DNA from: an uncultured Gammaproteobacteria bacterium
GTDB lineage: Bacteria; Pseudomonadota; Gammaproteobacteria; GCA-002705445; GCA-002716945
Direction: 5' to 3'
Assembly (NCBI GenBank): GCA_902521725.1
Contig: CABYTF010000005.1
Span: forward strand, 1-64,000
DNA length: 64,000 nucleotides
A program made the translations under genes and the position numbers. Every line of letters starts with the position of its first letter. Within the stretch, counting starts at the first letter, position 1. This document shows positions 1 through 64,000 of the stretch, piece by piece. Under the pieces are notes generated by a model. The model searched no databases. It was not told the origin of the DNA and saw only the letters and a list, made by a program, of their open reading frames with translations.

Positions 1-1
1 C

Positions 2-460
2 GCTCTTCTTGGAATGGAGCTATCTTGTAGTGATTATATGAATATAAAAAATGTCGAGGTTTACTCGGATAATCGTGTTGATAGTCCAATGTATCGCGAG
101 TATCTTCCAAAATCGATTCCATCAGATTACAAGCAAATACTTACAGATATTAATAATTTTGATTTAAATAAATTACATAATGTTATATTGATTGATGAAA
201 AGTATTTTGATGAAAAAATGAGTGCTCAACTTATTGATAAGTCATTAAGTGCTCTAACTGGGGATGGGTTTATTATTCTAGTTAATAGACATATAGATAA
301 TGATTATAAATCTAAGCATCACTCTCATACTGTCGGCACCCAGTTAAAAGAAGGATACGACATACCTCACTATTCGGATCTCATCTTCAAAGAACTCCAA
401 GAAGAAAACGAAAATAGAACGACTGCAGTTCAAGTAATTCACAAAAAAGATAATGTATGA
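2..460 (+). CDS. 3' end of an unrecognised protein (partial)
   Basis: The reading frame is open to the left edge of the window (residues A-L-L-G precede the first ATG at 14), so this is most likely the C-terminal part of a longer protein rather than a 148-residue one. The segment ends in an alternating hydrophobic pattern (NVILID, then GDGFIILVN) that resembles the last strands of a Rossmann-type methyltransferase, but no SAM-binding motif is in view. Its stop overlaps the start of the symporter gene by 8 nt, so the two are probably co-transcribed and coupled. Identity not recognised; the methyltransferase idea is only a guess. Confidence 0.6.
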   Translation, partial: ALLGMELSCSDYMNIKNVEVYSDNRVDSPMYREYLPKSIPSDYKQILTDINNFDLNKLHNVILIDEKYFDEKMSAQLIDKSLSALTGDGFIILVNRHIDNDYKSKHHSHTVGTQLKEGYDIPHYSDLIFKELQEENENRTTAVQVIHKKDNV

Positions 461-1784
461 CATTTTAAATTATGTTAGTGGTTTTATTTGGGGTCCTTTT
501 ACGCTGATTTTGATTCTTGGAACAGGTATATTTTTAAGTCTTGGTCTAAAAGGTTTTACTCTCACTTATATAGCTGTTGCTTTCAAACAATTATTTTCAA
601 AAGAGGAAGATTCATCAAGTGGGGAAATCTCCTCATTTCAATCACTCACAACCGCACTTTCTGCAACAGTTGGAACAGGTAATATTGCAGGCGTGGCAAC
701 AGCAATATTCGTCGGTGGACCAGGTGCAATTTTTTGGATGTGGGTTTCTGCAGTATTTGGAATGGCTACAAAATTTGCTGAGGCATTTCTTGCGATTAAG
801 TATAGAGAGAAAAATGAACTTGGTGAGACTATCGGTGGACCAATGTATTACATCAAGAATGGCCTGACTTCTAAATTTATGGTTTTTGCTTACCTCTTTG
901 CTACAGCAGGTATGATTGCGGCACTAGGAATTGGCAACGGTGTTCAAGTTAATTCTGTATCACAAGTAATCAATAATGAATTTGGTTTTTCAACGTTTTC
1001 AATTGGAATTGTTATCGCTATATTAGTAGCACTTGTAATTCTTGGTGGAATTAAATCAATTGGAAACATCACATCGAAGTTAGTACCTGTAATGTCTCTT
1101 GTCTATATTCTTGGTGGCTTGCTGATTATTATTTTAAATGCAAATCAGGTTGGATATGTATTTAATTTAATCGTAACATCGGCATTTACTACAACTGCTG
1201 CTACTGGTGGTTTTGCTGGCGCTACAGTTTGGATGGCTTTGAGATATGGTGTGGCACGTGGCGTCTTTTCAAATGAAGCAGGACTCGGCAGTTCTCCGAT
1301 AGCTCATGCAGCAGCGAAAACAAATAATCCTGTCAAACAAGGGATGATATCAATGCTAGAACCACTGATTGACACACTCATCGTTTGCACAATAACTGCT
1401 TTTGTAATCCTGATGAGTAATCAGTGGGTTGGTGAGATTAATGGCGCGGTGTTGACAGTCGCATCTTTTGAAAACCTACTGACCAATGGTAAATATATTG
1501 TAATTTTTGGTTTAATACTGTTTTCCTTCAGCACAATAATCGGATGGAGTTATTATGGAGAGAAATGTGTTGAATTTTTGTTTGGATCAGGGGTTATTAT
1601 TTATTATAGAATATTATGGATTGTCATTATTCCGGTGGCAGCATCTATAGAGTTAAATCTAATGTGGTTGATTGCAGACATCATGAATGGGTTAATGTCT
1701 ATTCCAAATTTGATTGCATTGATTCTTTTAGCGCCTGTAATTTTCAGACAGACAAGTGAATCGATAGGAAGTTTCAAGGCCTAA
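453..1784 (+). CDS. AGCS-family amino acid:Na+/H+ symporter
   Basis: An inner-membrane carrier expected to import alanine, glycine or a related amino acid together with a cation. The 443 residues form about ten hydrophobic segments and carry family hallmarks: GTGNIAG at 74-80 followed by VGGPGAIFWMW, the GGPMYYI signature at 128-134, and the later block with FSNEAGLGSSP. Length is normal for the alanine or glycine:cation symporter family (AlsT/YaaJ type). It overlaps the upstream gene by 8 nt and its TAA is immediately followed by the nadC ATG, so the three form an operon. The exact substrate cannot be read from sequence. Confidence 0.9.
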   Translation: MYDILNYVSGFIWGPFTLILILGTGIFLSLGLKGFTLTYIAVAFKQLFSKEEDSSSGEISSFQSLTTALSATVGTGNIAGVATAIFVGGPGAIFWMWVSAVFGMATKFAEAFLAIKYREKNELGETIGGPMYYIKNGLTSKFMVFAYLFATAGMIAALGIGNGVQVNSVSQVINNEFGFSTFSIGIVIAILVALVILGGIKSIGNITSKLVPVMSLVYILGGLLIIILNANQVGYVFNLIVTSAFTTTAATGGFAGATVWMALRYGVARGVFSNEAGLGSSPIAHAAAKTNNPVKQGMISMLEPLIDTLIVCTITAFVILMSNQWVGEINGAVLTVASFENLLTNGKYIVIFGLILFSFSTIIGWSYYGEKCVEFLFGSGVIIYYRILWIVIIPVAASIELNLMWLIADIMNGLMSIPNLIALILLAPVIFRQTSESIGSFKA

Positions 1785-2591
1785 ATGGATAGACAGCAAC
1801 ACATAAAATTAGCTTTAACTGAAGATCAATATAAAAAAGATATTACGACAAAGATTGTGCAGCTGGATAAGAAGTGCAAAGCCATAATCAAAGCAAAAGA
1901 ATCATTTCATATATATGGTTTAAAATGGTTTTCGGATGTATTCAAATCCGTTAATAGATCTACAAAAATAAAACTTAAAGTTAAAGACGGAGATCTTGTA
2001 AGAAAAAATAAGATAATTGGTGAAATATATGGAGCGAATCATGCTCTCTTAAACTCTGAGAGGGTAGCGCTCAATTACCTTCAAACTATGTCTGGCACCT
2101 ATGATAAATGTATAAGGTTTAGAAAGAAAATCTCTAATAAAAAAATACAATTACTTCACACAAGAAAAACTATACCTTTGTACCGACTTCCTTTATCAGA
2201 AGCTTGTAATGCTGCAGGCTGTGCTCCTCACCGATATGATTTGTCATCGTCTATATTAATAAAAGAAAATCATTTGAAGTTGGCTTCAAAACCACTCGAT
2301 TTAGTCACAAAAGCGATCAATAAAAATAAAATTGTTGTAGTTGAAGCAAAAACACTTAAGTTCGCAAAAACGGTCTCAAATTTGAAAATCTCGAGAATTT
2401 TATTAGATAATTTTACTCCCGCTATGATAAAGAGTTTTATCTCAAGCAATCCAAAAGTAAAAATTGAAATTTCCGGTTCAATTAATCTAAGTAACATAAA
2501 TAAATTTGCAATTAAGGGTGTACATTACATATCTATTGGAAATCTAACGAAAAATATTGAATCAAAAGATTTATCCATGCTTATTGTTTGA
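1785..2591 (+). CDS. nadC: Nicotinate-nucleotide pyrophosphorylase (quinolinate phosphoribosyltransferase)
   Basis: Converts quinolinate and PRPP to nicotinate mononucleotide in de novo NAD synthesis. At 268 residues it is slightly short for the family. Ligand residues are recognisable: E92 in SERVALNYLQ, R127-K128 in TRKT, H149-R150, K160 in LIKENH, E187 and D208 in LLDNF, plus the phosphate-binding ISGSI and ISIGNLT blocks. The usual glycine-rich GGG before HR is replaced by AGCAP and the second Glu of the usual VEVE motif is Lys189, so it is a divergent member. It starts directly on the previous stop codon. nadD, a later step of the same pathway, lies 9 kb away. Confidence 0.88.
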   Translation: MDRQQHIKLALTEDQYKKDITTKIVQLDKKCKAIIKAKESFHIYGLKWFSDVFKSVNRSTKIKLKVKDGDLVRKNKIIGEIYGANHALLNSERVALNYLQTMSGTYDKCIRFRKKISNKKIQLLHTRKTIPLYRLPLSEACNAAGCAPHRYDLSSSILIKENHLKLASKPLDLVTKAINKNKIVVVEAKTLKFAKTVSNLKISRILLDNFTPAMIKSFISSNPKVKIEISGSINLSNINKFAIKGVHYISIGNLTKNIESKDLSMLIV

Positions 2592-2615
2592 CTGTATGGT
2601 AATGTTACAAGCTGA

Positions 2616-2621
2616 TATAAT
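2616..2621 (+). promoter_or_regulatory. -10 box (TATAAT) for nhaA, near-leaderless
   Basis: A consensus TATAAT ends 7 nt before the nhaA ATG, so transcription would begin at or next to the start codon. No good -35 hexamer lies at 16-18 bp; a TTGACT overlaps the nadC stop but is 22 bp away. The placement, not a measured start site, is the evidence. Confidence 0.45.
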
Positions 2622-2628
2622 AAACTAA

Positions 2629-3807
2629 ATGGATAATTCCTTTAATATTACACAAGCAATTAAGAACTTTTTTTCTAGAGAAGAAAAATCAGGAATACTT
2701 CTTCTCCTCTTTGCGACACTTGCACTTATAACTGTTAATAGCCCATTACAATCGCTCTACTATGATGTTAAATACACTGATATCCCAATAAACCTTGGTG
2801 ATTTCAACTTTACCAAATCGGTTTCTCATTGGGTAAATGATGGTCTGATGGCAATTTTTTTCTTTGTTATTGGTCTAGAGCTTAAAAGAGAAATACTCGA
2901 GGGTGAATTATCAAGTTTTGATCGAATGGTTCTACCGGCCATTGCCGCTATCGGTGGAATGGCAGCTCCGGCATTAATATATATTCTAATTAATATCAAT
3001 AACCCAGAGAACATGTCTGGATGGGCCATACCAACTGCAACTGATATAGCATTTTCATTAGCTGTCTTATTAATTATTGGAAAGAGTGTTCCACTTAGTC
3101 TGAAAGTTTTCCTCTTGTCTTTAGCTATTATTGATGATTTAGGTGCAGTGCTAATAATTGCTTTTTTCTATACAGCTGAGATAAGTAGTGTTTATTTATT
3201 ATATTCATTGATAGTTTTTGGACTATTAGTAGTTGTAAATCTATCAGGCAATCAGAAGATGTATATCTATATGGTACTGGGAATATTTTTATGGTACTTC
3301 GTTTTGAAATCAGGAGTCCATGCTACCATTGCCGGAGTTCTACTAGCCACTACTATCCCAAACAATGTCGAAAACAATGTTGACCACTCTATGCTAAAAC
3401 ACCTCGAACATAAACTACACAATTTTGTTGGTATTTTGGTCTTGCCTGTATTCGCTTTTTTTAACAGTGATATTAATTTTTCTGATGTGACTATGAGTAG
3501 TGTTTACAGTCCTCTTTCAATGGGAGTAATTTTGGGATTATTACTAGGTAAACCAATAGGAATCACTCTATTCACTTACGTAGGCATGAAAACTAAACTA
3601 TTTAGCTTGCCTGAGAATGTAACGCTCAAAGATGTTTTTGGTCTATCACTATTATGTGGAATTGGATTTACTATGAGCTTATTTATAAATGGTCTCGCAT
3701 TCACTGAAACATACTTGATTGATAGTAGCAAACTCGGAATCTTCATAGGATCTATCGTATCTGCTGTTGCAGGTTATTTGATCCTTAAATCTAAATATAG
3801 TGGATAG
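2629..3807 (+). CDS. nhaA: Na+/H+ antiporter NhaA
   Basis: Inner-membrane antiporter that expels Na+ in exchange for protons, used for pH and sodium homeostasis in salty environments. The 392 residues match the usual length with about 12 membrane segments. Family residues are present: PTATDIAFSLAV (D139, equivalent to E. coli D133) and the paired aspartates D169-D170 in AIIDDLGAV that carry the ion, followed by the GVHATIAGVLLA block and the C-terminal GIGFTMSLFI. It is transcribed on its own from a TATAAT just ahead of the ATG and converges with a minus-strand gene only 3 nt after its stop. Confidence 0.95.
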   Translation: MDNSFNITQAIKNFFSREEKSGILLLLFATLALITVNSPLQSLYYDVKYTDIPINLGDFNFTKSVSHWVNDGLMAIFFFVIGLELKREILEGELSSFDRMVLPAIAAIGGMAAPALIYILININNPENMSGWAIPTATDIAFSLAVLLIIGKSVPLSLKVFLLSLAIIDDLGAVLIIAFFYTAEISSVYLLYSLIVFGLLVVVNLSGNQKMYIYMVLGIFLWYFVLKSGVHATIAGVLLATTIPNNVENNVDHSMLKHLEHKLHNFVGILVLPVFAFFNSDINFSDVTMSSVYSPLSMGVILGLLLGKPIGITLFTYVGMKTKLFSLPENVTLKDVFGLSLLCGIGFTMSLFINGLAFTETYLIDSSKLGIFIGSIVSAVAGYLILKSKYSG

Positions 3808-3810
3808 TAA

Positions 3811-4125
3811 TTAGTCAGTTGTGCAATCCATTGTAAGAGCTTCTGTGGCTCTTGTTGGAATCACATTCATGATAAAGTTATGAGAATCAAACTTCACTAG
3901 CAAGTCAGGTGCAACTAGTTCTATAGAATCTTTAGTTCTTTTCACAACTGCTAGATTCATGTTATTCAATTTCTCGTTATCTTTTTCCAGATCAAGTATA
4001 AAAACTATGCGTTTCTCATAGTTATAACATGTCAGTTTATCTGTCATTGTTCTTCCATCAGATGCGTATGTAGTTGATAAAAATAATGGTAGTACAATGG
4101 CGGATAATTTTTTTAGGGAAAGCAT
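3811..4125 (-). CDS. Small secreted protein of unknown function
   Basis: A 104-residue product when started at the ATG at 4125, chosen because it gives a clean signal peptide: a lysine-containing N-terminus, a hydrophobic core (LSAIVLPLFL) and a TYA-S cleavage site near residue 23. The open frame extends 12 codons further to a TTG without a signal-like start. The mature part is small, has two cysteines (in TCYNY and MDCTT) that could form a disulfide, and matches no family I recognise. It lies downstream of pmbA on the same strand, with a 45-nt gap, and converges with nhaA. Periplasmic location is inferred. Confidence 0.6.
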   Translation of the reverse strand: MLSLKKLSAIVLPLFLSTTYASDGRTMTDKLTCYNYEKRIVFILDLEKDNEKLNNMNLAVVKRTKDSIELVAPDLLVKFDSHNFIMNVIPTRATEALTMDCTTD

Positions 4126-4170
4126 GTATTTTACTATTGCATGTATTGCGACTTTACACAATTTATTTTG

Positions 4171-5487
4171 CTAGTTTCCACCAATGGTCATGTCTTTTAT
4201 CAAAACTGATCCGCAGTTAATCTTTGAATTTCCATAAAAATCGCATCCAATCTCATCGATATTTTTGAACATGTCCAACATATTAGAGGCAATGGTGAAA
4301 TTAGTTACTGGATGAGATATTTTCCCTTTTTCTATGAGATACCCAAAAGCACCTCGTGAATAGTCACCTGTTAGAAGATTAGCTCCAGATCCCATCATCT
4401 CAGTGATCAAAACTCCACTATCTATTGATTCAATTAGATTATCACTCATTGGCTTTGATGATCTAATCTGTATATTAGAGTAACCGCTGTTTGCAGTGGA
4501 TTTAAGATTTAATTGTTTTGCGGAATAGGTGTCTAGTAAATAGGTGTCAAGCACACCATCACTAATAATCTGTTTAGAATATGTTTTTACGCCCTCTGCA
4601 TCAAAAGGTCTTGTTCCTAGACCCTCCTCGACTATTGGGATTTCAGAAATATTAATATGATTTGAAAATATTTTTTCACCAAGACGATCAATTAGGAAAC
4701 TATTTTTTTTATATATATTATTTCCATTAATCGCTGATAGAAAAGAAGAAAAAAGTCCTACAGATAATTCAGGAGTCAAAATAACAGGACATTTTTGTGT
4801 TGAAATAGACTTTGCGCCAAGTCTTGAAATGGCTTTTTCAGCACTTAATTCACCTATGATTTTAGCGCTATCAGTTTTCTCGAAATTCCTTCTTGTGGAG
4901 TAAGCATAATCTCTCTCTTTCAAACCGTTGTCCTCAGCGATCACAACACAAGACAGTGTATAACTAGTGGATGAATAAGATCCAACAGCACCATGAGAAT
5001 TGAGAATTAAATTGTTAGATTGCGAATAAGCGTACTCTGACCCTTCACTGTTCTTGATTTTATTATCGTAATCTAAAGCTGATTTTTCACATTCAACAGT
5101 CATATTTATAAGTTCATCAGTCGTGAATTGCTTTGGGAAGTTGATATCACAATCTATATTCAGCTTATTGATTAGATTCTCACATGGTAGTCCTTGGTAA
5201 TCATCTGGCTCTAAAAATGAGGCAATTGTCTCACTTTTTTTGATTGTAGAATCTATGCTCTCTCCCGAAAGGTTGTTTGTACTTGCTATTCCCTTTTTCT
5301 TTCCATCAATGCAAGTCACTGTCAAAGATTCGTCATTATGATATTGGATATTCTCCAGATCACCGAAGCGAGATGTAACATCAGTGCCACTTGCAGAATT
5401 AAAATGGAATTCATACTCTTTGTTCTTGTCGAGACAATCAATTATATTTTTTAGTCTAAGTGATATGTCTTCGAAATTTTCGGACAT
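4171..5487 (-). CDS. pmbA: TldE/PmbA metalloprotease subunit
   Basis: Partner of TldD in the TldD/TldE heterodimeric peptidase, known for trimming leader peptides (microcin B17) and degrading the CcdA antitoxin. The 438 residues match the family length and contain the PmbA-type blocks GLGTRPFDAEG, the late YLLDTYSAKQL and the C-terminal GSGANLLTGDYSRGAFGYLIE followed by HPVTNFTI. It lacks the HExxxH zinc site, as expected for the TldE subunit. It starts 1 nt after the tldD stop, so both are made from one message. No peptide substrate such as a RiPP precursor is visible nearby. Confidence 0.93.
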   Translation of the reverse strand: MSENFEDISLRLKNIIDCLDKNKEYEFHFNSASGTDVTSRFGDLENIQYHNDESLTVTCIDGKKKGIASTNNLSGESIDSTIKKSETIASFLEPDDYQGLPCENLINKLNIDCDINFPKQFTTDELINMTVECEKSALDYDNKIKNSEGSEYAYSQSNNLILNSHGAVGSYSSTSYTLSCVVIAEDNGLKERDYAYSTRRNFEKTDSAKIIGELSAEKAISRLGAKSISTQKCPVILTPELSVGLFSSFLSAINGNNIYKKNSFLIDRLGEKIFSNHINISEIPIVEEGLGTRPFDAEGVKTYSKQIISDGVLDTYLLDTYSAKQLNLKSTANSGYSNIQIRSSKPMSDNLIESIDSGVLITEMMGSGANLLTGDYSRGAFGYLIEKGKISHPVTNFTIASNMLDMFKNIDEIGCDFYGNSKINCGSVLIKDMTIGGN

Positions 5488-5488
5488 A

Positions 5489-6919
5489 CTATACCTCTGT
5501 CCCGCCTACAGTAATATCATCAATCTTAAGTGTAGGTTGACCTACACCGACAGGTACGCTCTGACCCTCTTTACCACACGTGCCTACTCCATCATCTAAT
5601 TTCATATCATCTGCTACCATTGATACTTTTTTCAAAACATCGGGTCCATTACCTATCAAAGTCATTCCTTTTATTGAGTTGGTGACTTTCCCTGACTCTA
5701 TTTTATAAGCTTCTGATGCGGTGAAAACAAATTGCCCACTGGTGATGTCAACTTGACCTCCTGAAAAATTAACTGCATAAATGCCGTCTTTCACGCTGTC
5801 AATAATTTCATCTGAAGTGGATGATCCGCCTAGCATATAAGTATTTGTCATCCTGGGCATAGGTAAATGAGCATAACTCTCCCTTCTGCCGTTACCTGTT
5901 GGCTCCACATTCATCAATTTAGCATTCATCAAGTCTTGCATGTATCCTTTCAGAATTCCGTTTTCGATGAGAATATTCTTTGCTGTTGGGGTGCCCTCGT
6001 CGTCTACTGACAGAGATCCTCTCCTGTTGTCGATAGTTCCATCATCGATTACTGTGCATAACTCAGATGCAACCTGTTTCCCAATTTGGTCCGAGAAGTT
6101 AGAAGTTTTTTTTCTATTAAAATCACCCTCAAGACCATGACCGACAGCCTCATGAAGAAGTACACCTGGCCAACCAGATCCCAGAACAACTGTTGTATTA
6201 CCAGCTTTGCAGGGTATAGAATCAAGATTCACATTGGCTATTCTGATGGCTTCATCTGCTAACTCGAAAGGCTTATTTGTGCCAAGTATTGTGCTGTAGG
6301 AATATCTCCCGCCGCCACCTGCACTTCCGCGTTCAACACGATCGTTTGATTTCAAGATTACCATAACATTAAATCGAACTAATGGTCTGTCATCAAAGCA
6401 ATATTTTCCAAGAGAATTAGCAACAAATATTGAATCGTGACTAGAGCTAAGGTTTATAATGACCTGTTGAACTCTTTTATCTTTTTTCTTGATGTAATTG
6501 TCGACTTCTCGTAAGAAATCAACTTTTTCTTTATCGCTAATTGATGTGATTGGCGATTCAGAGATATAGAGTTTTTTAAAGTCATTATATTCTTTGAGAT
6601 TAATTTTTTTGTCCTCATTCGATTTTACAATTGATTTGGATAATTTTGCTGCTTCGATAATTTTTTCAAAGTCAAAATTATTGCCATATGAGAAACCCGT
6701 TTTTTCATTACTTACAGCTCTAATACCGTATCCGCTGTCAATCTGTTGTGAACCATTTTTAACAATACCGTCCTCACAGGTCCAACTTTCAACTGTAGTA
6801 TATTGGATATAAAGATCTGATAGATCTATAGATGACCCTGATGCCTCAGAAACTATAGCTTCAATTTGATCAGAACCAAGTTTGTTTTCAGGAAAAATGT
6901 AGTCTTTGACAATATTCAT
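5489..6919 (-). CDS. tldD: TldD metalloprotease (catalytic subunit)
   Basis: Zinc-dependent catalytic half of the TldD/TldE peptidase. The motif HEAVGH at residues 256-261 provides the zinc-binding HExxxH, and glycine-rich stretches such as SAGGGGRYSY and TSGQFVFTASEAY are typical of the family; total length of 476 residues is usual. Its ATG shares one base with the stop of the upstream nitrilase-family gene (TAATG) and the pmbA gene follows after one nucleotide, giving nit-tldD-pmbA, an order common in pseudomonads and related gammaproteobacteria. Confidence 0.95.
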   Translation of the reverse strand: MNIVKDYIFPENKLGSDQIEAIVSEASGSSIDLSDLYIQYTTVESWTCEDGIVKNGSQQIDSGYGIRAVSNEKTGFSYGNNFDFEKIIEAAKLSKSIVKSNEDKKINLKEYNDFKKLYISESPITSISDKEKVDFLREVDNYIKKKDKRVQQVIINLSSSHDSIFVANSLGKYCFDDRPLVRFNVMVILKSNDRVERGSAGGGGRYSYSTILGTNKPFELADEAIRIANVNLDSIPCKAGNTTVVLGSGWPGVLLHEAVGHGLEGDFNRKKTSNFSDQIGKQVASELCTVIDDGTIDNRRGSLSVDDEGTPTAKNILIENGILKGYMQDLMNAKLMNVEPTGNGRRESYAHLPMPRMTNTYMLGGSSTSDEIIDSVKDGIYAVNFSGGQVDITSGQFVFTASEAYKIESGKVTNSIKGMTLIGNGPDVLKKVSMVADDMKLDDGVGTCGKEGQSVPVGVGQPTLKIDDITVGGTEV

Positions 6920-7737
6920 TATTTTTTCATCAATTTCATATGATCTAATACAGGGAAGTTTTCTCTGATGGATTTTAATTGTGCTAAATCAATTTCACTT
7001 GATACAAAACCCTTTCCCTTCTCCAGCGTTTCAAGTGTTTTACCCCAGGGACTTACAATCATCGTATGTCCATAGGTTTTCTTACCGTTAATATGATAAC
7101 CTCCCTGACATGAGGTTACAACATATGATAAGTTTTCAATTGCACGAGCTTTAATCAGTGTCTCCCAATGTACTTTTCCTGTTTGTTCTGTAAATGATGC
7201 GGGAAGAATTATTATTTCGATCTTTTTTTCATGTTGTAGCCTGAATAATTCGGGGAAACGGAGGTCATAACAACACGCTATCCCGGCACGACCAATAGGT
7301 GTATCGATAACTTCTATAAAATCACCTGGCATAAAATATTTAGATTCATTGTAAGATTCCTGAGATTTAGGAAGTGTCACATCAAAAAGATGAATTTTGT
7401 TATAAAGAGAAACCCTTTCCCCTTTATGGTTGTAAGTTATCGTACTTGCCATTACTCTATCTTTATCTTCAGATTTAATCGGTATAGTACCAGCAACTAT
7501 CCAGATTTTGTGAGCACTAGCTAATTTAGATATGTTATTTTGTATTGGACCATCATCAAGTTTTTCAGAATTCTTAATATAATCATTATCATTTTCTGGC
7601 ATAAGCGCGAAATTCTCCGGAAGAACAACGAGTTTAGAATCAGTGTCAGAAATTTGCTCAACATAAGTCTTAACATCATATAAATTCACTTTGATGTTAG
7701 GACCAGAATTCAACTGTATTGCCGATACTTTAGACAT
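6919..7737 (-). CDS. Carbon-nitrogen hydrolase (Nit/omega-amidase family)
   Basis: Cytosolic amidase of the nitrilase superfamily; bacterial members in this position are thought to remove deaminated glutathione or hydrolyse omega-amides. The catalytic triad is visible: E41 in LPENF, K114 in NKIHLFD and C156 in CCYDLRFPE. The 272 residues match the Nit1/Nit2 branch. It sits between yhdP (14-nt gap) and tldD (1-nt overlap), and this yhdP-nit-tldD neighbourhood is conserved in many gammaproteobacteria. Exact substrate is not determinable here. Confidence 0.88.
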   Translation of the reverse strand: MSKVSAIQLNSGPNIKVNLYDVKTYVEQISDTDSKLVVLPENFALMPENDNDYIKNSEKLDDGPIQNNISKLASAHKIWIVAGTIPIKSEDKDRVMASTITYNHKGERVSLYNKIHLFDVTLPKSQESYNESKYFMPGDFIEVIDTPIGRAGIACCYDLRFPELFRLQHEKKIEIIILPASFTEQTGKVHWETLIKARAIENLSYVVTSCQGGYHINGKKTYGHTMIVSPWGKTLETLEKGKGFVSSEIDLAQLKSIRENFPVLDHMKLMKK

Positions 7738-7751
7738 TTGTTAAGAATATA

Positions 7752-10730
7752 TTAATTGAGGATAGGTTTAAATGACTGGGTAACTCTTATTTTAGGATTT
7801 TTCCATGGACCTTTTATCGAATACTCTATTCCTGCAAGTTTATTGGTATCAAGACCAAACTCTTTAAGAAGCTTGTCATAAAAAATTGATGCAGCCGCAC
7901 CAATGGGTCCTCCCAAAACAGCTCCAGTAACTAGGCTCGTGGATGATAAATCAGGTATAAATAATAATGTTTGATCATGGGTCTCATTGACTAAATCTGA
8001 TCTTCCGGAGAGTCTCATTTCGCCAAAACTACCTAGAATAGTCATTTTTTTTGTATCCGCAACTCCATTACCTAAACTCACATCTGATTTTAAATTATCA
8101 AATCTTAACCCTTTAGAAAAAAAGTCTGAAAAATCTAGAGAAAGTCTCTTAGGAATTGATGAAATACTGAATAAACCTAAAACTTGTCCGATAGCTTGTG
8201 TCCCTTTATCTAACTCGTTAATTTGACCATTCTTTATAGTGAAATTGAGATCACCCTTTGCGTTTGAAAAAGAAAAATCTTCTAGTGATCCCAGCCACTC
8301 GGCATCTAATTTAGCGTCCAAGTTGCCTCCCTTTAGAGCGCCTGGATACCCAAGTCCTGCAAGGGCTTGACCAAGGTTATTACTTTTTATGTTAGCAAGA
8401 ATCTGTGTCTTTTCATTTTTATTTGTAAACCACTTTCCCGAGGATTCCATCTCTAGATGCAAGTTATTAAAGCTCAGTTTATCAATTGAAATATAATCAT
8501 CTTTAGGCGAAAGAATAATATGCACGTCGTCAAGCACAGCTCTCGATGTTTTTACATGTTTAGACTTAATATCGATCTGAGGGATTGATTCTCCAATGCC
8601 ATCACTCCTAAGAAAACGTGTATCAATCAACTCAAATGATCCTGTAGTAGCAATAGTAGATTCTATGTCATGAGGTATTTTTAAAAATCCCCTTGCGATG
8701 GGTGATGATATGCTTGTATAAATGAAACCCTTATCATTTTTAAATTTAAACTCGTGTTCCTCCAAATTTATGGACATAGGATATGGCACTGAAGGATAAT
8801 ACTGATATCTAAAACTAAAGTTTTTTCTATCATCGCTATTTTTATTAAACGGCTTAATAAAATTCAGTGTCACACCACTTAGATCACTGGTGACATATGA
8901 TGAAGTCTTATTCTGAGAATAATCATAGGTTACAACTGACCTAATTTTCGTCTTTCCTTGAATTAATTTCCCCGTATCAAAGTAAGCGCTTAGCACATCC
9001 ATATCAAAAAAACCGGTTGATGACAGAGTATACTTCTGAGATATGCTATTTGATCTTGTCATAATTCTTGATTTAAAGTTCATGTCATTAACTGAAAGGT
9101 CAAAATTATTAGAACTTATCAAAGCAGAAGATGAATATAATTTCATTTTAGGAAATGAAAAATAGATAGTATCGGACTTATTTATATATACATCCTCTAT
9201 AAGAGATTCAGTGAAAATAACTCCTCCATGATAATAAACTTTCATGCTTCCTTTTCCGTCGTAATCTATGTTGTTTGTTAGATGTATATCTAATGGAAAT
9301 ATGAGCTTACGGAGATTATTAGATATTTTAAGCTTTATAGATGGAAATTTTGATGTTTTATATCCAGAAAATGACAAATTATAATTTTGATTATTTACAA
9401 AATTAGAACTACTAAAGTATATTGATTTTCCTTTTGAAATATACGATATTTTACCGGCAACGTTGCTCAACAAATTCCTATTTTTCTGATTAATTGACAA
9501 ATTATCGATATTGATTAGACCGGTGAGTAATGTTCCATATAACCTGGCATTAATATTTTTTAAGGAGTATTCATCATCAATATTTATTGAGGTATTTACA
9601 AGAGATAAACTAAAATAATCTAGATTGCCTCGATTATTCAGATGTACTTGGATATTTTCTATATTGCTTGAGGAAAGTTGAGCTAATGCATCAGACTTTT
9701 TGATACCAAATACTGGAAGGAATTCTTTGACTATCTTATTGCCATTTTCCTTAATGAATATTTTCATATTTCTTTTGTTATCTTTACTAACGACAATTTT
9801 ATTGTTAGTGATATTTGTATCATTTATAACATAGTTCATTCTCATCAGGCTCAATGTTTCAGATTCTTTCTCTTTAACGAATAAAATATCACTATTAATA
9901 TTTTCTACAGTATAAATTGACTTTCCGATGTTCATACTAAGTCGATCAGTTGAAATATTGCCCGATGCCCTGATGACATTAGTATCACGAAGATTAAGCC
10001 ATACTCTAAGAGACATCTGATTGGATTTAAAATTTTGCATTGGATTGGGTAGTAGAGAATATGGAATCTTTATTGAGTTGCCGCTAACAAATATTTTGCT
10101 TTCAATTTTATCATCCTTGAGTTCGCCTCGATAAACTAAAGTAATAGGATTAGGGCTAGCTTGGTGGATGAAGTTTGAGTGAATTTTGATAATATTATTT
10201 CGATAGCTAGCAAAAAGATTCTTAGCTTTAAACAATAAAGTTTGATTACTACTCATATCCGTTAATTTTATTTTGGAATTATTTAAAACTATTTTGGGGA
10301 TATTAGCTTTGATGACCGAGTTTGATTCATCTGTAAGATTCTTCTTATTAAGAAATATTTTATTTTTACCATATCGCAGATCTAAGTTTGTGTTGTCGAT
10401 GACAATTTTATCAATTGATATATTCTGATTTTGAAGACTATCAAAAGTATCAATGTGTATCTGACTATTAGGTACTTCTAAAAATATTCTATCTTGCTCG
10501 TCGCTCATATATATGTTTTTCATTTGAACTACTGGCTCAAAACCAACCCATTTGATATTTAATGATTTAATACTTACATCGACATTAAATGATTTTTTTA
10601 TTTCACTCTGAATAAAGAGTGTAATCTTTGATTTCAGATTTTCTGAATTCTCTGAATAGACTATAATTGCAGATAAGAAAGTAAGGAAGATGATTATTAT
10701 ATTAATAAATACTTTTATTGCTCTAGGCAT
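7752..10730 (-). CDS. yhdP: AsmA-like inner-membrane protein YhdP
   Basis: Large periplasm-spanning protein of the AsmA/TamB-like group, involved in moving phospholipids to the outer membrane. It has one N-terminal membrane anchor (IKVFINIIIIFLTFLSAIIV region, residues 5-24) followed by a long, beta-rich stretch, and ends with the typical C-terminal block with GLFSISSIPKRLSLDFSD, KGLRFD and PDLSSTSLVTGA. At 992 residues it is clearly shorter than the about 1270 residues of E. coli YhdP, with the loss spread over the middle. It begins 1 nt after rsfS ends, so cell-wall and translation genes share a transcript here. Confidence 0.85.
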   Translation of the reverse strand: MPRAIKVFINIIIIFLTFLSAIIVYSENSENLKSKITLFIQSEIKKSFNVDVSIKSLNIKWVGFEPVVQMKNIYMSDEQDRIFLEVPNSQIHIDTFDSLQNQNISIDKIVIDNTNLDLRYGKNKIFLNKKNLTDESNSVIKANIPKIVLNNSKIKLTDMSSNQTLLFKAKNLFASYRNNIIKIHSNFIHQASPNPITLVYRGELKDDKIESKIFVSGNSIKIPYSLLPNPMQNFKSNQMSLRVWLNLRDTNVIRASGNISTDRLSMNIGKSIYTVENINSDILFVKEKESETLSLMRMNYVINDTNITNNKIVVSKDNKRNMKIFIKENGNKIVKEFLPVFGIKKSDALAQLSSSNIENIQVHLNNRGNLDYFSLSLVNTSINIDDEYSLKNINARLYGTLLTGLINIDNLSINQKNRNLLSNVAGKISYISKGKSIYFSSSNFVNNQNYNLSFSGYKTSKFPSIKLKISNNLRKLIFPLDIHLTNNIDYDGKGSMKVYYHGGVIFTESLIEDVYINKSDTIYFSFPKMKLYSSSALISSNNFDLSVNDMNFKSRIMTRSNSISQKYTLSSTGFFDMDVLSAYFDTGKLIQGKTKIRSVVTYDYSQNKTSSYVTSDLSGVTLNFIKPFNKNSDDRKNFSFRYQYYPSVPYPMSINLEEHEFKFKNDKGFIYTSISSPIARGFLKIPHDIESTIATTGSFELIDTRFLRSDGIGESIPQIDIKSKHVKTSRAVLDDVHIILSPKDDYISIDKLSFNNLHLEMESSGKWFTNKNEKTQILANIKSNNLGQALAGLGYPGALKGGNLDAKLDAEWLGSLEDFSFSNAKGDLNFTIKNGQINELDKGTQAIGQVLGLFSISSIPKRLSLDFSDFFSKGLRFDNLKSDVSLGNGVADTKKMTILGSFGEMRLSGRSDLVNETHDQTLLFIPDLSSTSLVTGAVLGGPIGAAASIFYDKLLKEFGLDTNKLAGIEYSIKGPWKNPKIRVTQSFKPILN

Positions 10731-10731
10731 A

Positions 10732-11064
10732 TTAAATCATTTGTTCATTATTCAAACTTTCGTCCCATAGTTTTTCGAGAGAGTAAAATTCTCTTGCCTC
10801 AGGATGCATGACGTGTACTAGAACGTCGCCAAAATCGATAAGTACCCACTCTGATTTTGAATATCCCTCTATACCTATAGGTTTTATTTTAACTTTTTTG
10901 AGTTTTTTTATAATATTGTCCGAAATTGATTTCACGTGGCGAGTAGACCTTCCTGATGCTATTATCATAGTATCTGTAACAGATGATTTGTTTTTTACAT
11001 CGAGCGATATAATGTTTTCTGCTTTATACTCCTCAAGTAGAAGGCTTATTTCTTTATCTAACAT
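10732..11064 (-). CDS. rsfS: Ribosomal silencing factor RsfS
   Basis: Binds ribosomal protein L14 on the 50S subunit and blocks joining with 30S when nutrients are scarce. The 110-residue product shows the DUF143/Iojap signature: TMIIASGRSTRHVKSI, then IGIEGYSKSEWVLIDFGDVLVHV and the C-terminal FYSLEKLW. The ATG at 11064 was chosen; it shares one base with the nadD stop (TGATG), and a GTG one codon upstream is also possible. The nadD-rsfS pairing is widespread. In many gammaproteobacteria rlmH and mrdA follow, but here yhdP comes next. Confidence 0.93.
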   Translation of the reverse strand: MLDKEISLLLEEYKAENIISLDVKNKSSVTDTMIIASGRSTRHVKSISDNIIKKLKKVKIKPIGIEGYSKSEWVLIDFGDVLVHVMHPEAREFYSLEKLWDESLNNEQMI

Positions 11065-11693
11065 CACTTATATAGACCGTTTTTTTCAATGTACTCGCAA
11101 TTCTCTCTCGAGACATAATTTTTAAAAGATTCATCTTGTTTTATCATCTGTCTCAATGTAGTAGCTGATATATCGGATTTATGCGGAGTTGAAAAATGTA
11201 TTTTTCCAGATTTGGCTTGGTTAAACAAATTGATATTTTCTTCTATATATTTTTTCAACACGTCAATTTTACCATATCTTTCAATATTATCTCTAGAAAG
11301 AACAATAATATTAACAGATGATAGAATATCAGCATATTTATACCATGATGTGAAACTGTAAAAATTATCCTCTCCCATAATGATCCTGAGTGATCTACTT
11401 TTAAACTTTTTTTTGAAGTAATAAACAGTATCTATTGTGAAGGATATGTTTTCTGATGTATTCTCAAATGTACTGACAGAAAAAAATTTATGACCTTTGA
11501 TGGCATTCTTAATCATATTTACTCTGTCAGAGTAACTTGCAAAGAATTTTCTTCCTATGGGTGATTTACTTGTAGGAACAAAAATTATTTTCTCCAGATC
11601 ATAATAATCTTTTATTTTACACGGAATATCTATATGAGCTGTGTGGACAGGATCAAATGAGCCAAGATATAAACCTATGTTTTGCTCTTTAAT
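11064..11693 (-). CDS. nadD: Nicotinate-nucleotide adenylyltransferase, apparent ATT start
   Basis: Adenylates nicotinate mononucleotide to deamido-NAD. The first ATG in frame (11516) would delete the active site, but the open frame continues upstream with a full nucleotidyltransferase N-terminus: IGLYLGSFDPVHTAH, carrying the GxFDPxHxxH motif, and later IIFVPTSKSP. An in-frame TGA lies directly upstream at about 11696-11698 (minus reading), and between it and the motif there is no ATG, GTG or TTG. The codon ATT at 11693-11691 is preceded by GAGGAG with 9 nt spacing, giving 209 residues, the normal length. The start overlaps the end of proA by 5 nt. Function is secure; the start codon is inferred. 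Confidence 0.85.
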   Translation of the reverse strand: MKEQNIGLYLGSFDPVHTAHIDIPCKIKDYYDLEKIIFVPTSKSPIGRKFFASYSDRVNMIKNAIKGHKFFSVSTFENTSENISFTIDTVYYFKKKFKSRSLRIIMGEDNFYSFTSWYKYADILSSVNIIVLSRDNIERYGKIDVLKKYIEENINLFNQAKSGKIHFSTPHKSDISATTLRQMIKQDESFKNYVSRENCEYIEKNGLYK

Positions 11694-12954
11694 TTCTGAT
11701 CACTCCTCTACTTGAGACAACGTACTTCAAATTTGTTAATCCCTCAAGACCCACTGGACCACGTGCGTGAATTTTATCTGTACTGATTCCAATTTCGGCG
11801 CCAAGGCCATATTCAAATCCGTCTGCGAATCTTGTTGATGTGTTTACCATTACAGAACTTGAGTCAACTTCTCTCAAGAATCTAGATTGTGATTTTTTGT
11901 TCTTTGATATTATGGAATCAGTGTGTCTACTTCCGTACTTTTCAATATGATCTATTGCCTCATCAATGCTATTTACAATTTTTACAGCAATGATCGGCTT
12001 TAAATATTCCTCATACCAGTCTGACTCATTTGCTAATTTTGTCTTTTTAAAAATAGCTTTTGTTTTTTTGCATCCTCTTATTTCCACATTATGCTCAGAG
12101 AGTGTTGTTAATATCTTGATGATAGAAGATTTTGGGAAATCTTTATGAATGATTAGAGATTCAGCGGCGTTACATACTCCGTACCGTTGTGTCTTTGAAT
12201 TTATCGTACATTTCATAGCAACTTTGAAATCAGCATCGCTATCAATATAAACATGACAATTACCGTCTAAATGTTTAATAACAGGAATTTTTGACTCAGT
12301 TGATATTTTTTTTATCAGATTTTTCCCGCCCCTTGGAATTATTACATCAACATATTGCTCTAGCTTAAGAAGCTCACTCACAGCTGACCTATCTGTAGTG
12401 TTTATTAACTGAACCATATTTATAGGCATTTTGCACTCACGAAGAGATTCTTTTATTATACTGGAAAGAGCTAAATTAGAATTAATGGATTCACTACCAC
12501 CTCTGAGGATAATACTATTTCCTGATTTGATTGATAACCCAGCAGCATCGATTGTAACATTTGGCCTAGATTCGTATATCATCCCTATCACGCCTATTGG
12601 CACTCTCATTTGTTCGACAGAAATACCACTTGGTTGAATTGTTTTGTTAATTTTTTTGAAAAGTGTATCCGGAATTGATTTTATTTTCTTAAGGCCATCA
12701 ATCATGGAAGAAATTCTTTCATCGTTTATTAGTAGCCTATCTATCAGTGCATCTGACATTTTATTTTTGACAGCATTCTTTACATCAATAGAATTTCTTT
12801 TAAAGATATACTCTTTTTGACTACTGAGCTGATTGATTATACTGTTTAGTATTTTATTTCTTTGAGTATTCGATAGACTTCTAGATAGCTTAGAAGCCTC
12901 GTTAGACGCACGACAGACACCTAAAATATATTTTTTTATTTTTTGTTTAATCAT
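11689..12954 (-). CDS. proA: Gamma-glutamyl phosphate reductase
   Basis: Second step of proline synthesis: reduces gamma-glutamyl phosphate to glutamate semialdehyde with NADPH. The 421 residues match the family. Visible motifs are VPIGVIGMIYESRPNVT (residues 118-134), LRGGSES, the catalytic C261 in RYGVCNAAES, and DTSVMVN-like VMVNTSTRFADGFEYGLGAEIGIST near the C-terminus. Its ATG overlaps the holA stop by 4 nt and its last codons carry the ribosome site of nadD. proB is not in the window. Confidence 0.96.
   Translation of the reverse strand: MIKQKIKKYILGVCRASNEASKLSRSLSNTQRNKILNSIINQLSSQKEYIFKRNSIDVKNAVKNKMSDALIDRLLINDERISSMIDGLKKIKSIPDTLFKKINKTIQPSGISVEQMRVPIGVIGMIYESRPNVTIDAAGLSIKSGNSIILRGGSESINSNLALSSIIKESLRECKMPINMVQLINTTDRSAVSELLKLEQYVDVIIPRGGKNLIKKISTESKIPVIKHLDGNCHVYIDSDADFKVAMKCTINSKTQRYGVCNAAESLIIHKDFPKSSIIKILTTLSEHNVEIRGCKKTKAIFKKTKLANESDWYEEYLKPIIAVKIVNSIDEAIDHIEKYGSRHTDSIISKNKKSQSRFLREVDSSSVMVNTSTRFADGFEYGLGAEIGISTDKIHARGPVGLEGLTNLKYVVSSRGVIRN
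11703..11708 (-). promoter_or_regulatory. Shine-Dalgarno GAGGAG deciding the nadD ATT start
   Basis: GAGGAG inside the end of proA, 9 nt before an ATT codon that opens the full-length nadD frame. A strong ribosome site is what one would expect if a weak AUU initiator is used. No other conventional start codon in this frame could keep the nucleotide-binding motif. Confidence 0.55.
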
Positions 12955-13910
12955 TTTGCATGTTTACTCATTAAATCATGGAATAAACTACTAAAGCTAA
13001 CCCAGGGATTCGATCTTTTTGACATATATTTTGATTTTATATCAATGCTAGCAATATTTTTTAGTAAAAATAAGAGTTCATCTAAAGTATATTTCTTTGA
13101 TGCATTTTTATATTTTGTTATTAAAAAAGAGGGAATATATGGTTTTGACGTCGTTGGCTTTACTAATGAATAGATTTTCTCAAGCTCTTGGTTGACTAAA
13201 AAAATAATGTATGACAGAGATGTGTCTATTTCTCTTAAATAACCACTTACTTTAACAAATCCTACAGCATCTTTGTTGAGAAGTGTATCAATGAGATCAT
13301 ATTCAGAATATTTCGAGCTCTCAATCATGGAATTCACTTTACTGCCCATTAGGCCTTTTAAATAGATCGATTGTGAAATTGAAAGAGTATTATTTAGGTT
13401 TAGATCAATCAACTCTTTGATGTAGTCTTGATTAAACTCAATATTATTAGCCTTACACTTACCAACAACCCACCGTTCTAGCACTTGACCTTTGAGTTCA
13501 TATATTTCCACCACACATGCTATGTTAGAAATATTTTTATAAAGGCTAGTTTTCTTAAATGATGCTGATTGTCTATCTAGCTTTAAGATAATTCTGTCTT
13601 CAGTATGTTGAGAAATCCATGAATCAAAAAGTTTTTTCATGTTTATAGGAATTGATTTAGATACTATGTTTATTACAAATAATTTCTTTTCCTCAAAAAG
13701 TGATTGTTCATATAAATTACTTTTTACGTCTTCTGTTTGAGCATCATCATCTATAACGTAATTCACCGTTTTGTAACCTAATTTTCTGTAAAAACGGATT
13801 ATATCCCGCTCTATTTCATTGCTTATATTTCTTGGATTACCGTGCACCAAAAATAATGGTATTTCTGCTGTAAGTGGGAAATTCTTAAATTTAACATAAT
13901 CAAGTATCAT
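12951..13910 (-). CDS. holA: DNA polymerase III delta subunit
   Basis: Clamp-loader delta subunit that opens the beta sliding clamp. The 319-residue product is divergent, as is common for HolA, but shows FLVHGNPRNIS near the N-terminus (the P-loop-like position of the family), VYELKGQVLERWV in the middle, and the helical C-terminal LARQL-like region ending DLMSKHAK. Position also supports it: it overlaps proA by 4 nt and precedes nadD, as in many gammaproteobacteria, although lptE, its usual upstream neighbour, has been moved 6 kb away. Only 26 bp separate it from the divergent dehydrogenase gene. Confidence 0.85.
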   Translation of the reverse strand: MILDYVKFKNFPLTAEIPLFLVHGNPRNISNEIERDIIRFYRKLGYKTVNYVIDDDAQTEDVKSNLYEQSLFEEKKLFVINIVSKSIPINMKKLFDSWISQHTEDRIILKLDRQSASFKKTSLYKNISNIACVVEIYELKGQVLERWVVGKCKANNIEFNQDYIKELIDLNLNNTLSISQSIYLKGLMGSKVNSMIESSKYSEYDLIDTLLNKDAVGFVKVSGYLREIDTSLSYIIFLVNQELEKIYSLVKPTTSKPYIPSFLITKYKNASKKYTLDELLFLLKNIASIDIKSKYMSKRSNPWVSFSSLFHDLMSKHAK

Positions 13911-13936
13911 GATTTAAATTATACTATACATAACAG

Positions 13937-14824
13937 ATGAAGAGCGCTAAAAAAAACGAGGTTGGATTTATTGGTTTAGGCATTATGGGAAAACCAATGG
14001 TCATAAACTTAATAAAAAATGACATTAAGGTTTATTTCTATGCGAGGAAGAGACAAATAATAGATGAAATATCGAAGATTGGAGGTAAGTTTATTCCAAA
14101 TCCTAGTGATATTTCAAAATTCACAAAAATCATCTTGACGAACCTCCCAAATACAAAAGATGTCGAAAATATTGTCATTGGTAAAAATGGAATTATCAAT
14201 AGTCTACAAACCGGCTCTATTGTAATAGACATGAGCACGATATCACCTGAAGGCACAAGATATATAAATGGCAAATTGCGAGAAAGAAAATCCTATCTTG
14301 TGGATGCTCCGGTATCAGGTGGTGAGGCTGGCGCGAAATCTGGGAAATTATCAATTATGGTTGGTGGAGATAAATCAGCTTATCTCAAAATCAGATTTAT
14401 TCTGTCAATTCTAGGCAGCAAAATAACATATTTAGGTAAAAGTGGATCAGGTCAAGTTTGCAAAGCTTGCAATCAAATCTTGGTGGCACAAACTATACAA
14501 TCTATTAGCGAAATTATCACTATTGCAAAGAAGTCAGATATAAATCCGATGATAATTAGAGAAGCTCTTCTCGCGGGATATGCCAATAGTAAAATTTTAG
14601 AGGTTCATGGGAAAAGAATGATTACCTCAGACTATAAACCTGGGTTTAAGCTATCTCTTCATCATAAAGATCTCAAAATAGCTAAGAATTTAATCAAAAA
14701 CATGGGCTTAAATCTGAAAGGATTGAATCAAGTTCAGAAAGCAATGAGGTCCGCGGAAAGTGAAGGTCTGTCAGAATTCGACTCCTCTGTCATCCATACT
14801 ATATTAGAAAAAACTTATAAATAA
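13937..14824 (+). CDS. NAD(P)-dependent beta-hydroxyacid dehydrogenase (GarR/HIBADH family)
   Basis: Cytosolic oxidoreductase of the 3-hydroxyisobutyrate/tartronate semialdehyde reductase family. The Rossmann motif GFIGLGIMGKPM opens the protein (residues 10-21), followed by the substrate-binding block APVSGGEAGAKSGKLSIMVGG, the catalytic lysine in GSGQVCKACNQ, and the C-terminal KDLKIA. The 295 residues are normal. It could act on tartronate semialdehyde, succinic semialdehyde or 3-hydroxyisobutyrate; the sequence alone does not decide. The start lies 26 bp from the divergent holA start, so its promoter must overlap holA. Confidence 0.87.
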   Translation: MKSAKKNEVGFIGLGIMGKPMVINLIKNDIKVYFYARKRQIIDEISKIGGKFIPNPSDISKFTKIILTNLPNTKDVENIVIGKNGIINSLQTGSIVIDMSTISPEGTRYINGKLRERKSYLVDAPVSGGEAGAKSGKLSIMVGGDKSAYLKIRFILSILGSKITYLGKSGSGQVCKACNQILVAQTIQSISEIITIAKKSDINPMIIREALLAGYANSKILEVHGKRMITSDYKPGFKLSLHHKDLKIAKNLIKNMGLNLKGLNQVQKAMRSAESEGLSEFDSSVIHTILEKTYK

Positions 14825-14850
14825 TTATTAGTGTTTTTATTTTAATATAT

Positions 14851-14856
14851 TATAAT
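14851..14856 (+). promoter_or_regulatory. -10 box (TATAAT) for the Irr-like gene, leaderless
   Basis: A perfect TATAAT is followed by exactly 6 nt and then the ATG, so the predicted first base of the transcript is the A of the start codon. The hexamer at the expected -35 place (TTAGTG) is poor. No palindrome like the one ahead of rubrerythrin is seen here, so there is no sign of self-regulation by that site. Confidence 0.5.
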
Positions 14857-14862
14857 ATCCGC

Positions 14863-15261
14863 ATGGACGACAAATACGAGAGTATATATAGAAATCTAAA
14901 TGTAACCCCTACAAAACAGAGGGTTGATTTAGCGCAGCTGATATTTTCAAAGAAACAGCATTTTACTGCTAATGACCTTATAGCAATGGCTGATAAAAAG
15001 AAATTGCATATTTCTATGGCAACAATATATAATACTCTTTCTTTATTGGAGGATAAAGGAATGTTAAAGACAATAAATATAGATAATGAATTAAAGTTCT
15101 ATGATACTAATCTAGATAATCACCATCACCTTTACAATACAACCATGAGCACCTTGACTGATATTGACCATGATAAGATTGTTTTTGCAGAACTCCCAGA
15201 GTTACCAAATACTCTCCAAATCGAGAGCACAGAAGTATTAATCAAGGCAAAAAATAAATAA
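14863..15261 (+). CDS. Fur-superfamily regulator, Irr-like
   Basis: A 132-residue DNA-binding regulator of the Fur family. The winged-helix half shows TPTKQRVDLAQLIF (residues 15-28) and the recognition region ISMATIYNTLSLLEDKG (50-66). The dimer half has three consecutive histidines at 87-89 in DNHHHLYN, the pattern seen in Irr proteins, and no cysteine at all, so the structural CxxC zinc sites of many Fur/PerR proteins are missing. It converges on the DUF3501 gene with a 5-nt gap. Because a box matching the Irr operator lies upstream of the neighbouring rubrerythrin gene, it is the likely regulator of that operon and may sense iron, haem or peroxide. Irr versus PerR assignment is inference. 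Confidence 0.78.
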   Translation: MDDKYESIYRNLNVTPTKQRVDLAQLIFSKKQHFTANDLIAMADKKKLHISMATIYNTLSLLEDKGMLKTINIDNELKFYDTNLDNHHHLYNTTMSTLTDIDHDKIVFAELPELPNTLQIESTEVLIKAKNK

Positions 15262-15266
15262 TAATC

Positions 15267-15848
15267 TTAATTTGTTTTAAGATCACCTTGTAAGCTTTTT
15301 TTAGCGATCTCGTCTAATACAATTTCCTTGTTATATTCTGGGTGATCTACGCCTATTCTCACATCAGAACTTGAAATGAAATCAGCTATGTCATCTTGCT
15401 CAAGCTGAAAACGTAAGAAGTGAACTGCAGATGTTTTCTCATCCGTGCTCCTGTCTAAATCCTCATCTGCATAAGCTATAATTTTTTTATCGCCGGAAGA
15501 TAACCAAACTTTATTTTCTATATCATGGAGCTTGAACAACATCTCTCTTCTCACTTCAACATCAGGAAACATTATCAACATTGTTGCTTTGAGATTTGTT
15601 CCATCAGGAATGAGGGGATTGTATGCATCAATTTCTTCTTGAATTTCCTTCTTATTGAAAATTTTTTCTATCCTCAGCATTTCCTGTACTTGATATTTGA
15701 TAGTCATATAATCTTCAAATATAAGAACAATGTTATCGCCAATATTGATTGTCCTGTTTTTTTTATGACTAATTAGTTCTTTTTTTATTGAGTCTCTCTT
15801 AGAATCATATTCTTCAAGTGAGAGAAGGTCTTTAGGCTCTAATTTCAT
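15267..15848 (-). CDS. DUF3501 family protein
   Basis: A 193-residue soluble protein recognised as DUF3501 from its opening (KDLLSLEEYDSKRDSIKKELISHKKNR), the YQVQEMLRIEKIF block and the LIPDGTNLKATMLIMFPD block. Biochemical function is unknown. Its ATG overlaps the stop of the FeS-protein gene by 4 nt (ATGA), the same pairing seen elsewhere where DUF3501 follows a rubrerythrin and a CCG-domain FeS protein, so the three probably act together in oxidative-stress or redox metabolism. No membrane segment or signal peptide is visible. Confidence 0.82.
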   Translation of the reverse strand: MKLEPKDLLSLEEYDSKRDSIKKELISHKKNRTINIGDNIVLIFEDYMTIKYQVQEMLRIEKIFNKKEIQEEIDAYNPLIPDGTNLKATMLIMFPDVEVRREMLFKLHDIENKVWLSSGDKKIIAYADEDLDRSTDEKTSAVHFLRFQLEQDDIADFISSSDVRIGVDHPEYNKEIVLDEIAKKSLQGDLKTN

Positions 15849-17173
15849 GCTCTTATTCCATACGCTTTCTTAATTAAACTAATCGGATGCTCAGGCTCTT
15901 GTATGTTCCCTAGTGAATTTTCAATATGATGAGCGGCCAATGAGCAGTCACTTGTAAAACTATCAAAATTGGCATCTTTAAATGACTTGGTTATAGGTCT
16001 AGCAATTTTGATAGCAATATCATGTGTTTCTAGCTTTACTCCGTATGTTCCATCATGACCAGAACACCTTTCGATTGCATTGACGGTAGTACCAGGAACT
16101 AGTTCGAGAATTTTTTTTGTTAACATGCCAAAGTTTTGTACTCTCTGATGGCATGCAACTTGATACGATATGTTGCCAAGCTCTGTATTAAAATCTGTTT
16201 TCAATATACCCTCATTATTCAACATATTTAAAAATTCAAAGGGGTCTCTAAATGATTTGGAGACTTTCAATAAATCTTGATTATCAGGGAAAAGAAGTGG
16301 CAGCTCTTGTTTATACATCAAAACGCACGATGGAATTGGCGCAATAATCAGATATCCTAGATCAGTGAATTTTTTGAATTTAGGCAAGTTCTTTTCCATC
16401 ATCTTGCCGACTTCCTCGATGTTTCCTAATTCTAACTTTGGCATCCCGCAACAGTTGTCGTCGGTTATCATTTCCACAGTTACATCATTGTGTTTTAGAA
16501 TATCATAGAAGTCTTTGATTACTCCGGGCTCGTTAAAGTTATGATAGCAAGTAGTAAAAATTGCTACCTTGAATTTTGAAGTATTAGATTGATTGGTTAG
16601 GTTGAGCTGTTTCGCAGTTTTTGATACAAATTTAGGCAACTTTGCGTTTCTATGGACCCCAAACTTCTCCAAAAGTTTTCTGAAAACTTTGTTATTGTTA
16701 AAGAAATTTACAAATGTAGAGACAAAATACCTAGAGAACATTTTGCCTAGCATATCTGTAGAGGCAAGAACTTTGTCACGAAAAGATATTTTTTTCTTTG
16801 AATTTTTAATTGCCTTACCTCTTAGCATAAGGTGAGGAAAATCAATCTCCCATTCATGTGGTGGAACATATGGACACTTTGTCATAAAACATAAGTCACA
16901 CAAATAGCAATGATCTACAACTGAATCAAAGTCATTATATGAGACTCCGTCAACTTCAAAAGTTTCAGATTCATCAATGAGATCAAATAAAGTAGGGAAT
17001 GAATTACATAGACTCACACATCTCCTGCAACCATGACAAGCGTCTGCGACTCGTCGTAGCTCTTCCTCGTATTTTTCTTCATTCAAAAAATCGGGGTTTT
17101 TCCAATCTATAATATGTCTGGTTGGTTTTTCAAGCCCACCTTCCAAGCTAGGTTTTAAATTCGCGTTGTCCAT
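15845..17173 (-). CDS. Iron-sulfur oxidoreductase with CCG domains (GlpC/HdrD-like)
   Basis: A 442-residue FeS protein. Near residues 43-55 it has CHGCRRCVSLC and near 92-104 CYLCDLCFMTKCP, two 4Fe-4S binding sets, followed by two cysteine-rich CCG-type domains: DDNCCGMPKLELGN, and the later ACHQRVQNFG and ERCSGHDG in place of a full CCG. This is the architecture of the anaerobic glycerol-3-phosphate dehydrogenase C subunit and heterodisulfide reductase D, but no FAD-containing partner is adjacent. Here it lies between rubrerythrin and DUF3501 and is likely an electron donor or carrier for that system. It may be expressed at a lower level than rubrerythrin because a hairpin lies between them. 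Confidence 0.85.
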   Translation of the reverse strand: MDNANLKPSLEGGLEKPTRHIIDWKNPDFLNEEKYEEELRRVADACHGCRRCVSLCNSFPTLFDLIDESETFEVDGVSYNDFDSVVDHCYLCDLCFMTKCPYVPPHEWEIDFPHLMLRGKAIKNSKKKISFRDKVLASTDMLGKMFSRYFVSTFVNFFNNNKVFRKLLEKFGVHRNAKLPKFVSKTAKQLNLTNQSNTSKFKVAIFTTCYHNFNEPGVIKDFYDILKHNDVTVEMITDDNCCGMPKLELGNIEEVGKMMEKNLPKFKKFTDLGYLIIAPIPSCVLMYKQELPLLFPDNQDLLKVSKSFRDPFEFLNMLNNEGILKTDFNTELGNISYQVACHQRVQNFGMLTKKILELVPGTTVNAIERCSGHDGTYGVKLETHDIAIKIARPITKSFKDANFDSFTSDCSLAAHHIENSLGNIQEPEHPISLIKKAYGIRA

Positions 17174-17197
17174 ATTTCCCTGTTTTTTAGTTAAATC

Positions 17198-17224
17198 CTA
17201 GTGGGTAAACAAATTACCCACTAG
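17198..17224 (-). other. Intercistronic hairpin after rubrerythrin
   Basis: A perfect 11-bp inverted repeat, CTAGTGGGTAA and its complement, with a 5-nt loop, lies in the 61-nt gap between rubrerythrin and the FeS gene. In the transcribed (minus) direction it is not followed by a T-run, so it does not look like a full terminator. It could protect the rubrerythrin part of the message or act as a partial terminator or attenuator, so that rubrerythrin is made in excess. Confidence 0.6.
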
Positions 17225-17234
17225 ATAGATATTT

Positions 17235-17654
17235 TTATGAGATTGATTCTAGCGCTTTAGTAAAGCGGTTAGCATGTGATCTCTCAGCTTTTGCAAGAGT
17301 CTCGAACCAATCAGCGATCTCATCATGACCTTCATCTCTTGCTGTTTTTGCCATTCCAGGGTACATATCTGTGTACTCGTGTGTTTCCCCAGCAATAGCT
17401 GCTTTTAAGTTTGAAACACTATCTCCGATAGGCTCTCCTGTAGCAGGATCTCCACATTCTTTTTCAAGATACTCTAAATGACCATGAGCATGACCTGTTT
17501 CACCTTCAGCGGTTGAGCGAAAAACAGTAGCTATATCATTTTGACCCTCAACATCAGCCTTAGCTGCAAAGTAAAGGTATCTTCTATTTGCTTGGGATTC
17601 CCCAGCAAATGCGTCTTTTAAGTTTTGTTCTGTTTTTGAACCTTTTAAACTCAT
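17235..17654 (-). CDS. Rubrerythrin (diiron domain only)
   Basis: Non-haem diiron protein that reduces hydrogen peroxide. The 139 residues form a four-helix ferritin-like domain with the metal ligands in order: E in AGESQANRRY, ExxH in EGETGHAH, E in GETHEY and ExxH in KAERSHANR. The C-terminal rubredoxin FeS4 domain of classical rubrerythrin is absent, so electrons must come from another protein, plausibly the FeS oxidoreductase next door. The ATG at 17654 was preferred over one 4 codons upstream because GGAG lies 7-8 nt before it. Expression is driven by a near-consensus promoter covered by an Irr-type palindrome. Confidence 0.92.
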   Translation of the reverse strand: MSLKGSKTEQNLKDAFAGESQANRRYLYFAAKADVEGQNDIATVFRSTAEGETGHAHGHLEYLEKECGDPATGEPIGDSVSNLKAAIAGETHEYTDMYPGMAKTARDEGHDEIADWFETLAKAERSHANRFTKALESIS

Positions 17655-17673
17655 TATAGTCTCCAATATGATT

Positions 17674-17692
17674 ATTTAGAATGATTCTAAAT
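17674..17692. promoter_or_regulatory. Irr-type operator palindrome upstream of rubrerythrin
   Basis: Perfect inverted repeat of 9 bp on each side of a central G: ATTTAGAATGATTCTAAAT. It contains TTTAGAA-N3-TTCTAAA, the published consensus of the Irr box of alphaproteobacteria. It covers the -10 hexamer and the predicted transcription start of the rubrerythrin promoter, so a bound protein would block RNA polymerase. The obvious candidate is the Irr-like regulator encoded about 2.4 kb away. That pairing is inferred, the palindrome is directly seen. Confidence 0.8.
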
Positions 17693-17712
17693 TTATCCAT
17701 TACATATGTCAA
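17684..17712 (-). promoter_or_regulatory. Sigma-70 promoter of the rubrerythrin operon
   Basis: A consensus -35 TTGACA (17712-17707) and a -10 TAGAAT (17689-17684, one mismatch) are separated by exactly 17 bp. The predicted start is near 17677, leaving about 22 nt of leader containing the GGAG ribosome site. The -10 lies entirely within the Irr-type palindrome. Confidence 0.75.
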
Positions 17713-17771
17713 ATATTTTCTGCTATGATATTTAAGATGATAATGATTCTTGTTATCTTTGAGACGAGATT

Positions 17772-18785
17772 TTGAACAGACTATTATTTCAATTCTATAA
17801 AAAAATAGCATTTAAAGTTGATCCAGAGAAAGCTCATGATATATCGCTCTCTATTCTTGAGTTTATCTACAAAAGCTTTCTTGGAAAGATATTTCATAAA
17901 AGATTTGAAAAAAATAGTATCAAACAATTTGATGTTCTTTTCGATAACCCTGTGGGACTAGCTGCGGGGTTTGACAAAAATGCTGACTATCTTAATTTTA
18001 TCACCAATATTGGATTTGGTTTTGTTGAAGTTGGTACCTTAACTCCAAAGGCCCAAGCTGGGAACCCGAGGCCAAGGGTTTTTAGATTAGCCAAGGATGA
18101 GGCGATAATTAATCATCTCGGTTTTAATAATAAGGGTATTGACTATGGAATATCTCGCATAAAAGAATTTAATAGAAATATACCCATAGGTGTCAATATA
18201 GGCAAAAATGCCTCGACAGATGTAAAAGATGCTTTCAGTGATTACGAGTATTGTTTGAGAAAAGCTTATTCAGTAGCAGACTATATCACATTAAATATTT
18301 CCTCACCTAATACAGAGAATTTGAGAGACTTACAGAAAGGAGAAAAGATAAGTAGCTTCCTTCATTCCATAAAAACACTTCATGATAATTTAAAAAAAGT
18401 TTATAAAAAACATACGCCACTAGTTATTAAGATTGCTCCTGATGTGACTGATGAAATAATTTTTGATTTGTCAAATCTAGTAAATGAGTATGATATAGAT
18501 GGAGTGATATGTACTAACACAACTATAGATAAATCTCATTTGAGTGATCAATTCAAATCTTTACAAGGAGGTTTAAGTGGTAAACCCCTTTTCCGAAAAT
18601 CAAATGATGTACTAACTAAAGTTTCTAATGCTCTTGGAAGAGAGAGAACAATAATTGGTGTAGGCGGTATCGATTCTTATGAATCAGCAAATGAGAAGTT
18701 TAGATTAGGTGCAAATTTACTTCAACTTTATACAGGTCTTGTATACAAAGGGCCAAAAATTATCGAGGATATATTACGATACTAG
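17772..18785 (+). CDS. pyrD: Dihydroorotate dehydrogenase (quinone), class 2
   Basis: Membrane-associated flavoenzyme that oxidises dihydroorotate to orotate in pyrimidine synthesis, passing electrons to quinone. The 337 residues include the class 2 N-terminal helices ending VDPEKAHD, the FMN-binding NPVGLAAGFDKNADY and GFVEVGTLTPKAQ, the catalytic serine in NISSPNTENLRDLQKG, VIKIAPD, and CTNTTI with GGLSGKPL. It starts with TTG; no ATG is available upstream, and the distance to VDPEKAHD fits other PyrD proteins. It ends in a CTAG tetramer that is also the stop of the converging small gene. Confidence 0.94.
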   Translation: MNRLLFQFYKKIAFKVDPEKAHDISLSILEFIYKSFLGKIFHKRFEKNSIKQFDVLFDNPVGLAAGFDKNADYLNFITNIGFGFVEVGTLTPKAQAGNPRPRVFRLAKDEAIINHLGFNNKGIDYGISRIKEFNRNIPIGVNIGKNASTDVKDAFSDYEYCLRKAYSVADYITLNISSPNTENLRDLQKGEKISSFLHSIKTLHDNLKKVYKKHTPLVIKIAPDVTDEIIFDLSNLVNEYDIDGVICTNTTIDKSHLSDQFKSLQGGLSGKPLFRKSNDVLTKVSNALGRERTIIGVGGIDSYESANEKFRLGANLLQLYTGLVYKGPKIIEDILRY

Positions 18786-19078
18786 TTTGATTCAGGCTTC
18801 CAAGTGCCGTATGCTTCTTCAGTGTTTTGTGGTGCTTTTTGGGCTTCACCTTCGAGAGCACTTGTTTGTTGATCATAGACATATTGAGTAAACTCAATGA
18901 GCTGTTTCAAGATATCGTCTTTATCTTTTTTGGGGATTTCGGCAGTTGCTACTATTGAGCCAACTACCGCAGATAAATACTGAGATGCTAGTATCGGATC
19001 CTCATTTTTCGGCTCATAGTCTACAAGAACTTTTTGTAAGCCTTTGAGTAATTCTGGTTTTAGTACAATTTCAGTCAT
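18782..19078 (-). CDS. Small conserved-looking hypothetical protein
   Basis: A 98-residue, hydrophilic, mainly helical product starting MTEIVLKPELL and ending in a charged, Gln-rich tail. No signal peptide, membrane segment or cysteine is present, and no family is recognised. The gene is supported by the coding-like composition, an ATG, and its neat placement between the convergent pyrD stop (shared CTAG) and the divergent MBL-fold gene 35 bp away. It could share a regulatory region with that hydrolase. Function unknown. Confidence 0.6.
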   Translation of the reverse strand: MTEIVLKPELLKGLQKVLVDYEPKNEDPILASQYLSAVVGSIVATAEIPKKDKDDILKQLIEFTQYVYDQQTSALEGEAQKAPQNTEEAYGTWKPESN

Positions 19079-19099
19079 AAATATTCACACAAGTTATAT

Positions 19100-19105
19100 T
19101 ATAAT
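19100..19105 (+). promoter_or_regulatory. -10 box (TATAAT) for the MBL-fold gene
   Basis: Consensus TATAAT ends 8 nt before the ATG, which would give a leader of about 2 nt at most. No Shine-Dalgarno sequence can fit. There is no good -35 at 17 bp. The same arrangement is seen ahead of nhaA and the Irr-like gene. Confidence 0.45.
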
Positions 19106-19113
19106 ATGTATGT

Positions 19114-19809
19114 ATGCAAGATAAATCTGCTCTATCAGTTAAAACGTTCGATGTTGGTCCTATGCTAAATATTGTTTATCTTATTTGGGACAACACTACA
19201 AAAGATGCAGCAATAGTAGATCCGGCGTGGGATTTAACTGAGGTTCTAAATTTTACACAACAAAAAGGATTAAAATTGAGAAAAATCCTTTTAACTCACA
19301 GTCATCATGATCACGTCAACTCTATAGATACACTACTAAAAAAATATGATTTGCCAATTTACATTAACAAATTTGAGGCTAATTTTTGGAGGAAGAAATA
19401 CGATAATTTGATAACTACCGACTCCAACGACTCATTTTCGCTCGGAAAGTCGTCTATTTCAACAATTCACACGCCCGGACATACTCCCGGATCTTGTTGC
19501 TACTCATTTGATGAGAAACTCATTGCAGGCGATACATTATTTGTTTTTGGTTGTGGAAGATGTGATCTTCATGGAGGAAACCCTGAAGAGATGTACAATT
19601 CATTAAAAAATCTAAAGACTAACCTTAGTCAAAACACAATTATTATGCCCGGACACAACTATTCAATAAAAAGACAGTCAACCATAGGAGAGGAGATTAC
19701 TGGTAATCCATTTTTCAGTTTTGATAATTTGAAAGATTTTGTTCAATATAGAATGCATGATCATGATAAAACTAGACAGGAACCATACGCTCCAATTACT
19801 CTTGACTAG
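19114..19809 (+). CDS. Metallo-beta-lactamase-fold hydrolase (glyoxalase II-like)
   Basis: A 231-residue metallohydrolase of the glyoxalase II / persulfide dioxygenase branch. The dinuclear metal motif HSHHDH is at 62-67; further ligands are H in TPGHTPGSCC, D in AGDTLFVFGCGRCDL and H in MPGHNY. GCGRCDLHGG with the following EEMYNSL is typical of hydroxyacylglutathione hydrolases, but the C-terminal substrate-binding domain is short, so hydrolysis of another thioester or a persulfide dioxygenase role cannot be excluded. It stands alone on the plus strand and converges with lptE, with 1 nt between the stops. Confidence 0.85.
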   Translation: MQDKSALSVKTFDVGPMLNIVYLIWDNTTKDAAIVDPAWDLTEVLNFTQQKGLKLRKILLTHSHHDHVNSIDTLLKKYDLPIYINKFEANFWRKKYDNLITTDSNDSFSLGKSSISTIHTPGHTPGSCCYSFDEKLIAGDTLFVFGCGRCDLHGGNPEEMYNSLKNLKTNLSQNTIIMPGHNYSIKRQSTIGEEITGNPFFSFDNLKDFVQYRMHDHDKTRQEPYAPITLD

Positions 19810-19810
19810 A

Positions 19811-20281
19811 TTATTTCAGACTATATCTTAGTTTTTGTATCAATTTCCTAATCAATACTTTATCAATAGCATTATTTGTAATAATTTCTTGCTCTCTTGT
19901 CACATGCATACGTGATTCATTAAAATCATAGGAACCAGAGGCTTTCAAAGTCCCTGTCATACTATTATTTTCTGAAATTATAATTTCATAATTTAATGAT
20001 TTACTAATTTCGTACTCATCCACTCTACCTGAAGAATTTACAGAAATTTGTCTTGTTTGACTTGATATAGAATTTATTTTTACTACAGGATATGTATCGT
20101 GATCTTGGCTCTGTGATATGATCGATGAACCTAGTTTTTGTGAGAGCAAATTTGAAATCGATGTATAGCCATTAGAGATAATTGTAATGTTTTCTAGACC
20201 GTCAACGTTCATCGATCCTCTAAGTTGATAACCACATGATGATATCATTGACATAGCTACAAAAAGGTAAAAAATTCTCAT
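19811..20281 (-). CDS. lptE: LPS-assembly lipoprotein LptE
   Basis: Outer-membrane lipoprotein that plugs LptD and completes the lipopolysaccharide export machine. The 156-residue product has a short signal ending in the lipobox ISSC-G with the lipidated cysteine at residue 16, followed directly by GYQLRG, the hallmark start of mature LptE. The rest is divergent. Its ATG overlaps the leuS stop (ATGA), the usual leuS-lptE pairing in gammaproteobacteria; holA, normally next, is instead 6 kb away beyond an inserted block. Confidence 0.9.
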   Translation of the reverse strand: MRIFYLFVAMSMISSCGYQLRGSMNVDGLENITIISNGYTSISNLLSQKLGSSIISQSQDHDTYPVVKINSISSQTRQISVNSSGRVDEYEISKSLNYEIIISENNSMTGTLKASGSYDFNESRMHVTREQEIITNNAIDKVLIRKLIQKLRYSLK

Positions 20282-22695
20282 TTGATCACAAAGTTTATAA
20301 GCTTATTGGGTATATAAATAGTCTTAAGGATAGATGCTTTAGCTAGGTACTCTTTTGTTTTTTGATCTTCTAGTGCAATTTTCACAATTTCCTCCTCTTT
20401 GAGGTCAGATTTTACATTTATTTTACTTCTGAGTTTACCATTAATTTGTACTATTACTTGAACTTCTTGACCAACATCTACTCCTTCAATTTTCTCTGGC
20501 CATTCAGGATTACTAGCTTTTTCGGCTTTTATCTCAGATAGAATAGCGAAACATATATGAGGAGTAATAGGATAAAGTAATTTAGCCATACTAGAGATGC
20601 ATCTCTTTGCATATTCATTTGATATTGACTCTTCATCAATTGATTTGGAAAGACTGTTGAAAAATTCCATTACAGCAGCTATAGCTGTGTTATATGATTT
20701 TCTTTTAAAAAGATCTGTTGATACTTTGTCAATTGTCTCATTATGTTTGATCAAGATTTTATTATTTTTGTTTTTTGGAACATCGTAAGAATTACACACC
20801 AAATATGAGAGCTTCCAGAATCTCTTGAGAAATTTATAGCCACCCTCAATTGCTGAGTCAGACCATTCAAGATTTTGTTCAGGGGGAGCTGCAAATAGAA
20901 TAAAAAGCCTTATTGTATCGGCGCCATATTTATTTATTATATCGTCTGGATCAATTGTGTTGCCTTTAGACTTTGACATTTTTGCTCCATCTTTTAGAAC
21001 CATGCCTTGTGAAAGTAGAGATATGAATGGCTCATCATTATCTACTATGCCTTCATCTCTTAAAAGCTTATAGAAGAATCTTGCATATAACAGATGTAAT
21101 ATAGCATGCTCAATACCGCCTATGTATTGGTCAACAGGTAGCCATGATTTGAATTTTTTGTTGAACATTTCTTTTTCATTATGCGGATCAAGAAACCTCA
21201 AGAAATACCAAGATGATTCAAAGAATGTATCGAATGTATCAGTCTCTCTTGTAGCTTTTTTACCTGTTACAGGACAAGTAATATCTTTCCACTCACTAGT
21301 TCTATCTAACGGGTTACCCTCACCATCTAATTTAATATCTTTTGGTAACTTGACGGGTAAATCTTCCTCTGGAACTGGGTAAACTGTGCCATCTTCATGA
21401 TAATAGACAGGTATCGGGCATCCCCAATACCTTTGCCTGGATATACCCCAATCTCTTAGCCTATAGGTGACTACCTCTTCACCGAGATTATTATCCTGAA
21501 AATAATTCGTTATCTTTTCTTTGGCAATATCTGATTTTAGTCCATTAAATTCAGAGGAATTAACAAGCGTGCCTTTTTCAACATTTGGAAGACTATTTGT
21601 GCTCTTTTCATTATCAATTACTTTAATAATTTCAAGATCAAATTTTTTAGCAAAGTCATAATCTCGAGGATCGTGAGCAGGAACACCCATTACTACTCCG
21701 GTGCCATAGTTATCAAGAATGTAGTTGGCAATCCATATTGGGATTTTTTTTTGAGTTATTGGATGGAAACAGTATTTACCTGTAAAGACCCCATCTTTTT
21801 CCACTTTAGCAGAAGTCTCTTCAGAAAGTTTTTGTTTTTGATACTTAGTTATAAAGTTTTTTATTTTTTCATCTTTTTTTGAAAGATTTGAAGCTATATC
21901 ATGATTGATGCTAATAGCTAAGTATGTGACACCAAATAAAGTGTCTGGTCTTGTGGTAAATGCTGTGAAGATTTCAGAGCTACTTTCAGATACAAAGTTT
22001 ATATTAAGACCCTTAGATTTTCCTATCCAATTCTTCTGCATTAGCTTGACTGATTCAGGCCATCCGTCTAGCTTGTCGATGTCATTAAGTAAATCATCAG
22101 CAAAGTCAGTAATTTTTAGAAACCACTGAGGAATTTTTTTACGCTCTACTAGAGCGCCTGATCTCCAGCCCTTTCCATCAATCACTTGCTCATTAGCAAG
22201 AACTGTTTTGTCAACTGGATCCCAATTAACTTCGGAAAGCTTTCTGTATACTAATCCTTTTTTTAAAAGTTTTAGGAAAAACCATTGTTCCCATTTAAAA
22301 TATCCCGGATCGGCTGTTGATATTTCATTGTCCCAATCATATAGTATTCCAATATTTTTTAGCTGAATCCTCATATGTGCAATGTTTGATTTTGTCCACT
22401 CCTCAGGGTGAACATTGTTTTTAATTGCTGCATTTTCTGCAGGCAGCCCAAATGAATCCCAACCCATTGGTTGAAAGACATTTCTGCCTTTCATGATGTT
22501 TGATCTTGTTATTACATCACCAATAGTATAGTTCCTAACATGGCCAATATGTAATTTGCCACTTGGATAAGGGAACATGCTAAGCACATAATATTTATCT
22601 TTGCTTCTAGTGAGTTTTTCTCTAGTACAACTATTCTCATCCCATACTTCTTGGGCATTTTTTTCAACTTCTCTAGGATTATAATCTTTATTCAT
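20278..22695 (-). CDS. leuS: Leucyl-tRNA synthetase
   Basis: Class I aminoacyl-tRNA synthetase charging tRNA-Leu. The catalytic HIGH is at residues 49-52 in YPSGKLHIGHVRNY, the CP1 editing domain includes FTTRPDTLFG and MGVPAHDPRD, and the second signature KMSKS appears in GAKMSKSKGN. The 805 residues are somewhat shorter than the 860 of E. coli, with reductions spread over the insert regions. It overlaps lnt by 8 nt upstream and lptE by 4 nt downstream, consistent with one transcript from phoH or miaB through lptE. Confidence 0.97.
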   Translation of the reverse strand: MNKDYNPREVEKNAQEVWDENSCTREKLTRSKDKYYVLSMFPYPSGKLHIGHVRNYTIGDVITRSNIMKGRNVFQPMGWDSFGLPAENAAIKNNVHPEEWTKSNIAHMRIQLKNIGILYDWDNEISTADPGYFKWEQWFFLKLLKKGLVYRKLSEVNWDPVDKTVLANEQVIDGKGWRSGALVERKKIPQWFLKITDFADDLLNDIDKLDGWPESVKLMQKNWIGKSKGLNINFVSESSSEIFTAFTTRPDTLFGVTYLAISINHDIASNLSKKDEKIKNFITKYQKQKLSEETSAKVEKDGVFTGKYCFHPITQKKIPIWIANYILDNYGTGVVMGVPAHDPRDYDFAKKFDLEIIKVIDNEKSTNSLPNVEKGTLVNSSEFNGLKSDIAKEKITNYFQDNNLGEEVVTYRLRDWGISRQRYWGCPIPVYYHEDGTVYPVPEEDLPVKLPKDIKLDGEGNPLDRTSEWKDITCPVTGKKATRETDTFDTFFESSWYFLRFLDPHNEKEMFNKKFKSWLPVDQYIGGIEHAILHLLYARFFYKLLRDEGIVDNDEPFISLLSQGMVLKDGAKMSKSKGNTIDPDDIINKYGADTIRLFILFAAPPEQNLEWSDSAIEGGYKFLKRFWKLSYLVCNSYDVPKNKNNKILIKHNETIDKVSTDLFKRKSYNTAIAAVMEFFNSLSKSIDEESISNEYAKRCISSMAKLLYPITPHICFAILSEIKAEKASNPEWPEKIEGVDVGQEVQVIVQINGKLRSKINVKSDLKEEEIVKIALEDQKTKEYLAKASILKTIYIPNKLINFVIK

Positions 22696-24139
22696 AGTGT
22701 TTTTTTGCTCTATTTAGGGCGTTGATGAGTAGTGAGAAAAATATTAACATCAAAATCAAAATATCACCATATTCCGAATAGAAAGATCTATTCATTTTTG
22801 TTGGGATTCGACCCTTTAATATTCCCTCTTCATTATTTTTGATCATATCAACTATTTGTCCATCATTTTTTATTACTGCACTTATACCTGTGTTAGTTGC
22901 TCTAAGGATGTATCTGTTGAATTCAAGAGCTCTTATTTGTGTTATCTGAAGGTGTTGATATGGTGCTAATGACATACCAAACCATGCATCATTGCTGATA
23001 TTAACTATAACCTCATGACTTGAAGAAGATTCAATAAGGTTTGGAAATGTACTCTCAAAACAAATCATAGGTAAGATGTCAACGTTACCAAATGATATTT
23101 TATCTATCTTCTCAGAGCCACTTGAAAGATTTGAGAGTGGGATATTAAGATTTTGGGACAATTTTATTAGAGAATTATACCAAGGGGTGTACTCACCGAA
23201 AGGTACTAATTTTCGCTTATTATATATATCAATTTTGTCTGAGAAAAAAAACATACTATTGAAAACCTTGTCACCATTTTTTGAAAACAATCCTGTGATA
23301 AGCAAATTTGAGTCATGAGTTGTTGCTTGAAAAAATTTAAAAAGCTCATCTTCTTGAGTAAAAGGAATTGGTATGATTGTTTCTGGAAAGATCACTAGGT
23401 CACTCGTCCTATTCATATCAAGCATAGTGTTATATTTGTTCATTATCAGAGAATATTGACTACTATCATATGATTGCTGGGGGTAGATGTTAGGTTGATA
23501 GAGTGTATAACTAAGAGTCTCTGTGTCAATAGAGTTGTCATTTTTATAATTTATTGGGTTAAGAGAATAAAGTACAAATAACACAAAGGAAAAAGATAGA
23601 AATATTTTATTTCTATCAGTAAAAGCCTTATAGAAAAATAATGAAATGAGAACCACAAAATAGCTGACTGCGAAACTACCCATAGTAGGATATATAGAAT
23701 CGAATATAGTTCCATTTTGACTGTGTCCAATAAGAAGCCATGGAAAGCCTCCATATAGTATTGACTTTAAGTATTCTGCCAATACAAAGAGAGATGCAAC
23801 ATAGCTTAGGTAAAAATAATTATTTGATGATAGAGATTTATATAGCCCAATCAGTAGATATGGAAAACTAATAATTAGTGCGAATAGTAAAGTTATAATA
23901 CTGCTAAGCAGATACCCAAGCGAACCATAATTAATCAAAGAATTATTTATCCATGATATGCCTAGAAGATGACAAAGTAGCGTGAAATAAATGACTGCCT
24001 TAATCTTATCCTTAATTGATAAATTCTCTAATGAATGGAAGAGAAGGATTAAAGAAAAGAATATAAATACTTTATAGTCAAAAGGCGAAAATGATGAGAC
24101 ATATAATATAGAAGATATTGAGAGATACAGGAGCTTCAA
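22688..24139 (-). CDS. lnt: Apolipoprotein N-acyltransferase
   Basis: Inner-membrane enzyme adding the third acyl chain to lipoproteins. The N-terminal half holds six or more hydrophobic segments, and the periplasmic nitrilase-like domain carries the triad E in IFPETIIP, K in NKRKLVPFGEYTP and C in MICFES. It ends with a final membrane segment. The 483 residues are near family size. It begins with TTG, whose last bases overlap the corC stop (TTGA), and no ATG lies near. corC-lnt adjacency is the standard arrangement. Confidence 0.93.
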   Translation of the reverse strand: MKLLYLSISSILYVSSFSPFDYKVFIFFSLILLFHSLENLSIKDKIKAVIYFTLLCHLLGISWINNSLINYGSLGYLLSSIITLLFALIISFPYLLIGLYKSLSSNNYFYLSYVASLFVLAEYLKSILYGGFPWLLIGHSQNGTIFDSIYPTMGSFAVSYFVVLISLFFYKAFTDRNKIFLSFSFVLFVLYSLNPINYKNDNSIDTETLSYTLYQPNIYPQQSYDSSQYSLIMNKYNTMLDMNRTSDLVIFPETIIPIPFTQEDELFKFFQATTHDSNLLITGLFSKNGDKVFNSMFFFSDKIDIYNKRKLVPFGEYTPWYNSLIKLSQNLNIPLSNLSSGSEKIDKISFGNVDILPMICFESTFPNLIESSSSHEVIVNISNDAWFGMSLAPYQHLQITQIRALEFNRYILRATNTGISAVIKNDGQIVDMIKNNEEGILKGRIPTKMNRSFYSEYGDILILMLIFFSLLINALNRAKKHYE

Positions 24140-24972
24140 ATCTTTTTACGATCTTTTCTTATGGTAAGTTGTATGCGATTAATTTTTTTTGAATCTGCAG
24201 AGAGAACTGTAAAAAAGAAATCCTCATTTTCTAGAGTCTCCTGCTTATTTGGAACTTTTTCAAATTTATTCACTAGAAAACCTCCGATCGTTTCAATATC
24301 CTTATCAACTAGGTTACAGTCAAATTTTTCATTGAAATCATCCAAAGATAATAGCGCATCAATTATGTATTTATTATTAGCCTGCTGAATTATGAGTTCT
24401 TTGCTGGAAATATCATGTTCATCATCAATCTCCCCTATTATTTCCTCAATTAGGTCTTCTAAGGTAACTAGTCCTGAAATATTACTGTGTTCATCAATAA
24501 CAATGGCAATATGATTACGACTAGCTTTAAATTCATTAAGGAGTACATTTAGTCTTTTACTTTCAGGAATAAATTTTGCTGGCCTTATATAATCATGAAG
24601 ATCAAAGTCGTCAGAGCTTATAATTTGATTTTTTAATAAATCTTTTGCATGTAGGATCCCAAGAATTTCATCAGGTTTGTCATGTATTACTGGAAAGCGA
24701 GAATGTCCTGATTCAATTACTTTAGTCACTACTGAATTTAGTTCTTCATTCACATTAATCGTGATCATGTGTGGGCGAGGAATCATAATTTCTCGTACAG
24801 GGATTTCTGATACACTAAAGACTCCTAAAATCATTTGAAATATGTCTTGAGTGATTAAACTATTCTTCGCTGCCGTATCCAAGAGAGTGATTAAATCTTT
24901 TTTATCTTTAGGTGTGTCGCCTAATAAGTCCTTTATCTTATCAAGCCAGTTGTTATCTTTAACTTCGGACAT
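24136..24972 (-). CDS. corC: CorC/HlyC-family CBS domain protein
   Basis: Soluble protein with paired CBS domains and a C-terminal CorC domain, linked to magnesium and cobalt efflux. Visible blocks include VREIMIPRPHMITI at the first CBS repeat, ESGHSRFPVI, ILGILHAKDLL, IAIVIDEHSNISGLVTLEDLIEEIIGEIDDEHD, and the terminal IGGFLVNKFEKVP. The ATG at 24972 was preferred over a TTG 4 codons upstream. It overlaps ybeY by 14 nt. The ybeY-corC-lnt order is highly conserved in Gammaproteobacteria. Confidence 0.93.
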   Translation of the reverse strand: MSEVKDNNWLDKIKDLLGDTPKDKKDLITLLDTAAKNSLITQDIFQMILGVFSVSEIPVREIMIPRPHMITINVNEELNSVVTKVIESGHSRFPVIHDKPDEILGILHAKDLLKNQIISSDDFDLHDYIRPAKFIPESKRLNVLLNEFKASRNHIAIVIDEHSNISGLVTLEDLIEEIIGEIDDEHDISSKELIIQQANNKYIIDALLSLDDFNEKFDCNLVDKDIETIGGFLVNKFEKVPNKQETLENEDFFFTVLSADSKKINRIQLTIRKDRKKI

Positions 24973-25408
24973 ATGGGTTACCAAAATTCATACTATTTAG
25001 CAATCTAACCTCTGTTTTCTCCATAAACAAGCGCTCTTTTTTTGTAGTATGGTTATAGCCCTGCAGATGTAACATCGAGTGGACAATCATATGCGCCCAT
25101 CTAAAATTAGGTGAAAAACCATATTTCTTTGCTTCCCTGTTAATAATCTCTGGGCACAAGATAATATCACCATATAAACCGTCATCGCTGTAGGTAAATG
25201 TGAGTACATTCGTCGACTTATCTGTTTTCAAATACTTGCTGTTTAGAGTCCTCATTCTTTTTTGGCCTACGAAAATAAGATTGACATGATTTATGAAACT
25301 CTTCATAAGACTAAAGCGTATCCAAGTCTTCAGGTTAGATGTTGATGGCACATAGTGATTTTTTATATACTTGACGTAATTAATCTTTATTTTTTTTTCT
25401 TTTTTCAT
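24959..25408 (-). CDS. ybeY: Endoribonuclease YbeY
   Basis: Metal-dependent RNase needed for 16S rRNA 3'-end maturation and ribosome quality control. The zinc motif H3xH5xH is kept in HMIVHSMLHLQGYNH, although the usual VHG and GYDH are VHS and GYNH here. Other family blocks are TDKSTNVLTF and GDIILCPEII. The ATG at 25408 gives 149 residues, the family length; an upstream TTG at 25432 would add eight. It overlaps the phoH end by 29 nt and the corC start by 14 nt. Confidence 0.92.
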   Translation of the reverse strand: MKKEKKIKINYVKYIKNHYVPSTSNLKTWIRFSLMKSFINHVNLIFVGQKRMRTLNSKYLKTDKSTNVLTFTYSDDGLYGDIILCPEIINREAKKYGFSPNFRWAHMIVHSMLHLQGYNHTTKKERLFMEKTEVRLLNSMNFGNPYVRS

Positions 25409-26345
25409 ATTCACTGATAATAGATGAGACAATCTTATGCCGCATTACATCCTTCGGTCCAAACTTCACTACATCAATACCTTTTATATTTAATATAAAT
25501 TCTAAACAATCTTTTAGACCAGATTGTGAGTCTTTCGGTAAATCTATCTGACTAACATCCCCAGTTACCACAGTCGTAGACCCGTAACCAATTCTAGTTA
25601 GAAACATCTGCATTTGTGATATGGTAGTATTTTGAGCCTCATCTAGGATAATAAATGCATCATTTAGTGTTCTTCCTCTCATGTATGCAAGCGGTGCTAT
25701 TTCTATGACTTTTTTTTCTAAGAGTTTATTGACGGTTTCAAAACCTAAACATTCATACAATGAGTCATATAATGGCTGTAAATACGGATCTATTTTCTCA
25801 GCTAGATCGCCAGGTAAAAAGCCTAGCTTTTCCCCTGCTTCAATAGCTGGTCTGACTAAAATTATTTTTTTAACGAGCCGTTTCTCTAACGCGTTTACAG
25901 CACATGCCACTGCTAAAAAAGTTTTTCCTGTCCCAGCTGCACCTATCCCAAAGGTAACAGTGTTTGAATTTATCGTATCGATAAATGATTTCTGATTATT
26001 TGATTTAGGTTTAATAATTAATTTTTTAAGTTTTATACTACTATCGATATCATCTGCGTCGTCAGATAGGAATTCACTCGAATTATTCAAATATAAATGT
26101 AGTTGCTTAGGTGTTATTTCCTCGCTTTCAGATAAGTGGTATATTTTTTCAATGAAGTTTGAAGTATTTTCTACGTTAGTATTTCGACCTGAAATTTTGA
26201 AAGCATTACCTCTATTTGAAATTTCAACTTCAAAAAAGTTTTCTATTTGCCTTATATTTTTATCAAGAAGACCACATAATCTTATCAACCTATCATTATC
26301 AATTGGTTCTAGTTTTATATGTTGATCGATGTTCTTTTGAGTCAA
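25380..26345 (-). CDS. ybeZ: PhoH-like ATPase (YbeZ)
   Basis: Cytosolic P-loop ATPase thought to work with YbeY in RNA metabolism. Walker A GAAGTGKT is at 135-142, Walker B AFIILDEAQN follows, and LTRIGYGSTTVVTGDVSQID completes the PhoH core; the N-terminal KH-like domain ends about residue 80. The 321 residues fit the family. It starts with TTG and has no better start upstream. Downstream ybeY overlaps it by 29 nt, and miaB precedes it by 9 nt, giving the classical miaB-ybeZ-ybeY-corC-lnt run. Confidence 0.94.
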   Translation of the reverse strand: MTQKNIDQHIKLEPIDNDRLIRLCGLLDKNIRQIENFFEVEISNRGNAFKISGRNTNVENTSNFIEKIYHLSESEEITPKQLHLYLNNSSEFLSDDADDIDSSIKLKKLIIKPKSNNQKSFIDTINSNTVTFGIGAAGTGKTFLAVACAVNALEKRLVKKIILVRPAIEAGEKLGFLPGDLAEKIDPYLQPLYDSLYECLGFETVNKLLEKKVIEIAPLAYMRGRTLNDAFIILDEAQNTTISQMQMFLTRIGYGSTTVVTGDVSQIDLPKDSQSGLKDCLEFILNIKGIDVVKFGPKDVMRHKIVSSIISEYEKRKKNKD

Positions 26346-26354
26346 TTTTATAAC

Positions 26355-27680
26355 CTACAAAGCTCCATCTAATGAATTCCGATTAGATCGTGTAATTTTA
26401 ACATCTATAATCTGTCCTATTAAATCTGTGGGAGCGCTAAAATTTACTATTTTATTAGTAAATGTCCTACCGAATAGTTTCATAGGATCTGTCTTAGACG
26501 TTCCCTCTATTAATACCTTTTGAGAAGTTCCTACCAATTTAGATAAATACTTTTCAGAGTTGATTCTTATAAGATCCTGAACAAGACTTAATCTTTTTTT
26601 CTTTTCAGACATAGAAATGTTGTCTGGTTCAGATGATGCAGGTGTTCCAGGTCTCTTGCTATAAATGAAACTATAGCCATCATCAAAACCAATCTGCTCT
26701 ATTAAATCTAGAGTCTCTTCGAAACACTCGTTTGACTCACCTGGATATCCAATAATAAAATCTGAGGTAATACTGATATCCGGTCTGACATTCCTTACTT
26801 TCTTAATCATGTTTTTATATTCTAAGGCAGTATGTTTTCTTTTCATTTTCGAAAGGATTAAATCTGAGCCCGATTGAACTGGTAGGTGAAGATTGCTGCA
26901 TAATTTTGAATTATTATACTCTTGGATCAATTCATCGGTAAAATCAATCGGATGAGATGTTGTATGTCTTATTCTCTCTATTCCGTCGACTTTAGATATA
27001 TATCTAATTAGCTCAGAAAAATTTACGGAACGTTTATCTCTGTTTCTGATACCTTTATAGGCATTAACGTTTTGTCCAAGTAAAATAATTTCTCTTACAC
27101 CATTACTAGCTAGGTTAGAGACTTCGAAAAGTATTTCATCAAGTGGTCTGCTAACCTCCTCACCTCTGGTGTAAGGCACAACACAAAATGTGCAATACTT
27201 ACTACAACCCTCCATAATCGACACATATGCAGAAACATCTGATGATGTCGATCGAGGCAAGAAGTCAAATTTCTCTATAAGAGGGAAGGAGATGTCAATT
27301 GGTTTTATATTTTTCGAAATAGACTCATCAATCATTTTCGGCAACCTATGAAGTGTTTGTGGACCAAAAATTATATCCACAAAGGTTGCTCTTTGTTTTA
27401 AACTTCTCCCTTCCTGAGAGGCAACACAGCCGCCTACTGCTATAAGGGTTTCTGGTCTAGTCTGTTTAATTTTTTTCCATCTCCCTAATTCAGAAAAGAC
27501 TTTCTCTTGTGCTTTTTCTCTAATTGAACAAGTATTTAGAATCAGAATATCTGCATTATTGGGATCCTCAGTACGAGTCATATTATAATGATGAACTAAA
27601 AGATCGGAAATCTTATCAGAGTCATAGACATTCATTTGACATCCTTGCGTTCTGATAAAATACTTTTTATTTTCTATCAT
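26355..27680 (-). CDS. miaB: tRNA-2-methylthio-N6-dimethylallyladenosine synthase
   Basis: Radical-SAM methylthiotransferase that modifies A37 of tRNAs reading UNN codons. The N-terminal domain holds the auxiliary-cluster cysteines in TQGCQMN, LNTCSIREKA and VGGCVASQEG; the radical SAM motif CxxxCxxC appears in EGCSKYCTFCVVPYTRG; and a TRAM-like domain ends the 441-residue protein. Length and motifs are standard. It lies 3 nt downstream of ssb and 9 nt upstream of ybeZ. Confidence 0.96.
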   Translation of the reverse strand: MIENKKYFIRTQGCQMNVYDSDKISDLLVHHYNMTRTEDPNNADILILNTCSIREKAQEKVFSELGRWKKIKQTRPETLIAVGGCVASQEGRSLKQRATFVDIIFGPQTLHRLPKMIDESISKNIKPIDISFPLIEKFDFLPRSTSSDVSAYVSIMEGCSKYCTFCVVPYTRGEEVSRPLDEILFEVSNLASNGVREIILLGQNVNAYKGIRNRDKRSVNFSELIRYISKVDGIERIRHTTSHPIDFTDELIQEYNNSKLCSNLHLPVQSGSDLILSKMKRKHTALEYKNMIKKVRNVRPDISITSDFIIGYPGESNECFEETLDLIEQIGFDDGYSFIYSKRPGTPASSEPDNISMSEKKKRLSLVQDLIRINSEKYLSKLVGTSQKVLIEGTSKTDPMKLFGRTFTNKIVNFSAPTDLIGQIIDVKITRSNRNSLDGAL

Positions 27681-27683
27681 TTA

Positions 27684-28106
27684 TTAAAAAGGTATGTCTT
27701 CATCCTTAATGATATCTTGATTTGAAAAATCGTTGTTATCTTGACTCTTTGGAGTGAAGGCGTCTGATGAGTCGGACTTGCTGCCAACAAAGGTAAAATT
27801 ATCGGAAATGATGTCAGTAGAAAACTTTTCAATTCCATCTTTGTCTTGCCATTTCCTAGTTTGCAGTCTGCCCTCTACGTATAGCTGCTGTCCTTTTTTA
27901 ACATATTGACCTATTGTTTCAGCTGGTTTGTTAAAAAATACAACTCTATGCCATTCAGTCTTATCTTCGTATGATCCAGAATCTTGATTCTTGAATTTCC
28001 TATTAGTAGCAATAGAAAGATTTACTACAGCATTACCGCTGGGCATAAATTTGACCTCAGGATCATTTCCAACTCTGCCTAGCAGAATTACTTTATTGAC
28101 CGACAA
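27684..28106 (-). CDS. ssb: Single-stranded DNA-binding protein
   Basis: Coats single-stranded DNA during replication, recombination and repair. The OB-fold starts VNKVILLGRVGNDPEVKFMPSG, with WHRVVFFNKPAETIGQYVKKGQQLYVEGRL in the middle and the acidic partner-binding tip DEDIPF at the C-terminus; 140 residues with a short linker. It begins at TTG, preceded by a strong AAAGGAG with 6-nt spacing, all within the end of the MFS gene (14-nt overlap). The uvrA / MFS-ssb divergent arrangement is found in pseudomonads. Confidence 0.96.
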   Translation of the reverse strand: MSVNKVILLGRVGNDPEVKFMPSGNAVVNLSIATNRKFKNQDSGSYEDKTEWHRVVFFNKPAETIGQYVKKGQQLYVEGRLQTRKWQDKDGIEKFSTDIISDNFTFVGSKSDSSDAFTPKSQDNNDFSNQDIIKDEDIPF

Positions 28107-29262
28107 TACTAGCTCCTTTATTTTTTATAGTAAGACAATTAAGTGTCCACACAACAGATATTACAGCAGTAAAAAAGAAAATGCCACTTAATCCATATCT
28201 ATCGTATAAGTATCCACCAATCAAGCCGCCTAAGAATGTTCCAAAAAACTGAAAAGATGTATAAATGCTCATAGTCAGACCACGATTATCTATATTTGTA
28301 TTCTTAGATAAGGTAGATGGAATGCCAGCCTCTAAAACGCTAAAAGATCCAATATAACAAATTAATGCGGTAGTGATTATGATGAGACTAGTATCAAAAA
28401 ATAAATATATAAAGATAAGGGATAGTGAGAGTAGCAGTACTGATGTATTTCTTGTTAAGTGTGGTTTGCTTCTCTCTATTCCTAATAATGGTAATGTTAT
28501 AACTAGAGACAATATGAAAATTGAGGAATAGAGCTGTGGAAAATCGTCTACGGCAATACGGTATACCTCATACATCATTACAGGTATTGCAATGAAGATT
28601 GAAGTTAAAATCATATGTAATATCAAAATATCCAAAAAGAAACGGTTAAATTTTTTATCTGATATTATTTCAACTAAGTCATAATTAAATTGACTTTTTG
28701 ATAAGGTAGTTGTTTTCGGAATTAGCGCAGTCAATAATAAACTGAATATTGTAAGGAAGATGACTAAAAAGAAAAGACCTGACAGATTAAAAAATTTAGT
28801 TACTAGTGGACCTAACATAAACGCAGTGAAAAAAGCAGCTCCGATAGCAACTCCAACGATTGCCATTGATAATGTTCTATTTTTCTCAGTAGTACTGTCT
28901 GATAGCAGGGCCATTAAAACGCCAGATATTGCACCAGCACCCTGGAGCGCCCTGCCTAAAACAAGATAATAAATATTTTCTGTATAAGCACAAATCATAG
29001 AGCCTACTAGAAATATCAATAGACCTATTAAAATTATTACTTTTCTGCCATATCGATCTGATAATAGCCCGAAAGGAATTTGCATTATAGCATTTGTGAG
29101 ACCGTAGATACCTAATGTAACGCCAATCAAAAATGGAGTTGAATAGCTATAAGAATCGGTATAAACAGATAGCACGGGAAAAATCATAAAAGCACCAAGC
29201 ATCCTGAAAAAATACATTAGGGTTATTATGGAAATAGACTTTTTTTCTGAGACTGAAAACAT
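28093..29262 (-). CDS. MFS transporter
   Basis: A 389-residue major facilitator with about 12 membrane segments. The loop 2-3 motif is clear: GLLSDRYGRKVIILIG (GxxxDRxGR), preceded by NAIMQIPFG, and a second related loop GGYLYDRYG occurs late in the protein. Members of this family next to ssb and uvrA are common in gammaproteobacteria and resemble drug or sugar efflux proteins, but no substrate is established. It is divergent from uvrA over a 157-bp gap and overlaps ssb by 14 nt. Confidence 0.87.
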   Translation of the reverse strand: MFSVSEKKSISIITLMYFFRMLGAFMIFPVLSVYTDSYSYSTPFLIGVTLGIYGLTNAIMQIPFGLLSDRYGRKVIILIGLLIFLVGSMICAYTENIYYLVLGRALQGAGAISGVLMALLSDSTTEKNRTLSMAIVGVAIGAAFFTAFMLGPLVTKFFNLSGLFFLVIFLTIFSLLLTALIPKTTTLSKSQFNYDLVEIISDKKFNRFFLDILILHMILTSIFIAIPVMMYEVYRIAVDDFPQLYSSIFILSLVITLPLLGIERSKPHLTRNTSVLLLSLSLIFIYLFFDTSLIIITTALICYIGSFSVLEAGIPSTLSKNTNIDNRGLTMSIYTSFQFFGTFLGGLIGGYLYDRYGLSGIFFFTAVISVVWTLNCLTIKNKGASIVGQ

Positions 29263-29419
29263 ATACTAATAACTACTGGGCAGAATAAAGGAGTAGACAG
29301 GTTTGCATTTACAAGCAGAATATTTAGCTACTCTCAATTTTCACTCCAACGATTAACAGTAAATTATAACACAAGCAAACTGTTGGTCTTATAACAATAA
29401 AAAATGTTAATATTGTCTG
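29263..29419. other. Divergent MFS-uvrA intergenic region
   Basis: 157 bp that must hold promoters for both directions. On the plus strand a TATAAC lies about 25 nt before uvrA and a TAATAT only 6 nt before it. No LexA box of the CTGT-N8-ACAG type was found. A 6-bp inverted pair, AACAGT and ACTGTT, is separated by 18 bp and is probably chance. Confidence 0.4.
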
Positions 29420-32269
29420 ATGGACAAGTACATTAAGATTAAAGGAGCAAGAACTCATAATCTTAAAAATATCGATCTAGACCTTCCAAAAAACAATTTG
29501 ATAACTATAACCGGTCTATCAGGATCAGGGAAATCTTCTCTAGCATTTGACACAATATTTGCTGAGGGACAAAGGAGATATGTGGAGTCACTGTCAGCAT
29601 ATGCTAGACAATTCCTATCAATGGTAGATAAACCAGATGTTGATAAGATAGAAGGGTTATCGCCAGCTATATCTATTGAGCAAAAATCTACATCACATAA
29701 TCCAAGATCCACTGTTGGTACAGTAACAGAGATCCATGACTATCTAAGATTATTATATGCAAGAATAGGCGAGCCAAAATGTCCGGAGCACAATGTAGGT
29801 TTGGATGCGATGTCTACATCTGATATTTATCAGAAGCTGAGCGAGACCGTAGAGAAAAAAACTGTACTCATACTCTCGCCTATTGCACGACAACAGAAAG
29901 GTGAGCACATTAAAACAATACAAAGTTTTGCGCAACAAGGTTACAGCCGTGTGAGAGTTAACAGTGAAGTTCATAAAATAAATGATATTTCTAAACACAT
30001 GCTTGGGCATATTATTGATCCAAAGAAGAAAAATGATATAGAAGTATTAATAGATAGAGTTGAAGTGAATGAGATGAATAAGCTTAGAATAATTGAATCA
30101 TTGAATTCATGTTCAGAAATTTCTGATGGCATAATATTCATAAATGAAGTTGATAGTAACAAAGAATATATCTTTTCAACTAAGTATGCTTGTCCATACT
30201 GCGGTTATTCAGTTGGTAAACTTGAACCAAAATTATTTTCATTTAATTCACCCGCTGGAGCATGCGAGCGTTGTGATGGATTAGGCGTAGATGAGTTCTT
30301 TGATGAAAATAAGATTATCGAGAATCCTGAATTGAGTCTGAGCAATGGCGCCATAACCGGATGGGATAAGAAAAATCTTTTATATAATTCCATGCTTACT
30401 TCATTGGCTGACCACTTCAAAGTAAATATAGATGAAAAATATTATAAGTTACCCAAAAAGTTTAGAGATATTCTTTTCAACGGCTCTGATGAGAAGATTG
30501 AATTTAACATTATTAAACTTAATAAAAGAACCAAAAAAACCGTTAATACCTCAGAAACAAGGATCTGGGAGGGGATATGTAATATTTTTGAACGAAATTA
30601 TAATAACGCCTTTAGATTTAGTGTTAAGAGGTATTATGAGAGATTTCTTACTGAAAGTGTTTGTCGGGAGTGTGATGGTGATAGACTTAATATTTCTGCA
30701 AGAAATGTTTTTGTTGGAGGAAAGTCAATAAGTGAAGTCTCAAATCTAAATGTCGAAGATGCCATACAATTTTTCGATACTTTAAAACTTGATAGTATGA
30801 AAAAGAAGATCTCCGAGAAAATTATTTATGAAATATCATCGCGTTTGAAGTTTTTAAATAATGTTGGTCTGAAATACCTCACTTTATCGAGGAGTGCAGA
30901 AACCTTATCTGGAGGTGAGTCGCAGAGAATTAGACTAGCAAGCCAGATAGGATCTGGTTTGACTGGAGTGATGTATGTGTTAGATGAACCCTCTATAGGA
31001 CTACATCAGAGAGATAATGACAGATTGCTGAAAACTCTGAAGAATCTGCGAGATCTGGGAAACACTGTAATTGTAGTCGAGCATGACGAAGATACTATTT
31101 TATCATCAGATTATATAGTTGACATCGGTCCAAATGCAGGTGTTCACGGTGGACAAGTAGTTTTTTCAGGTAAACCAACAAAATTGAAATCTGCGTCTTC
31201 TCACACATCAGATTTTATCTCAGGTAAAAACAAAATTGAGGTACCTAATAAGCGACTCAAGCCGAATGAAAAATGGATATCTGTAAGAAAGGCTTCTGCA
31301 AATAATCTAAATGATATTAACGTCAAAATACCTATTGGTTTATTGACGTGTGTAACTGGAGTCTCTGGCTCTGGAAAGTCCTCACTTATAAATAATGTTT
31401 TATATTTATCGATTGTGAATAAATTGCTTGAAAATAATGAGGGTTTTGTCGATTGTGAAAACATAGATGGAATAGACAACATAGATAAGATAATTGATAT
31501 TGATCAAAGCCCGATTGGAAGAACGCCGAGATCTAACCCAATAACATATACTGGAATTTTCTCATTGATAAGAGAGGAGTTTGCAAAAAAACCTGAATCT
31601 AAATCTAGGGGATATACTCCTGGACGCTTCAGTTTCAATGTAAAAGGGAAAAATAATGGCGTTTGCCCAAATTGTGATGGACAAGGACAGATAAAAGTTG
31701 AAATGCATTTCTTATCAGATGTTTATGTTCAGTGTGAAAAATGTAATGGGAAAAGATACAACGATGAAACTCTAGAAATAAAATTAAATGGAAAAGATAT
31801 AAGTGATGTCCTTGATATGACAGTAGAAGAAGCTCTAGCATTTTTTAAAAATTATCCCAGAATATACAAGAAACTAATGGTGCTCTCTGACGTTGGCCTT
31901 GGATATATAAAACTAGGGCAAAGTGCCATAACACTCTCAGGCGGCGAAGCACAAAGGATAAAACTTGCAAAGGAATTGATAAGACCGGATACTGGCCATA
32001 CATTATATGTCCTAGATGAACCTACAACTGGTCTTCACAATTATGATGTTAAAAACCTACTTAAAGTTTTAAAAAGATTAAAGGATAAAGGGAATACACT
32101 AATTATTATTGAACATAATCTAGATGTTATAAAAACAGCGGACTGGATTATTGATCTAGGACCTGAGGGTGGTAATGGTGGCGGTCATGTAATTGCAAGT
32201 GGGACTCCAGAGGATCTTATTAAAATCAAAAAATCTCACACAGGCAAGTATCTAAAATCAAAATTATAA
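29420..32269 (+). CDS. uvrA: Excinuclease ABC subunit A
   Basis: DNA-damage recognition ATPase of nucleotide excision repair. Two ABC modules are visible: Walker A GLSGSGKSS at residues 32-40 with the UvrA-typical FDTIFAEGQRRYVESLS, and a second GVSGSGKSS; both signature LSGGE motifs; and zinc-binding pairs CPYCG...CERCDG and CPNCDG...CEKCNGKRY. The 949 residues are full length. It converges on rplQ with only 2 nt between stops and no visible terminator. Confidence 0.98.
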   Translation: MDKYIKIKGARTHNLKNIDLDLPKNNLITITGLSGSGKSSLAFDTIFAEGQRRYVESLSAYARQFLSMVDKPDVDKIEGLSPAISIEQKSTSHNPRSTVGTVTEIHDYLRLLYARIGEPKCPEHNVGLDAMSTSDIYQKLSETVEKKTVLILSPIARQQKGEHIKTIQSFAQQGYSRVRVNSEVHKINDISKHMLGHIIDPKKKNDIEVLIDRVEVNEMNKLRIIESLNSCSEISDGIIFINEVDSNKEYIFSTKYACPYCGYSVGKLEPKLFSFNSPAGACERCDGLGVDEFFDENKIIENPELSLSNGAITGWDKKNLLYNSMLTSLADHFKVNIDEKYYKLPKKFRDILFNGSDEKIEFNIIKLNKRTKKTVNTSETRIWEGICNIFERNYNNAFRFSVKRYYERFLTESVCRECDGDRLNISARNVFVGGKSISEVSNLNVEDAIQFFDTLKLDSMKKKISEKIIYEISSRLKFLNNVGLKYLTLSRSAETLSGGESQRIRLASQIGSGLTGVMYVLDEPSIGLHQRDNDRLLKTLKNLRDLGNTVIVVEHDEDTILSSDYIVDIGPNAGVHGGQVVFSGKPTKLKSASSHTSDFISGKNKIEVPNKRLKPNEKWISVRKASANNLNDINVKIPIGLLTCVTGVSGSGKSSLINNVLYLSIVNKLLENNEGFVDCENIDGIDNIDKIIDIDQSPIGRTPRSNPITYTGIFSLIREEFAKKPESKSRGYTPGRFSFNVKGKNNGVCPNCDGQGQIKVEMHFLSDVYVQCEKCNGKRYNDETLEIKLNGKDISDVLDMTVEEALAFFKNYPRIYKKLMVLSDVGLGYIKLGQSAITLSGGEAQRIKLAKELIRPDTGHTLYVLDEPTTGLHNYDVKNLLKVLKRLKDKGNTLIIIEHNLDVIKTADWIIDLGPEGGNGGGHVIASGTPEDLIKIKKSHTGKYLKSKL

Positions 32270-32271
32270 TA

Positions 32272-32625
32272 TTATTCTGATAACAGCACGTAAGCTACTG
32301 GTGACGCATCACCAAGTCTGTAGCCTTTCTTAAGAATTCTGAGGTAGCCCCCTGGTCTACTTTTAAATCTTGGACCAAGGACTTCAAACAGTTTTTTTAC
32401 GGTTTTTTTATCACCTAGTCTTGAGTAAGCCAGTCTTCTTCTCATTAGAGTATCATTTTTAGCAAGTGTAATTAGCGGCTCTGCAGTTTTTCGGAGTTCT
32501 TTAGCTTTAGCAAGTGATGTTTCTATATGTTCATGCTCAAATAGTGAAATAGCCATATTTCTGAACATAGCCTTTCTATGAGATGAATTTCTATTAAGCT
32601 GCCTGCCTGATTTCTTGTGTCTCAT
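32272..32625 (-). CDS. rplQ: 50S ribosomal protein L17
   Basis: Large-subunit protein near the exit tunnel. The start at 32625 was chosen because L17 proteins begin [17 protein letters not shown]; the open frame reaches 10 codons further to a TTG. The ATG shares one base with the rpoA stop (TAATG), so translation is coupled. The 117 residues include [17 protein letters not shown] and the C-terminal [17 protein letters not shown]. It is the last gene of the alpha operon, as in E. coli. Confidence 0.95.
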
Positions 32626-33608
32626 TATCTTTTTTCTATACTTTTTGGAGGCCAATCTTCGATGATTTGGCCGAGTGATAAACTATGTGTTGATAGAACA
32701 TCTTTTATTTCTGTGAGAGATTTTTTTCCAAGATTTGGAGTTTTGAGAAGTTCGTTTTCACTTCTTTGAACCAAATCGCCGATATAATGAATGTTTTCCG
32801 CTTTTAGGCAGTTTGCAGATCTTACTGTTAACTCAAGATCATCCACTGGTCTTAGCAAGACTGGATCAATATGATTTTCATCAACTTCATCTTGAGTTTC
32901 GTTCTTAATTTCAAGGTGACTAAACACCTCAAGCTGTTCTCTTAATATTTTACCCGCGGTTCTAATAGCATCTTCAGGGTCGATGGTGCTATTTGTCTCG
33001 AGCTCTATAATTAATTTATCTAGGTCAGCTTTTTGTTTTACCCTTGCATTATCTACACTGTAAGATACTTTCTCTACTGGCGTAAACGATGCATCGACCT
33101 GCATTTTACCTATTCCCAGATCTTCTAGTTCGTTAAACTTTCGCTTAGTAGCAGGCTGGTATCCTTTGCCTTGTGATATAGTTAAATTAATTACCAATTC
33201 AGTTTTATCATTTGTAATGTTGGCCAAGCAAAATTCTGGGCTTTTAATTTCAAGGTTTGGGTGCTCCTCTATGTCTGATGCTAATACCGGACCTTTCCCT
33301 TTTTTGCGAAGAACAACCTCAATCTTATCTTTTTCATGCAAAACTAAAGCTAATTTTTTGATATTCAGAATTATTTCTAGAACATCTTCTTGTACACCGT
33401 CAATAGTACTATATTCGTGGAGTATATTATCTATTGAAACCTCAGTTACAGCACTGCCAGGCATCGATGATAACAGAACTCTTCTAAGTGCATTTCCTAA
33501 GGTGTGGCCAAAGCCTCTTTCCAGGGGCTGAATTACTATCTTTGATTTAGAATCAGATATCATTTCTATATCGACTAAGTTTGGTTTTAAAAATGTGATT
33601 GCTTTCAT
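32625..33608 (-). CDS. rpoA: RNA polymerase alpha subunit
   Basis: Assembles the polymerase core and contacts UP elements and activators. The N-terminal dimer domain shows [27 protein letters not shown] and the [16 protein letters not shown] linker joins a C-terminal domain with [16 protein letters not shown] and [19 protein letters not shown], whose Arg and Asn-Leu-Gly-Lys-Lys residues bind DNA in E. coli. The 327 residues are standard. Located between rpsD and rplQ. Confidence 0.98.
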
Positions 33609-33618
33609 AAGTTACCTA

Positions 33619-34239
33619 TTATTTTGAGTATAATTCTACGATCAACGATTCATTGATTTCTTTTGGTAGTTCAGATCTCTCAGGGATTCTTAAATATGTC
33701 GCCGTAAGATTTTTAGAATCTACATCAATCCAATCGCTAGGGTTGCGTGTTTCAGCCACAGACATAGCAAACTGAATCCTAGACTGATCTTTGCATTTGC
33801 CCCTGACTGAAATTTTGTCAGTTGCTTGGACCTGGTAAGATGGAATATTTATTACATTGCCATTTACTTCAATATTTTTGTGATTTACTAACTGTCTAGA
33901 TTCTGCTCTTGTTGACCCAAAGCCAGATCGGTACACAACATTATCTAATCGCGATTCTAAAAAAGTAAGTAGATTTTCACCTGTTGACCCTTTTTTGCTG
34001 GCTGATTTTTTATAATAATTTCTAAATTGTTTCTCTAAAATTCCATACAATCTTTTGACTTTTTGCTTCTCTCTAAGCTGTAATGCATAATCAGATAGCT
34101 TTTCTCTTCTCTCACCAATTATCCCTGGCTTTCTCTCAAGATTACATTTAGTGTCGAGGGCTCTAGACCCAGACTTTAAATATAAATCGGTACCCTCTCG
34201 CCTCATTAGTTTACATTTTGAACCAGTATACTTTGCCAT
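33619..34239 (-). CDS. rpsD: 30S ribosomal protein S4
   Basis: Primary 16S rRNA-binding protein that nucleates the 30S body; in E. coli it also represses the alpha operon by binding its leader. The 206 residues start [19 protein letters not shown], with the S4 domain around [40 protein letters not shown]-like zinc knuckle is not complete. It directly abuts rpsK and precedes rpoA by 10 nt. Confidence 0.97.
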
Positions 34240-34622
34240 TAAACTCTTCTCTTCTTAGGTGGTCTGCAACCATTATGTGGTAACGGTGTAATGTCTTTAA
34301 TATTCGTAATTTTATATCCTACATTGTTAAGCGCCCTTACAGCAGAGTCTCTGCCAGGACCAGGTCCTTTGACTAAAACTTCTAAACTTTTGAGACCAAA
34401 GATAGTAGCTTTTTGTCCCGCCTTTTCTGCTGCGATCTGTGCTGCAAAAGGTGTGCTCTTTCTTGAGCCTCTGAAACCTGAGCCACCAGATGTTGCCCAA
34501 GCGAGCGTGTTGCCCTGTTTATCTGTGATGGTTACGATGGTATTATTAAAAGATGCATTTATATGCGCAATACCCTCATTCACAACTTTTTTTACTTTTT
34601 TCTTTTTAGATTTTTCTACCAT
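34239..34622 (-). CDS. rpsK: 30S ribosomal protein S11
   Basis: Platform protein near the Shine-Dalgarno/anti-Shine-Dalgarno helix. Start at 34622 gives 127 residues beginning with a basic segment, then [21 protein letters not shown] and [19 protein letters not shown], ending [13 protein letters not shown]. The longer open frame would overlap rpsM by 68 nt and is not used by the family. Only one nucleotide separates it from the rpsM stop. Confidence 0.96.
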
Positions 34623-34623
34623 A

Positions 34624-34983
34624 TCATTTAGCTTTAAGTAATTTTCTAGGACCTTTACGGGTTCTACTATTATTTTTAGTTTTCTGACCACGCAGAGGCA
34701 AACCTTTTCTATGTCTAATTCCTCTATATGAGCCTACATCCATGAGTCTTTTGATATTCATAGAATTTTCTCTTCTAAGGTCGCCCTCGAGCTGATAAGC
34801 ATCTATAAATTGACGTATGCTCTCAAGATCTTTTTCCTGTAAATCTTTTACCTTTTTTGTAGCTTCAATACCAACTTTATCGCATATATGCTTTGCTCGG
34901 GTGTCACCGATACCATAAATGGAAGTTAGAGCTATCCATATATGCTTGTTGTTAGGTAGATTTATTCCTGCTATTCTTGCCAT
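34624..34983 (-). CDS. rpsM: 30S ribosomal protein S13
   Basis: Head protein that contacts the 50S subunit and P-site tRNA. The 119 residues start [19 protein letters not shown], include [17 protein letters not shown] and end with the basic [19 protein letters not shown] tail, all standard. It opens the alpha operon portion; 55 nt of spacer separate it from rpmJ, in which no clear S4-binding leader can be recognised by eye. Confidence 0.96.
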
Positions 34984-35038
34984 TTCTATCTCTGAGCGTA
35001 AATTCTATAGTTCATTGGTCTCTAATACAACTAATATC

Positions 35039-35152
35039 TCATCCTTGTCTTTGTTTGTGTCTAGGGTCTTTACATATGACTCTTACAACGCGGTTTCTTC
35101 TAATAATTCTGCAATTTCTGCATAATTTTTTCACTGATGCTCTTACCTTCAT
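35039..35152 (-). CDS. rpmJ: 50S ribosomal protein L36
   Basis: A 37-residue protein found by reading the secY-rpsM gap. It begins [19 protein letters not shown] and ends [11 protein letters not shown], carrying the three cysteines and one histidine of the zinc-binding (C+) form of L36. The ATG overlaps the secY stop by 4 nt (ATGA) and is preceded by GGAGG 6 nt upstream, within the secY coding sequence. This secY-rpmJ-rpsM order is the usual one in gammaproteobacteria. Confidence 0.95.
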
Positions 35153-36498
35153 CTCATTCCTCCTCCAATACCTCTGAGGTTAGCTTTCTTCATCATTCCT
35201 TCGTATTGCTGAGATAATAAATGTGACTGCACCTGTGCCATCAAATCCATTACAACTACTACAACTATTAGTAATGATGTTCCCCCAAAATAGAATGGTA
35301 CATTAAAATATAATATTAGAAATTCTGGTAACAAGCATACAGCGGTTATATACATAGCTCCGACAGTCGTTAGTTTAGTTGTAATCCCATCAATATATTT
35401 TGCTGTCTGGTCTCCGGGTCTAATTCCAGGTATGAATGCTCCTGATTTTTTTAGATTATCAGCTGTCTCTCTAGGATTAAAAACAAGAGCTGTGTAAAAA
35501 AAACAGAAAAAGATTATAGCCAGTGCATACAACATTATGTATGGCGGCTGACCGGGAGATAAGGTCATTGCGATCTTTTGAACGATACTATCTGGTGACC
35601 CAGATCCTGACCAACTCGCTATCGTAGCAGGAAATAAAATTATTGCCGACGCAAATATAGGTGGAATTACACCAGCCATATTTAGCTTTAGTGGGAGAAA
35701 GCTACTTTGCGCTGCATACATCTTTCTGCCTTGCATTTTTCTAGCATAATTAATTGGAATCTTTCTTTGCCCTCGTTCGATATATACAACAAATGCAGTG
35801 ATAACTATAGCTAATAAAAATATAAGTATGACGCTAAAGTTTTGTATTTCACCATTTCTTGCAAGCTCTATAGTTCCACCTATTGCAGAAGGTAACCCTG
35901 CAACAATTCCAGCAAAAATTATTATTGAAATACCGTTTCCTACGCCACGTTCTGTGATTTGCTCACCAAGCCAAATTAAAAACATAGTTCCTGTAACCAA
36001 GGTAATAACTCCTGTGATGAAAAACCCTAAACCAGGATCAAGAACTAATGTAGTTGTTGAGGTATTCTGATTCATCAGTGCGTTCATTACTCCCATTGAT
36101 TGAAGCAGTGCAAGCAGTAATGTGAAATAGCGTGTATATTTTGTAATAGTTTTTCTTCCTCTCTCACCCTCTTTTCTCAACTGGATTAGGGGTGCGTATA
36201 TATGTGTCATCATTTGTATGATAATAGACGCAGAAATGTAAGGCATCACACCAAGCGCGAATATAGACATTCTGGACAGTGATCCTCCGGAAAACATATT
36301 AAACATATCAAGAATGCTGCCTCTTTGTTGTTCAAATAAAAAACTCATTACTGCAGGGTCGATGCCTGGAAGAGTAATAAAGCTCCCGAGTCTGAAAACA
36401 ATTAATGCGAAAATAACAAAAAAGATTCTTTGCCTTAATTCAGATGATTTTGTTAGACCTCCAAGATTGGGAGACATACTAGAAGCAGCTCTGGACAT
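35149..36498 (-). CDS. secY: Protein translocase subunit SecY
   Basis: Channel-forming subunit of the Sec translocon. The 449 residues give ten membrane segments; family blocks include [40 protein letters not shown] and the cytoplasmic [11 protein letters not shown] region. The rplO stop and the SecY ATG share one base (TAATG). SecE is encoded 23 kb away next to nusG in this same window. Confidence 0.97.
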
Positions 36499-36905
36499 TA
36501 CTTGATAAACTCCATCACTGATTTTGTAGCGACTACATCAACTAACTTTTTCTTTGAAGAAATAGTCACAGGTCCTATTATCTTTACTTTCTTGGCTTTA
36601 TTACAAACAAGATTATGCTTTTTTAGTAAATCTATGGTTATTTCTTTTTCTTTGATCTTATCTAAATAATCATATTTTAGTTCAACAGTATTAATATTTT
36701 TCCGTGTGGAAAACCCAACTTTAGGCAATCTTCTTTGCAACGGCATTTGACCTCCCTCAAAACCTACCTGAACTTTACCTCCGGTACGAGACTTTTGTCC
36801 TTTATGACCACGTCCACAAGTTTTACCTGTTCCTGACGCTATACCTCTGCCCACTCTTTTTTTTGTGTGTTTAGATTCTCTCTTTGGTTTAATCTCATTT
36901 AACAT
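36498..36905 (-). CDS. rplO: 50S ribosomal protein L15
   Basis: Late-assembly 50S protein. The start at 36905 gives [21 protein letters not shown], matching the family; the open frame extends 8 codons into rpmD to a non-typical start. Glycine- and arginine-rich [36 protein letters not shown] is the diagnostic N-terminal half. Total 135 residues. It lies between rpmD and secY. Confidence 0.95.
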
Positions 36906-36909
36906 CGCA

Positions 36910-37095
36910 TTACTCTTCAATACTCTCAACGATTAACATATGCTTGACAACATTTATCATTCCAAGGTTTTCTGGAGTGTCATCTAAAATCCTAGTGTCG
37001 CTAATTCTTTTTAGTCCTAGACCTTTAATGCACGCTATCTGTTTCTTTGTTTTACCAATCAGACTCAATTTTTGTGAAACTTTAATTTTACTCAT
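36910..37095 (-). CDS. rpmD: 50S ribosomal protein L30
   Basis: Small 61-residue protein of the large subunit. The sequence runs [27 protein letters not shown] with the later [18 protein letters not shown], the usual L30 layout. It sits between rpsE (9-nt gap) and rplO (4-nt gap), as in the spc operon of E. coli. Its length matches other bacterial L30 proteins. Confidence 0.95.
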
Positions 37096-37104
37096 GACTT
37101 TACC

Positions 37105-37596
37105 TTATAACTCGCTTGTTTTCTTTCCTCTTTTCAATGCCACTTGGGCTGGATAGTACATTGATTCTAGACCCTTGACTGTTGCTTTAACCACATTTAT
37201 GGGATTAGTTGATCCTATACTTTTAGCAAGAACATTATGTATCCCTGTTGCCTCAAATACGGCTCGCATAGCTCCACCCGCTATAACTCCAGTACCCTCT
37301 CCAGCTGGTTGCATATATACTTTTGCAGAACCATGCTCAAAGGTAATTGCATGATGAAGAGTTCCCTTTTTAAGAGACACTGATACCATACTCTTCTTTG
37401 CTTTCTCCATAGCTTTCTGGATTGCTACGGGAACTTCTTTCGCTTTGCCATAACCATAGCCCACTCTTCCATGTCCATCACCTACAACTGTTAATGCTGT
37501 AAATCCAAATTGACGACCACCTTTGACGACTTTGGCAACACGATTAACGGCAACTAGTTTTTCTATATAATCTGAATTTCTCTCATCGGTCGCCAT
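37105..37596 (-). CDS. rpsE: 30S ribosomal protein S5
   Basis: Shapes the mRNA entrance and decoding fidelity. The 163 residues include the double-stranded RNA-binding-like N-domain [27 protein letters not shown] and the block [29 protein letters not shown]. The ATG shares one base with the rplR stop. Position 3rd from the end of the spc operon is standard. Confidence 0.97.
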
Positions 37597-37955
37597 TATA
37601 TTTTTACTCCTTTGTCTCTTAATGCCTCAGCAACTGCTTTTACTCTGCCATGATATCTATATCCGGAACGATCGAAAGCGACATTAGTAATTTTAGCTTT
37701 TTTGATATAATTAGCCATTTTAAGACCAATATCTGCGGCACTCTTAATATTATTAGCTTTGGCTTTGTTGTCTTTCTGATTAGTAGATATAGTCGTGATT
37801 ACTTTATCGCCATTCGGTGAGATCAACTGAAGGTACATATGCTGAATTGATCTGTGAACGCTGATTCTATGGTTACCTGAATCAGCTATTTTCGATCTGG
37901 TCTTGGCAGCTCTTCTCAGCCTTTGCTCGTTTTTATTTCTAGTAATTAATTTCAT
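37596..37955 (-). CDS. rplR: 50S ribosomal protein L18
   Basis: Binds 5S rRNA and mediates its attachment to the 50S subunit. The 119 residues run [33 protein letters not shown] and end with [26 protein letters not shown], typical L18. It abuts rplF upstream and rpsE downstream with single-base overlaps. Confidence 0.96.
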
Positions 37956-38479
37956 TATTTTTTCTTAGCCTCTTTTTTGACTATTTGTTCGTCTGCATAC
38001 TTTATCCCTTTACCCTTATATGGCTCAGGTGGTCTTACCGATCTAATGTCTGCAGCTACTTGCCCAACTTTTTGCTTATCAATACCAGATATTACAATTT
38101 CAGTTTGAGATGGTGTGTTTATTGTAATTCCCTCTGGTATGTCAAAGTTAACTGGATGAGAATAACCTACGACTAACTCTAATTTGAGCTTATCCGCTTT
38201 AGCTCTGTAACCTACTCCAACAAGTAAGAGTTTTTTCTCCCATCCTTTGGATACACCAGTAACCATGTTACTAATTAATGCTCGGGTTGTTCCACTCATG
38301 GCTGTAGACTCTGACTTTGTGCTCACACTGAGGAGATTCTCAGTTTGCTCGATAGTTACATCATCTGGCTTGACAAACTCTAGTTTACCTTTCGGACCCT
38401 CAATATGAATAGTGTTATTTGTGACATTAAATTTAATGTCTGCTGATAATTCTACTGGTTTGCTAGCTACTTTAGACAT
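37955..38479 (-). CDS. rplF: 50S ribosomal protein L6
   Basis: Lies near the GTPase-associated centre of the 50S subunit. The 174 residues show the duplicated L6 fold with TRALISNMVTGVSKGWEKKLLLVGVGYRA and the signature PEPYKGKGIKYADE near the C-terminus. It lies 3 nt after rpsH and overlaps rplR by one base. Confidence 0.97.
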   Translation of the reverse strand: MSKVASKPVELSADIKFNVTNNTIHIEGPKGKLEFVKPDDVTIEQTENLLSVSTKSESTAMSGTTRALISNMVTGVSKGWEKKLLLVGVGYRAKADKLKLELVVGYSHPVNFDIPEGITINTPSQTEIVISGIDKQKVGQVAADIRSVRPPEPYKGKGIKYADEQIVKKEAKKK

Positions 38480-38482
38480 AAA

Positions 38483-38875
38483 CTATGAGATATAACAAAT
38501 AATCTCTCCTCCGCATTTCTTCTCTTTGGCCGACTTACCTGTCATTAAGCCCTGAGAAGTTGATATGATACATATTCCGAGACCATTTTTAACAAGCGGG
38601 ATCTCATCAGATGATTTATAAATTCGAAGTCCTGGTCTGCTAACTCTTTTTATATAGTCAATAACAGGTTTACCCTCAAAATATTTCAGATCAACAATAA
38701 GTGTCCTGATTTTACCTTCATCGCTATTGTAACCGTCAATGTAACCCTCATCTAACATGACTTTACATATCGACTCTTTCATTTTTGAGTACGGTGCAGA
38801 TATAGACTTCTTATTGGACATCTGTCCATTGCGTATTCTTGTAAGAAGATCAGATATTGTATCGTTCATGCTCAT
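38483..38875 (-). CDS. rpsH: 30S ribosomal protein S8
   Basis: Binds the central domain of 16S rRNA; in E. coli it is the feedback repressor of the spc operon, binding near rplE. The 130 residues begin MSMNDTISDLLTRIRNGQMS and end with the diagnostic STSQGLMTGKSAKEKKCGGEIICYIS. Spacing to rpsN and rplF is 3-4 nt. Confidence 0.97.
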   Translation of the reverse strand: MSMNDTISDLLTRIRNGQMSNKKSISAPYSKMKESICKVMLDEGYIDGYNSDEGKIRTLIVDLKYFEGKPVIDYIKRVSRPGLRIYKSSDEIPLVKNGLGICIISTSQGLMTGKSAKEKKCGGEIICYIS

Positions 38876-38879
38876 AGCT

Positions 38880-39185
38880 TTACCAACTCGCTTTCGTTAA
38901 ACCAGGAATAAGCCCTGACATAGCCATTTCTCTTAATTTAGTTCTTCCCAATGTGAACTTTCTATAAACTCCTCTTGGTCTACCTGTTAAGGCACATCTA
39001 TTTCTTTTCCTTACTGAGAGTGCATTCAATGGAATCTTTTGTAGTTTTAATCTAAGTTGTATCGCTTCATCATCAGATGTTTTGCTATCTTTTAACTTTT
39101 CCTTAATCATTTTTATTTTAGAGATATATTTTTTGTTAAGTTTTTCTCTCTTTTTTTCTCTCTCGATCATAGATAATTTTGCCAT
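38880..39185 (-). CDS. rpsN: 30S ribosomal protein S14
   Basis: Head protein of the 30S subunit. The start at 39185 gives the usual [16 protein letters not shown] opening and 101 residues; the open frame continues 21 codons into rplE. The zinc CxxC pairs of short S14 proteins are absent, so this is the long, zinc-free form, ending [11 protein letters not shown] after the diagnostic [19 protein letters not shown]. One nucleotide separates it from the rplE stop. Confidence 0.96.
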
Positions 39186-39186
39186 G

Positions 39187-39723
39187 TCATTTAAATGGAA
39201 AGTTAAACTGTTTGAATAACTCCATTGCCTCCTCATTATTTTTTGCACTAGTTGTTATGCATATATCAAGTCCCTTAATTTTGTCAATCTTATCAAAATC
39301 AATTTCAGGGAAGATTATATGCTCTTTGATGCCTAAAGTATAATTCCCTCTACCATCAAAAGATTTTTCGCTATAACCTCGAAAATCCCTAGTTCTCGGT
39401 AGAGATATTTTTATAAGTTTTTCAAAAAAATCATACATCATTTGACCTCTTAACGTCACTTTGCAGCCTATAGGCATCCCCTCTCTAAGCTTAAAATTAG
39501 CAATCGATTTTTTAGCATATGTCAAAACAGCTTTTTGTCCAGCAATTTGAGTTAATTCCTCTTGGGCTTTCTCTAATATTTTCTTATCCGCTATCGCTGA
39601 ACCTAGTCCCATGTTTAAAGTGATTTTTATCAGACGAGGAGCTTCCATATTTGATTTAAATTTAAACCTCTCCATCAATGCAGGCACAACATTTTCTTGG
39701 TAATATTCTTTATAGGTATTCAT
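39187..39723 (-). CDS. rplE: 50S ribosomal protein L5
   Basis: 5S rRNA-binding protein contacting P-site tRNA. The 178 residues include [34 protein letters not shown] and [36 protein letters not shown], both family hallmarks. It overlaps rplX by one base and is followed directly by rpsN, matching the spc operon order. Confidence 0.97.
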
Positions 39724-40040
39724 TAAATATCTATTACCTCCCTATTAGATTTATAAATTCTAACTTTCTTACCAGACTCAAGTTTCTTGAATCCAACTCT
39801 ATCCTGTTTCTTCGTTACAGGATTAAATAACATAATATTTGATAATTCTATAGGCATCTCTTTTTCTATTATCCCACCTTCTATTCCAGCATTTGGGTTT
39901 GGCTTAGTGTGTTTTTTTGCCATATTAATTGCTGAAACAAGGCATTTATTGTTATCAAGCAGCTTTATAACCTCTCCTTTTTTACCTTTGTCCTTTCCTG
40001 CAACCACTATGACAGAATCTCCTTTTTTAATTTTGTTCAT
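39723..40040 (-). CDS. rplX: 50S ribosomal protein L24
   Basis: One of the first proteins to bind 23S rRNA during assembly. The 105 residues contain the KOW motif [24 protein letters not shown] at the N-terminus and [27 protein letters not shown] after it. It starts immediately after the rplN stop. Confidence 0.96.
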
Positions 40041-40409
40041 CTACAGGACCTCCGGTGCCAAAGAAATAATCTTCATGAACGTTAAGTCTCTCAACTCTCT
40101 GGTGACAGGTCCAAATATTCTAGTGCCAATTGGCTCCAGTTTATTGTCAAGAAGAACAACTGCATTGCTATCAAATCTGATTAGAGAGCCATCCGGTCTT
40201 CTCACGCCTTTTTTGGTCCTTACAATCACGGCGTTGTACACCTCGCCCTTTTTAACTTTTGCCTTTGGAAGGGCGTCCTTGATCGCGACCTTTATCACAT
40301 CTCCAACTGAAGCAAACCTTCTATGGGAGCCGCCCAAGACTTTGATACACATCACTTTCCTAGCTCCACTATTGTCAGCTGATTTTAAAATTGTTTGCAT
40401 TTGAATCAT
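40041..40409 (-). CDS. rplN: 50S ribosomal protein L14
   Basis: Subunit-interface protein and the docking site of RsfS, which is also encoded in this window. The start at 40409 gives exactly the 122 residues of the family beginning [22 protein letters not shown]; the open frame upstream is not used. It carries [18 protein letters not shown] and ends SLAPEVL. It opens the spc operon, 8 nt after rpsQ, with no separate promoter evident. Confidence 0.97.
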
Positions 40410-40417
40410 AGCTATTA

Positions 40418-40654
40418 CTATTCCTCTACTAATACCCAAGTCTTAGTTTTTGACACTGGTCGACATTGCTTAATCTTAATTATTTCGCCCACCACACACT
40501 TATTATTCTCATCATGAACGTGATATTTGGTCGATCTCTTGATAAATTTTCCATTTACAGGATGCTTAACAAGTCTCTCAACACTTACAACAGCAGACTT
40601 GTCCATTGCTGATTTCAATACTTTTGCAGTGATAATTTTTGCTTTATTTTCCAT
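40418..40654 (-). CDS. rpsQ: 30S ribosomal protein S17
   Basis: Primary binder of the 5' domain of 16S rRNA. The 78 residues show [38 protein letters not shown] and a C-terminal [19 protein letters not shown], typical OB-fold S17. It overlaps the end of rpmC by 11 nt and is the last gene of the S10 operon. Confidence 0.96.
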
Positions 40655-40841
40655 TCTTCATCTCGTTCAAGATTGTTTTCACTCTTGCTATGGTAATTTT
40701 ATTTTCTCTAAATAAATTTGGTTTAGGATTTAAGCCAGAACCTCTTTTTATTCTCAGATTAAACCTCTCTTTTGCAAGATCCTCAAGGGTTTGCTGTAAT
40801 TCGTCCTGGCTCTTTTTTCTTAATTCATCTAACTTAATCAT
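40644..40841 (-). CDS. rpmC: 50S ribosomal protein L29
   Basis: Small protein at the polypeptide tunnel exit, part of the docking site for trigger factor and SRP. The 65 residues form the usual two-helix sequence: [27 protein letters not shown] and [14 protein letters not shown]. It overlaps rplP by 4 nt and rpsQ by 11 nt. Confidence 0.95.
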
Positions 40842-41251
40842 AGTGCAGTCCTAGTAACAAATGTTGTTAATACAGGTAGTTTTGCAGCTGCGAGCCTGAA
40901 TGCCTCTCTAGCAATCTCCTCGGAGACTCCCTCCATTTCATATAAGACTTTCCCAGGCTGTACTTTTGACACCCAATACTCAACATTTCCTTTACCTTTA
41001 CCCATTCTCACCTCAATAGGTTTTTTTGTTATTGGCACATCAGGAAATATCCTTATCCATACCTTGCCACCACGTTTTATATATCGAGTCATAGCTCTTC
41101 TTGCTGCCTCAATTTGTCGTGCTGTTACTCGTCCTCGTGAGGTGGCTTTCAAACCGAACTCACCAAAACTTACTTTCGCTCCAGATGTAGCAAAACCTCT
41201 GAGTCTACCCTTTTGCTGTTTTCTAAATTTTGTCTTCTTTGGTTGTAACAT
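40838..41251 (-). CDS. rplP: 50S ribosomal protein L16
   Basis: Organises the A-site region of the 50S subunit. The 137 residues start [19 protein letters not shown] and include [31 protein letters not shown] and [14 protein letters not shown], all standard. It shares one base with the rpsC stop codon region and overlaps rpmC by 4 nt. Confidence 0.97.
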
Positions 41252-41922
41252 TATTTACTTTTCTGCTGTTGTTTTTTTGTCTCTTCATTAATTTCGTCTT
41301 CGGAATATATCCAGACTTTAACGCCTATAATTCCATAAGTTGTTAATGCCTCCGCAAAACCATAATCAATGGCTGCATCAAGTGTGTGAAGTGGAACTCT
41401 TCCTTCTCTATACCATTCACTTCTTGCTATTTCAGCTCCATTTAATCTTCCGGCTACATTTACCTTTATTCCAAGGGCTCCCAATCTCATGGTGTTTGTG
41501 ACTGCCCTTTTCATTGCCCTTCTATACATTATTCTTCTCTCAAGCTGTTGTGTTATGCCCTCTGCAACAAGCTGCGCATCAAGTTCAGGTTTTTTGATCT
41601 CCTTTACGTTTACTTTGACTGTCGCTTTATCAGCGTTCAATATAGAGGCAATTTTATTTCGGAACTTTTCGATGTCCTCGCCTTTTTTACCAATTACGAT
41701 ACCAGGTCGTGATGTGTAAATATTTACGACAGCCTCTTTAGTTGGTCTTTCTATTACAATTTTACTGACAGAGGCGTTTTCCAGCTGTTTCTTCAAATAT
41801 TCTCGAATGCGGTAATCTTCAAGAAGGTAACTTGAGTAGTCTTTACTCCTAGCATACCATTTGGAGGAGTACTCTGTAGAAATACCTAGTCTAAATCCTG
41901 TTGGATGTACTTTTTGTCCCAT
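41251..41922 (-). CDS. rpsC: 30S ribosomal protein S3
   Basis: Lines the mRNA entry channel with helicase-like activity. The 223 residues hold the KH domain with [19 protein letters not shown] near residues 70-90 and a C-domain with [34 protein letters not shown]. The N-terminus [14 protein letters not shown] is invariant in the family. Its ATG abuts the rplV stop. Confidence 0.97.
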
Positions 41923-42269
41923 TACTTATTCTCTTCCTGTCTATCACTTACAACTATAGTGATATGACTTGTTCTTTTAATTATTTGGTTTACTCTTCCT
42001 CTAGCCCTAGGTCTATGCCTTTTGCCGTAGGGACCTTCATCAACCAAAACATTTTTTACAATTAATTCATCTAAATCGCTGGAATTGTTGTGCTCAGCGT
42101 TAGCGACCGCTGATTCTAATACTTTTAAGATTAATTGTGAAGCCTTCTTATTGCTGTAATTTAAAAATTCAAAAGCTTTATTCACAGGTAGCCCCCTAAC
42201 TTCATTAGCAACAAGTCTGCATTTTTGTGCGGATATTTTTTGATATTTTAAAACTGCTTGTGTATTCAT
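41922..42269 (-). CDS. rplV: 50S ribosomal protein L22
   Basis: Its long hairpin lines the narrow part of the exit tunnel where macrolides bind. The 115 residues read [39 protein letters not shown] and the hairpin region [25 protein letters not shown], with no unusual insertions. It follows rpsS by 3 nt. Confidence 0.96.
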
Positions 42270-42272
42270 AAA

Positions 42273-42548
42273 TTATCCTTTAGCCTTTCTATCCCCAGAA
42301 TGTCCCTTAAATACTCTTGTAGGAGAAAATTCGCCGAGCTTATGTCCTATCATATTCTCAGTCACATATACTGGGACATGCTGCTTACCATTATGGACAG
42401 CAATAGTTAAACCAATCATATCTGGAGATATCACAGATCTCCTAGACCATGTTTTTATGGGTTTTTTATCATTTTCCTTGAGGGCTTTATCCACTTTTGC
42501 CTGTAAATGGTGGTCAATGAACGGTCCCTTTTTTAGTGATCTAGCCAT
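42273..42548 (-). CDS. rpsS: 30S ribosomal protein S19
   Basis: Forms a complex with S13 in the 30S head. The 91 residues begin [23 protein letters not shown], include [31 protein letters not shown] and end [10 protein letters not shown]. Gap to rplB is 2 nt. Standard member in length and sequence. Confidence 0.97.
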
Positions 42549-42550
42549 AT

Positions 42551-43387
42551 CTACTTTCTACTCTTGTTAGTTCTTCTTCTGACAATTAGCTTATCAGTTC
42601 TTTTATTTGATCTAGTTTTAAAACCCTTAGTTGGTGTTCCCCATGGAGATACAGGATCTCTTCCGCCTGATGTTTTGCCTTCTCCCCCACCATGTGGGTG
42701 ATCTATAGGATTCATTGCAACACCTCGTACCGTTGGTCTTATTCCAAGCCATCTTTTTGCGCCAGCTTTTCCATGCTTTTGAAGATTAAACTCACTATTT
42801 CCAACCTCGCCAATAGTAGCTCTGCATGTTTTGAATATTTTTCTTGTTTCGCCAGATTTTAATCTCAGCGTTGCGTAATCTCCCTCCATTGCAACTATTT
42901 GTGCCACTGTGCCTGCACTCCTTGCTATCTGGGCACCTTTGCCAGGTTTCATCTCAATACAATGAACCTGCGTTCCTACAGGAATGTTGATCAAAGGGAG
43001 TGTATTACCAATATTAATCGATGACTTTTCACCCGACATGAGTTTATCGCCAGATTTGAGATTTTTTGGGGCTATAATGTATCTTCTCTCACCGTCGGCG
43101 TAGAGAAGAAGAGCTATATTTGCATTCCTGTTAGGATCATACTCAAGTCTTTCGACTGTTGCAGGAATATTATCCTTGTTTCTTTTAAAGTCTATTATCC
43201 TGTATCTTTTTTTATGTCCACCACCGATGTGTCTGGTGGTTATCCTTCCTTGATTATTTCTGCCACCACTTTTATTGAGCTTTGTTAGTAAGGGTTCATG
43301 AGGCTGTCCTTTATATAGCTCAGAATTTGATACTTTTACCCTGAAACGTCTACCAGGTGAAGTTGGTCTTGATTTTACGATTGTCAT
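42551..43387 (-). CDS. rplB: 50S ribosomal protein L2
   Basis: Needed for subunit joining and close to the peptidyl transferase centre. The 278 residues carry the highly conserved C-terminal block [28 protein letters not shown] with the essential histidine, and the N-terminal [27 protein letters not shown]. It overlaps rplW by 4 nt. Confidence 0.98.
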
Positions 43388-43689
43388 TTACTCACCTCTT
43401 CCTCACCATAATTGATGTCAAAACCTTGCTCTAGTCTGACATAGGCTTTTTTCCAATCTTTTCTCTTACCAAATGTACGTCCAATTCTTGTAAGTTTCCC
43501 TTGCATGTTAATCACCTTAACGCTTTTAACTTTTACATCGAACATCAATTCAACTGCTTTTTTAATTTCAGGCTTTGTAGCATTTTTCAACACAGAGAAG
43601 ACATGCTGATTTTCTAGGTCTGCACGTGTAGTAGCTTTTTCTGATACACGTGGGGCTACAATTATACTAGCTAATCTCTCTGTATTCAT
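43384..43689 (-). CDS. rplW: 50S ribosomal protein L23
   Basis: Main docking site for trigger factor and SRP at the tunnel exit. The 101 residues include [46 protein letters not shown] and the end [16 protein letters not shown]. Overlaps rplD and rplB by 4 nt each, suggesting coupled translation across these three genes. Confidence 0.96.
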
Positions 43690-44264
43690 AACATTGTTGC
43701 CTGCTTAATTTGTTCAAGTACGTTAGAATCAATGACGACATTGTCATGTTTCATTAGAATGTAAGGATTAATTTCTTTGTGATCAATTACAGTAATATTT
43801 TTTATATTTCTAAGAGAGAAAAAAGCATTTGGGTTATCAATAGACGTGATAAATAGAGCATTGATAATTTTAAGATCACTAAGTAGTTTTTGTCCTAATT
43901 TTGTTTTTTTGTCTGTGAAAGATAACTTATCAGTTAAATGTAGCCTTTTTCTTTTAAGAAGTTCTTTAAAAATACAGTTAAGTGCGCCTCTGTACATTTT
44001 CTTATTGATTTTTTTGTTGTAGGATTTTGGTTTAGCTGCAAATGTGACTCCACCAGTCCTCCAAATTGGGCTTCTTGTTGTACCAGCTCTAGCTCTACCT
44101 GAACCTTTTTGAGGACGGGGCTTGGCGCCACCACCGCTGACTGCCGATCTATTTTTTTGTGATTTGGTTCCGCTTCTCTGATTAGATAAAAAGTCTGTTG
44201 TGACTTGATGAACAAGTGCTTCATTAAAGTCTTTTGTAAATAATTTTGAGAGTTCTTTACTCAT
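43686..44264 (-). CDS. rplD: 50S ribosomal protein L4
   Basis: Exit-tunnel protein and, in E. coli, the autogenous repressor of the S10 operon acting on its leader RNA. The 192 residues contain the tunnel-loop block GGGAKPRPQKGSGRARAGTTRSPIWRTGGVTFAAKPKSY. It overlaps the extended 3' end of rplC by 8 nt. Whether the spacer upstream of rplC is its regulatory target is open. Confidence 0.96.
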   Translation of the reverse strand: MSKELSKLFTKDFNEALVHQVTTDFLSNQRSGTKSQKNRSAVSGGGAKPRPQKGSGRARAGTTRSPIWRTGGVTFAAKPKSYNKKINKKMYRGALNCIFKELLKRKRLHLTDKLSFTDKKTKLGQKLLSDLKIINALFITSIDNPNAFFSLRNIKNITVIDHKEINPYILMKHDNVVIDSNVLEQIKQATML

Positions 44265-45066
44265 TTTTACTCTTCTCTTTATTTTCGTTTGATGAATCTG
44301 CTTCAGTAGCTGATGAGCTATCCTCTATATTCTTATCTGTACTAGCACTTGTATCTAGTGTCTCAATGGACTCATCAGGATTTTCTTTCACTTCCGCAGT
44401 TCCCTTTTCAGAGAAAATCTCTTTGGCAGTGTATTTTTTTTCTGTTGGCTTTATTATCACAACACTACCCTTATGTCCTGGGATAGATCCCTTTACGAGC
44501 ATGATATTTTCATCAGGAATGATTTTTACAATTATAAGATTTTGAATAGTTCTGTTTACATTACCTAAATGACCAGGCATTTTTTTGCCCTTAAATACTC
44601 TTCCAGGGTCTTGACACTGCCCTGTAGAACCAAGGGCTCTATGAGAAATCGAATTACCGTGAGTGGCATCTTGGGTTTTAAAATGATGTCTTTTTACTCC
44701 GCCTTGAAAACCCTTTCCTAGCGTTCTGCCTGTAATATCCACATGTTCGCCCGCCTTAAATGTATCAATCTTAATATCAGATCCAACAGAAAGTTTCTCC
44801 TCTAATGTTCTAACTCTAAACTCAACCTGACCTTTTGCTGGGCTAATATTGGATTTTTTGTAGTGACCAAGAATTGCCTTATTCAACCTGCTCTCTTTTT
44901 GGTTTCCATATGCAATTTGAACAGCAGAGTAACCATCTCTATCAACAGTCTTGATTTGAGAAACTCTGTTTGTATCAATGTTAATGACTGTAACAGGGAT
45001 TGATGTGCCTGATTCATCAAAAACACGTGTCATGCCAGTCTTAATGCCCACAAGGCCTATGCTCAT
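44257..45066 (-). CDS. rplC: 50S ribosomal protein L3 with long acidic C-terminal tail
   Basis: Early-assembly protein reaching into the peptidyl transferase centre. The core is normal: MSIGLVGIKTGMTRVF, FKAGEHVDITGRTLGKGFQGGVKRHHFKTQ and LGSTGQCQDPGRVFKGKKMPGHLGN. The family core ends near residue 211 (KPTEKK), but the frame runs on for about 58 residues rich in Glu, Asp, Ser and Lys with no hydrophobic pattern, giving 269 residues instead of about 210. The tail is likely disordered. It overlaps rplD by 8 nt. A 134-nt spacer with a possible promoter lies upstream. Confidence 0.94.
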   Translation of the reverse strand: MSIGLVGIKTGMTRVFDESGTSIPVTVINIDTNRVSQIKTVDRDGYSAVQIAYGNQKESRLNKAILGHYKKSNISPAKGQVEFRVRTLEEKLSVGSDIKIDTFKAGEHVDITGRTLGKGFQGGVKRHHFKTQDATHGNSISHRALGSTGQCQDPGRVFKGKKMPGHLGNVNRTIQNLIIVKIIPDENIMLVKGSIPGHKGSVVIIKPTEKKYTAKEIFSEKGTAEVKENPDESIETLDTSASTDKNIEDSSSATEADSSNENKEKSKNE

Positions 45067-45200
45067 TTTCTTGTCCTCAAAATGAAAAAGTTAGTTAATT
45101 CAGTATTAATTTAAGGTGCTGAATCTTAACATAAAATTCGTAAATGTTACACTTTTTTAGGGTTTTTTGATTGGATTCAGGACTCTATGTGGATGGCGTA
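45067..45200 (-). other. rpsJ-rplC spacer with competing inverted repeats
   Basis: Unusually long gap for this operon. On the transcribed strand it contains three copies of a short arm: CTGAATC (45180-45174), GATTCAG (45125-45119) and CTGAATT (45103-45097). The middle arm can pair with either neighbour but not both, the layout of a switch-like leader. A possible promoter lies within. The role as an L4-type regulatory leader is speculation. Confidence 0.35.
45123..45150 (-). promoter_or_regulatory. Possible internal promoter before rplC
   Basis: GTAACA (45150-45145, four of six -35 bases) and TAAGAT (45128-45123, four of six -10 bases) are 16 bp apart, placing a start about 50 nt before the rplC ATG. 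A similar TGTTAAGAT string precedes the tRNA-Tyr gene. Weak matches only. Confidence 0.3.
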
Positions 45201-45530
45201 TTAACTGAGTTCTATTTGAACATCTACACCTGCTGCAAGGTCTAATTTCATAAGAGCATCAACCGTTTTATCCGTTGGCTCTATTATATCCATTAATCTC
45301 TTGTGGGTACGAATTTCATACTGGTCACGTGCATCCTTGTCAACGTGCGGAGAGATTAATACAGTAAATCTCTCTTTTTTGGTAGGAAGTGGAATTGGTC
45401 CAATTACTCTTGCACCCGTTCTTTTAGCTGTCTCTAATATTTCTTTTGATGAAGCATCAATGAGCTTGTGATCAAAAGTTTTTAGGCGGATCCTGATATT
45501 TTGGGTATTTTTCTTCTTTTTAGCTACCAC
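45201..45530 (-). CDS. rpsJ: 30S ribosomal protein S10
   Basis: 30S head protein that is also NusE, a partner of NusG in coupling transcription to translation. The 109 residues run [67 protein letters not shown]. It starts with GTG, 9 nt after an AGAAGG inside the end of fusA, and lies 1 nt after fusA with no tuf gene between them. The other S10-operon genes follow only after a 134-nt spacer. Confidence 0.96.
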
Positions 45531-45531
45531 T

Positions 45532-47631
45532 TTAAGACGCCTTCTCGATTAGTTCTTCTGCTATGTTTGATGGTATCTCTGCATACTTTTCAAACTCCAT
45601 CGTATATGTTGCTCTTCCTTGAGTCATTGATCTTAAGTCTGTAGCATATCCAAACATTTCTGAAAGCGGGACCTCAGCTTTTATTATATTCCCCACAACA
45701 GTCTCTTCCATGCCTTGAATAATCCCTCTTCTTCGATTCAAGTCACCAGTTACATCACCTAGATAATCCCCAGGGGTAACTGCCTCAACCTTCATTACAG
45801 GTTCAAGTAAAACAGGATTTGCTTTTTTTGCTCCTTCTTTAAAAGCTTGAGACCCAGCCACTTTAAATGCCACCTCACTAGAGTCAACATCATGGAAAGA
45901 ACCATCGTAGAGTGTTACCTTGACATCCACAACTGGGTAACCACCAATAACGCCATTTTCCATTTGCTCAATAACGCCCTTGTCGACCGGACCAATAAAT
46001 TCTTTTGGAATTGCACCACCTACTATTTCGTTTACAAATTCATAACCTTTTCCTGCCTCTTGAGGTTCTATTTTTAACCAAACATGACCGTATTGACCTT
46101 TACCGCCACTCTGCTTGACATATTTAGCTTCTTGCTCGATTGATTTTCTAATTGTTTCTCTGTAAGCAACTTGTGGCTTTCCAATTGTAGCCTCGACATT
46201 AAATTCCCTCTTCATTCTATCGACAATAATGTCTAAGTGAAGCTCGCCCATACCTGAGATTATTGTCTGATTAGATTCCTCATCTGTAGTCACGCGAAAA
46301 GATGGGTCTTCTTGTGCTAATTTTCCCAATGCTAAACCCATTTTTTCTTGATCATCTTTAGTTTTTGGCTCAACGGCAATTGAAATTACTGGTTCAGGAA
46401 ATTCCATTCTTTCAAGAGTAATTACAGAAGATGGGTCGCACAGCGTGTCACCAGTTGTAACTTGTTTGAGACCTACAGCTGCAGCTATATCACCTGCCCT
46501 TACTTCTTTAATTTCCTCCCTGGAATTTGAGTGCATTTGAAGTATTCTTCCTATTCGTTCTTTTTTCTGTGTAACTGCATTGTATACAGTATCCCCTGCT
46601 TTTAAGACGCCAGAGTACACCCGGAAGAATGCAAGTGTGCCTACAAATGGGTCTGTTGCTATTTTAAATGCCAGTGAAGCGAATGGTTCGTCGTCTGAAG
46701 ACTTCCTCTCGCCTTCTGTGTTGTCCTTGTCATCATTGATACCTTTAATAGCAGGTACATCTAATGGAGATGGCATAAAATCTATGACAGAATCTAACAT
46801 AGCTTGGACGCCTTTATTTTTAAACGCAGTACCACATGAAACAAGAACGATTTCGTTAGATAAAGTTTGAAGCCTCAAGCCTTCTATTATCTGCTCTCTG
46901 GTTAGTTCGCCGTTATTCAAATACGCATCCATTAAGTCCTCATTTGCTTCTGCGGCTGTTTCAACTAATTGTTCATGTAGCTCATTTGATTTGGCTGTTA
47001 GCTCGTCCGGTATCTCGACCTCCTCAAATTTCATTCCTTTAGATTCCTCGTCCCATATAATAGCTTTCATGTCGATAAGATTAACTACACCTTTGAAATT
47101 GTCTTCAGCTCCTATCGGGACTTGAAGGGGAACTGGCTTTGATCCCAGTCGAGTTTTAATCTGATCAACAACTCTGAAAAAATCAGCTCCTGCTCTATCC
47201 ATTTTATTAACGAATGCCATTCTTGGCACACTGTATTTATTTGCTTGTCTCCATACAGTCTCAGACTGTGGTTCTACTCCCCCAACTGCACAAAAAACAG
47301 CAACGGCGCCATCAAGAACTCTGAGTGATCTCTCAACTTCGATTGTAAAGTCAACGTGTCCAGGTGTATCGATGATATTTATCCGATGCTCATCATACTG
47401 CCCTGTACTTCCGCTCCAAAAACATGTAGTGGCAGCAGATGTGATCGTTATGCCTCTCTCTTGCTCCTGCTCCATCCAGTCCATGGTCGCTGCGCCATCA
47501 TGCACTTCACCTATTTTGTGAGATACACCTGTGTAATAGAGAATTCTCTCTGTAGTGGTAGTCTTGCCGGCATCAATGTGTGCCATGATTCCTATATTTC
47601 TGTAGTGCGTCAAATCTGTTGTTCTAGCCAT
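45532..47631 (-). CDS. fusA: Elongation factor G
   Basis: GTPase that drives translocation on the ribosome. The 699 residues carry G1 [11 protein letters not shown] (residues 17-27), the switch region with [27 protein letters not shown] for guanine specificity, and the domain IV tip with [24 protein letters not shown]. Full-length and conventional. Located between rpsG and rpsJ; the tuf gene that follows fusA in many bacteria is missing here, and the only tuf seen is next to the tRNA cluster. Confidence 0.98.
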
Positions 47632-47634
47632 GAA

Positions 47635-48105
47635 TTACCACCTGTAGTGTGCAAATGCCTTATTTGCTTCAGCCATTTTGTGAGTATCCTCGCGTTTTTT
47701 TACAGCCGAGCCTCTGTTATCTATGGCATCAGTGATTTCAGATGCAAGTTTTTCCTTCATGGACTTCTCACTTCTTTTACTCGCTGCCTCGATGATCCAT
47801 TTCATTGCCAGAGATATCTTTCTCTTTGAGTTTACTTCGATAGGCACTTGGTAGTTTGAACCGCCCACTCTTCTTGATTTGACTTCAACCGTAGGTCCGA
47901 CATTTTGGAGTGCTTTCTCAAGAACTGTTAGTGGCTCCTCCTTAGTTTTTTTTGACGAAATGAATAAAGCCTCATATACGATTTTCTCCGCAGTTCTTTT
48001 TTTCCCGTCCTGCATTATCATATTCGTTAGGCGTGTGACGTTAGTACTTTTGTAAATAGGATCAGGAGTGATTTTCTTTTTAGGAATGTCTCTTTTTCTG
48101 GGCAT
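47635..48105 (-). CDS. rpsG: 30S ribosomal protein S7
   Basis: Assembles the 30S head and, in E. coli, represses the str operon. The 156 residues start [20 protein letters not shown], include [24 protein letters not shown] and [12 protein letters not shown] and end [11 protein letters not shown]. It lies 3 nt after rpsL and 3 nt before fusA; the E. coli S7 target lies in a roughly 100-nt rpsL-rpsG gap, which is absent here. Confidence 0.97.
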
Positions 48106-48108
48106 ATC

Positions 48109-48483
48109 TTAACTCTTCGGTCTCTTCGTACCGTACTTTGATCTACCTTGTTTTCTATTTTCTACACCTTGTGTGTCTAGACTGCCTCTAACGATGTGAT
48201 ACCGAACTCCTGGAAGATCTTTCACTCTACCACCTCTTATAACTACTACAGAATGCTCTTGAAGGTTATGGCCTTCTCCGCCTATGTATGAGGTGACCTC
48301 TTGCCCATTGGTCAACCTTACCCTTGCAACCTTTCTGAGTGCCGAATTAGGCTTTTTGGGTGTTGTAGTGTAGACACGTGTACACACACCTCTTCGCTGT
48401 GGACAAGATTCCAAGGCAGGTACATCAGATTTTGAAATCTTGGATTTCCTTGGGTTTCTAACAAGTTGATTGATTGTAGCCAT
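48109..48483 (-). CDS. rpsL: 30S ribosomal protein S12
   Basis: Decoding-centre protein and streptomycin target. The 124 residues show the invariant [22 protein letters not shown] with unmutated lysines at the resistance-determining positions, and the second region [17 protein letters not shown]. First gene of the str operon, served by a near-consensus promoter ending about 17 nt upstream of its ATG. Confidence 0.98.
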
Positions 48484-48506
48484 ATAATTCCTAATAAGTA
48501 TGCGAA

Positions 48507-48535
48507 ATTCTATTGGTACAGCATGTATGTGTCAA
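48507..48535 (-). promoter_or_regulatory. Sigma-70 promoter of the rpsL-rpsG-fusA operon
   Basis: Consensus -35 TTGACA (48535-48530) and -10 TAGAAT (48512-48507, five of six) with exactly 17 bp between them, located in the 86-nt rpoC-rpsL gap. Predicted start near 48500 gives a leader of about 17 nt. The hexamers and spacing are identical to those of the rubrerythrin promoter. Confidence 0.75.
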
Positions 48536-48569
48536 GAAATGTTTAATATTATATGAAAAAAACATAATA

Positions 48570-51500
48570 TTAATCTTTAAATAAATCTTCAGCGGAAGTT
48601 TCTGCAGACTTCTCTGGAATTACGTTTATTTCACTCGCTATTTCTTTTTCAAGCATTTCCTCAAAAGATTCACTTTCCTCTGTCTGAGCAGATAAGCCTG
48701 TGCCACATGGAAGTAATCTACCAACTACCACATTTTCCTTTAAGCCTCGCAATTTATCTTTTCTCCCGTTAACAGCAGCATCAGTTAAAACACGGGTTGT
48801 CTCCTGAAATGATGCTGCTGAGATAAATGATTCTGTGACTAATGATGCTTTAGTGATTCCTAACAACATTGGTTTGTAAGTTGGCAAGACTGCTTCAGGA
48901 TTCTTTGATTTAAGAGAATCAATTTTCTCAAGAAGCTGTGTTTTTTCCATCTGTTCACCAGACATTAGTGAAGTATCACCCGCAGTTAGTATTTCTACCT
49001 TTCTCAACATTTGACGAAGTATAACCTCAATGTGTTTATCGTTAATCGCAACACCTTGAAGCCTATAAACGTCTTGCACTTCTTTTACTAAATGCTCTGC
49101 AAGATCTGTTATTCCTCTATAAGCCAGAATGTCATGTGGATCAAGTTCGCCATCGGAAATAATCTCACCTTGAGTGACGCTTGCGCCTTCAAACACATTA
49201 AGCAGTTTGGTCTTATTGAGCATTTGAACATGTTCGTTGCCCTCTTTATCAGTAATAATTAATCGGCGTTTACCTTTTGTTTCCTTTCCAAATGAGACAA
49301 CACCTGTTTCTACTGCGAGCTCGGCTTTGTCTTTGGGTTCTCTGGCTTCAAATAAGTCAGCGACCCTTGGTAAACCACCCGTAATATCCCTTGTTCCAGA
49401 TGTCTCACGCGGTGTTCGCGCAATTACATCTCCAACACCTACTTTACTGCCAGATGTCAAATTAACTGTGGAGTTAGATGGCAAATGATAATGCGCTGGC
49501 AGATTTGAATTGACCAGTGTTAACTCTTTACCTTTAGTGTCGACCAGCTTGATCATTGGTTTTCTGTTTTTATCAAATGATGCGCTAGAAGTGTCTTTAA
49601 CTTTAATAGAAGTGATCCCAGTTAACTCATCAACAATATTTTCTATGCTTATACCATCTTCAAAATCCTCAAACTCAATGATACCTGCTGTTTCCGTGAT
49701 GATTGGTGTAGAATGGGGATCCCATGTCACGATATTCTGACCTCTGTCTACCTTTTCACCATCAACTGTTTTTATTACTGCCCCATAAGGAATTTTATAT
49801 CTCTCTTTTTCCCTGCCACTATCATCTAGAATGCCTAGTTCACCAGATCTGGATACAGTAATTATTTCTTTTTGACTATTAACAACAGTTTTCAGATTAT
49901 GGTATCTAATTGTTCCCGAATTTTTTACTTCAATGCTATTTGCAGCAACAGCTCGTGATGCTGCACCGCCAATATGGAATGTTCTCATGGTTAATTGAGT
50001 ACCAGGTTCACCAATAGATTGTGCTGCAACCACTCCAACTGCTTCTCCAATACTTACTTGTCGACCTTTGGCTAAATCTCTTCCATAACACTTTGCGCAT
50101 ACTCCATGTCTTATATCGCAGGTAATTACCGATCTTACCCAGACTTCATCTATGGCATTTTGCTCTAAAAGAGAAACGTTGTTCTCATCAAGCAATGTGT
50201 CCTTTGGAAGTATTACAGAATTTGTTTTTGGGTCGACAAGATCATGTAATAAGGTCCTTCCTAATACTCTCTCATTAAGAGGTTCAACAATATCTCCTCC
50301 TTCTATTAGCGGTTTCATCAATATGCCATTTTCTGTACCACAATCCTCTTCAGTCACAACTAAATCCTGAGAAACGTCAACTAAACGCCTTGTGAGGTAC
50401 CCTGAGTTAGCAGTTTTAAGGGCAGTGTCTGCGAGCCCTTTCCGTGCGCCGTGAGTAGATATGAAATACTGCATGACATCTAAGCCTTCTCTGAAATTAG
50501 CTGTAATTGGTGTCTCAATGATAGATCCATCAGGTTTTGCCATAAGTCCTCGCATTCCTGATAGTTGTCTTATTTGCGCTGCGGAGCCTCTTGCTCCAGA
50601 ATCTGCCATCATGTAAATGGAATTGAAAGATTTGTGCTCGACTTTCTTTCCATCAGATGTCTTCGTAACTTCAGTTCCGAGTTGCTTCATCATAGCTTGA
50701 GATACTTGGTCATTTGTATGTGACCAGATATCAACAACTTTGTTGTAGCGTTCACCAGCAGTCAGTAATCCTGAATTGTATTGTTTTTCAATGTCTTTAA
50801 CTTCCTTCTCCGCTTTAGCAGTAATGGTTGTTTTCTCTTTAGGTATTACCATATCATCCACGCCAATTGATACGCCTGCTAAAGTAGAATATTTGAAGCC
50901 CATGTTTTTGATTTGATCTGCAAAAAGCACAGTCTCTTTTAGGCCAGCTAGTCTATAGGCTACGTCAAATAATTTCGAGATAGCTTTTTTGTTTAGGTCT
51001 TGATCAATAAATGAATATGGAATAGGTTTAGGAAGTATCTCAGAGATAAGTGCTCTACCAGTCGTCGTGTCAACAATTTTTGTTTTTTCAACTAGCTGAT
51101 CTCCTTCATGTTCAGTGATATTCATTCTAACTCTAATCTTTGCATGCATGTCTATAAGTTTGGATTGATAAGCTTTAGAGACCTCTTCTATATCACTAAA
51201 AATCATCCCCTCGCCTTTACAATTTGGTTTCTCTCTTGACATATAGTAGATGCCAAGAACCATATCTTGAGATGGGACTATGATAGGACTACCGTTTGAT
51301 GGTGAGAGAATATTGTTGGTTGCCATCATTAATACCCTTGCCTCCGTTTGAGCCTCCACGGACAACGGAACATGGACAGCCATCTGATCACCATCAAAGT
51401 CTGCGTTGAAAGCAGCGCACACGAGTGGATGAAGTTGAATGGCTTTGCCTTCAATCAACACAGGTTCGAACGCTTGTATACCTAATCGGTGTAATGTAGG

Positions 51501-52778
51501 TGCTCTGTTTAGCAGAACAGGATATTCTTTAATTATATCCTCTAAAATATCCCAAACTTCTTCACCCTCTTTTTCTACAACTTTTTTTGCCGATTTGATT
51601 GTAGTGGTAATACCTCTTGTTTGAAGCTTTCCAAAGATATGTGGTTTGAATAGTTCTAGAGCCATTTTTTTTGGAATACCACATTGGTGTAATCGGAGTG
51701 TTGGTCCGACAACAATTACAGATCTACCTGAGTAATCAACCCTTTTGCCCAAGAGATTCTGTCTAAATCTTCCACCTTTACCCTTTATCATGTCAGCGAG
51801 AGACTTTAGAGGTCTTTTATTTGTTCCAGTGATTGCTCTGCCTCTTCTGCCATTATCCAGAAGAGCATCCACTGACTCTTGTAACATTCTTTTTTCATTT
51901 CTAACAATGATATCTGGTGCTTTAAGCTCAAGAAGTCTTTTAAGCCTATTGTTTCTATTGATCACCCTCCTATAGAGATCATTAAGATCTGAAGTAGCAA
52001 AGCGACCTCCCTCAAGAGGGACAAGCGGTCTAAGATCTGGTGGAAGGATCGGAAGCACATCTAGAATCATCCACTCTGGTTTATTGCCAGAATTGATAAA
52101 TGATTCAATCAGCTTGAGACGTTTGATGTTTCTTTTATTTTTTGCTTGCGATTTTGTAACCTTAATCTCCTCAGATAGATCTTCATATGCCTTCTCCAAA
52201 TCGATACTCTGAAGAAGCTCTTTAATCGCCTCGGCGCCCATACCTACCTTTATTTCATTTCCATATTCTTCGATTGCTTGATTGTACATTTCTTCATTCA
52301 ATAGAGTGCCTGTCTCATAAGGAGTCAAACCACCATCTATGACAATAAATGCCTCAAAATATAATACTTTCTCAATTTGTCTCAAAGTCATATCCATCAT
52401 TAAACCTATCCTTGATGGTAAGGACCTGAGAAACCAAATGTGTGCCACAGGTGCAGCTAATTCGATATGACCCATCCTCTCTCTTCTAACTTTAGACAAA
52501 GTAACTTCAACTCCGCACTTCTCACATACAACACCTCTGTGCTTGAGGCGTTTGTATTTTCCACACAAACATTCGTAATCTTTGACTGGGCCAAAAATCT
52601 TAGCACAAAATAGACCGTCTCTCTCGGGTTTAAATGTCCTATAGTTAATTGTCTCAGGCTTTTTAACTTCGCCGTATGACCATGACCTCATTTGATCAGG
52701 TGACGCAAGTGATATTTTTATATGATCAAATTTTTTATCATTAGTATTTTTTTTAAACATGTTTAATATTTCTTGCAT
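48570..52778 (-). CDS. rpoC: RNA polymerase beta' subunit
   Basis: Largest polymerase subunit, holding the catalytic magnesium. The 1402 residues contain the zinc-binding [20 protein letters not shown] near the N-terminus, the active-site [12 protein letters not shown], the clamp region [24 protein letters not shown], and the second zinc site with [17 protein letters not shown]. Start [10 protein letters not shown] matches the family. The gene lies 8 nt after rpoB. Confidence 0.98.
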
Positions 52779-52786
52779 AATGTTCC

Positions 52787-55700
52787 CTAGTTTGGTTTAT
52801 TCTCTGAATCCAAGTCAATATTGATACTTAGAGACCTAATTTCTTTTAGTAAAACGTTGAATGATTCTGGTATGTGCGCATCAGTTGTGTAGTCACCATC
52901 AACAATATTCTTATAAACTTTATTTCGCCCAGCTATATCATCAGATTTAACTGTCAAAACTTCCTGAAGAACATTTGTGGCGCCGTAGGCTTGTAGTGCC
53001 CAAACTTCCATCTCTCCAAATCTTTGACCGCCAAACTGTGCTTTACCACCCAGCGGCTGTTGAGTCACAAGACTATATGGGCCTGTAGATCGGGCATGCA
53101 TTTTATCATCAACTAGATGGTTTAGTTTTATGATGTACATATAGCCAATAGTGACAGGCCTTTCAAATTTTTCTCCAGTTCTCCCGTCATACAAAATTGA
53201 TTGACCACTCGTAGGAAGCTCAGCCAGCTCGAGCATCTTTTTAATTTCCTCTTCAGAAGCGCCATCAAATACCGGTGTAGCCATAGGTAGACCGCTTTTG
53301 AGATTGTTGGCTAGAGTTATGATTTCATCGTCACTAAATTTATCAATAGTATATTTTGTAAAGCCCGGACACTCCTTGTAAACCTTTGATATAAACTGTT
53401 TTAACGTCTTAACTTCTTGCTGCTCCTTGAGCATTTGATTAATTTTATCACCTATGCCATGAGCAGCCCATCCAAGATGAGTCTCTAAAACTTGTCCTAC
53501 ATTCATCCTAGAAGGCACACCTAGAGGATTTAGAACAATATCTACGGGTGTACCATCTTCACGATGAGGCATATCTTCAACCGGAATGATTTGAGAGATT
53601 ACTCCCTTGTTACCATGACGACCAGCCATTTTATCACCAGGTTGAAGTGTTCTTTTTACAGCTAGATACACTTTTATTTTCTTTTGTACACCAGGTCCTA
53701 AATCATCTGGCATAGTGATTTTCTTAGTAACTTCATCAAGATCTTGATTGAATTTATTTTGTAAGTCATCAATGCTATTTGCTAAGTTGGCCAAACTAAT
53801 ATTCGCCTTCTCCACTTTAGTCTGTAATTTAAATAGATCATCATTATTCACTGTGTCAATTAGTGCAGCAGTCAATTTAGATCCGGCCTTGAAGTCTAAA
53901 ATTGATTTGGAAAGTGTTTTATTTAATAAGAGCTTTCTAGCCCTAATATAAACCGTTTCTTGATTAATTCTAAGCTCATCAACAAGGTTTTTCTTAACCT
54001 CTTCTATTTGAGCTTCCTCTATCTGAATTGCCCTTTTATCTTTATCTATGCCTTCTCTAGTGAAAACTCTTACGTCTATCACAGTTCCATCCATACCTGA
54101 TGGCACCTTTAAGGATGAATCTTTGACATCTGACGCTTTTTCTCCAAATATTGCTCTTAGAAGTTTCTCTTCAGGAGTAAGCTGAGTCTCGCCTTTTGGT
54201 GTAACTTTTCCAACGAGTATGTCACCAGATTTAACTTCTGCACCAACGTATACAATGCCTGATGCATCTAACTTATTAAGCAAATTTTCACTCACATTCG
54301 GGATGTCTGCTGTTATTTCCTCAGATCCCAACTTAGTATCCCTCGCTACACATTCGAGCTCTTCAATATGTATAGATGTAAATCTATCCTCTCTAACAAC
54401 TTTCTCAGAAACGAGAATTGAGTCTTCAAAGTTATAACCATTCCACGGCATGAATGCTATTAGTAGGTTTTGACCTAATGCAAGTTCTCCAAGATCTGTA
54501 GATGGACCATCGGCAATCGCATCACCTGCGGTAACTCTATCCCCCGGCTTGACTAAAGGTCTCTGATTTATGCAGGTATTTTGGTTAGTTCGTGTGTATT
54601 TTGTAAGTGGATAAATATCAACCCCAGTGTCAGAATCATCCCCAACATATTTTTCATCAACATTTACAATTATTCTTGATGCATCAACATAATCAACTTC
54701 TCCATCTCTTCGTACTTTTACTGACGCTCCTGAGTCAACTGCAACGGTTTTCTCCATACCAGTACCTACTAGAGGTTTATCAGGGATTAACAGCGGGACT
54801 GCTTGCCTTTGCATATTTGAACCCATCAATGCTCGGTTAGCATCGTCATGTTCTAGAAATGGAATAAGTGCAGCTGCAACTGAGACAACTTGGCGTGGTG
54901 AAACATCCATTAGTTCAACCTTATCTGGTGATGAAATTGTGAATTCGTTGTTGAAGCGGCATGATATTAAATCACCAGCAATATTCCCTTTTGAATCAAG
55001 AGCTGTATTAGCCTGTGCAATCATATACTTGCTCTCCTCGATTGCGGATAACCATTTAATTTCGTCTCTTACTCTATTTTTGCTGACAACTCTATATGGT
55101 GTCTCAAGGAAACCGTATGAATTCGTTCTAGAGTATGTTGCAAGTGAATTAATTAGACCAATATTTGGTCCCTCCGGAGTTTCGATTGGACAGACTCTCC
55201 CATAATGTGTAGGGTGAACATCCCTTACCTCGAAGCCTGCTCTTTCCCTAGTTAACCCACCTGGACCAAGTGCTGATATTCTTCTTTTATGAGTAATCTC
55301 GGCTAGAGGATTATTTTGATCCATAAATTGCGATAACTGACTAGTTCCAAAGAATTCTTTGAGAGTCGCAGTTATAGGTTTTGAATTAACAATATCTTTT
55401 GGTTGTAGTTTTTCTGCTAATTCCATTGTAGTCATTCTCTCTTTGACTGCTTTTTCTACTCTAACCAGTCCCACTCTGAAGACATTCTCAACCATCTCGC
55501 CTACACACTTGACTCTTCGGTTACCTAGATGGTCAATATCATCAACAGAATCTGATCCATTTCTTATATTTATGAGAGTCTTAAGAACATCTAATATATC
55601 CTGATTGGATAATGTGGTCTCACCCTCCATGCTCTCACGGCCTACCCTTGAGTTAAACTTCATTCGCCCAACATCAGACAGATCATACCTGTCCATAGAC

Positions 55701-57013
55701 TGAAATAAATTGGTAAACAATTGATTAGCTGCCTCTTCGGTAGGTGGCTCACCTGGTCTCATCATTCTATAAATTTCAATCAAAGCAGATTTTTGATCAG
55801 TAGTTGGATCAACATCTAGGGTGTTGCAAATAAAAGCACCCCTATCAAGATCATTTGTGTGAAGGATTGTGAAATTAGTAATGCCAAATTCATGTATTTG
55901 AGCTATGGCATCGAGGTCAATTTCTTGATTGCACGATAAAATATTCACTGGGACTGTTTTTAGATTGATTAATTTTTCCTTAGTAGCTTTATCTATTTTC
56001 TGATTAGCGTCACAGATGAGTTCTCCCGTATCAGGATCAATTATTTGCTCTGAGACTATCATATCGACTTTCAGATCAGCACCTTTCAACTTAATGGCTA
56101 CATTGCTGGCAACACGTTTCCCTAGAATAAAATCATCAGGCACTTGAAACACTTTCATTTTACTTTTCTTGGCAGCATCAATTTGTCTAGCTGTAATACG
56201 TTTTCCTTTGCCAACAATGAGTTTTTTATTATGATAGATGTCAAATGAAGCAATACTACCCTTGAGATCTTCTAGGTTTTGGTCGATAAATATTTTGCTA
56301 TCTTTGACGGTAATTTTATTGAAGTCATAAAACTGAGCAATGATTTCTTGTGTGGAATACCCGAGAGCTCGCAGAATTATCGTTGAAGCTATTTTCCTCC
56401 TGCGATCAATTCTTGCGTAGATAATATCTTTTTGATCAAACTCAAAATCTAACCAAGAACCTCTGTAAGGAATGACCCTTGCTGAAAAAAGCAACTTACC
56501 AGAAGAATGTGTTCTTCCTCGATCATGATCAAAAAAGACTCCTGGCGATCTATGAAGCTGAGATACAACGACTCTCTCCGTTCCATTAACAATGAACGTG
56601 CCATATTTGGTCATTATTGGTAACTCGCCAAGAAAGACCTCCTCGTTTTCAAAGATTTCTACTTTTTCTGAATTTTTCTCGTCTAGATTCGTATAGAGTT
56701 TAAAGTTCACCTTAATAGGTACTGAATATGTTTTGCTACTAATCCTACATTCCTCCTCATTAAACTCGGGCTTGTCCAGTTTGAAACTGGTGTATTCAAG
56801 TTTACAGTTGTTGGAATAGTCGTATATCGGGAAAACTGATTCAAATACCCTGTGGAGTCCTGACTTGTCTATGTCAAAGGTACCATTAGAATATCCTAGA
56901 AAATCATTATATGAGTTTATTTGCAGATCAATTAAATTCGGTGCCTCTATTACGTCACTAGTTTTTCCAAAGCTTTTACGAATACGTTTTTTTTCAGTAT
57001 AAGAATACGTCAT
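52787..57013 (-). CDS. rpoB: RNA polymerase beta subunit
   Basis: Catalytic core subunit and rifampicin target. The ATG at 57013 gives [16 protein letters not shown], aligning with E. coli; a TTG two codons upstream is also open, and AAGGA lies 10 nt before the ATG. The rifampicin region reads [29 protein letters not shown], with the usual Asp, His and Ser, so no resistance change is visible. About 1408 residues, slightly longer than E. coli. Only 69-75 nt separate it from rplL. Confidence 0.98.
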
Positions 57014-57051
57014 AGCCAAAAGATCCTTCTGGTTTCTACCAAATTTAAGTT

Positions 57052-57068
57052 CTCAAAACTAGTTTGAG
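57052..57068 (-). other. Small hairpin in the rplL-rpoB spacer
   Basis: A 6-bp stem, CTCAAA with TTTGAG, and a 5-nt loop in the short gap between rplL and rpoB. In E. coli this gap is over 300 nt and holds an attenuator and an RNase III site; here the remaining hairpin is weak and lacks a T-run, so strong attenuation is unlikely. Confidence 0.3.
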
Positions 57069-57088
57069 TAGTGTTATGTTCTAAGAGT

Positions 57089-57466
57089 TTATTTAAGTTC
57101 AACAGTTGCTCCAGCTTCTTCCAATTGCTTTTTAAAATCGTCTGCTTCCTCTTTGGAAGCACCTTCTTTTAAAACGCATGGTGCTGATTCAACTTTGTCT
57201 TTTGCTTCTTTCAGCCCAAGACCAGTAATTGCTCTTACAGCTTTAATAACTGCAACCTTATTACTGCCCATGTCTGCTAGAGATACATCGAATTCAGTTT
57301 TCTCTGCTGCTGCATCACCGCTCTCACCTGCTGCTGCTGGTGCGGCTGCCACAGCTGCTGCTGCTGTAACTCCAAATTTCTCTTCCATCTGTGATATGAG
57401 ATCAACAACCTCCATCACAGTCATATTAGAAATGCTCTCTAGTATGTCATCTTTACTCACTGCCAT
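57089..57466 (-). CDS. rplL: 50S ribosomal protein L7/L12
   Basis: Stalk protein that recruits translational GTPases. The 125 residues have the N-terminal dimer helix region ([21 protein letters not shown]), an alanine-rich flexible hinge, and the C-terminal domain with [23 protein letters not shown] cysteine in SAPCVLKEG replaces the more usual residue. Two ATGs are adjacent; the second was chosen because GGGAG sits 6 nt before it. Confidence 0.96.
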
Positions 57467-57483
57467 CATTTTCTCCCGATAAA

Positions 57484-58005
57484 TTAATTCTTAGCTGCTT
57501 TCACAGCATCAATAGTTCTTACTAATTTATTAGGTACGGCCTTCATCGTACCCATAAGTTTTTGAATAGGTCCCTGCATAACTGATAGTAATTTTGATAT
57601 TGCCTCCTCATATGTTGGAAGTGATGCAAGTTTTTTCAATTCGCTAATATCTAAATCTTGACCTAGATAGTTGATTGCTTTTGGTTTTAAATTCTCATGT
57701 TTATCAATAAATTCTTTAATAGATTTTGCAAATTTACCCGCGTCTTCTTTTCCTACCGCAACAATCTGTGGTCCTGAAACATTCTCAGACATAGACGCAA
57801 ATTGGCTATCTTTCAGGGCCATTTTCAACATATTATTCTTAACAAGCTTAACAAACACGCCTGCTTCACGCGTTGTCTTTCTGAGTTCATTTAATTCATT
57901 CGATGTTAAGCCAGAGTAATCAGCTGTCAAAACGACCTCAGCATCACTTAATACAGTGGTCATTTCTTTGACTAAATCTTTTTTCTGGGATAAATTCAGC
58001 GGCAT
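57484..58005 (-). CDS. rplJ: 50S ribosomal protein L10
   Basis: Stalk base protein that holds L7/L12 dimers. The 173 residues start [15 protein letters not shown], include [26 protein letters not shown] and [13 protein letters not shown], and the C-terminal helix that binds L12. Only 1 nt separates it from rplA, so the long L10 leader of E. coli is not present. Confidence 0.95.
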
Positions 58006-58006
58006 A

Positions 58007-58708
58007 CTAACTCCTCTTCTCGACTGACGATAAGTCTACCTTAATTCCTGGTCCCATAGTAGAGGAAATTGTAATATTTTTCATATATTTACCTTTGGCA
58101 GATGATGGTTTTGCTTTAATTAAATCTGAGACTAGTGCAGCGGCATTATCTGCAAGCTTGTTTGTGTCGAAATCAAGTTTTCCTATAATTGCATGAATTA
58201 TCCCTGCCTTGTCATTCTTATATCTAATCTGACCTTTTTTAGCCTTAGTTATTGCCTCGGCAATGTTCTTCGTAACTGTGCCTTCCTTTGGATTAGGCAT
58301 CAAATTTTTGGGACCTAAAATCCTGCCAAGTTGTCCCATTTTCTTCATACAATCAGGAGTTGCAACAACAATATCGGCGACGAGATCTTTCTCTTTTTTG
58401 ACTTTATCAATCAAATCCTCAAAACCAACTTCATCCGCGCCAGCATCTTTGGCTGCCTTCTCATCTTCTCCATCTGCAAAAGCCACCACGGTCATAGTTT
58501 TGCCGATCCCATGTGGCAAAGTTGAGGAACCTCTCACACCTTGATCTGACTTGGTCGCATCAATGCCCAAATTGACACTAAGGTCAACGCTCTCATTAAA
58601 TTTGGCTTTTGGAGCGCTTTTTAACAGTTCAATTGCTTCTTCTAAGCTATAGTCTTTAGATGTGTCAATTTTATCTTGTATCGCTTTTGTCTTTTTTGAT
58701 AAGCTCAT
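58007..58708 (-). CDS. rplA: 50S ribosomal protein L1
   Basis: Mobile stalk protein guiding deacylated tRNA from the ribosome and repressor of the L11 operon in E. coli. The 233 residues show LSVNLG-type VDLSVNLGIDATKSDQGVRGSSTLPHGIGKTMTV, PDCMKKMGQLGRILGPKNLMPNPKEGTV and a terminal STMGPGIKVDLSSV. Its ATG abuts the rplK stop. Confidence 0.97.
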   Translation of the reverse strand: MSLSKKTKAIQDKIDTSKDYSLEEAIELLKSAPKAKFNESVDLSVNLGIDATKSDQGVRGSSTLPHGIGKTMTVVAFADGEDEKAAKDAGADEVGFEDLIDKVKKEKDLVADIVVATPDCMKKMGQLGRILGPKNLMPNPKEGTVTKNIAEAITKAKKGQIRYKNDKAGIIHAIIGKLDFDTNKLADNAAALVSDLIKAKPSSAKGKYMKNITISSTMGPGIKVDLSSVEKRS

Positions 58709-59139
58709 TAATCTTCCACCTCGATACCCATGCTCCTAGCTGTACCAGCAATAATTTTCATTGAGTTCTCTAGATTCGCGCCAGTTAAGTCACCCTCTTT
58801 AGCCTTCACAATACTCGCTAATTGATCTTTCGTCACTTTTGCAACTTTATTAGTGTGTGGGGTTGCGCTGCCTTTTTGGATACCTGCAGCTTTTTTTAGT
58901 AGAACTGCTGCTGGAGCAGATTTAATTATGAAATCAAACGATCTATCTTTATAAACATTTATCACCACTGGTAATGCCATACCTTTTTCTGCATCCTTAG
59001 TTTTATCATTAAATTGCTTGCAGAAATCTTGAATATTTAGTCCATGTTGCCCTAAAGCTGGTCCAACAGGTGGTGCTGGATTTGCAGACCCCGCAGGGAC
59101 TTGAAGCTTAACTTGTGTCATCAATTCTTTTGCAGCCAT
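58708..59139 (-). CDS. rplK: 50S ribosomal protein L11
   Basis: GTPase-centre protein needed for RelA activation and thiostrepton binding. The 143 residues include [33 protein letters not shown] with the conserved prolines and the C-terminal [21 protein letters not shown]. Shares one base with the nusG stop. Confidence 0.97.
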
Positions 59140-59666
59140 TATCCTTTCTCCACTTGTGTTAATGATAGCTCTATAGGCGTCGGCTTACCGAAAACCAAAA
59201 CTGATACTTTAAGCTTATTTTTTTCAAAATCAACTGTTTCTACAACACCATTGAAGTCATTGAATGGACCATCTGTAATCCTTACAACTTCACCAGGTTC
59301 GAACATGACCTTTGGTTTAGGTTTATCCACATCATTTTGCATAGACTGCATTAAGTTATCAGCCTCGGATTTCTTGAGGGGAACAGGTTTGTCACTTGTG
59401 CCACCAATAAAACCGAGCACTTGTGGTGCGCTCTTCACAAGGTGCCATGTCTCGTCATTCATATCCATTTTGATCATTACGTATCCTGGAAAATATTTTC
59501 TCTCTGACCTTTTCTTTTTCCCCTCTTTGATTTCTAAGACTTCCTCAGTAGGAACTAGGATTTCCTCGAAAGAGTCTTGTAATCCGCTTCTTTTGATTCT
59601 GTCCTCGAGTGTAAGTTTTACCTTATTCTCATAGCCTGAGAAAGCTTGCAATACGTACCAATCCAT
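59139..59666 (-). CDS. nusG: Transcription termination/antitermination factor NusG
   Basis: Joins RNA polymerase to the leading ribosome (via S10) and to Rho. The 175 residues open with [22 protein letters not shown], contain [15 protein letters not shown], and end with the KOW domain [33 protein letters not shown]. The start is one of two adjacent ATGs (59669 or 59666); the second has better spacing (7 nt) from GGAG and the first overlaps the secE stop. Confidence 0.95.
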
Positions 59667-60034
59667 CATGCTACTCCGTATAGGGTGCCTATAGCCCATC
59701 CTAAAAACATGTCAAAAAGCCATAATAAGATACCTACAATAATTACAACAAAAATAACGCCCAATGTTGTTTGTGTAGTCTCTTGTTTTGTAGGCCATGT
59801 GACTTTTTTTAGCTCTACTTTAGAGTCAGTCACATATGAATAAACTAATTTGCCAAAATCACTCTGATAGGCGATAAAAGCAGAAAAAACAACAACAGAA
59901 ATCATACCAACTACTCTGTAAAATAATCTTACATCACTGAAGTAATAGAATAGAATCATTCCAGTGATGAGCACACCAATTGATAGTATTAAGTAGGGTG
60001 TACTAGACTTAGTTTCTATATTATTCTCTGTCAT
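59666..60034 (-). CDS. secE: Preprotein translocase subunit SecE
   Basis: Small integral subunit clamping SecY. The 122 residues hold three membrane segments, the last after the conserved cytoplasmic KVELKKVTWPTKQETTQTT motif. Three-segment SecE is typical of gammaproteobacteria such as E. coli. The gene sits between tRNA-Trp and nusG, overlapping the latter by the ATGA arrangement. Confidence 0.94.
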   Translation of the reverse strand: MTENNIETKSSTPYLILSIGVLITGMILFYYFSDVRLFYRVVGMISVVVFSAFIAYQSDFGKLVYSYVTDSKVELKKVTWPTKQETTQTTLGVIFVVIIVGILLWLFDMFLGWAIGTLYGVA

Positions 60035-60056
60035 GGCATTATCTTCGTAAATTCGT

Positions 60057-60129
60057 CAGGCCAGGAGGGACTCGAACCCCCAACCTACGGTTTTGGAGAC
60101 CGTCGCTCTACCAGTTGAGCTACTAGCCT
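60057..60129 (-). tRNA. trpT: tRNA-Trp (CCA anticodon)
   Basis: A 73-nt cloverleaf: acceptor AGGCTAG pairs with CTGGCCT, discriminator G, anticodon stem ACGGT/ACCGT with loop CTCCAAA giving CCA. The T arm GGGGG-TTCGAGT-CCCTC is standard apart from minor pairing. The 3' CCA is not encoded. Located between tuf and secE, a common place for tRNA-Trp. Confidence 0.95.
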
Positions 60130-60150
60130 ATCATCAAAATCAATGATAGC

Positions 60151-61341
60151 TTACTCTACTATTTTCGATACGACTCCAGCTCCAACAGTCTTGCCACCTT
60201 CACGTATCGCAAATTTTAGTCCTTGTTCTAGAGCGATAGGTGTTATAAGTTCGACATTCATTTTTACATTGTCACCAGGCATGACCATTTCCACATCTTT
60301 GGGTAGTTCAATCGCACCTGTTACGTCAGTTGTTCTGAAATAAAATTGAGGTCTGTAATTGCCAAAGAATGGTGTATGTCTTCCGCCTTCATCTTTTGAT
60401 AGAACGTAAACTTCACATTCAAATTTAGTATGAGGTTTTATTGAACCTGGAACACAAAGTACTTGTCCCCTCTCAACTTCCTCTCGTTTTGTTCCTCTGA
60501 GAAGTACGCCTACGTTATCGCCAGCGACACCCTCGTCAAGAAGCTTTCTAAACATTTCTACGCCAGTACATGTGGTCTTTTGTGTTTCTCTTATACCAAC
60601 TATTTCTATTTCTTCACCCACATTAACTTTTCCTCTTTCTATTCTACCTGTCACAACCGTTCCACGACCTGATATAGAAAATACATCCTCAATCGGCATG
60701 AGGAATGTTTGATCAACTGGACGCTCAGGCACAGGTATAAACTTGTCCATCTCTTCAACAAGTTTTTCAATTGACGGGATACCTATATCTGACGAATCAC
60801 CTTCAATAGCTTTTAACGCTGAACCTGAAACTATAGGCACATCGTCACCTGGAAAATCGTATTTAGAGAGAAGCTCTCTTATTTCCATCTCAACTAAATC
60901 TGTTAATTCTTTATCATCTACTTGATCGGCTTTATTTAGATAAACTACAATGTGTGGTACTCCAACTTGACGAGCTAAAAGTATATGTTCTCTAGTTTGA
61001 GGCATCGGACCGTCTGCTGCAGAGCACACTAAAATAGCGCCATCCATTTGCGCTGCACCTGTAATCATATTTTTTACGTAGTCAGCATGACCTGGACAAT
61101 CTACGTGTGCGTAGTGTCTGTCTGTTGACTCATACTCAACGTGAGCTGTCGCGATCGTAATCCCACGCTCTCTCTCTTCAGGAGCATTGTCGATCTGATC
61201 ATAAGCTTTTGCTTCTCCACCAAATTTCTCACCCATCACCTTGGTGATAGCAGCAGTAAGTGTTGTTTTGCCATGATCTACGTGGCCAATCGTACCAACG
61301 TTTACATGGGCTTTATTTCTTTCAAATTTTTCCTTAGCCAT
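60151..61341 (-). CDS. tuf: Elongation factor Tu
   Basis: Delivers aminoacyl-tRNA to the ribosome. The 396 residues show [15 protein letters not shown] (G1), [17 protein letters not shown], the effector loop ERERGITI and the domain 2-3 blocks [12 protein letters not shown] and [14 protein letters not shown]. Full length and conventional. It follows tRNA-Thr(GGU), the classical tufB context; no second tuf occurs after fusA in this window. Confidence 0.98.
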
Positions 61342-61437
61342 TTTTTAAATCCCGAGTTAGTTAAGTTTCAAGTGGGGTAATAATAAACCACTTTTATGCG
61401 CATTTACACTAAAATTTTACTAAAATCAACGAAAAAA

Positions 61438-61510
<73 letters not shown>

Positions 61511-61719
61511 GTCGAATATAAACACCTGGATGATAGTCAAAAGAAACGATATATACAACCAAGATTGACGTAGTTCAATCATATATTTATTCAAGACGAT
61601 AGCCATGAAGGGATTACATAGCGATCGTCTCAGTACCCTATGGAGGAGAAGCCTCTAGATACTAAGAATAGTTATGAGGATCGAATTACTGTTTTGTTAA
61701 ATGTCTATTTTAATGATTG
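61511..61719 (-). other. Structured 209-nt spacer in the tRNA-tuf operon
   Basis: Between tRNA-Gly and tRNA-Thr, where E. coli has only a few nucleotides. On the transcribed strand it contains a strong stem (AGACGAT then GCTATG pairing with CATGGC and ATCGTCT, one C/T mismatch, 9-nt loop; 61630-61594), then a small hairpin TCAATC/GATTGA region (61580-61563, 6 bp with 6-nt loop), and upstream a weaker CCTC...GAGG structure. No tRNA or long reading frame fits. It may be a small RNA, a processing signal or a decayed tRNA. Confidence 0.5.
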
Positions 61720-61790
61720 AGCGGGTAGCGGGAATCGAACCCGCATCGTCAGCTTGGAAGGCTGAAGTTCTACCATTGTACCATACCCGC
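61720..61790 (-). tRNA. glyT: tRNA-Gly (TCC anticodon)
   Basis: 71-nt cloverleaf with acceptor GCGGGTA/TACCCGC, discriminator T, anticodon stem TCAGC/GCTGA with loop CTTCCAA (anticodon TCC), and T arm GCGGG-TTCGATT-CCCGC. CCA is not encoded. Lies 12 nt downstream of tRNA-Tyr, as tyrU-glyT in E. coli. Confidence 0.95.
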
Positions 61791-61802
61791 ATCAAATTTG
61801 TT

Positions 61803-61884
61803 TGGAGGGGGCAGGATTCGAACCTGCGAAGGCAGGGCCAGCAGATTTACAGTCTGCCCTCGTTGACCGCTTGAGTACCCCTCC
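61803..61884 (-). tRNA. tyrU: tRNA-Tyr (GTA anticodon)
   Basis: 82-nt class II tRNA with acceptor GGAGGGG/CCCCTCC, discriminator A, anticodon stem GCAGA/TCTGC with loop CTGTAAA (anticodon GTA), and a long variable arm (GGCCCTGCC-like stem) as expected for tyrosine. CCA is not encoded. First tRNA of the tuf operon in this window. Confidence 0.95.
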
Positions 61885-61900
61885 GAAAATCAACTTTTGT

Positions 61901-61906
61901 ATCTTA
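61901..61906 (-). promoter_or_regulatory. Possible -10 for the tRNA-tuf operon
   Basis: TAAGAT (extended as TGTTAAGAT) would start transcription about 10 nt before tRNA-Tyr. No good -35 lies at 16-18 bp, so the promoter may be weak by consensus or lie elsewhere, for example inside the small gene upstream. Confidence 0.3.
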
Positions 61907-61941
61907 ACAAAGCATTGATCCTATAGCATTAAATTTTTTAG

Positions 61942-62151
61942 TTAGTATGGTCTTTCTGGTTTTTTAATGAACCACAAATATAAAACCCAAGCAATACCTA
62001 AAGATAGTATGGTTTGACTAGTTTTGTTAAAGTTATTTGCAAAAAATATTAGAAATAATACAACTGTTGCGAATAAAACAAAAAATGCTTCGATTCGATT
62101 TGAGGTAATTTTCATACCAAAAATTCTTGGTGGTGGACCCAGAGGCTTCAT
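61942..62151 (-). CDS. Small membrane protein of unknown function
   Basis: A 69-residue product with two hydrophobic segments (about residues 22-39, AFFVLFATVVLFLIFFA, and 45-61, QTILSLGIAWVLYLWF) joined by a short polar turn, a proline-rich N-terminus (KPLGPPPRIFG) and a basic C-terminal KKPERPY. It looks like an inner-membrane hairpin protein. The ATG overlaps the preceding stop by 4 nt, and it is the last gene of a four-gene overlapping set before the tRNA operon. No family recognised. Confidence 0.65.
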   Translation of the reverse strand: MKPLGPPPRIFGMKITSNRIEAFFVLFATVVLFLIFFANNFNKTSQTILSLGIAWVLYLWFIKKPERPY

Positions 62152-62375
62152 TTAATCTCCATAAGTTTGATGATATTTGTATTCAATACATTTATATCAT
62201 GAGTCCTAATTATGTTGTAGACTTCTGAGACATCAATGCCTCTTTTTTTCGAAATATGAACTAAACCAGGTTTCTTCTGAAAATCATTTATGATGCCCTG
62301 ATTCGAAGAGTAGAAATCTACTTTTTTAAGTATGAAAAATGCATGAAGAAATCTTCTAATGCTACTAGTATGCAT
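62148..62375 (-). CDS. Hypothetical small basic protein
   Basis: A 75-residue soluble, basic product with a HISKKRGIDVSEVYNIIRTHDINVLNT stretch that could form a short helix-turn-helix, though this is not a firm match. It overlaps the upstream gene by 11 nt and the downstream membrane-protein gene by 4 nt, so translation of the three is likely coupled. It may be a regulator or an accessory subunit; no family is recognised. Confidence 0.5.
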   Translation of the reverse strand: MHTSSIRRFLHAFFILKKVDFYSSNQGIINDFQKKPGLVHISKKRGIDVSEVYNIIRTHDINVLNTNIIKLMEIK

Positions 62376-62778
62376 TAATCATCCTCTCAAGATCCTCAAG
62401 ACTTTTTTGTTTTTTTCTATCAAAGCGCTCAAATATTTTTAGGTAGTTGCTACAGTTACTTTTTTGCACATTTAGCTTAAGTTTCATTAATTGCGTTATT
62501 GTAGCTGATTTAGTTTTCATATAGGTTGACTTCAACATATCATAATCATCATCAGTAAAAAGCATATATTTATCCTTCAGCTCTCTGAGTAAAACAAATA
62601 GTGAATTCAACTCTTGATCATCATCATAGTTTTGCACACACAAAGAACTATAACCGTCAATACTTGCAGAATAATTGACGAGATCAATAAACAATTTATC
62701 CGGTGCAGCACCTAATGAATTTGAAAAAAGTGGTGTTAGGAGAACAAGCTTAATTGTTAATGATCTGATAAATTTCAT
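62365..62778 (-). CDS. Hypothetical secreted protein
   Basis: A 137-residue product with a signal peptide (KFIRSLTIKLVLLTPLFSNS, cleavage near SLGA-APD at residues 21-25) and a mainly helical, charged mature part with two cysteines (LCVQN and NCSNY) that could pair. No family recognised. Its ATG lies 29 nt inside the upstream gene, a strong overlap that suggests a shared transcript. Probably periplasmic. Confidence 0.6.
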   Translation of the reverse strand: MKFIRSLTIKLVLLTPLFSNSLGAAPDKLFIDLVNYSASIDGYSSLCVQNYDDDQELNSLFVLLRELKDKYMLFTDDDYDMLKSTYMKTKSATITQLMKLKLNVQKSNCSNYLKIFERFDRKKQKSLEDLERMINAY

Positions 62779-63106
62779 TTATGATATCCCTACTGATATT
62801 ATATCCTTTCTTTAAAAAATATTTTTCAAACTCTGCAATAAATTTCTCTTTATTATAGTTGTTATTGACGGAAGTTACAGCTTGCGCCACAAATGCTTTC
62901 AGTTCCCATTTCATAAATTGTGAATTACCGATGGATGGATATTTTTTTTTATTCAGGGATATTTGCGTTATGATCTCTTCCCAGACATGTGGCATGTTAG
63001 GGGAAGATAAAAGAATGTCCAAAATATTTAGCCAACTTCCCTTCCATATTAATGGATCGAGCTGGGCAAATACATGCCTGACCTTTAGAGGTAAATCTTT
63101 ATTCAT
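62750..63106 (-). CDS. Hypothetical helical protein
   Basis: A 118-residue soluble, tryptophan-containing, mainly helical product when started at the ATG at 63106; a longer open frame to 63175 would run into the divergent tRNA-Thr gene and is not used. It is the first of four overlapping small genes on this strand. No motif or family is recognised. About 64 bp to the divergent tRNA must hold promoters for both. Confidence 0.6.
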   Translation of the reverse strand: MNKDLPLKVRHVFAQLDPLIWKGSWLNILDILLSSPNMPHVWEEIITQISLNKKKYPSIGNSQFMKWELKAFVAQAVTSVNNNYNKEKFIAEFEKYFLKKGYNISRDIINEIYQIINN

Positions 63107-63170
63107 AATGAAAACTTCGATATTATACGTCAGTATTATATCATTATGACTATAAATGAGTTTAGTAATT

Positions 63171-63244
63171 GCCACCTTAGCTCAGTTGGCCAGAGCAGGG
63201 GTTTTGTAAACCTCAGGTCGTCAGTTCGAATCTGACAGGTGGCT
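63171..63244 (+). tRNA. thrU: tRNA-Thr (TGT anticodon)
   Basis: 74-nt cloverleaf: acceptor GCCACCT/AGGTGGC, discriminator T, D arm GCTC-AGTTGGCCA-GAGC, anticodon stem GGGGT/ACCTC with loop TTTGTAA (anticodon TGT), T arm GTCAG-TTCGAAT-CTGAC. CCA is not encoded. In E. coli the corresponding thrU heads the tyrU-glyT-thrT-tufB cluster; here it is on the opposite strand, 1.3 kb away, just before greA. Confidence 0.95.
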
Positions 63245-63265
63245 CAATTAATTTAGTGAGTTCAA

Positions 63266-63739
63266 ATGGATAAAATACCAATGACCGTTGAGGGTGAGAA
63301 GTTACTCAGAGATGAGCTTCATGAATTAAAGACTGTGAAACGACCAATGATAACTGAAGCCATTAAGGAAGCAAGAGAAAAAGGTGACCTAAAGGAAAAT
63401 GCTGAATATCACGCCGCGCGCGAACAGCAGAGTTTTGCTGAGGGAAGAATAAAAGATATTGAGGGTAAACTGTCCAATTCTCAGATTATTGACATATCAA
63501 AAATTCCAGCATCAGATAAAGTCATCTTTGGAACCACTGTAATTGTAGTTGATGAAAATAATAAAAAAGTCACATATAAAATCGTTGGTGAAGATGAAGC
63601 AGACTTAAAAAAAGGAAAGCTGTCAGTAACATCCCCTATTTCTAGGTCTCTAGTAGGGAAAAGTGAGGGTGACGTAGTCACCATCAAGACGCCATCCGGA
63701 AACATTGAATATGAAATCTTTGAGGTCAAATATGTCTGA
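63266..63739 (+). CDS. greA: Transcription elongation factor GreA
   Basis: Rescues backtracked RNA polymerase by stimulating transcript cleavage. The 157 residues show the N-terminal coiled coil [22 protein letters not shown] with [27 protein letters not shown], whose acidic tip (DLKENAEY) reaches the active site, and the C-terminal domain ending [19 protein letters not shown]. It starts 22 nt after tRNA-Thr. carA/carB, its usual neighbours, are not seen here. Confidence 0.96.
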
Positions 63740-64000
63740 AGTACAGAAAAATGTTTTGGGCGAAGATCTAGAAGTCTGCGGGTCAGATCCAGTTACAGGA
63801 TATTTAAGAGATGGCTGTTGTAATACAGATTCATTTGATAGGGGCTCTCACACAGTTTGTGCAGTAGTCACTTCAGATTTCTTAAAATTCTCCAAATCTA
63901 GAGGAAATGATCTTATGACGCCAATTCCTGAACTAGACTTCGCTGGACTTACTGATGGGGATTCGTGGTGCTTGTGCGCTGATAGATGGCTTGAGGCATA
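63732..64000 (+). CDS. DUF2237 family protein (5' part, continues past the window)
   Basis: The visible 89 codons show clear DUF2237 blocks: [47 protein letters not shown] and [15 protein letters not shown]. The cysteines in DGCCN and WCLC are typical of the family; function is unknown. It starts with an ATG inside the end of greA (8-nt overlap), so it is expected to be co-transcribed with greA. The C-terminus lies beyond the window. Confidence 0.85.

Follow-up and report, generated by a model that had tools for sequence, protein, structure and literature searches.

Rubrerythrin operon and its promoter

The window, which is the whole stretch of 64,000 nucleotides that was analysed, contains a minus-strand operon of three genes assigned by gene and domain calls and by comparison with PMC5114695: rubrerythrin (rbr, 17235-17654, start codon ATG at 17652-17654), a rubrerythrin-associated GlpC-like Fe-S oxidoreductase (RFO, 15845-17173) and, as the last gene of the operon, a DUF3501 protein (15267-15848). 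The rubrerythrin is of the aerobic type and carries no rubredoxin domain, and the three genes stand in the identical order of the aerobic-type rubrerythrin cluster rbr-RFO-DUF3501 of Cardenas et al. 2016 (PMC5114695). When this publication was searched by terms, PerR, Irr and promoters were not mentioned; the operator and the link to a regulator are added by the present analysis. The divergent neighbour of the operon is pyrD.

On the plus strand, a Fur-family regulator gene of the Irr lineage (14863-15261; 132 amino acids, no cysteine; assigned by domains, tree, residues and structure model) converges on the operon. Its ORF, which starts with ATG, lies tail to tail with the DUF3501 gene, the two ORF ends being five bases apart. 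An NAD-binding 2-hydroxy-3-oxopropionate reductase-like gene (13937-14824, plus strand, assigned by domains) lies 38 nt upstream of the regulator, an order kept in relatives; judging from the shared strand and the short gap, the two genes are possibly co-transcribed. Among 79 beta- and gammaproteobacterial loci (L114-L182), a ThiO-like oxidase gene precedes the Irr-like gene in 39.

The rbr promoter reads on the minus strand as TTGACA (-35, 17707-17712, invariant in the family alignment), a 17-bp spacer and TAGAAT (-10, 17684-17689, with the spacing kept in relatives), and is thus consensus-like. It is overlapped by the palindrome ATTTAGAATGATTCTAAAT (17674-17692, no strand assigned), which consists of two perfect 9-bp arms and one central base, 19 bp altogether, and contains the class-wide core TTAGA-N5-TCTAA. 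The entire -10 box is inside the palindrome, and the ATG follows 19 nt beyond. Both a perfect 19-bp palindrome over the TAGAAT of a TTGACA-17 bp promoter and an Irr-like gene with an HHH motif converging on the operon had been proposed in the original prediction, and coordinates and sequence confirm the two (HHH at residues 87-89). The core TTAGA-N5-TCTAA may resemble the Irr box/ICE consensus of alphaproteobacteria.

The length of the palindrome alone is unremarkable, as the window has two perfect 9+1+9 palindromes where about 0.5 are expected, the second being intragenic; what stands out is the rarity of the sequence and its conservation. By chance, the 15-base core TTAGAATNATTCTAA should turn up about 0.04 times in a genome of 0.97 Mb; it was observed twice, at the rbr and ftsH promoters. 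A reversed-pattern control matched 0 times in the same genome and 0-1 times in relatives. A Fur-box-like element, TGATAATGATTCTTG (17738-17752, no strand assigned, 11/14 consensus match), also lies between pyrD and the rbr -35 and is a lead only. Most relatives have an 11-12/14 match at a distance of 33-39 nt from the -35; the element in the window stands about 33 nt upstream, is on its own only weakly significant, and could provide a second, iron-dependent input to rbr.

Lineage and metal-site residues of the regulator

The position of the regulator was determined using a maximum-likelihood tree of 56 proteins. The window's family joins the Irr-like proteins of beta- and gammaproteobacteria (support 92/83), and the resulting group adjoins alphaproteobacterial Irr (joint support 98/95) as sister to that clade and not within it. 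Leptospira PerRA branches further out, and Fur, Zur and Gram-positive PerR are found on the separate side of a 100/98 branch. Judged from its sequence, the regulator belongs to the Irr lineage, and a Zur or Fur identity was ruled out by the tree and by the residues (no Arg at the specificity position). The best NCBIfam models were IrrA with 113.9 bits (cut-off 150) and Irr with 110.8 (cut-off 170), followed by Leptospira PerRA with 79.5; the protein therefore fails the curated Irr and IrrA cut-offs.

Residues H33, D81, H87, H89 and D100 correspond to the PerR regulatory metal site, and N57 to the DNA-specificity residue; all six are kept in every beta- and gammaproteobacterial and family row of the alignment, bar one unreadable residue. 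The HxH motif (H87, H89) is likewise conserved, and there is no CxxC and no structural Cys4 zinc site. Since alphaproteobacterial Irr has nearly all of the metal-site residues, these cannot settle whether the signal is peroxide or haem. The AlphaFold2 model (pLDDT 92.4) has the Fur-family fold and adds little beyond the sequence. By sequence and fold, the nearest solved structure is Leptospira PerR (5nl9), a peroxide regulator without a structural metal site (PMC8638851).

Conservation of the operator and its co-occurrence with the regulator

Within the window's family, the Irr-like gene was detected in 23 of 25 genomes (53-96% identity in relatives), and the gene order of regulator and operon was nearly unchanged wherever the region was read. 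The core was intact in 20/20 family relatives with the rbr promoter read, and TTGACA was fixed relative to it (17 bp), with widely varying distances from operator to ATG. This conservation, and a regulator that groups with Irr and not with Fur, Zur or Gram-positive PerR, agree with what the original prediction had expected of an operator and its regulator. One to three cores per genome were counted in 24 of the 25 genomes. The sole family genome without a core (G016) is also without the Irr-like gene and RFO, and one assembly (G001) is missing both of these genes and keeps the ftsH site. A genome of another family (G030) has the same arrangement, with TTAGAATAATTCTAA. In G015 (L057:4657-4964), the rbr operon has shrunk to a remnant comprising the start of rbr and the end of the DUF3501 gene, and the operator is still intact.

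These observations bear on the reading of the palindrome as a product of chance or a structural element that no regulator reads, for which the surplus of perfect palindromes in the window would speak. Against it stand the near-absolute conservation amid drifting flanks, the recurrence of this arrangement at rbr, katG, redoxin and most ftsH promoters, where the best -35 match again lies 17 bp from TAGAAT, and the near-zero reversed-pattern controls. We consider this reading extremely improbable, and a chance palindrome was rejected on the conservation in relatives.

The association was then examined across the class (gamma- and betaproteobacteria), where RFO was present in 126/276 genomes. Eighty RFO genomes in which the DNA upstream of rbr was read and the genome was searched for an Irr-like protein were used, two weak Irr-like matches near E = 1e-13 being scored as absent. 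TTAGA-N5-TCTAA preceded rbr in 56/61 Irr-positive and 5/19 Irr-negative genomes (Fisher p = 6e-8), and in 38/43 and 2/13, respectively, when one genome per family was taken (p = 1.8e-6). Of the five Irr-positive genomes in which the motif is absent, G045 carries TTAGACAAAGCCTAA and G077 the spacing variant TTTAGACACAAGTCTAAA; for three of the five Irr-negative genomes with a site, a relative from the same family has both gene and site, so that the gene was probably overlooked in a draft assembly. The background of the motif was one match in 790 kb of other class sequence, and that match (L172) itself lies before an rbr operon. Roughly half of the class sites have a TANNNT ending 10-11 nt ahead of the operator, and therefore the transcription start, not the -10, would be covered at these sites; as far as position tells, both placements would suit a repressor.

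The module is thus class-wide and not peculiar to the window's genome. The original prediction had presented the arrangement as special to this gammaproteobacterium, which does not hold: Irr-like genes and the operator are widespread in beta- and gammaproteobacteria. Nor are Irr-like proteins beyond alphaproteobacteria new, since Irr-type and PerR-type genes were previously annotated in Acidithiobacillus (PMC2631029).

Genomes that lack both the Irr-like gene and the site often have an OxyR-like gene beside rbr. This was the case in 8/14 such genomes (L222, L230, L238, L241, L244, L251, L280 and L294) vs 0/66 others, with p = 2.6e-6 for site vs no site and 4.9e-5 with one genome per family. 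The encoded proteins are 33-41% identical to E. coli OxyR, and their identity as true OxyR rests on this similarity. At the threshold used, no OxyR match was obtained in the 25 family genomes, and the same query matched 13/13 class genomes tested outside the family. The simplest reading of this exchange is that both proteins serve one signal, peroxide. As OxyR is present in most other class genomes too, a peroxide role of the Irr-like protein would be partly redundant in them.

The operator might alternatively be real and be read by canonical Fur, besides which no Fur-domain protein other than the Irr-like one was found in the genome, and to which the Fur-box-like element upstream of the rbr -35 could point. 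Two Fur-box-like sites 29 bp apart, located between a TonB-dependent receptor gene and an exbD-like gene outside the window (L340, G000:C1:32026-32069), suggest that an ordinary Fur regulon exists in this genome, and the operator is unlike these boxes. Furthermore, the site tracks the Irr-like gene across the class, and Fur carries Arg instead of Asn at the specificity position. A reading by Fur is therefore very unlikely, and the operator is with high probability that of the Irr-like protein, whose binding we infer from sequence comparison.

Predicted regulon, probable signal and known systems

All other exact family sites that were examined lie close upstream of a gene, and one example of each family target gene was checked by Pfam. 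Sites were located before ftsH in 11 genomes of four genera, before a redoxin-type peroxiredoxin gene in six genomes of one genus, before iscR in G005 and before katG in G010, where the rbr operon has been lost and katG, preceded by the same operator, occupies its position between pyrD and irr (L101, G010:C4:40500-46500). At rbr, katG, redoxin and several ftsH promoters, TAGAAT lies within the operator with the best -35 match (4-6/6 bases) 17 bp away; no good -35 stands at that position in the promoter of iscR or, within the window's genus, in those of ftsH. In the window's own genome, a perfect core is situated between rlmE and ftsH, outside the window (L097 site 2659, G000:C2:66658). A near-match with one mismatch (G000:C2:35291) sits between converging genes and was dropped as chance.

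Outside the family, a stricter pattern applied to 58 genomes gave seven sites not at rbr: three before cytochrome c peroxidase genes (G208, G131 and G141), one before katG (G296), one before gpmI and two before genes of unclear role. The identities of the G208 peroxidase and the G296 katG come from Pfam, those of the G131 and G141 peroxidases from sequence only. From these operator sites, the regulator is predicted to control peroxide-defence genes, and its putative regulon consists mostly of peroxide scavengers. The exact core was absent beside the irr-like genes in the 79 beta- and gammaproteobacterial loci scanned outside the window's family; since look-alikes upstream of irr have 1-2 mismatches (L114, L123, L155 and L156), autoregulation is not claimed.

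Our best explanation, to which we assign a probability of about 0.6, is that the palindrome is the operator of the neighbouring Irr-lineage repressor and forms with it a PerR-like peroxide switch on the rbr operon. A repressor dimer on the operator would hide the rbr -10 and shut off the peroxide-reduction operon rbr-RFO-DUF3501. With Fe2+ (or Mn2+) in the H33/D81/H87/H89/D100 site, the repressor would, most likely in a PerR-like manner, hold the operator; hydrogen peroxide would then oxidise the iron site, by which the repressor would be released and the operon turned on. In this lineage without OxyR, peroxide regulation would rest mainly on the repressor, which would have some additional, lineage-variable targets (ftsH, peroxiredoxin, katG and iscR). 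Genome comparison shows that the site is conserved and overlaps the promoter, that regulator and site occur together, which genes are targets, and that there is an exchange with OxyR; binding, repression and the chemistry of the signal are inferred.

The assignment of the operator to the regulator is supported, and the predicted regulon makes peroxide a likelier signal than iron or haem. Once the assignment is accepted, peroxide is probably the main signal, and haem or iron is the less likely choice. A metal-based peroxide sensor without cysteines, comparable to Leptospira PerRA, is favoured. Three points speak against the peroxide reading: the closest characterised relatives by phylogeny are the alphaproteobacterial Irr proteins, which have nearly identical metal-site residues and for which a response to haem has been described (PMC7762939); neither iscR nor ftsH encodes a peroxide scavenger; and most other class genomes have OxyR, with the partial redundancy named above.

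The regulator could instead behave as a true Irr, binding the operator when haem or iron is scarce and being released or degraded when haem meets the HxH motif, so that the iron-rich peroxidases are made only when both iron and haem are plentiful. This is consistent with the sister position to alphaproteobacterial Irr, with Irr as the best NCBIfam match and a conserved HxH, and with the many targets that are haem or iron enzymes, iscR among them fitting an iron logic. A bacterioferritin-like gene converging on the Irr-like gene in one class member (L068:5305-6242) would also fit an iron role there. A close parallel is R. sphaeroides Irr, which binds the promoters of the rubrerythrin-like gene mbfA and of ccpA (PMC3413700). 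On the other side, peroxiredoxin and FtsH are neither iron stores nor haem enzymes, an OxyR-like gene is exchanged in at the same operon, a canonical Fur with Fur boxes at the TonB receptor and exbD genes is already in the genome for iron, and the score is below the NCBIfam Irr cut-offs. We regard true Irr behaviour as the main rival reading, less likely than peroxide sensing. The iron or haem switch of the original prediction is accordingly not supported as it was stated, given targets that are mostly peroxide scavengers, a family without an OxyR match and OxyR-like genes by rbr in many Irr-less genomes.

A wider proposal, which we advance tentatively and hold at somewhat less than even odds, is that the Irr lineage comprises old cysteine-less peroxide sensors controlling the aerobic rubrerythrin operon across beta- and gammaproteobacteria and interchanging with OxyR. 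Haem or iron sensing would have arisen only in alphaproteobacteria, and small marine gammaproteobacteria without OxyR would depend chiefly on this repressor for peroxide regulation. In the open-licence literature, no previous description was found of the operator, of its association with rubrerythrin across the class or of its regulator's exchange with OxyR. For a large beta- and gammaproteobacterial Fur-family group scoring below the Irr cut-offs, the analysis offers a prediction of what the proteins do, which DNA sequence they read and which genes they target, and it points to a way in which small marine bacteria lacking OxyR could sense peroxide. It also makes the question of how Irr came to sense haem testable, as its sister group seems to oversee peroxide enzymes.

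Compared with known systems, OxyR is an unrelated LysR-family activator, and an OxyR-like gene stands beside the same rubrerythrin operon in many genomes that lack the Irr-like gene and the site. Gram-positive PerR has the same H-D-H-H-D metal site (H37/D85/H91/H93/D104 in B. subtilis numbering), Asn at the specificity position and a small peroxide regulon, but it differs in its CxxC pairs and in lying across the 100/98 branch. Alphaproteobacterial Irr shares with the window's regulator the lack of cysteine pairs, HxH and Asn in the recognition helix, and in R. sphaeroides acts at rubrerythrin-like and cytochrome c peroxidase promoters (PMC3413700); the window's regulator nevertheless falls outside that clade and has a predicted regulon centred on peroxide scavengers. 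Leptospira PerRA (5nl9) is about 23% identical over the fold alignment and branches outside the Irr and beta/gammaproteobacterial clade, yet it has the same metal-site residues and no CxxC, and it controls catalase, peroxiredoxin and cytochrome c peroxidase (PMC10294975).
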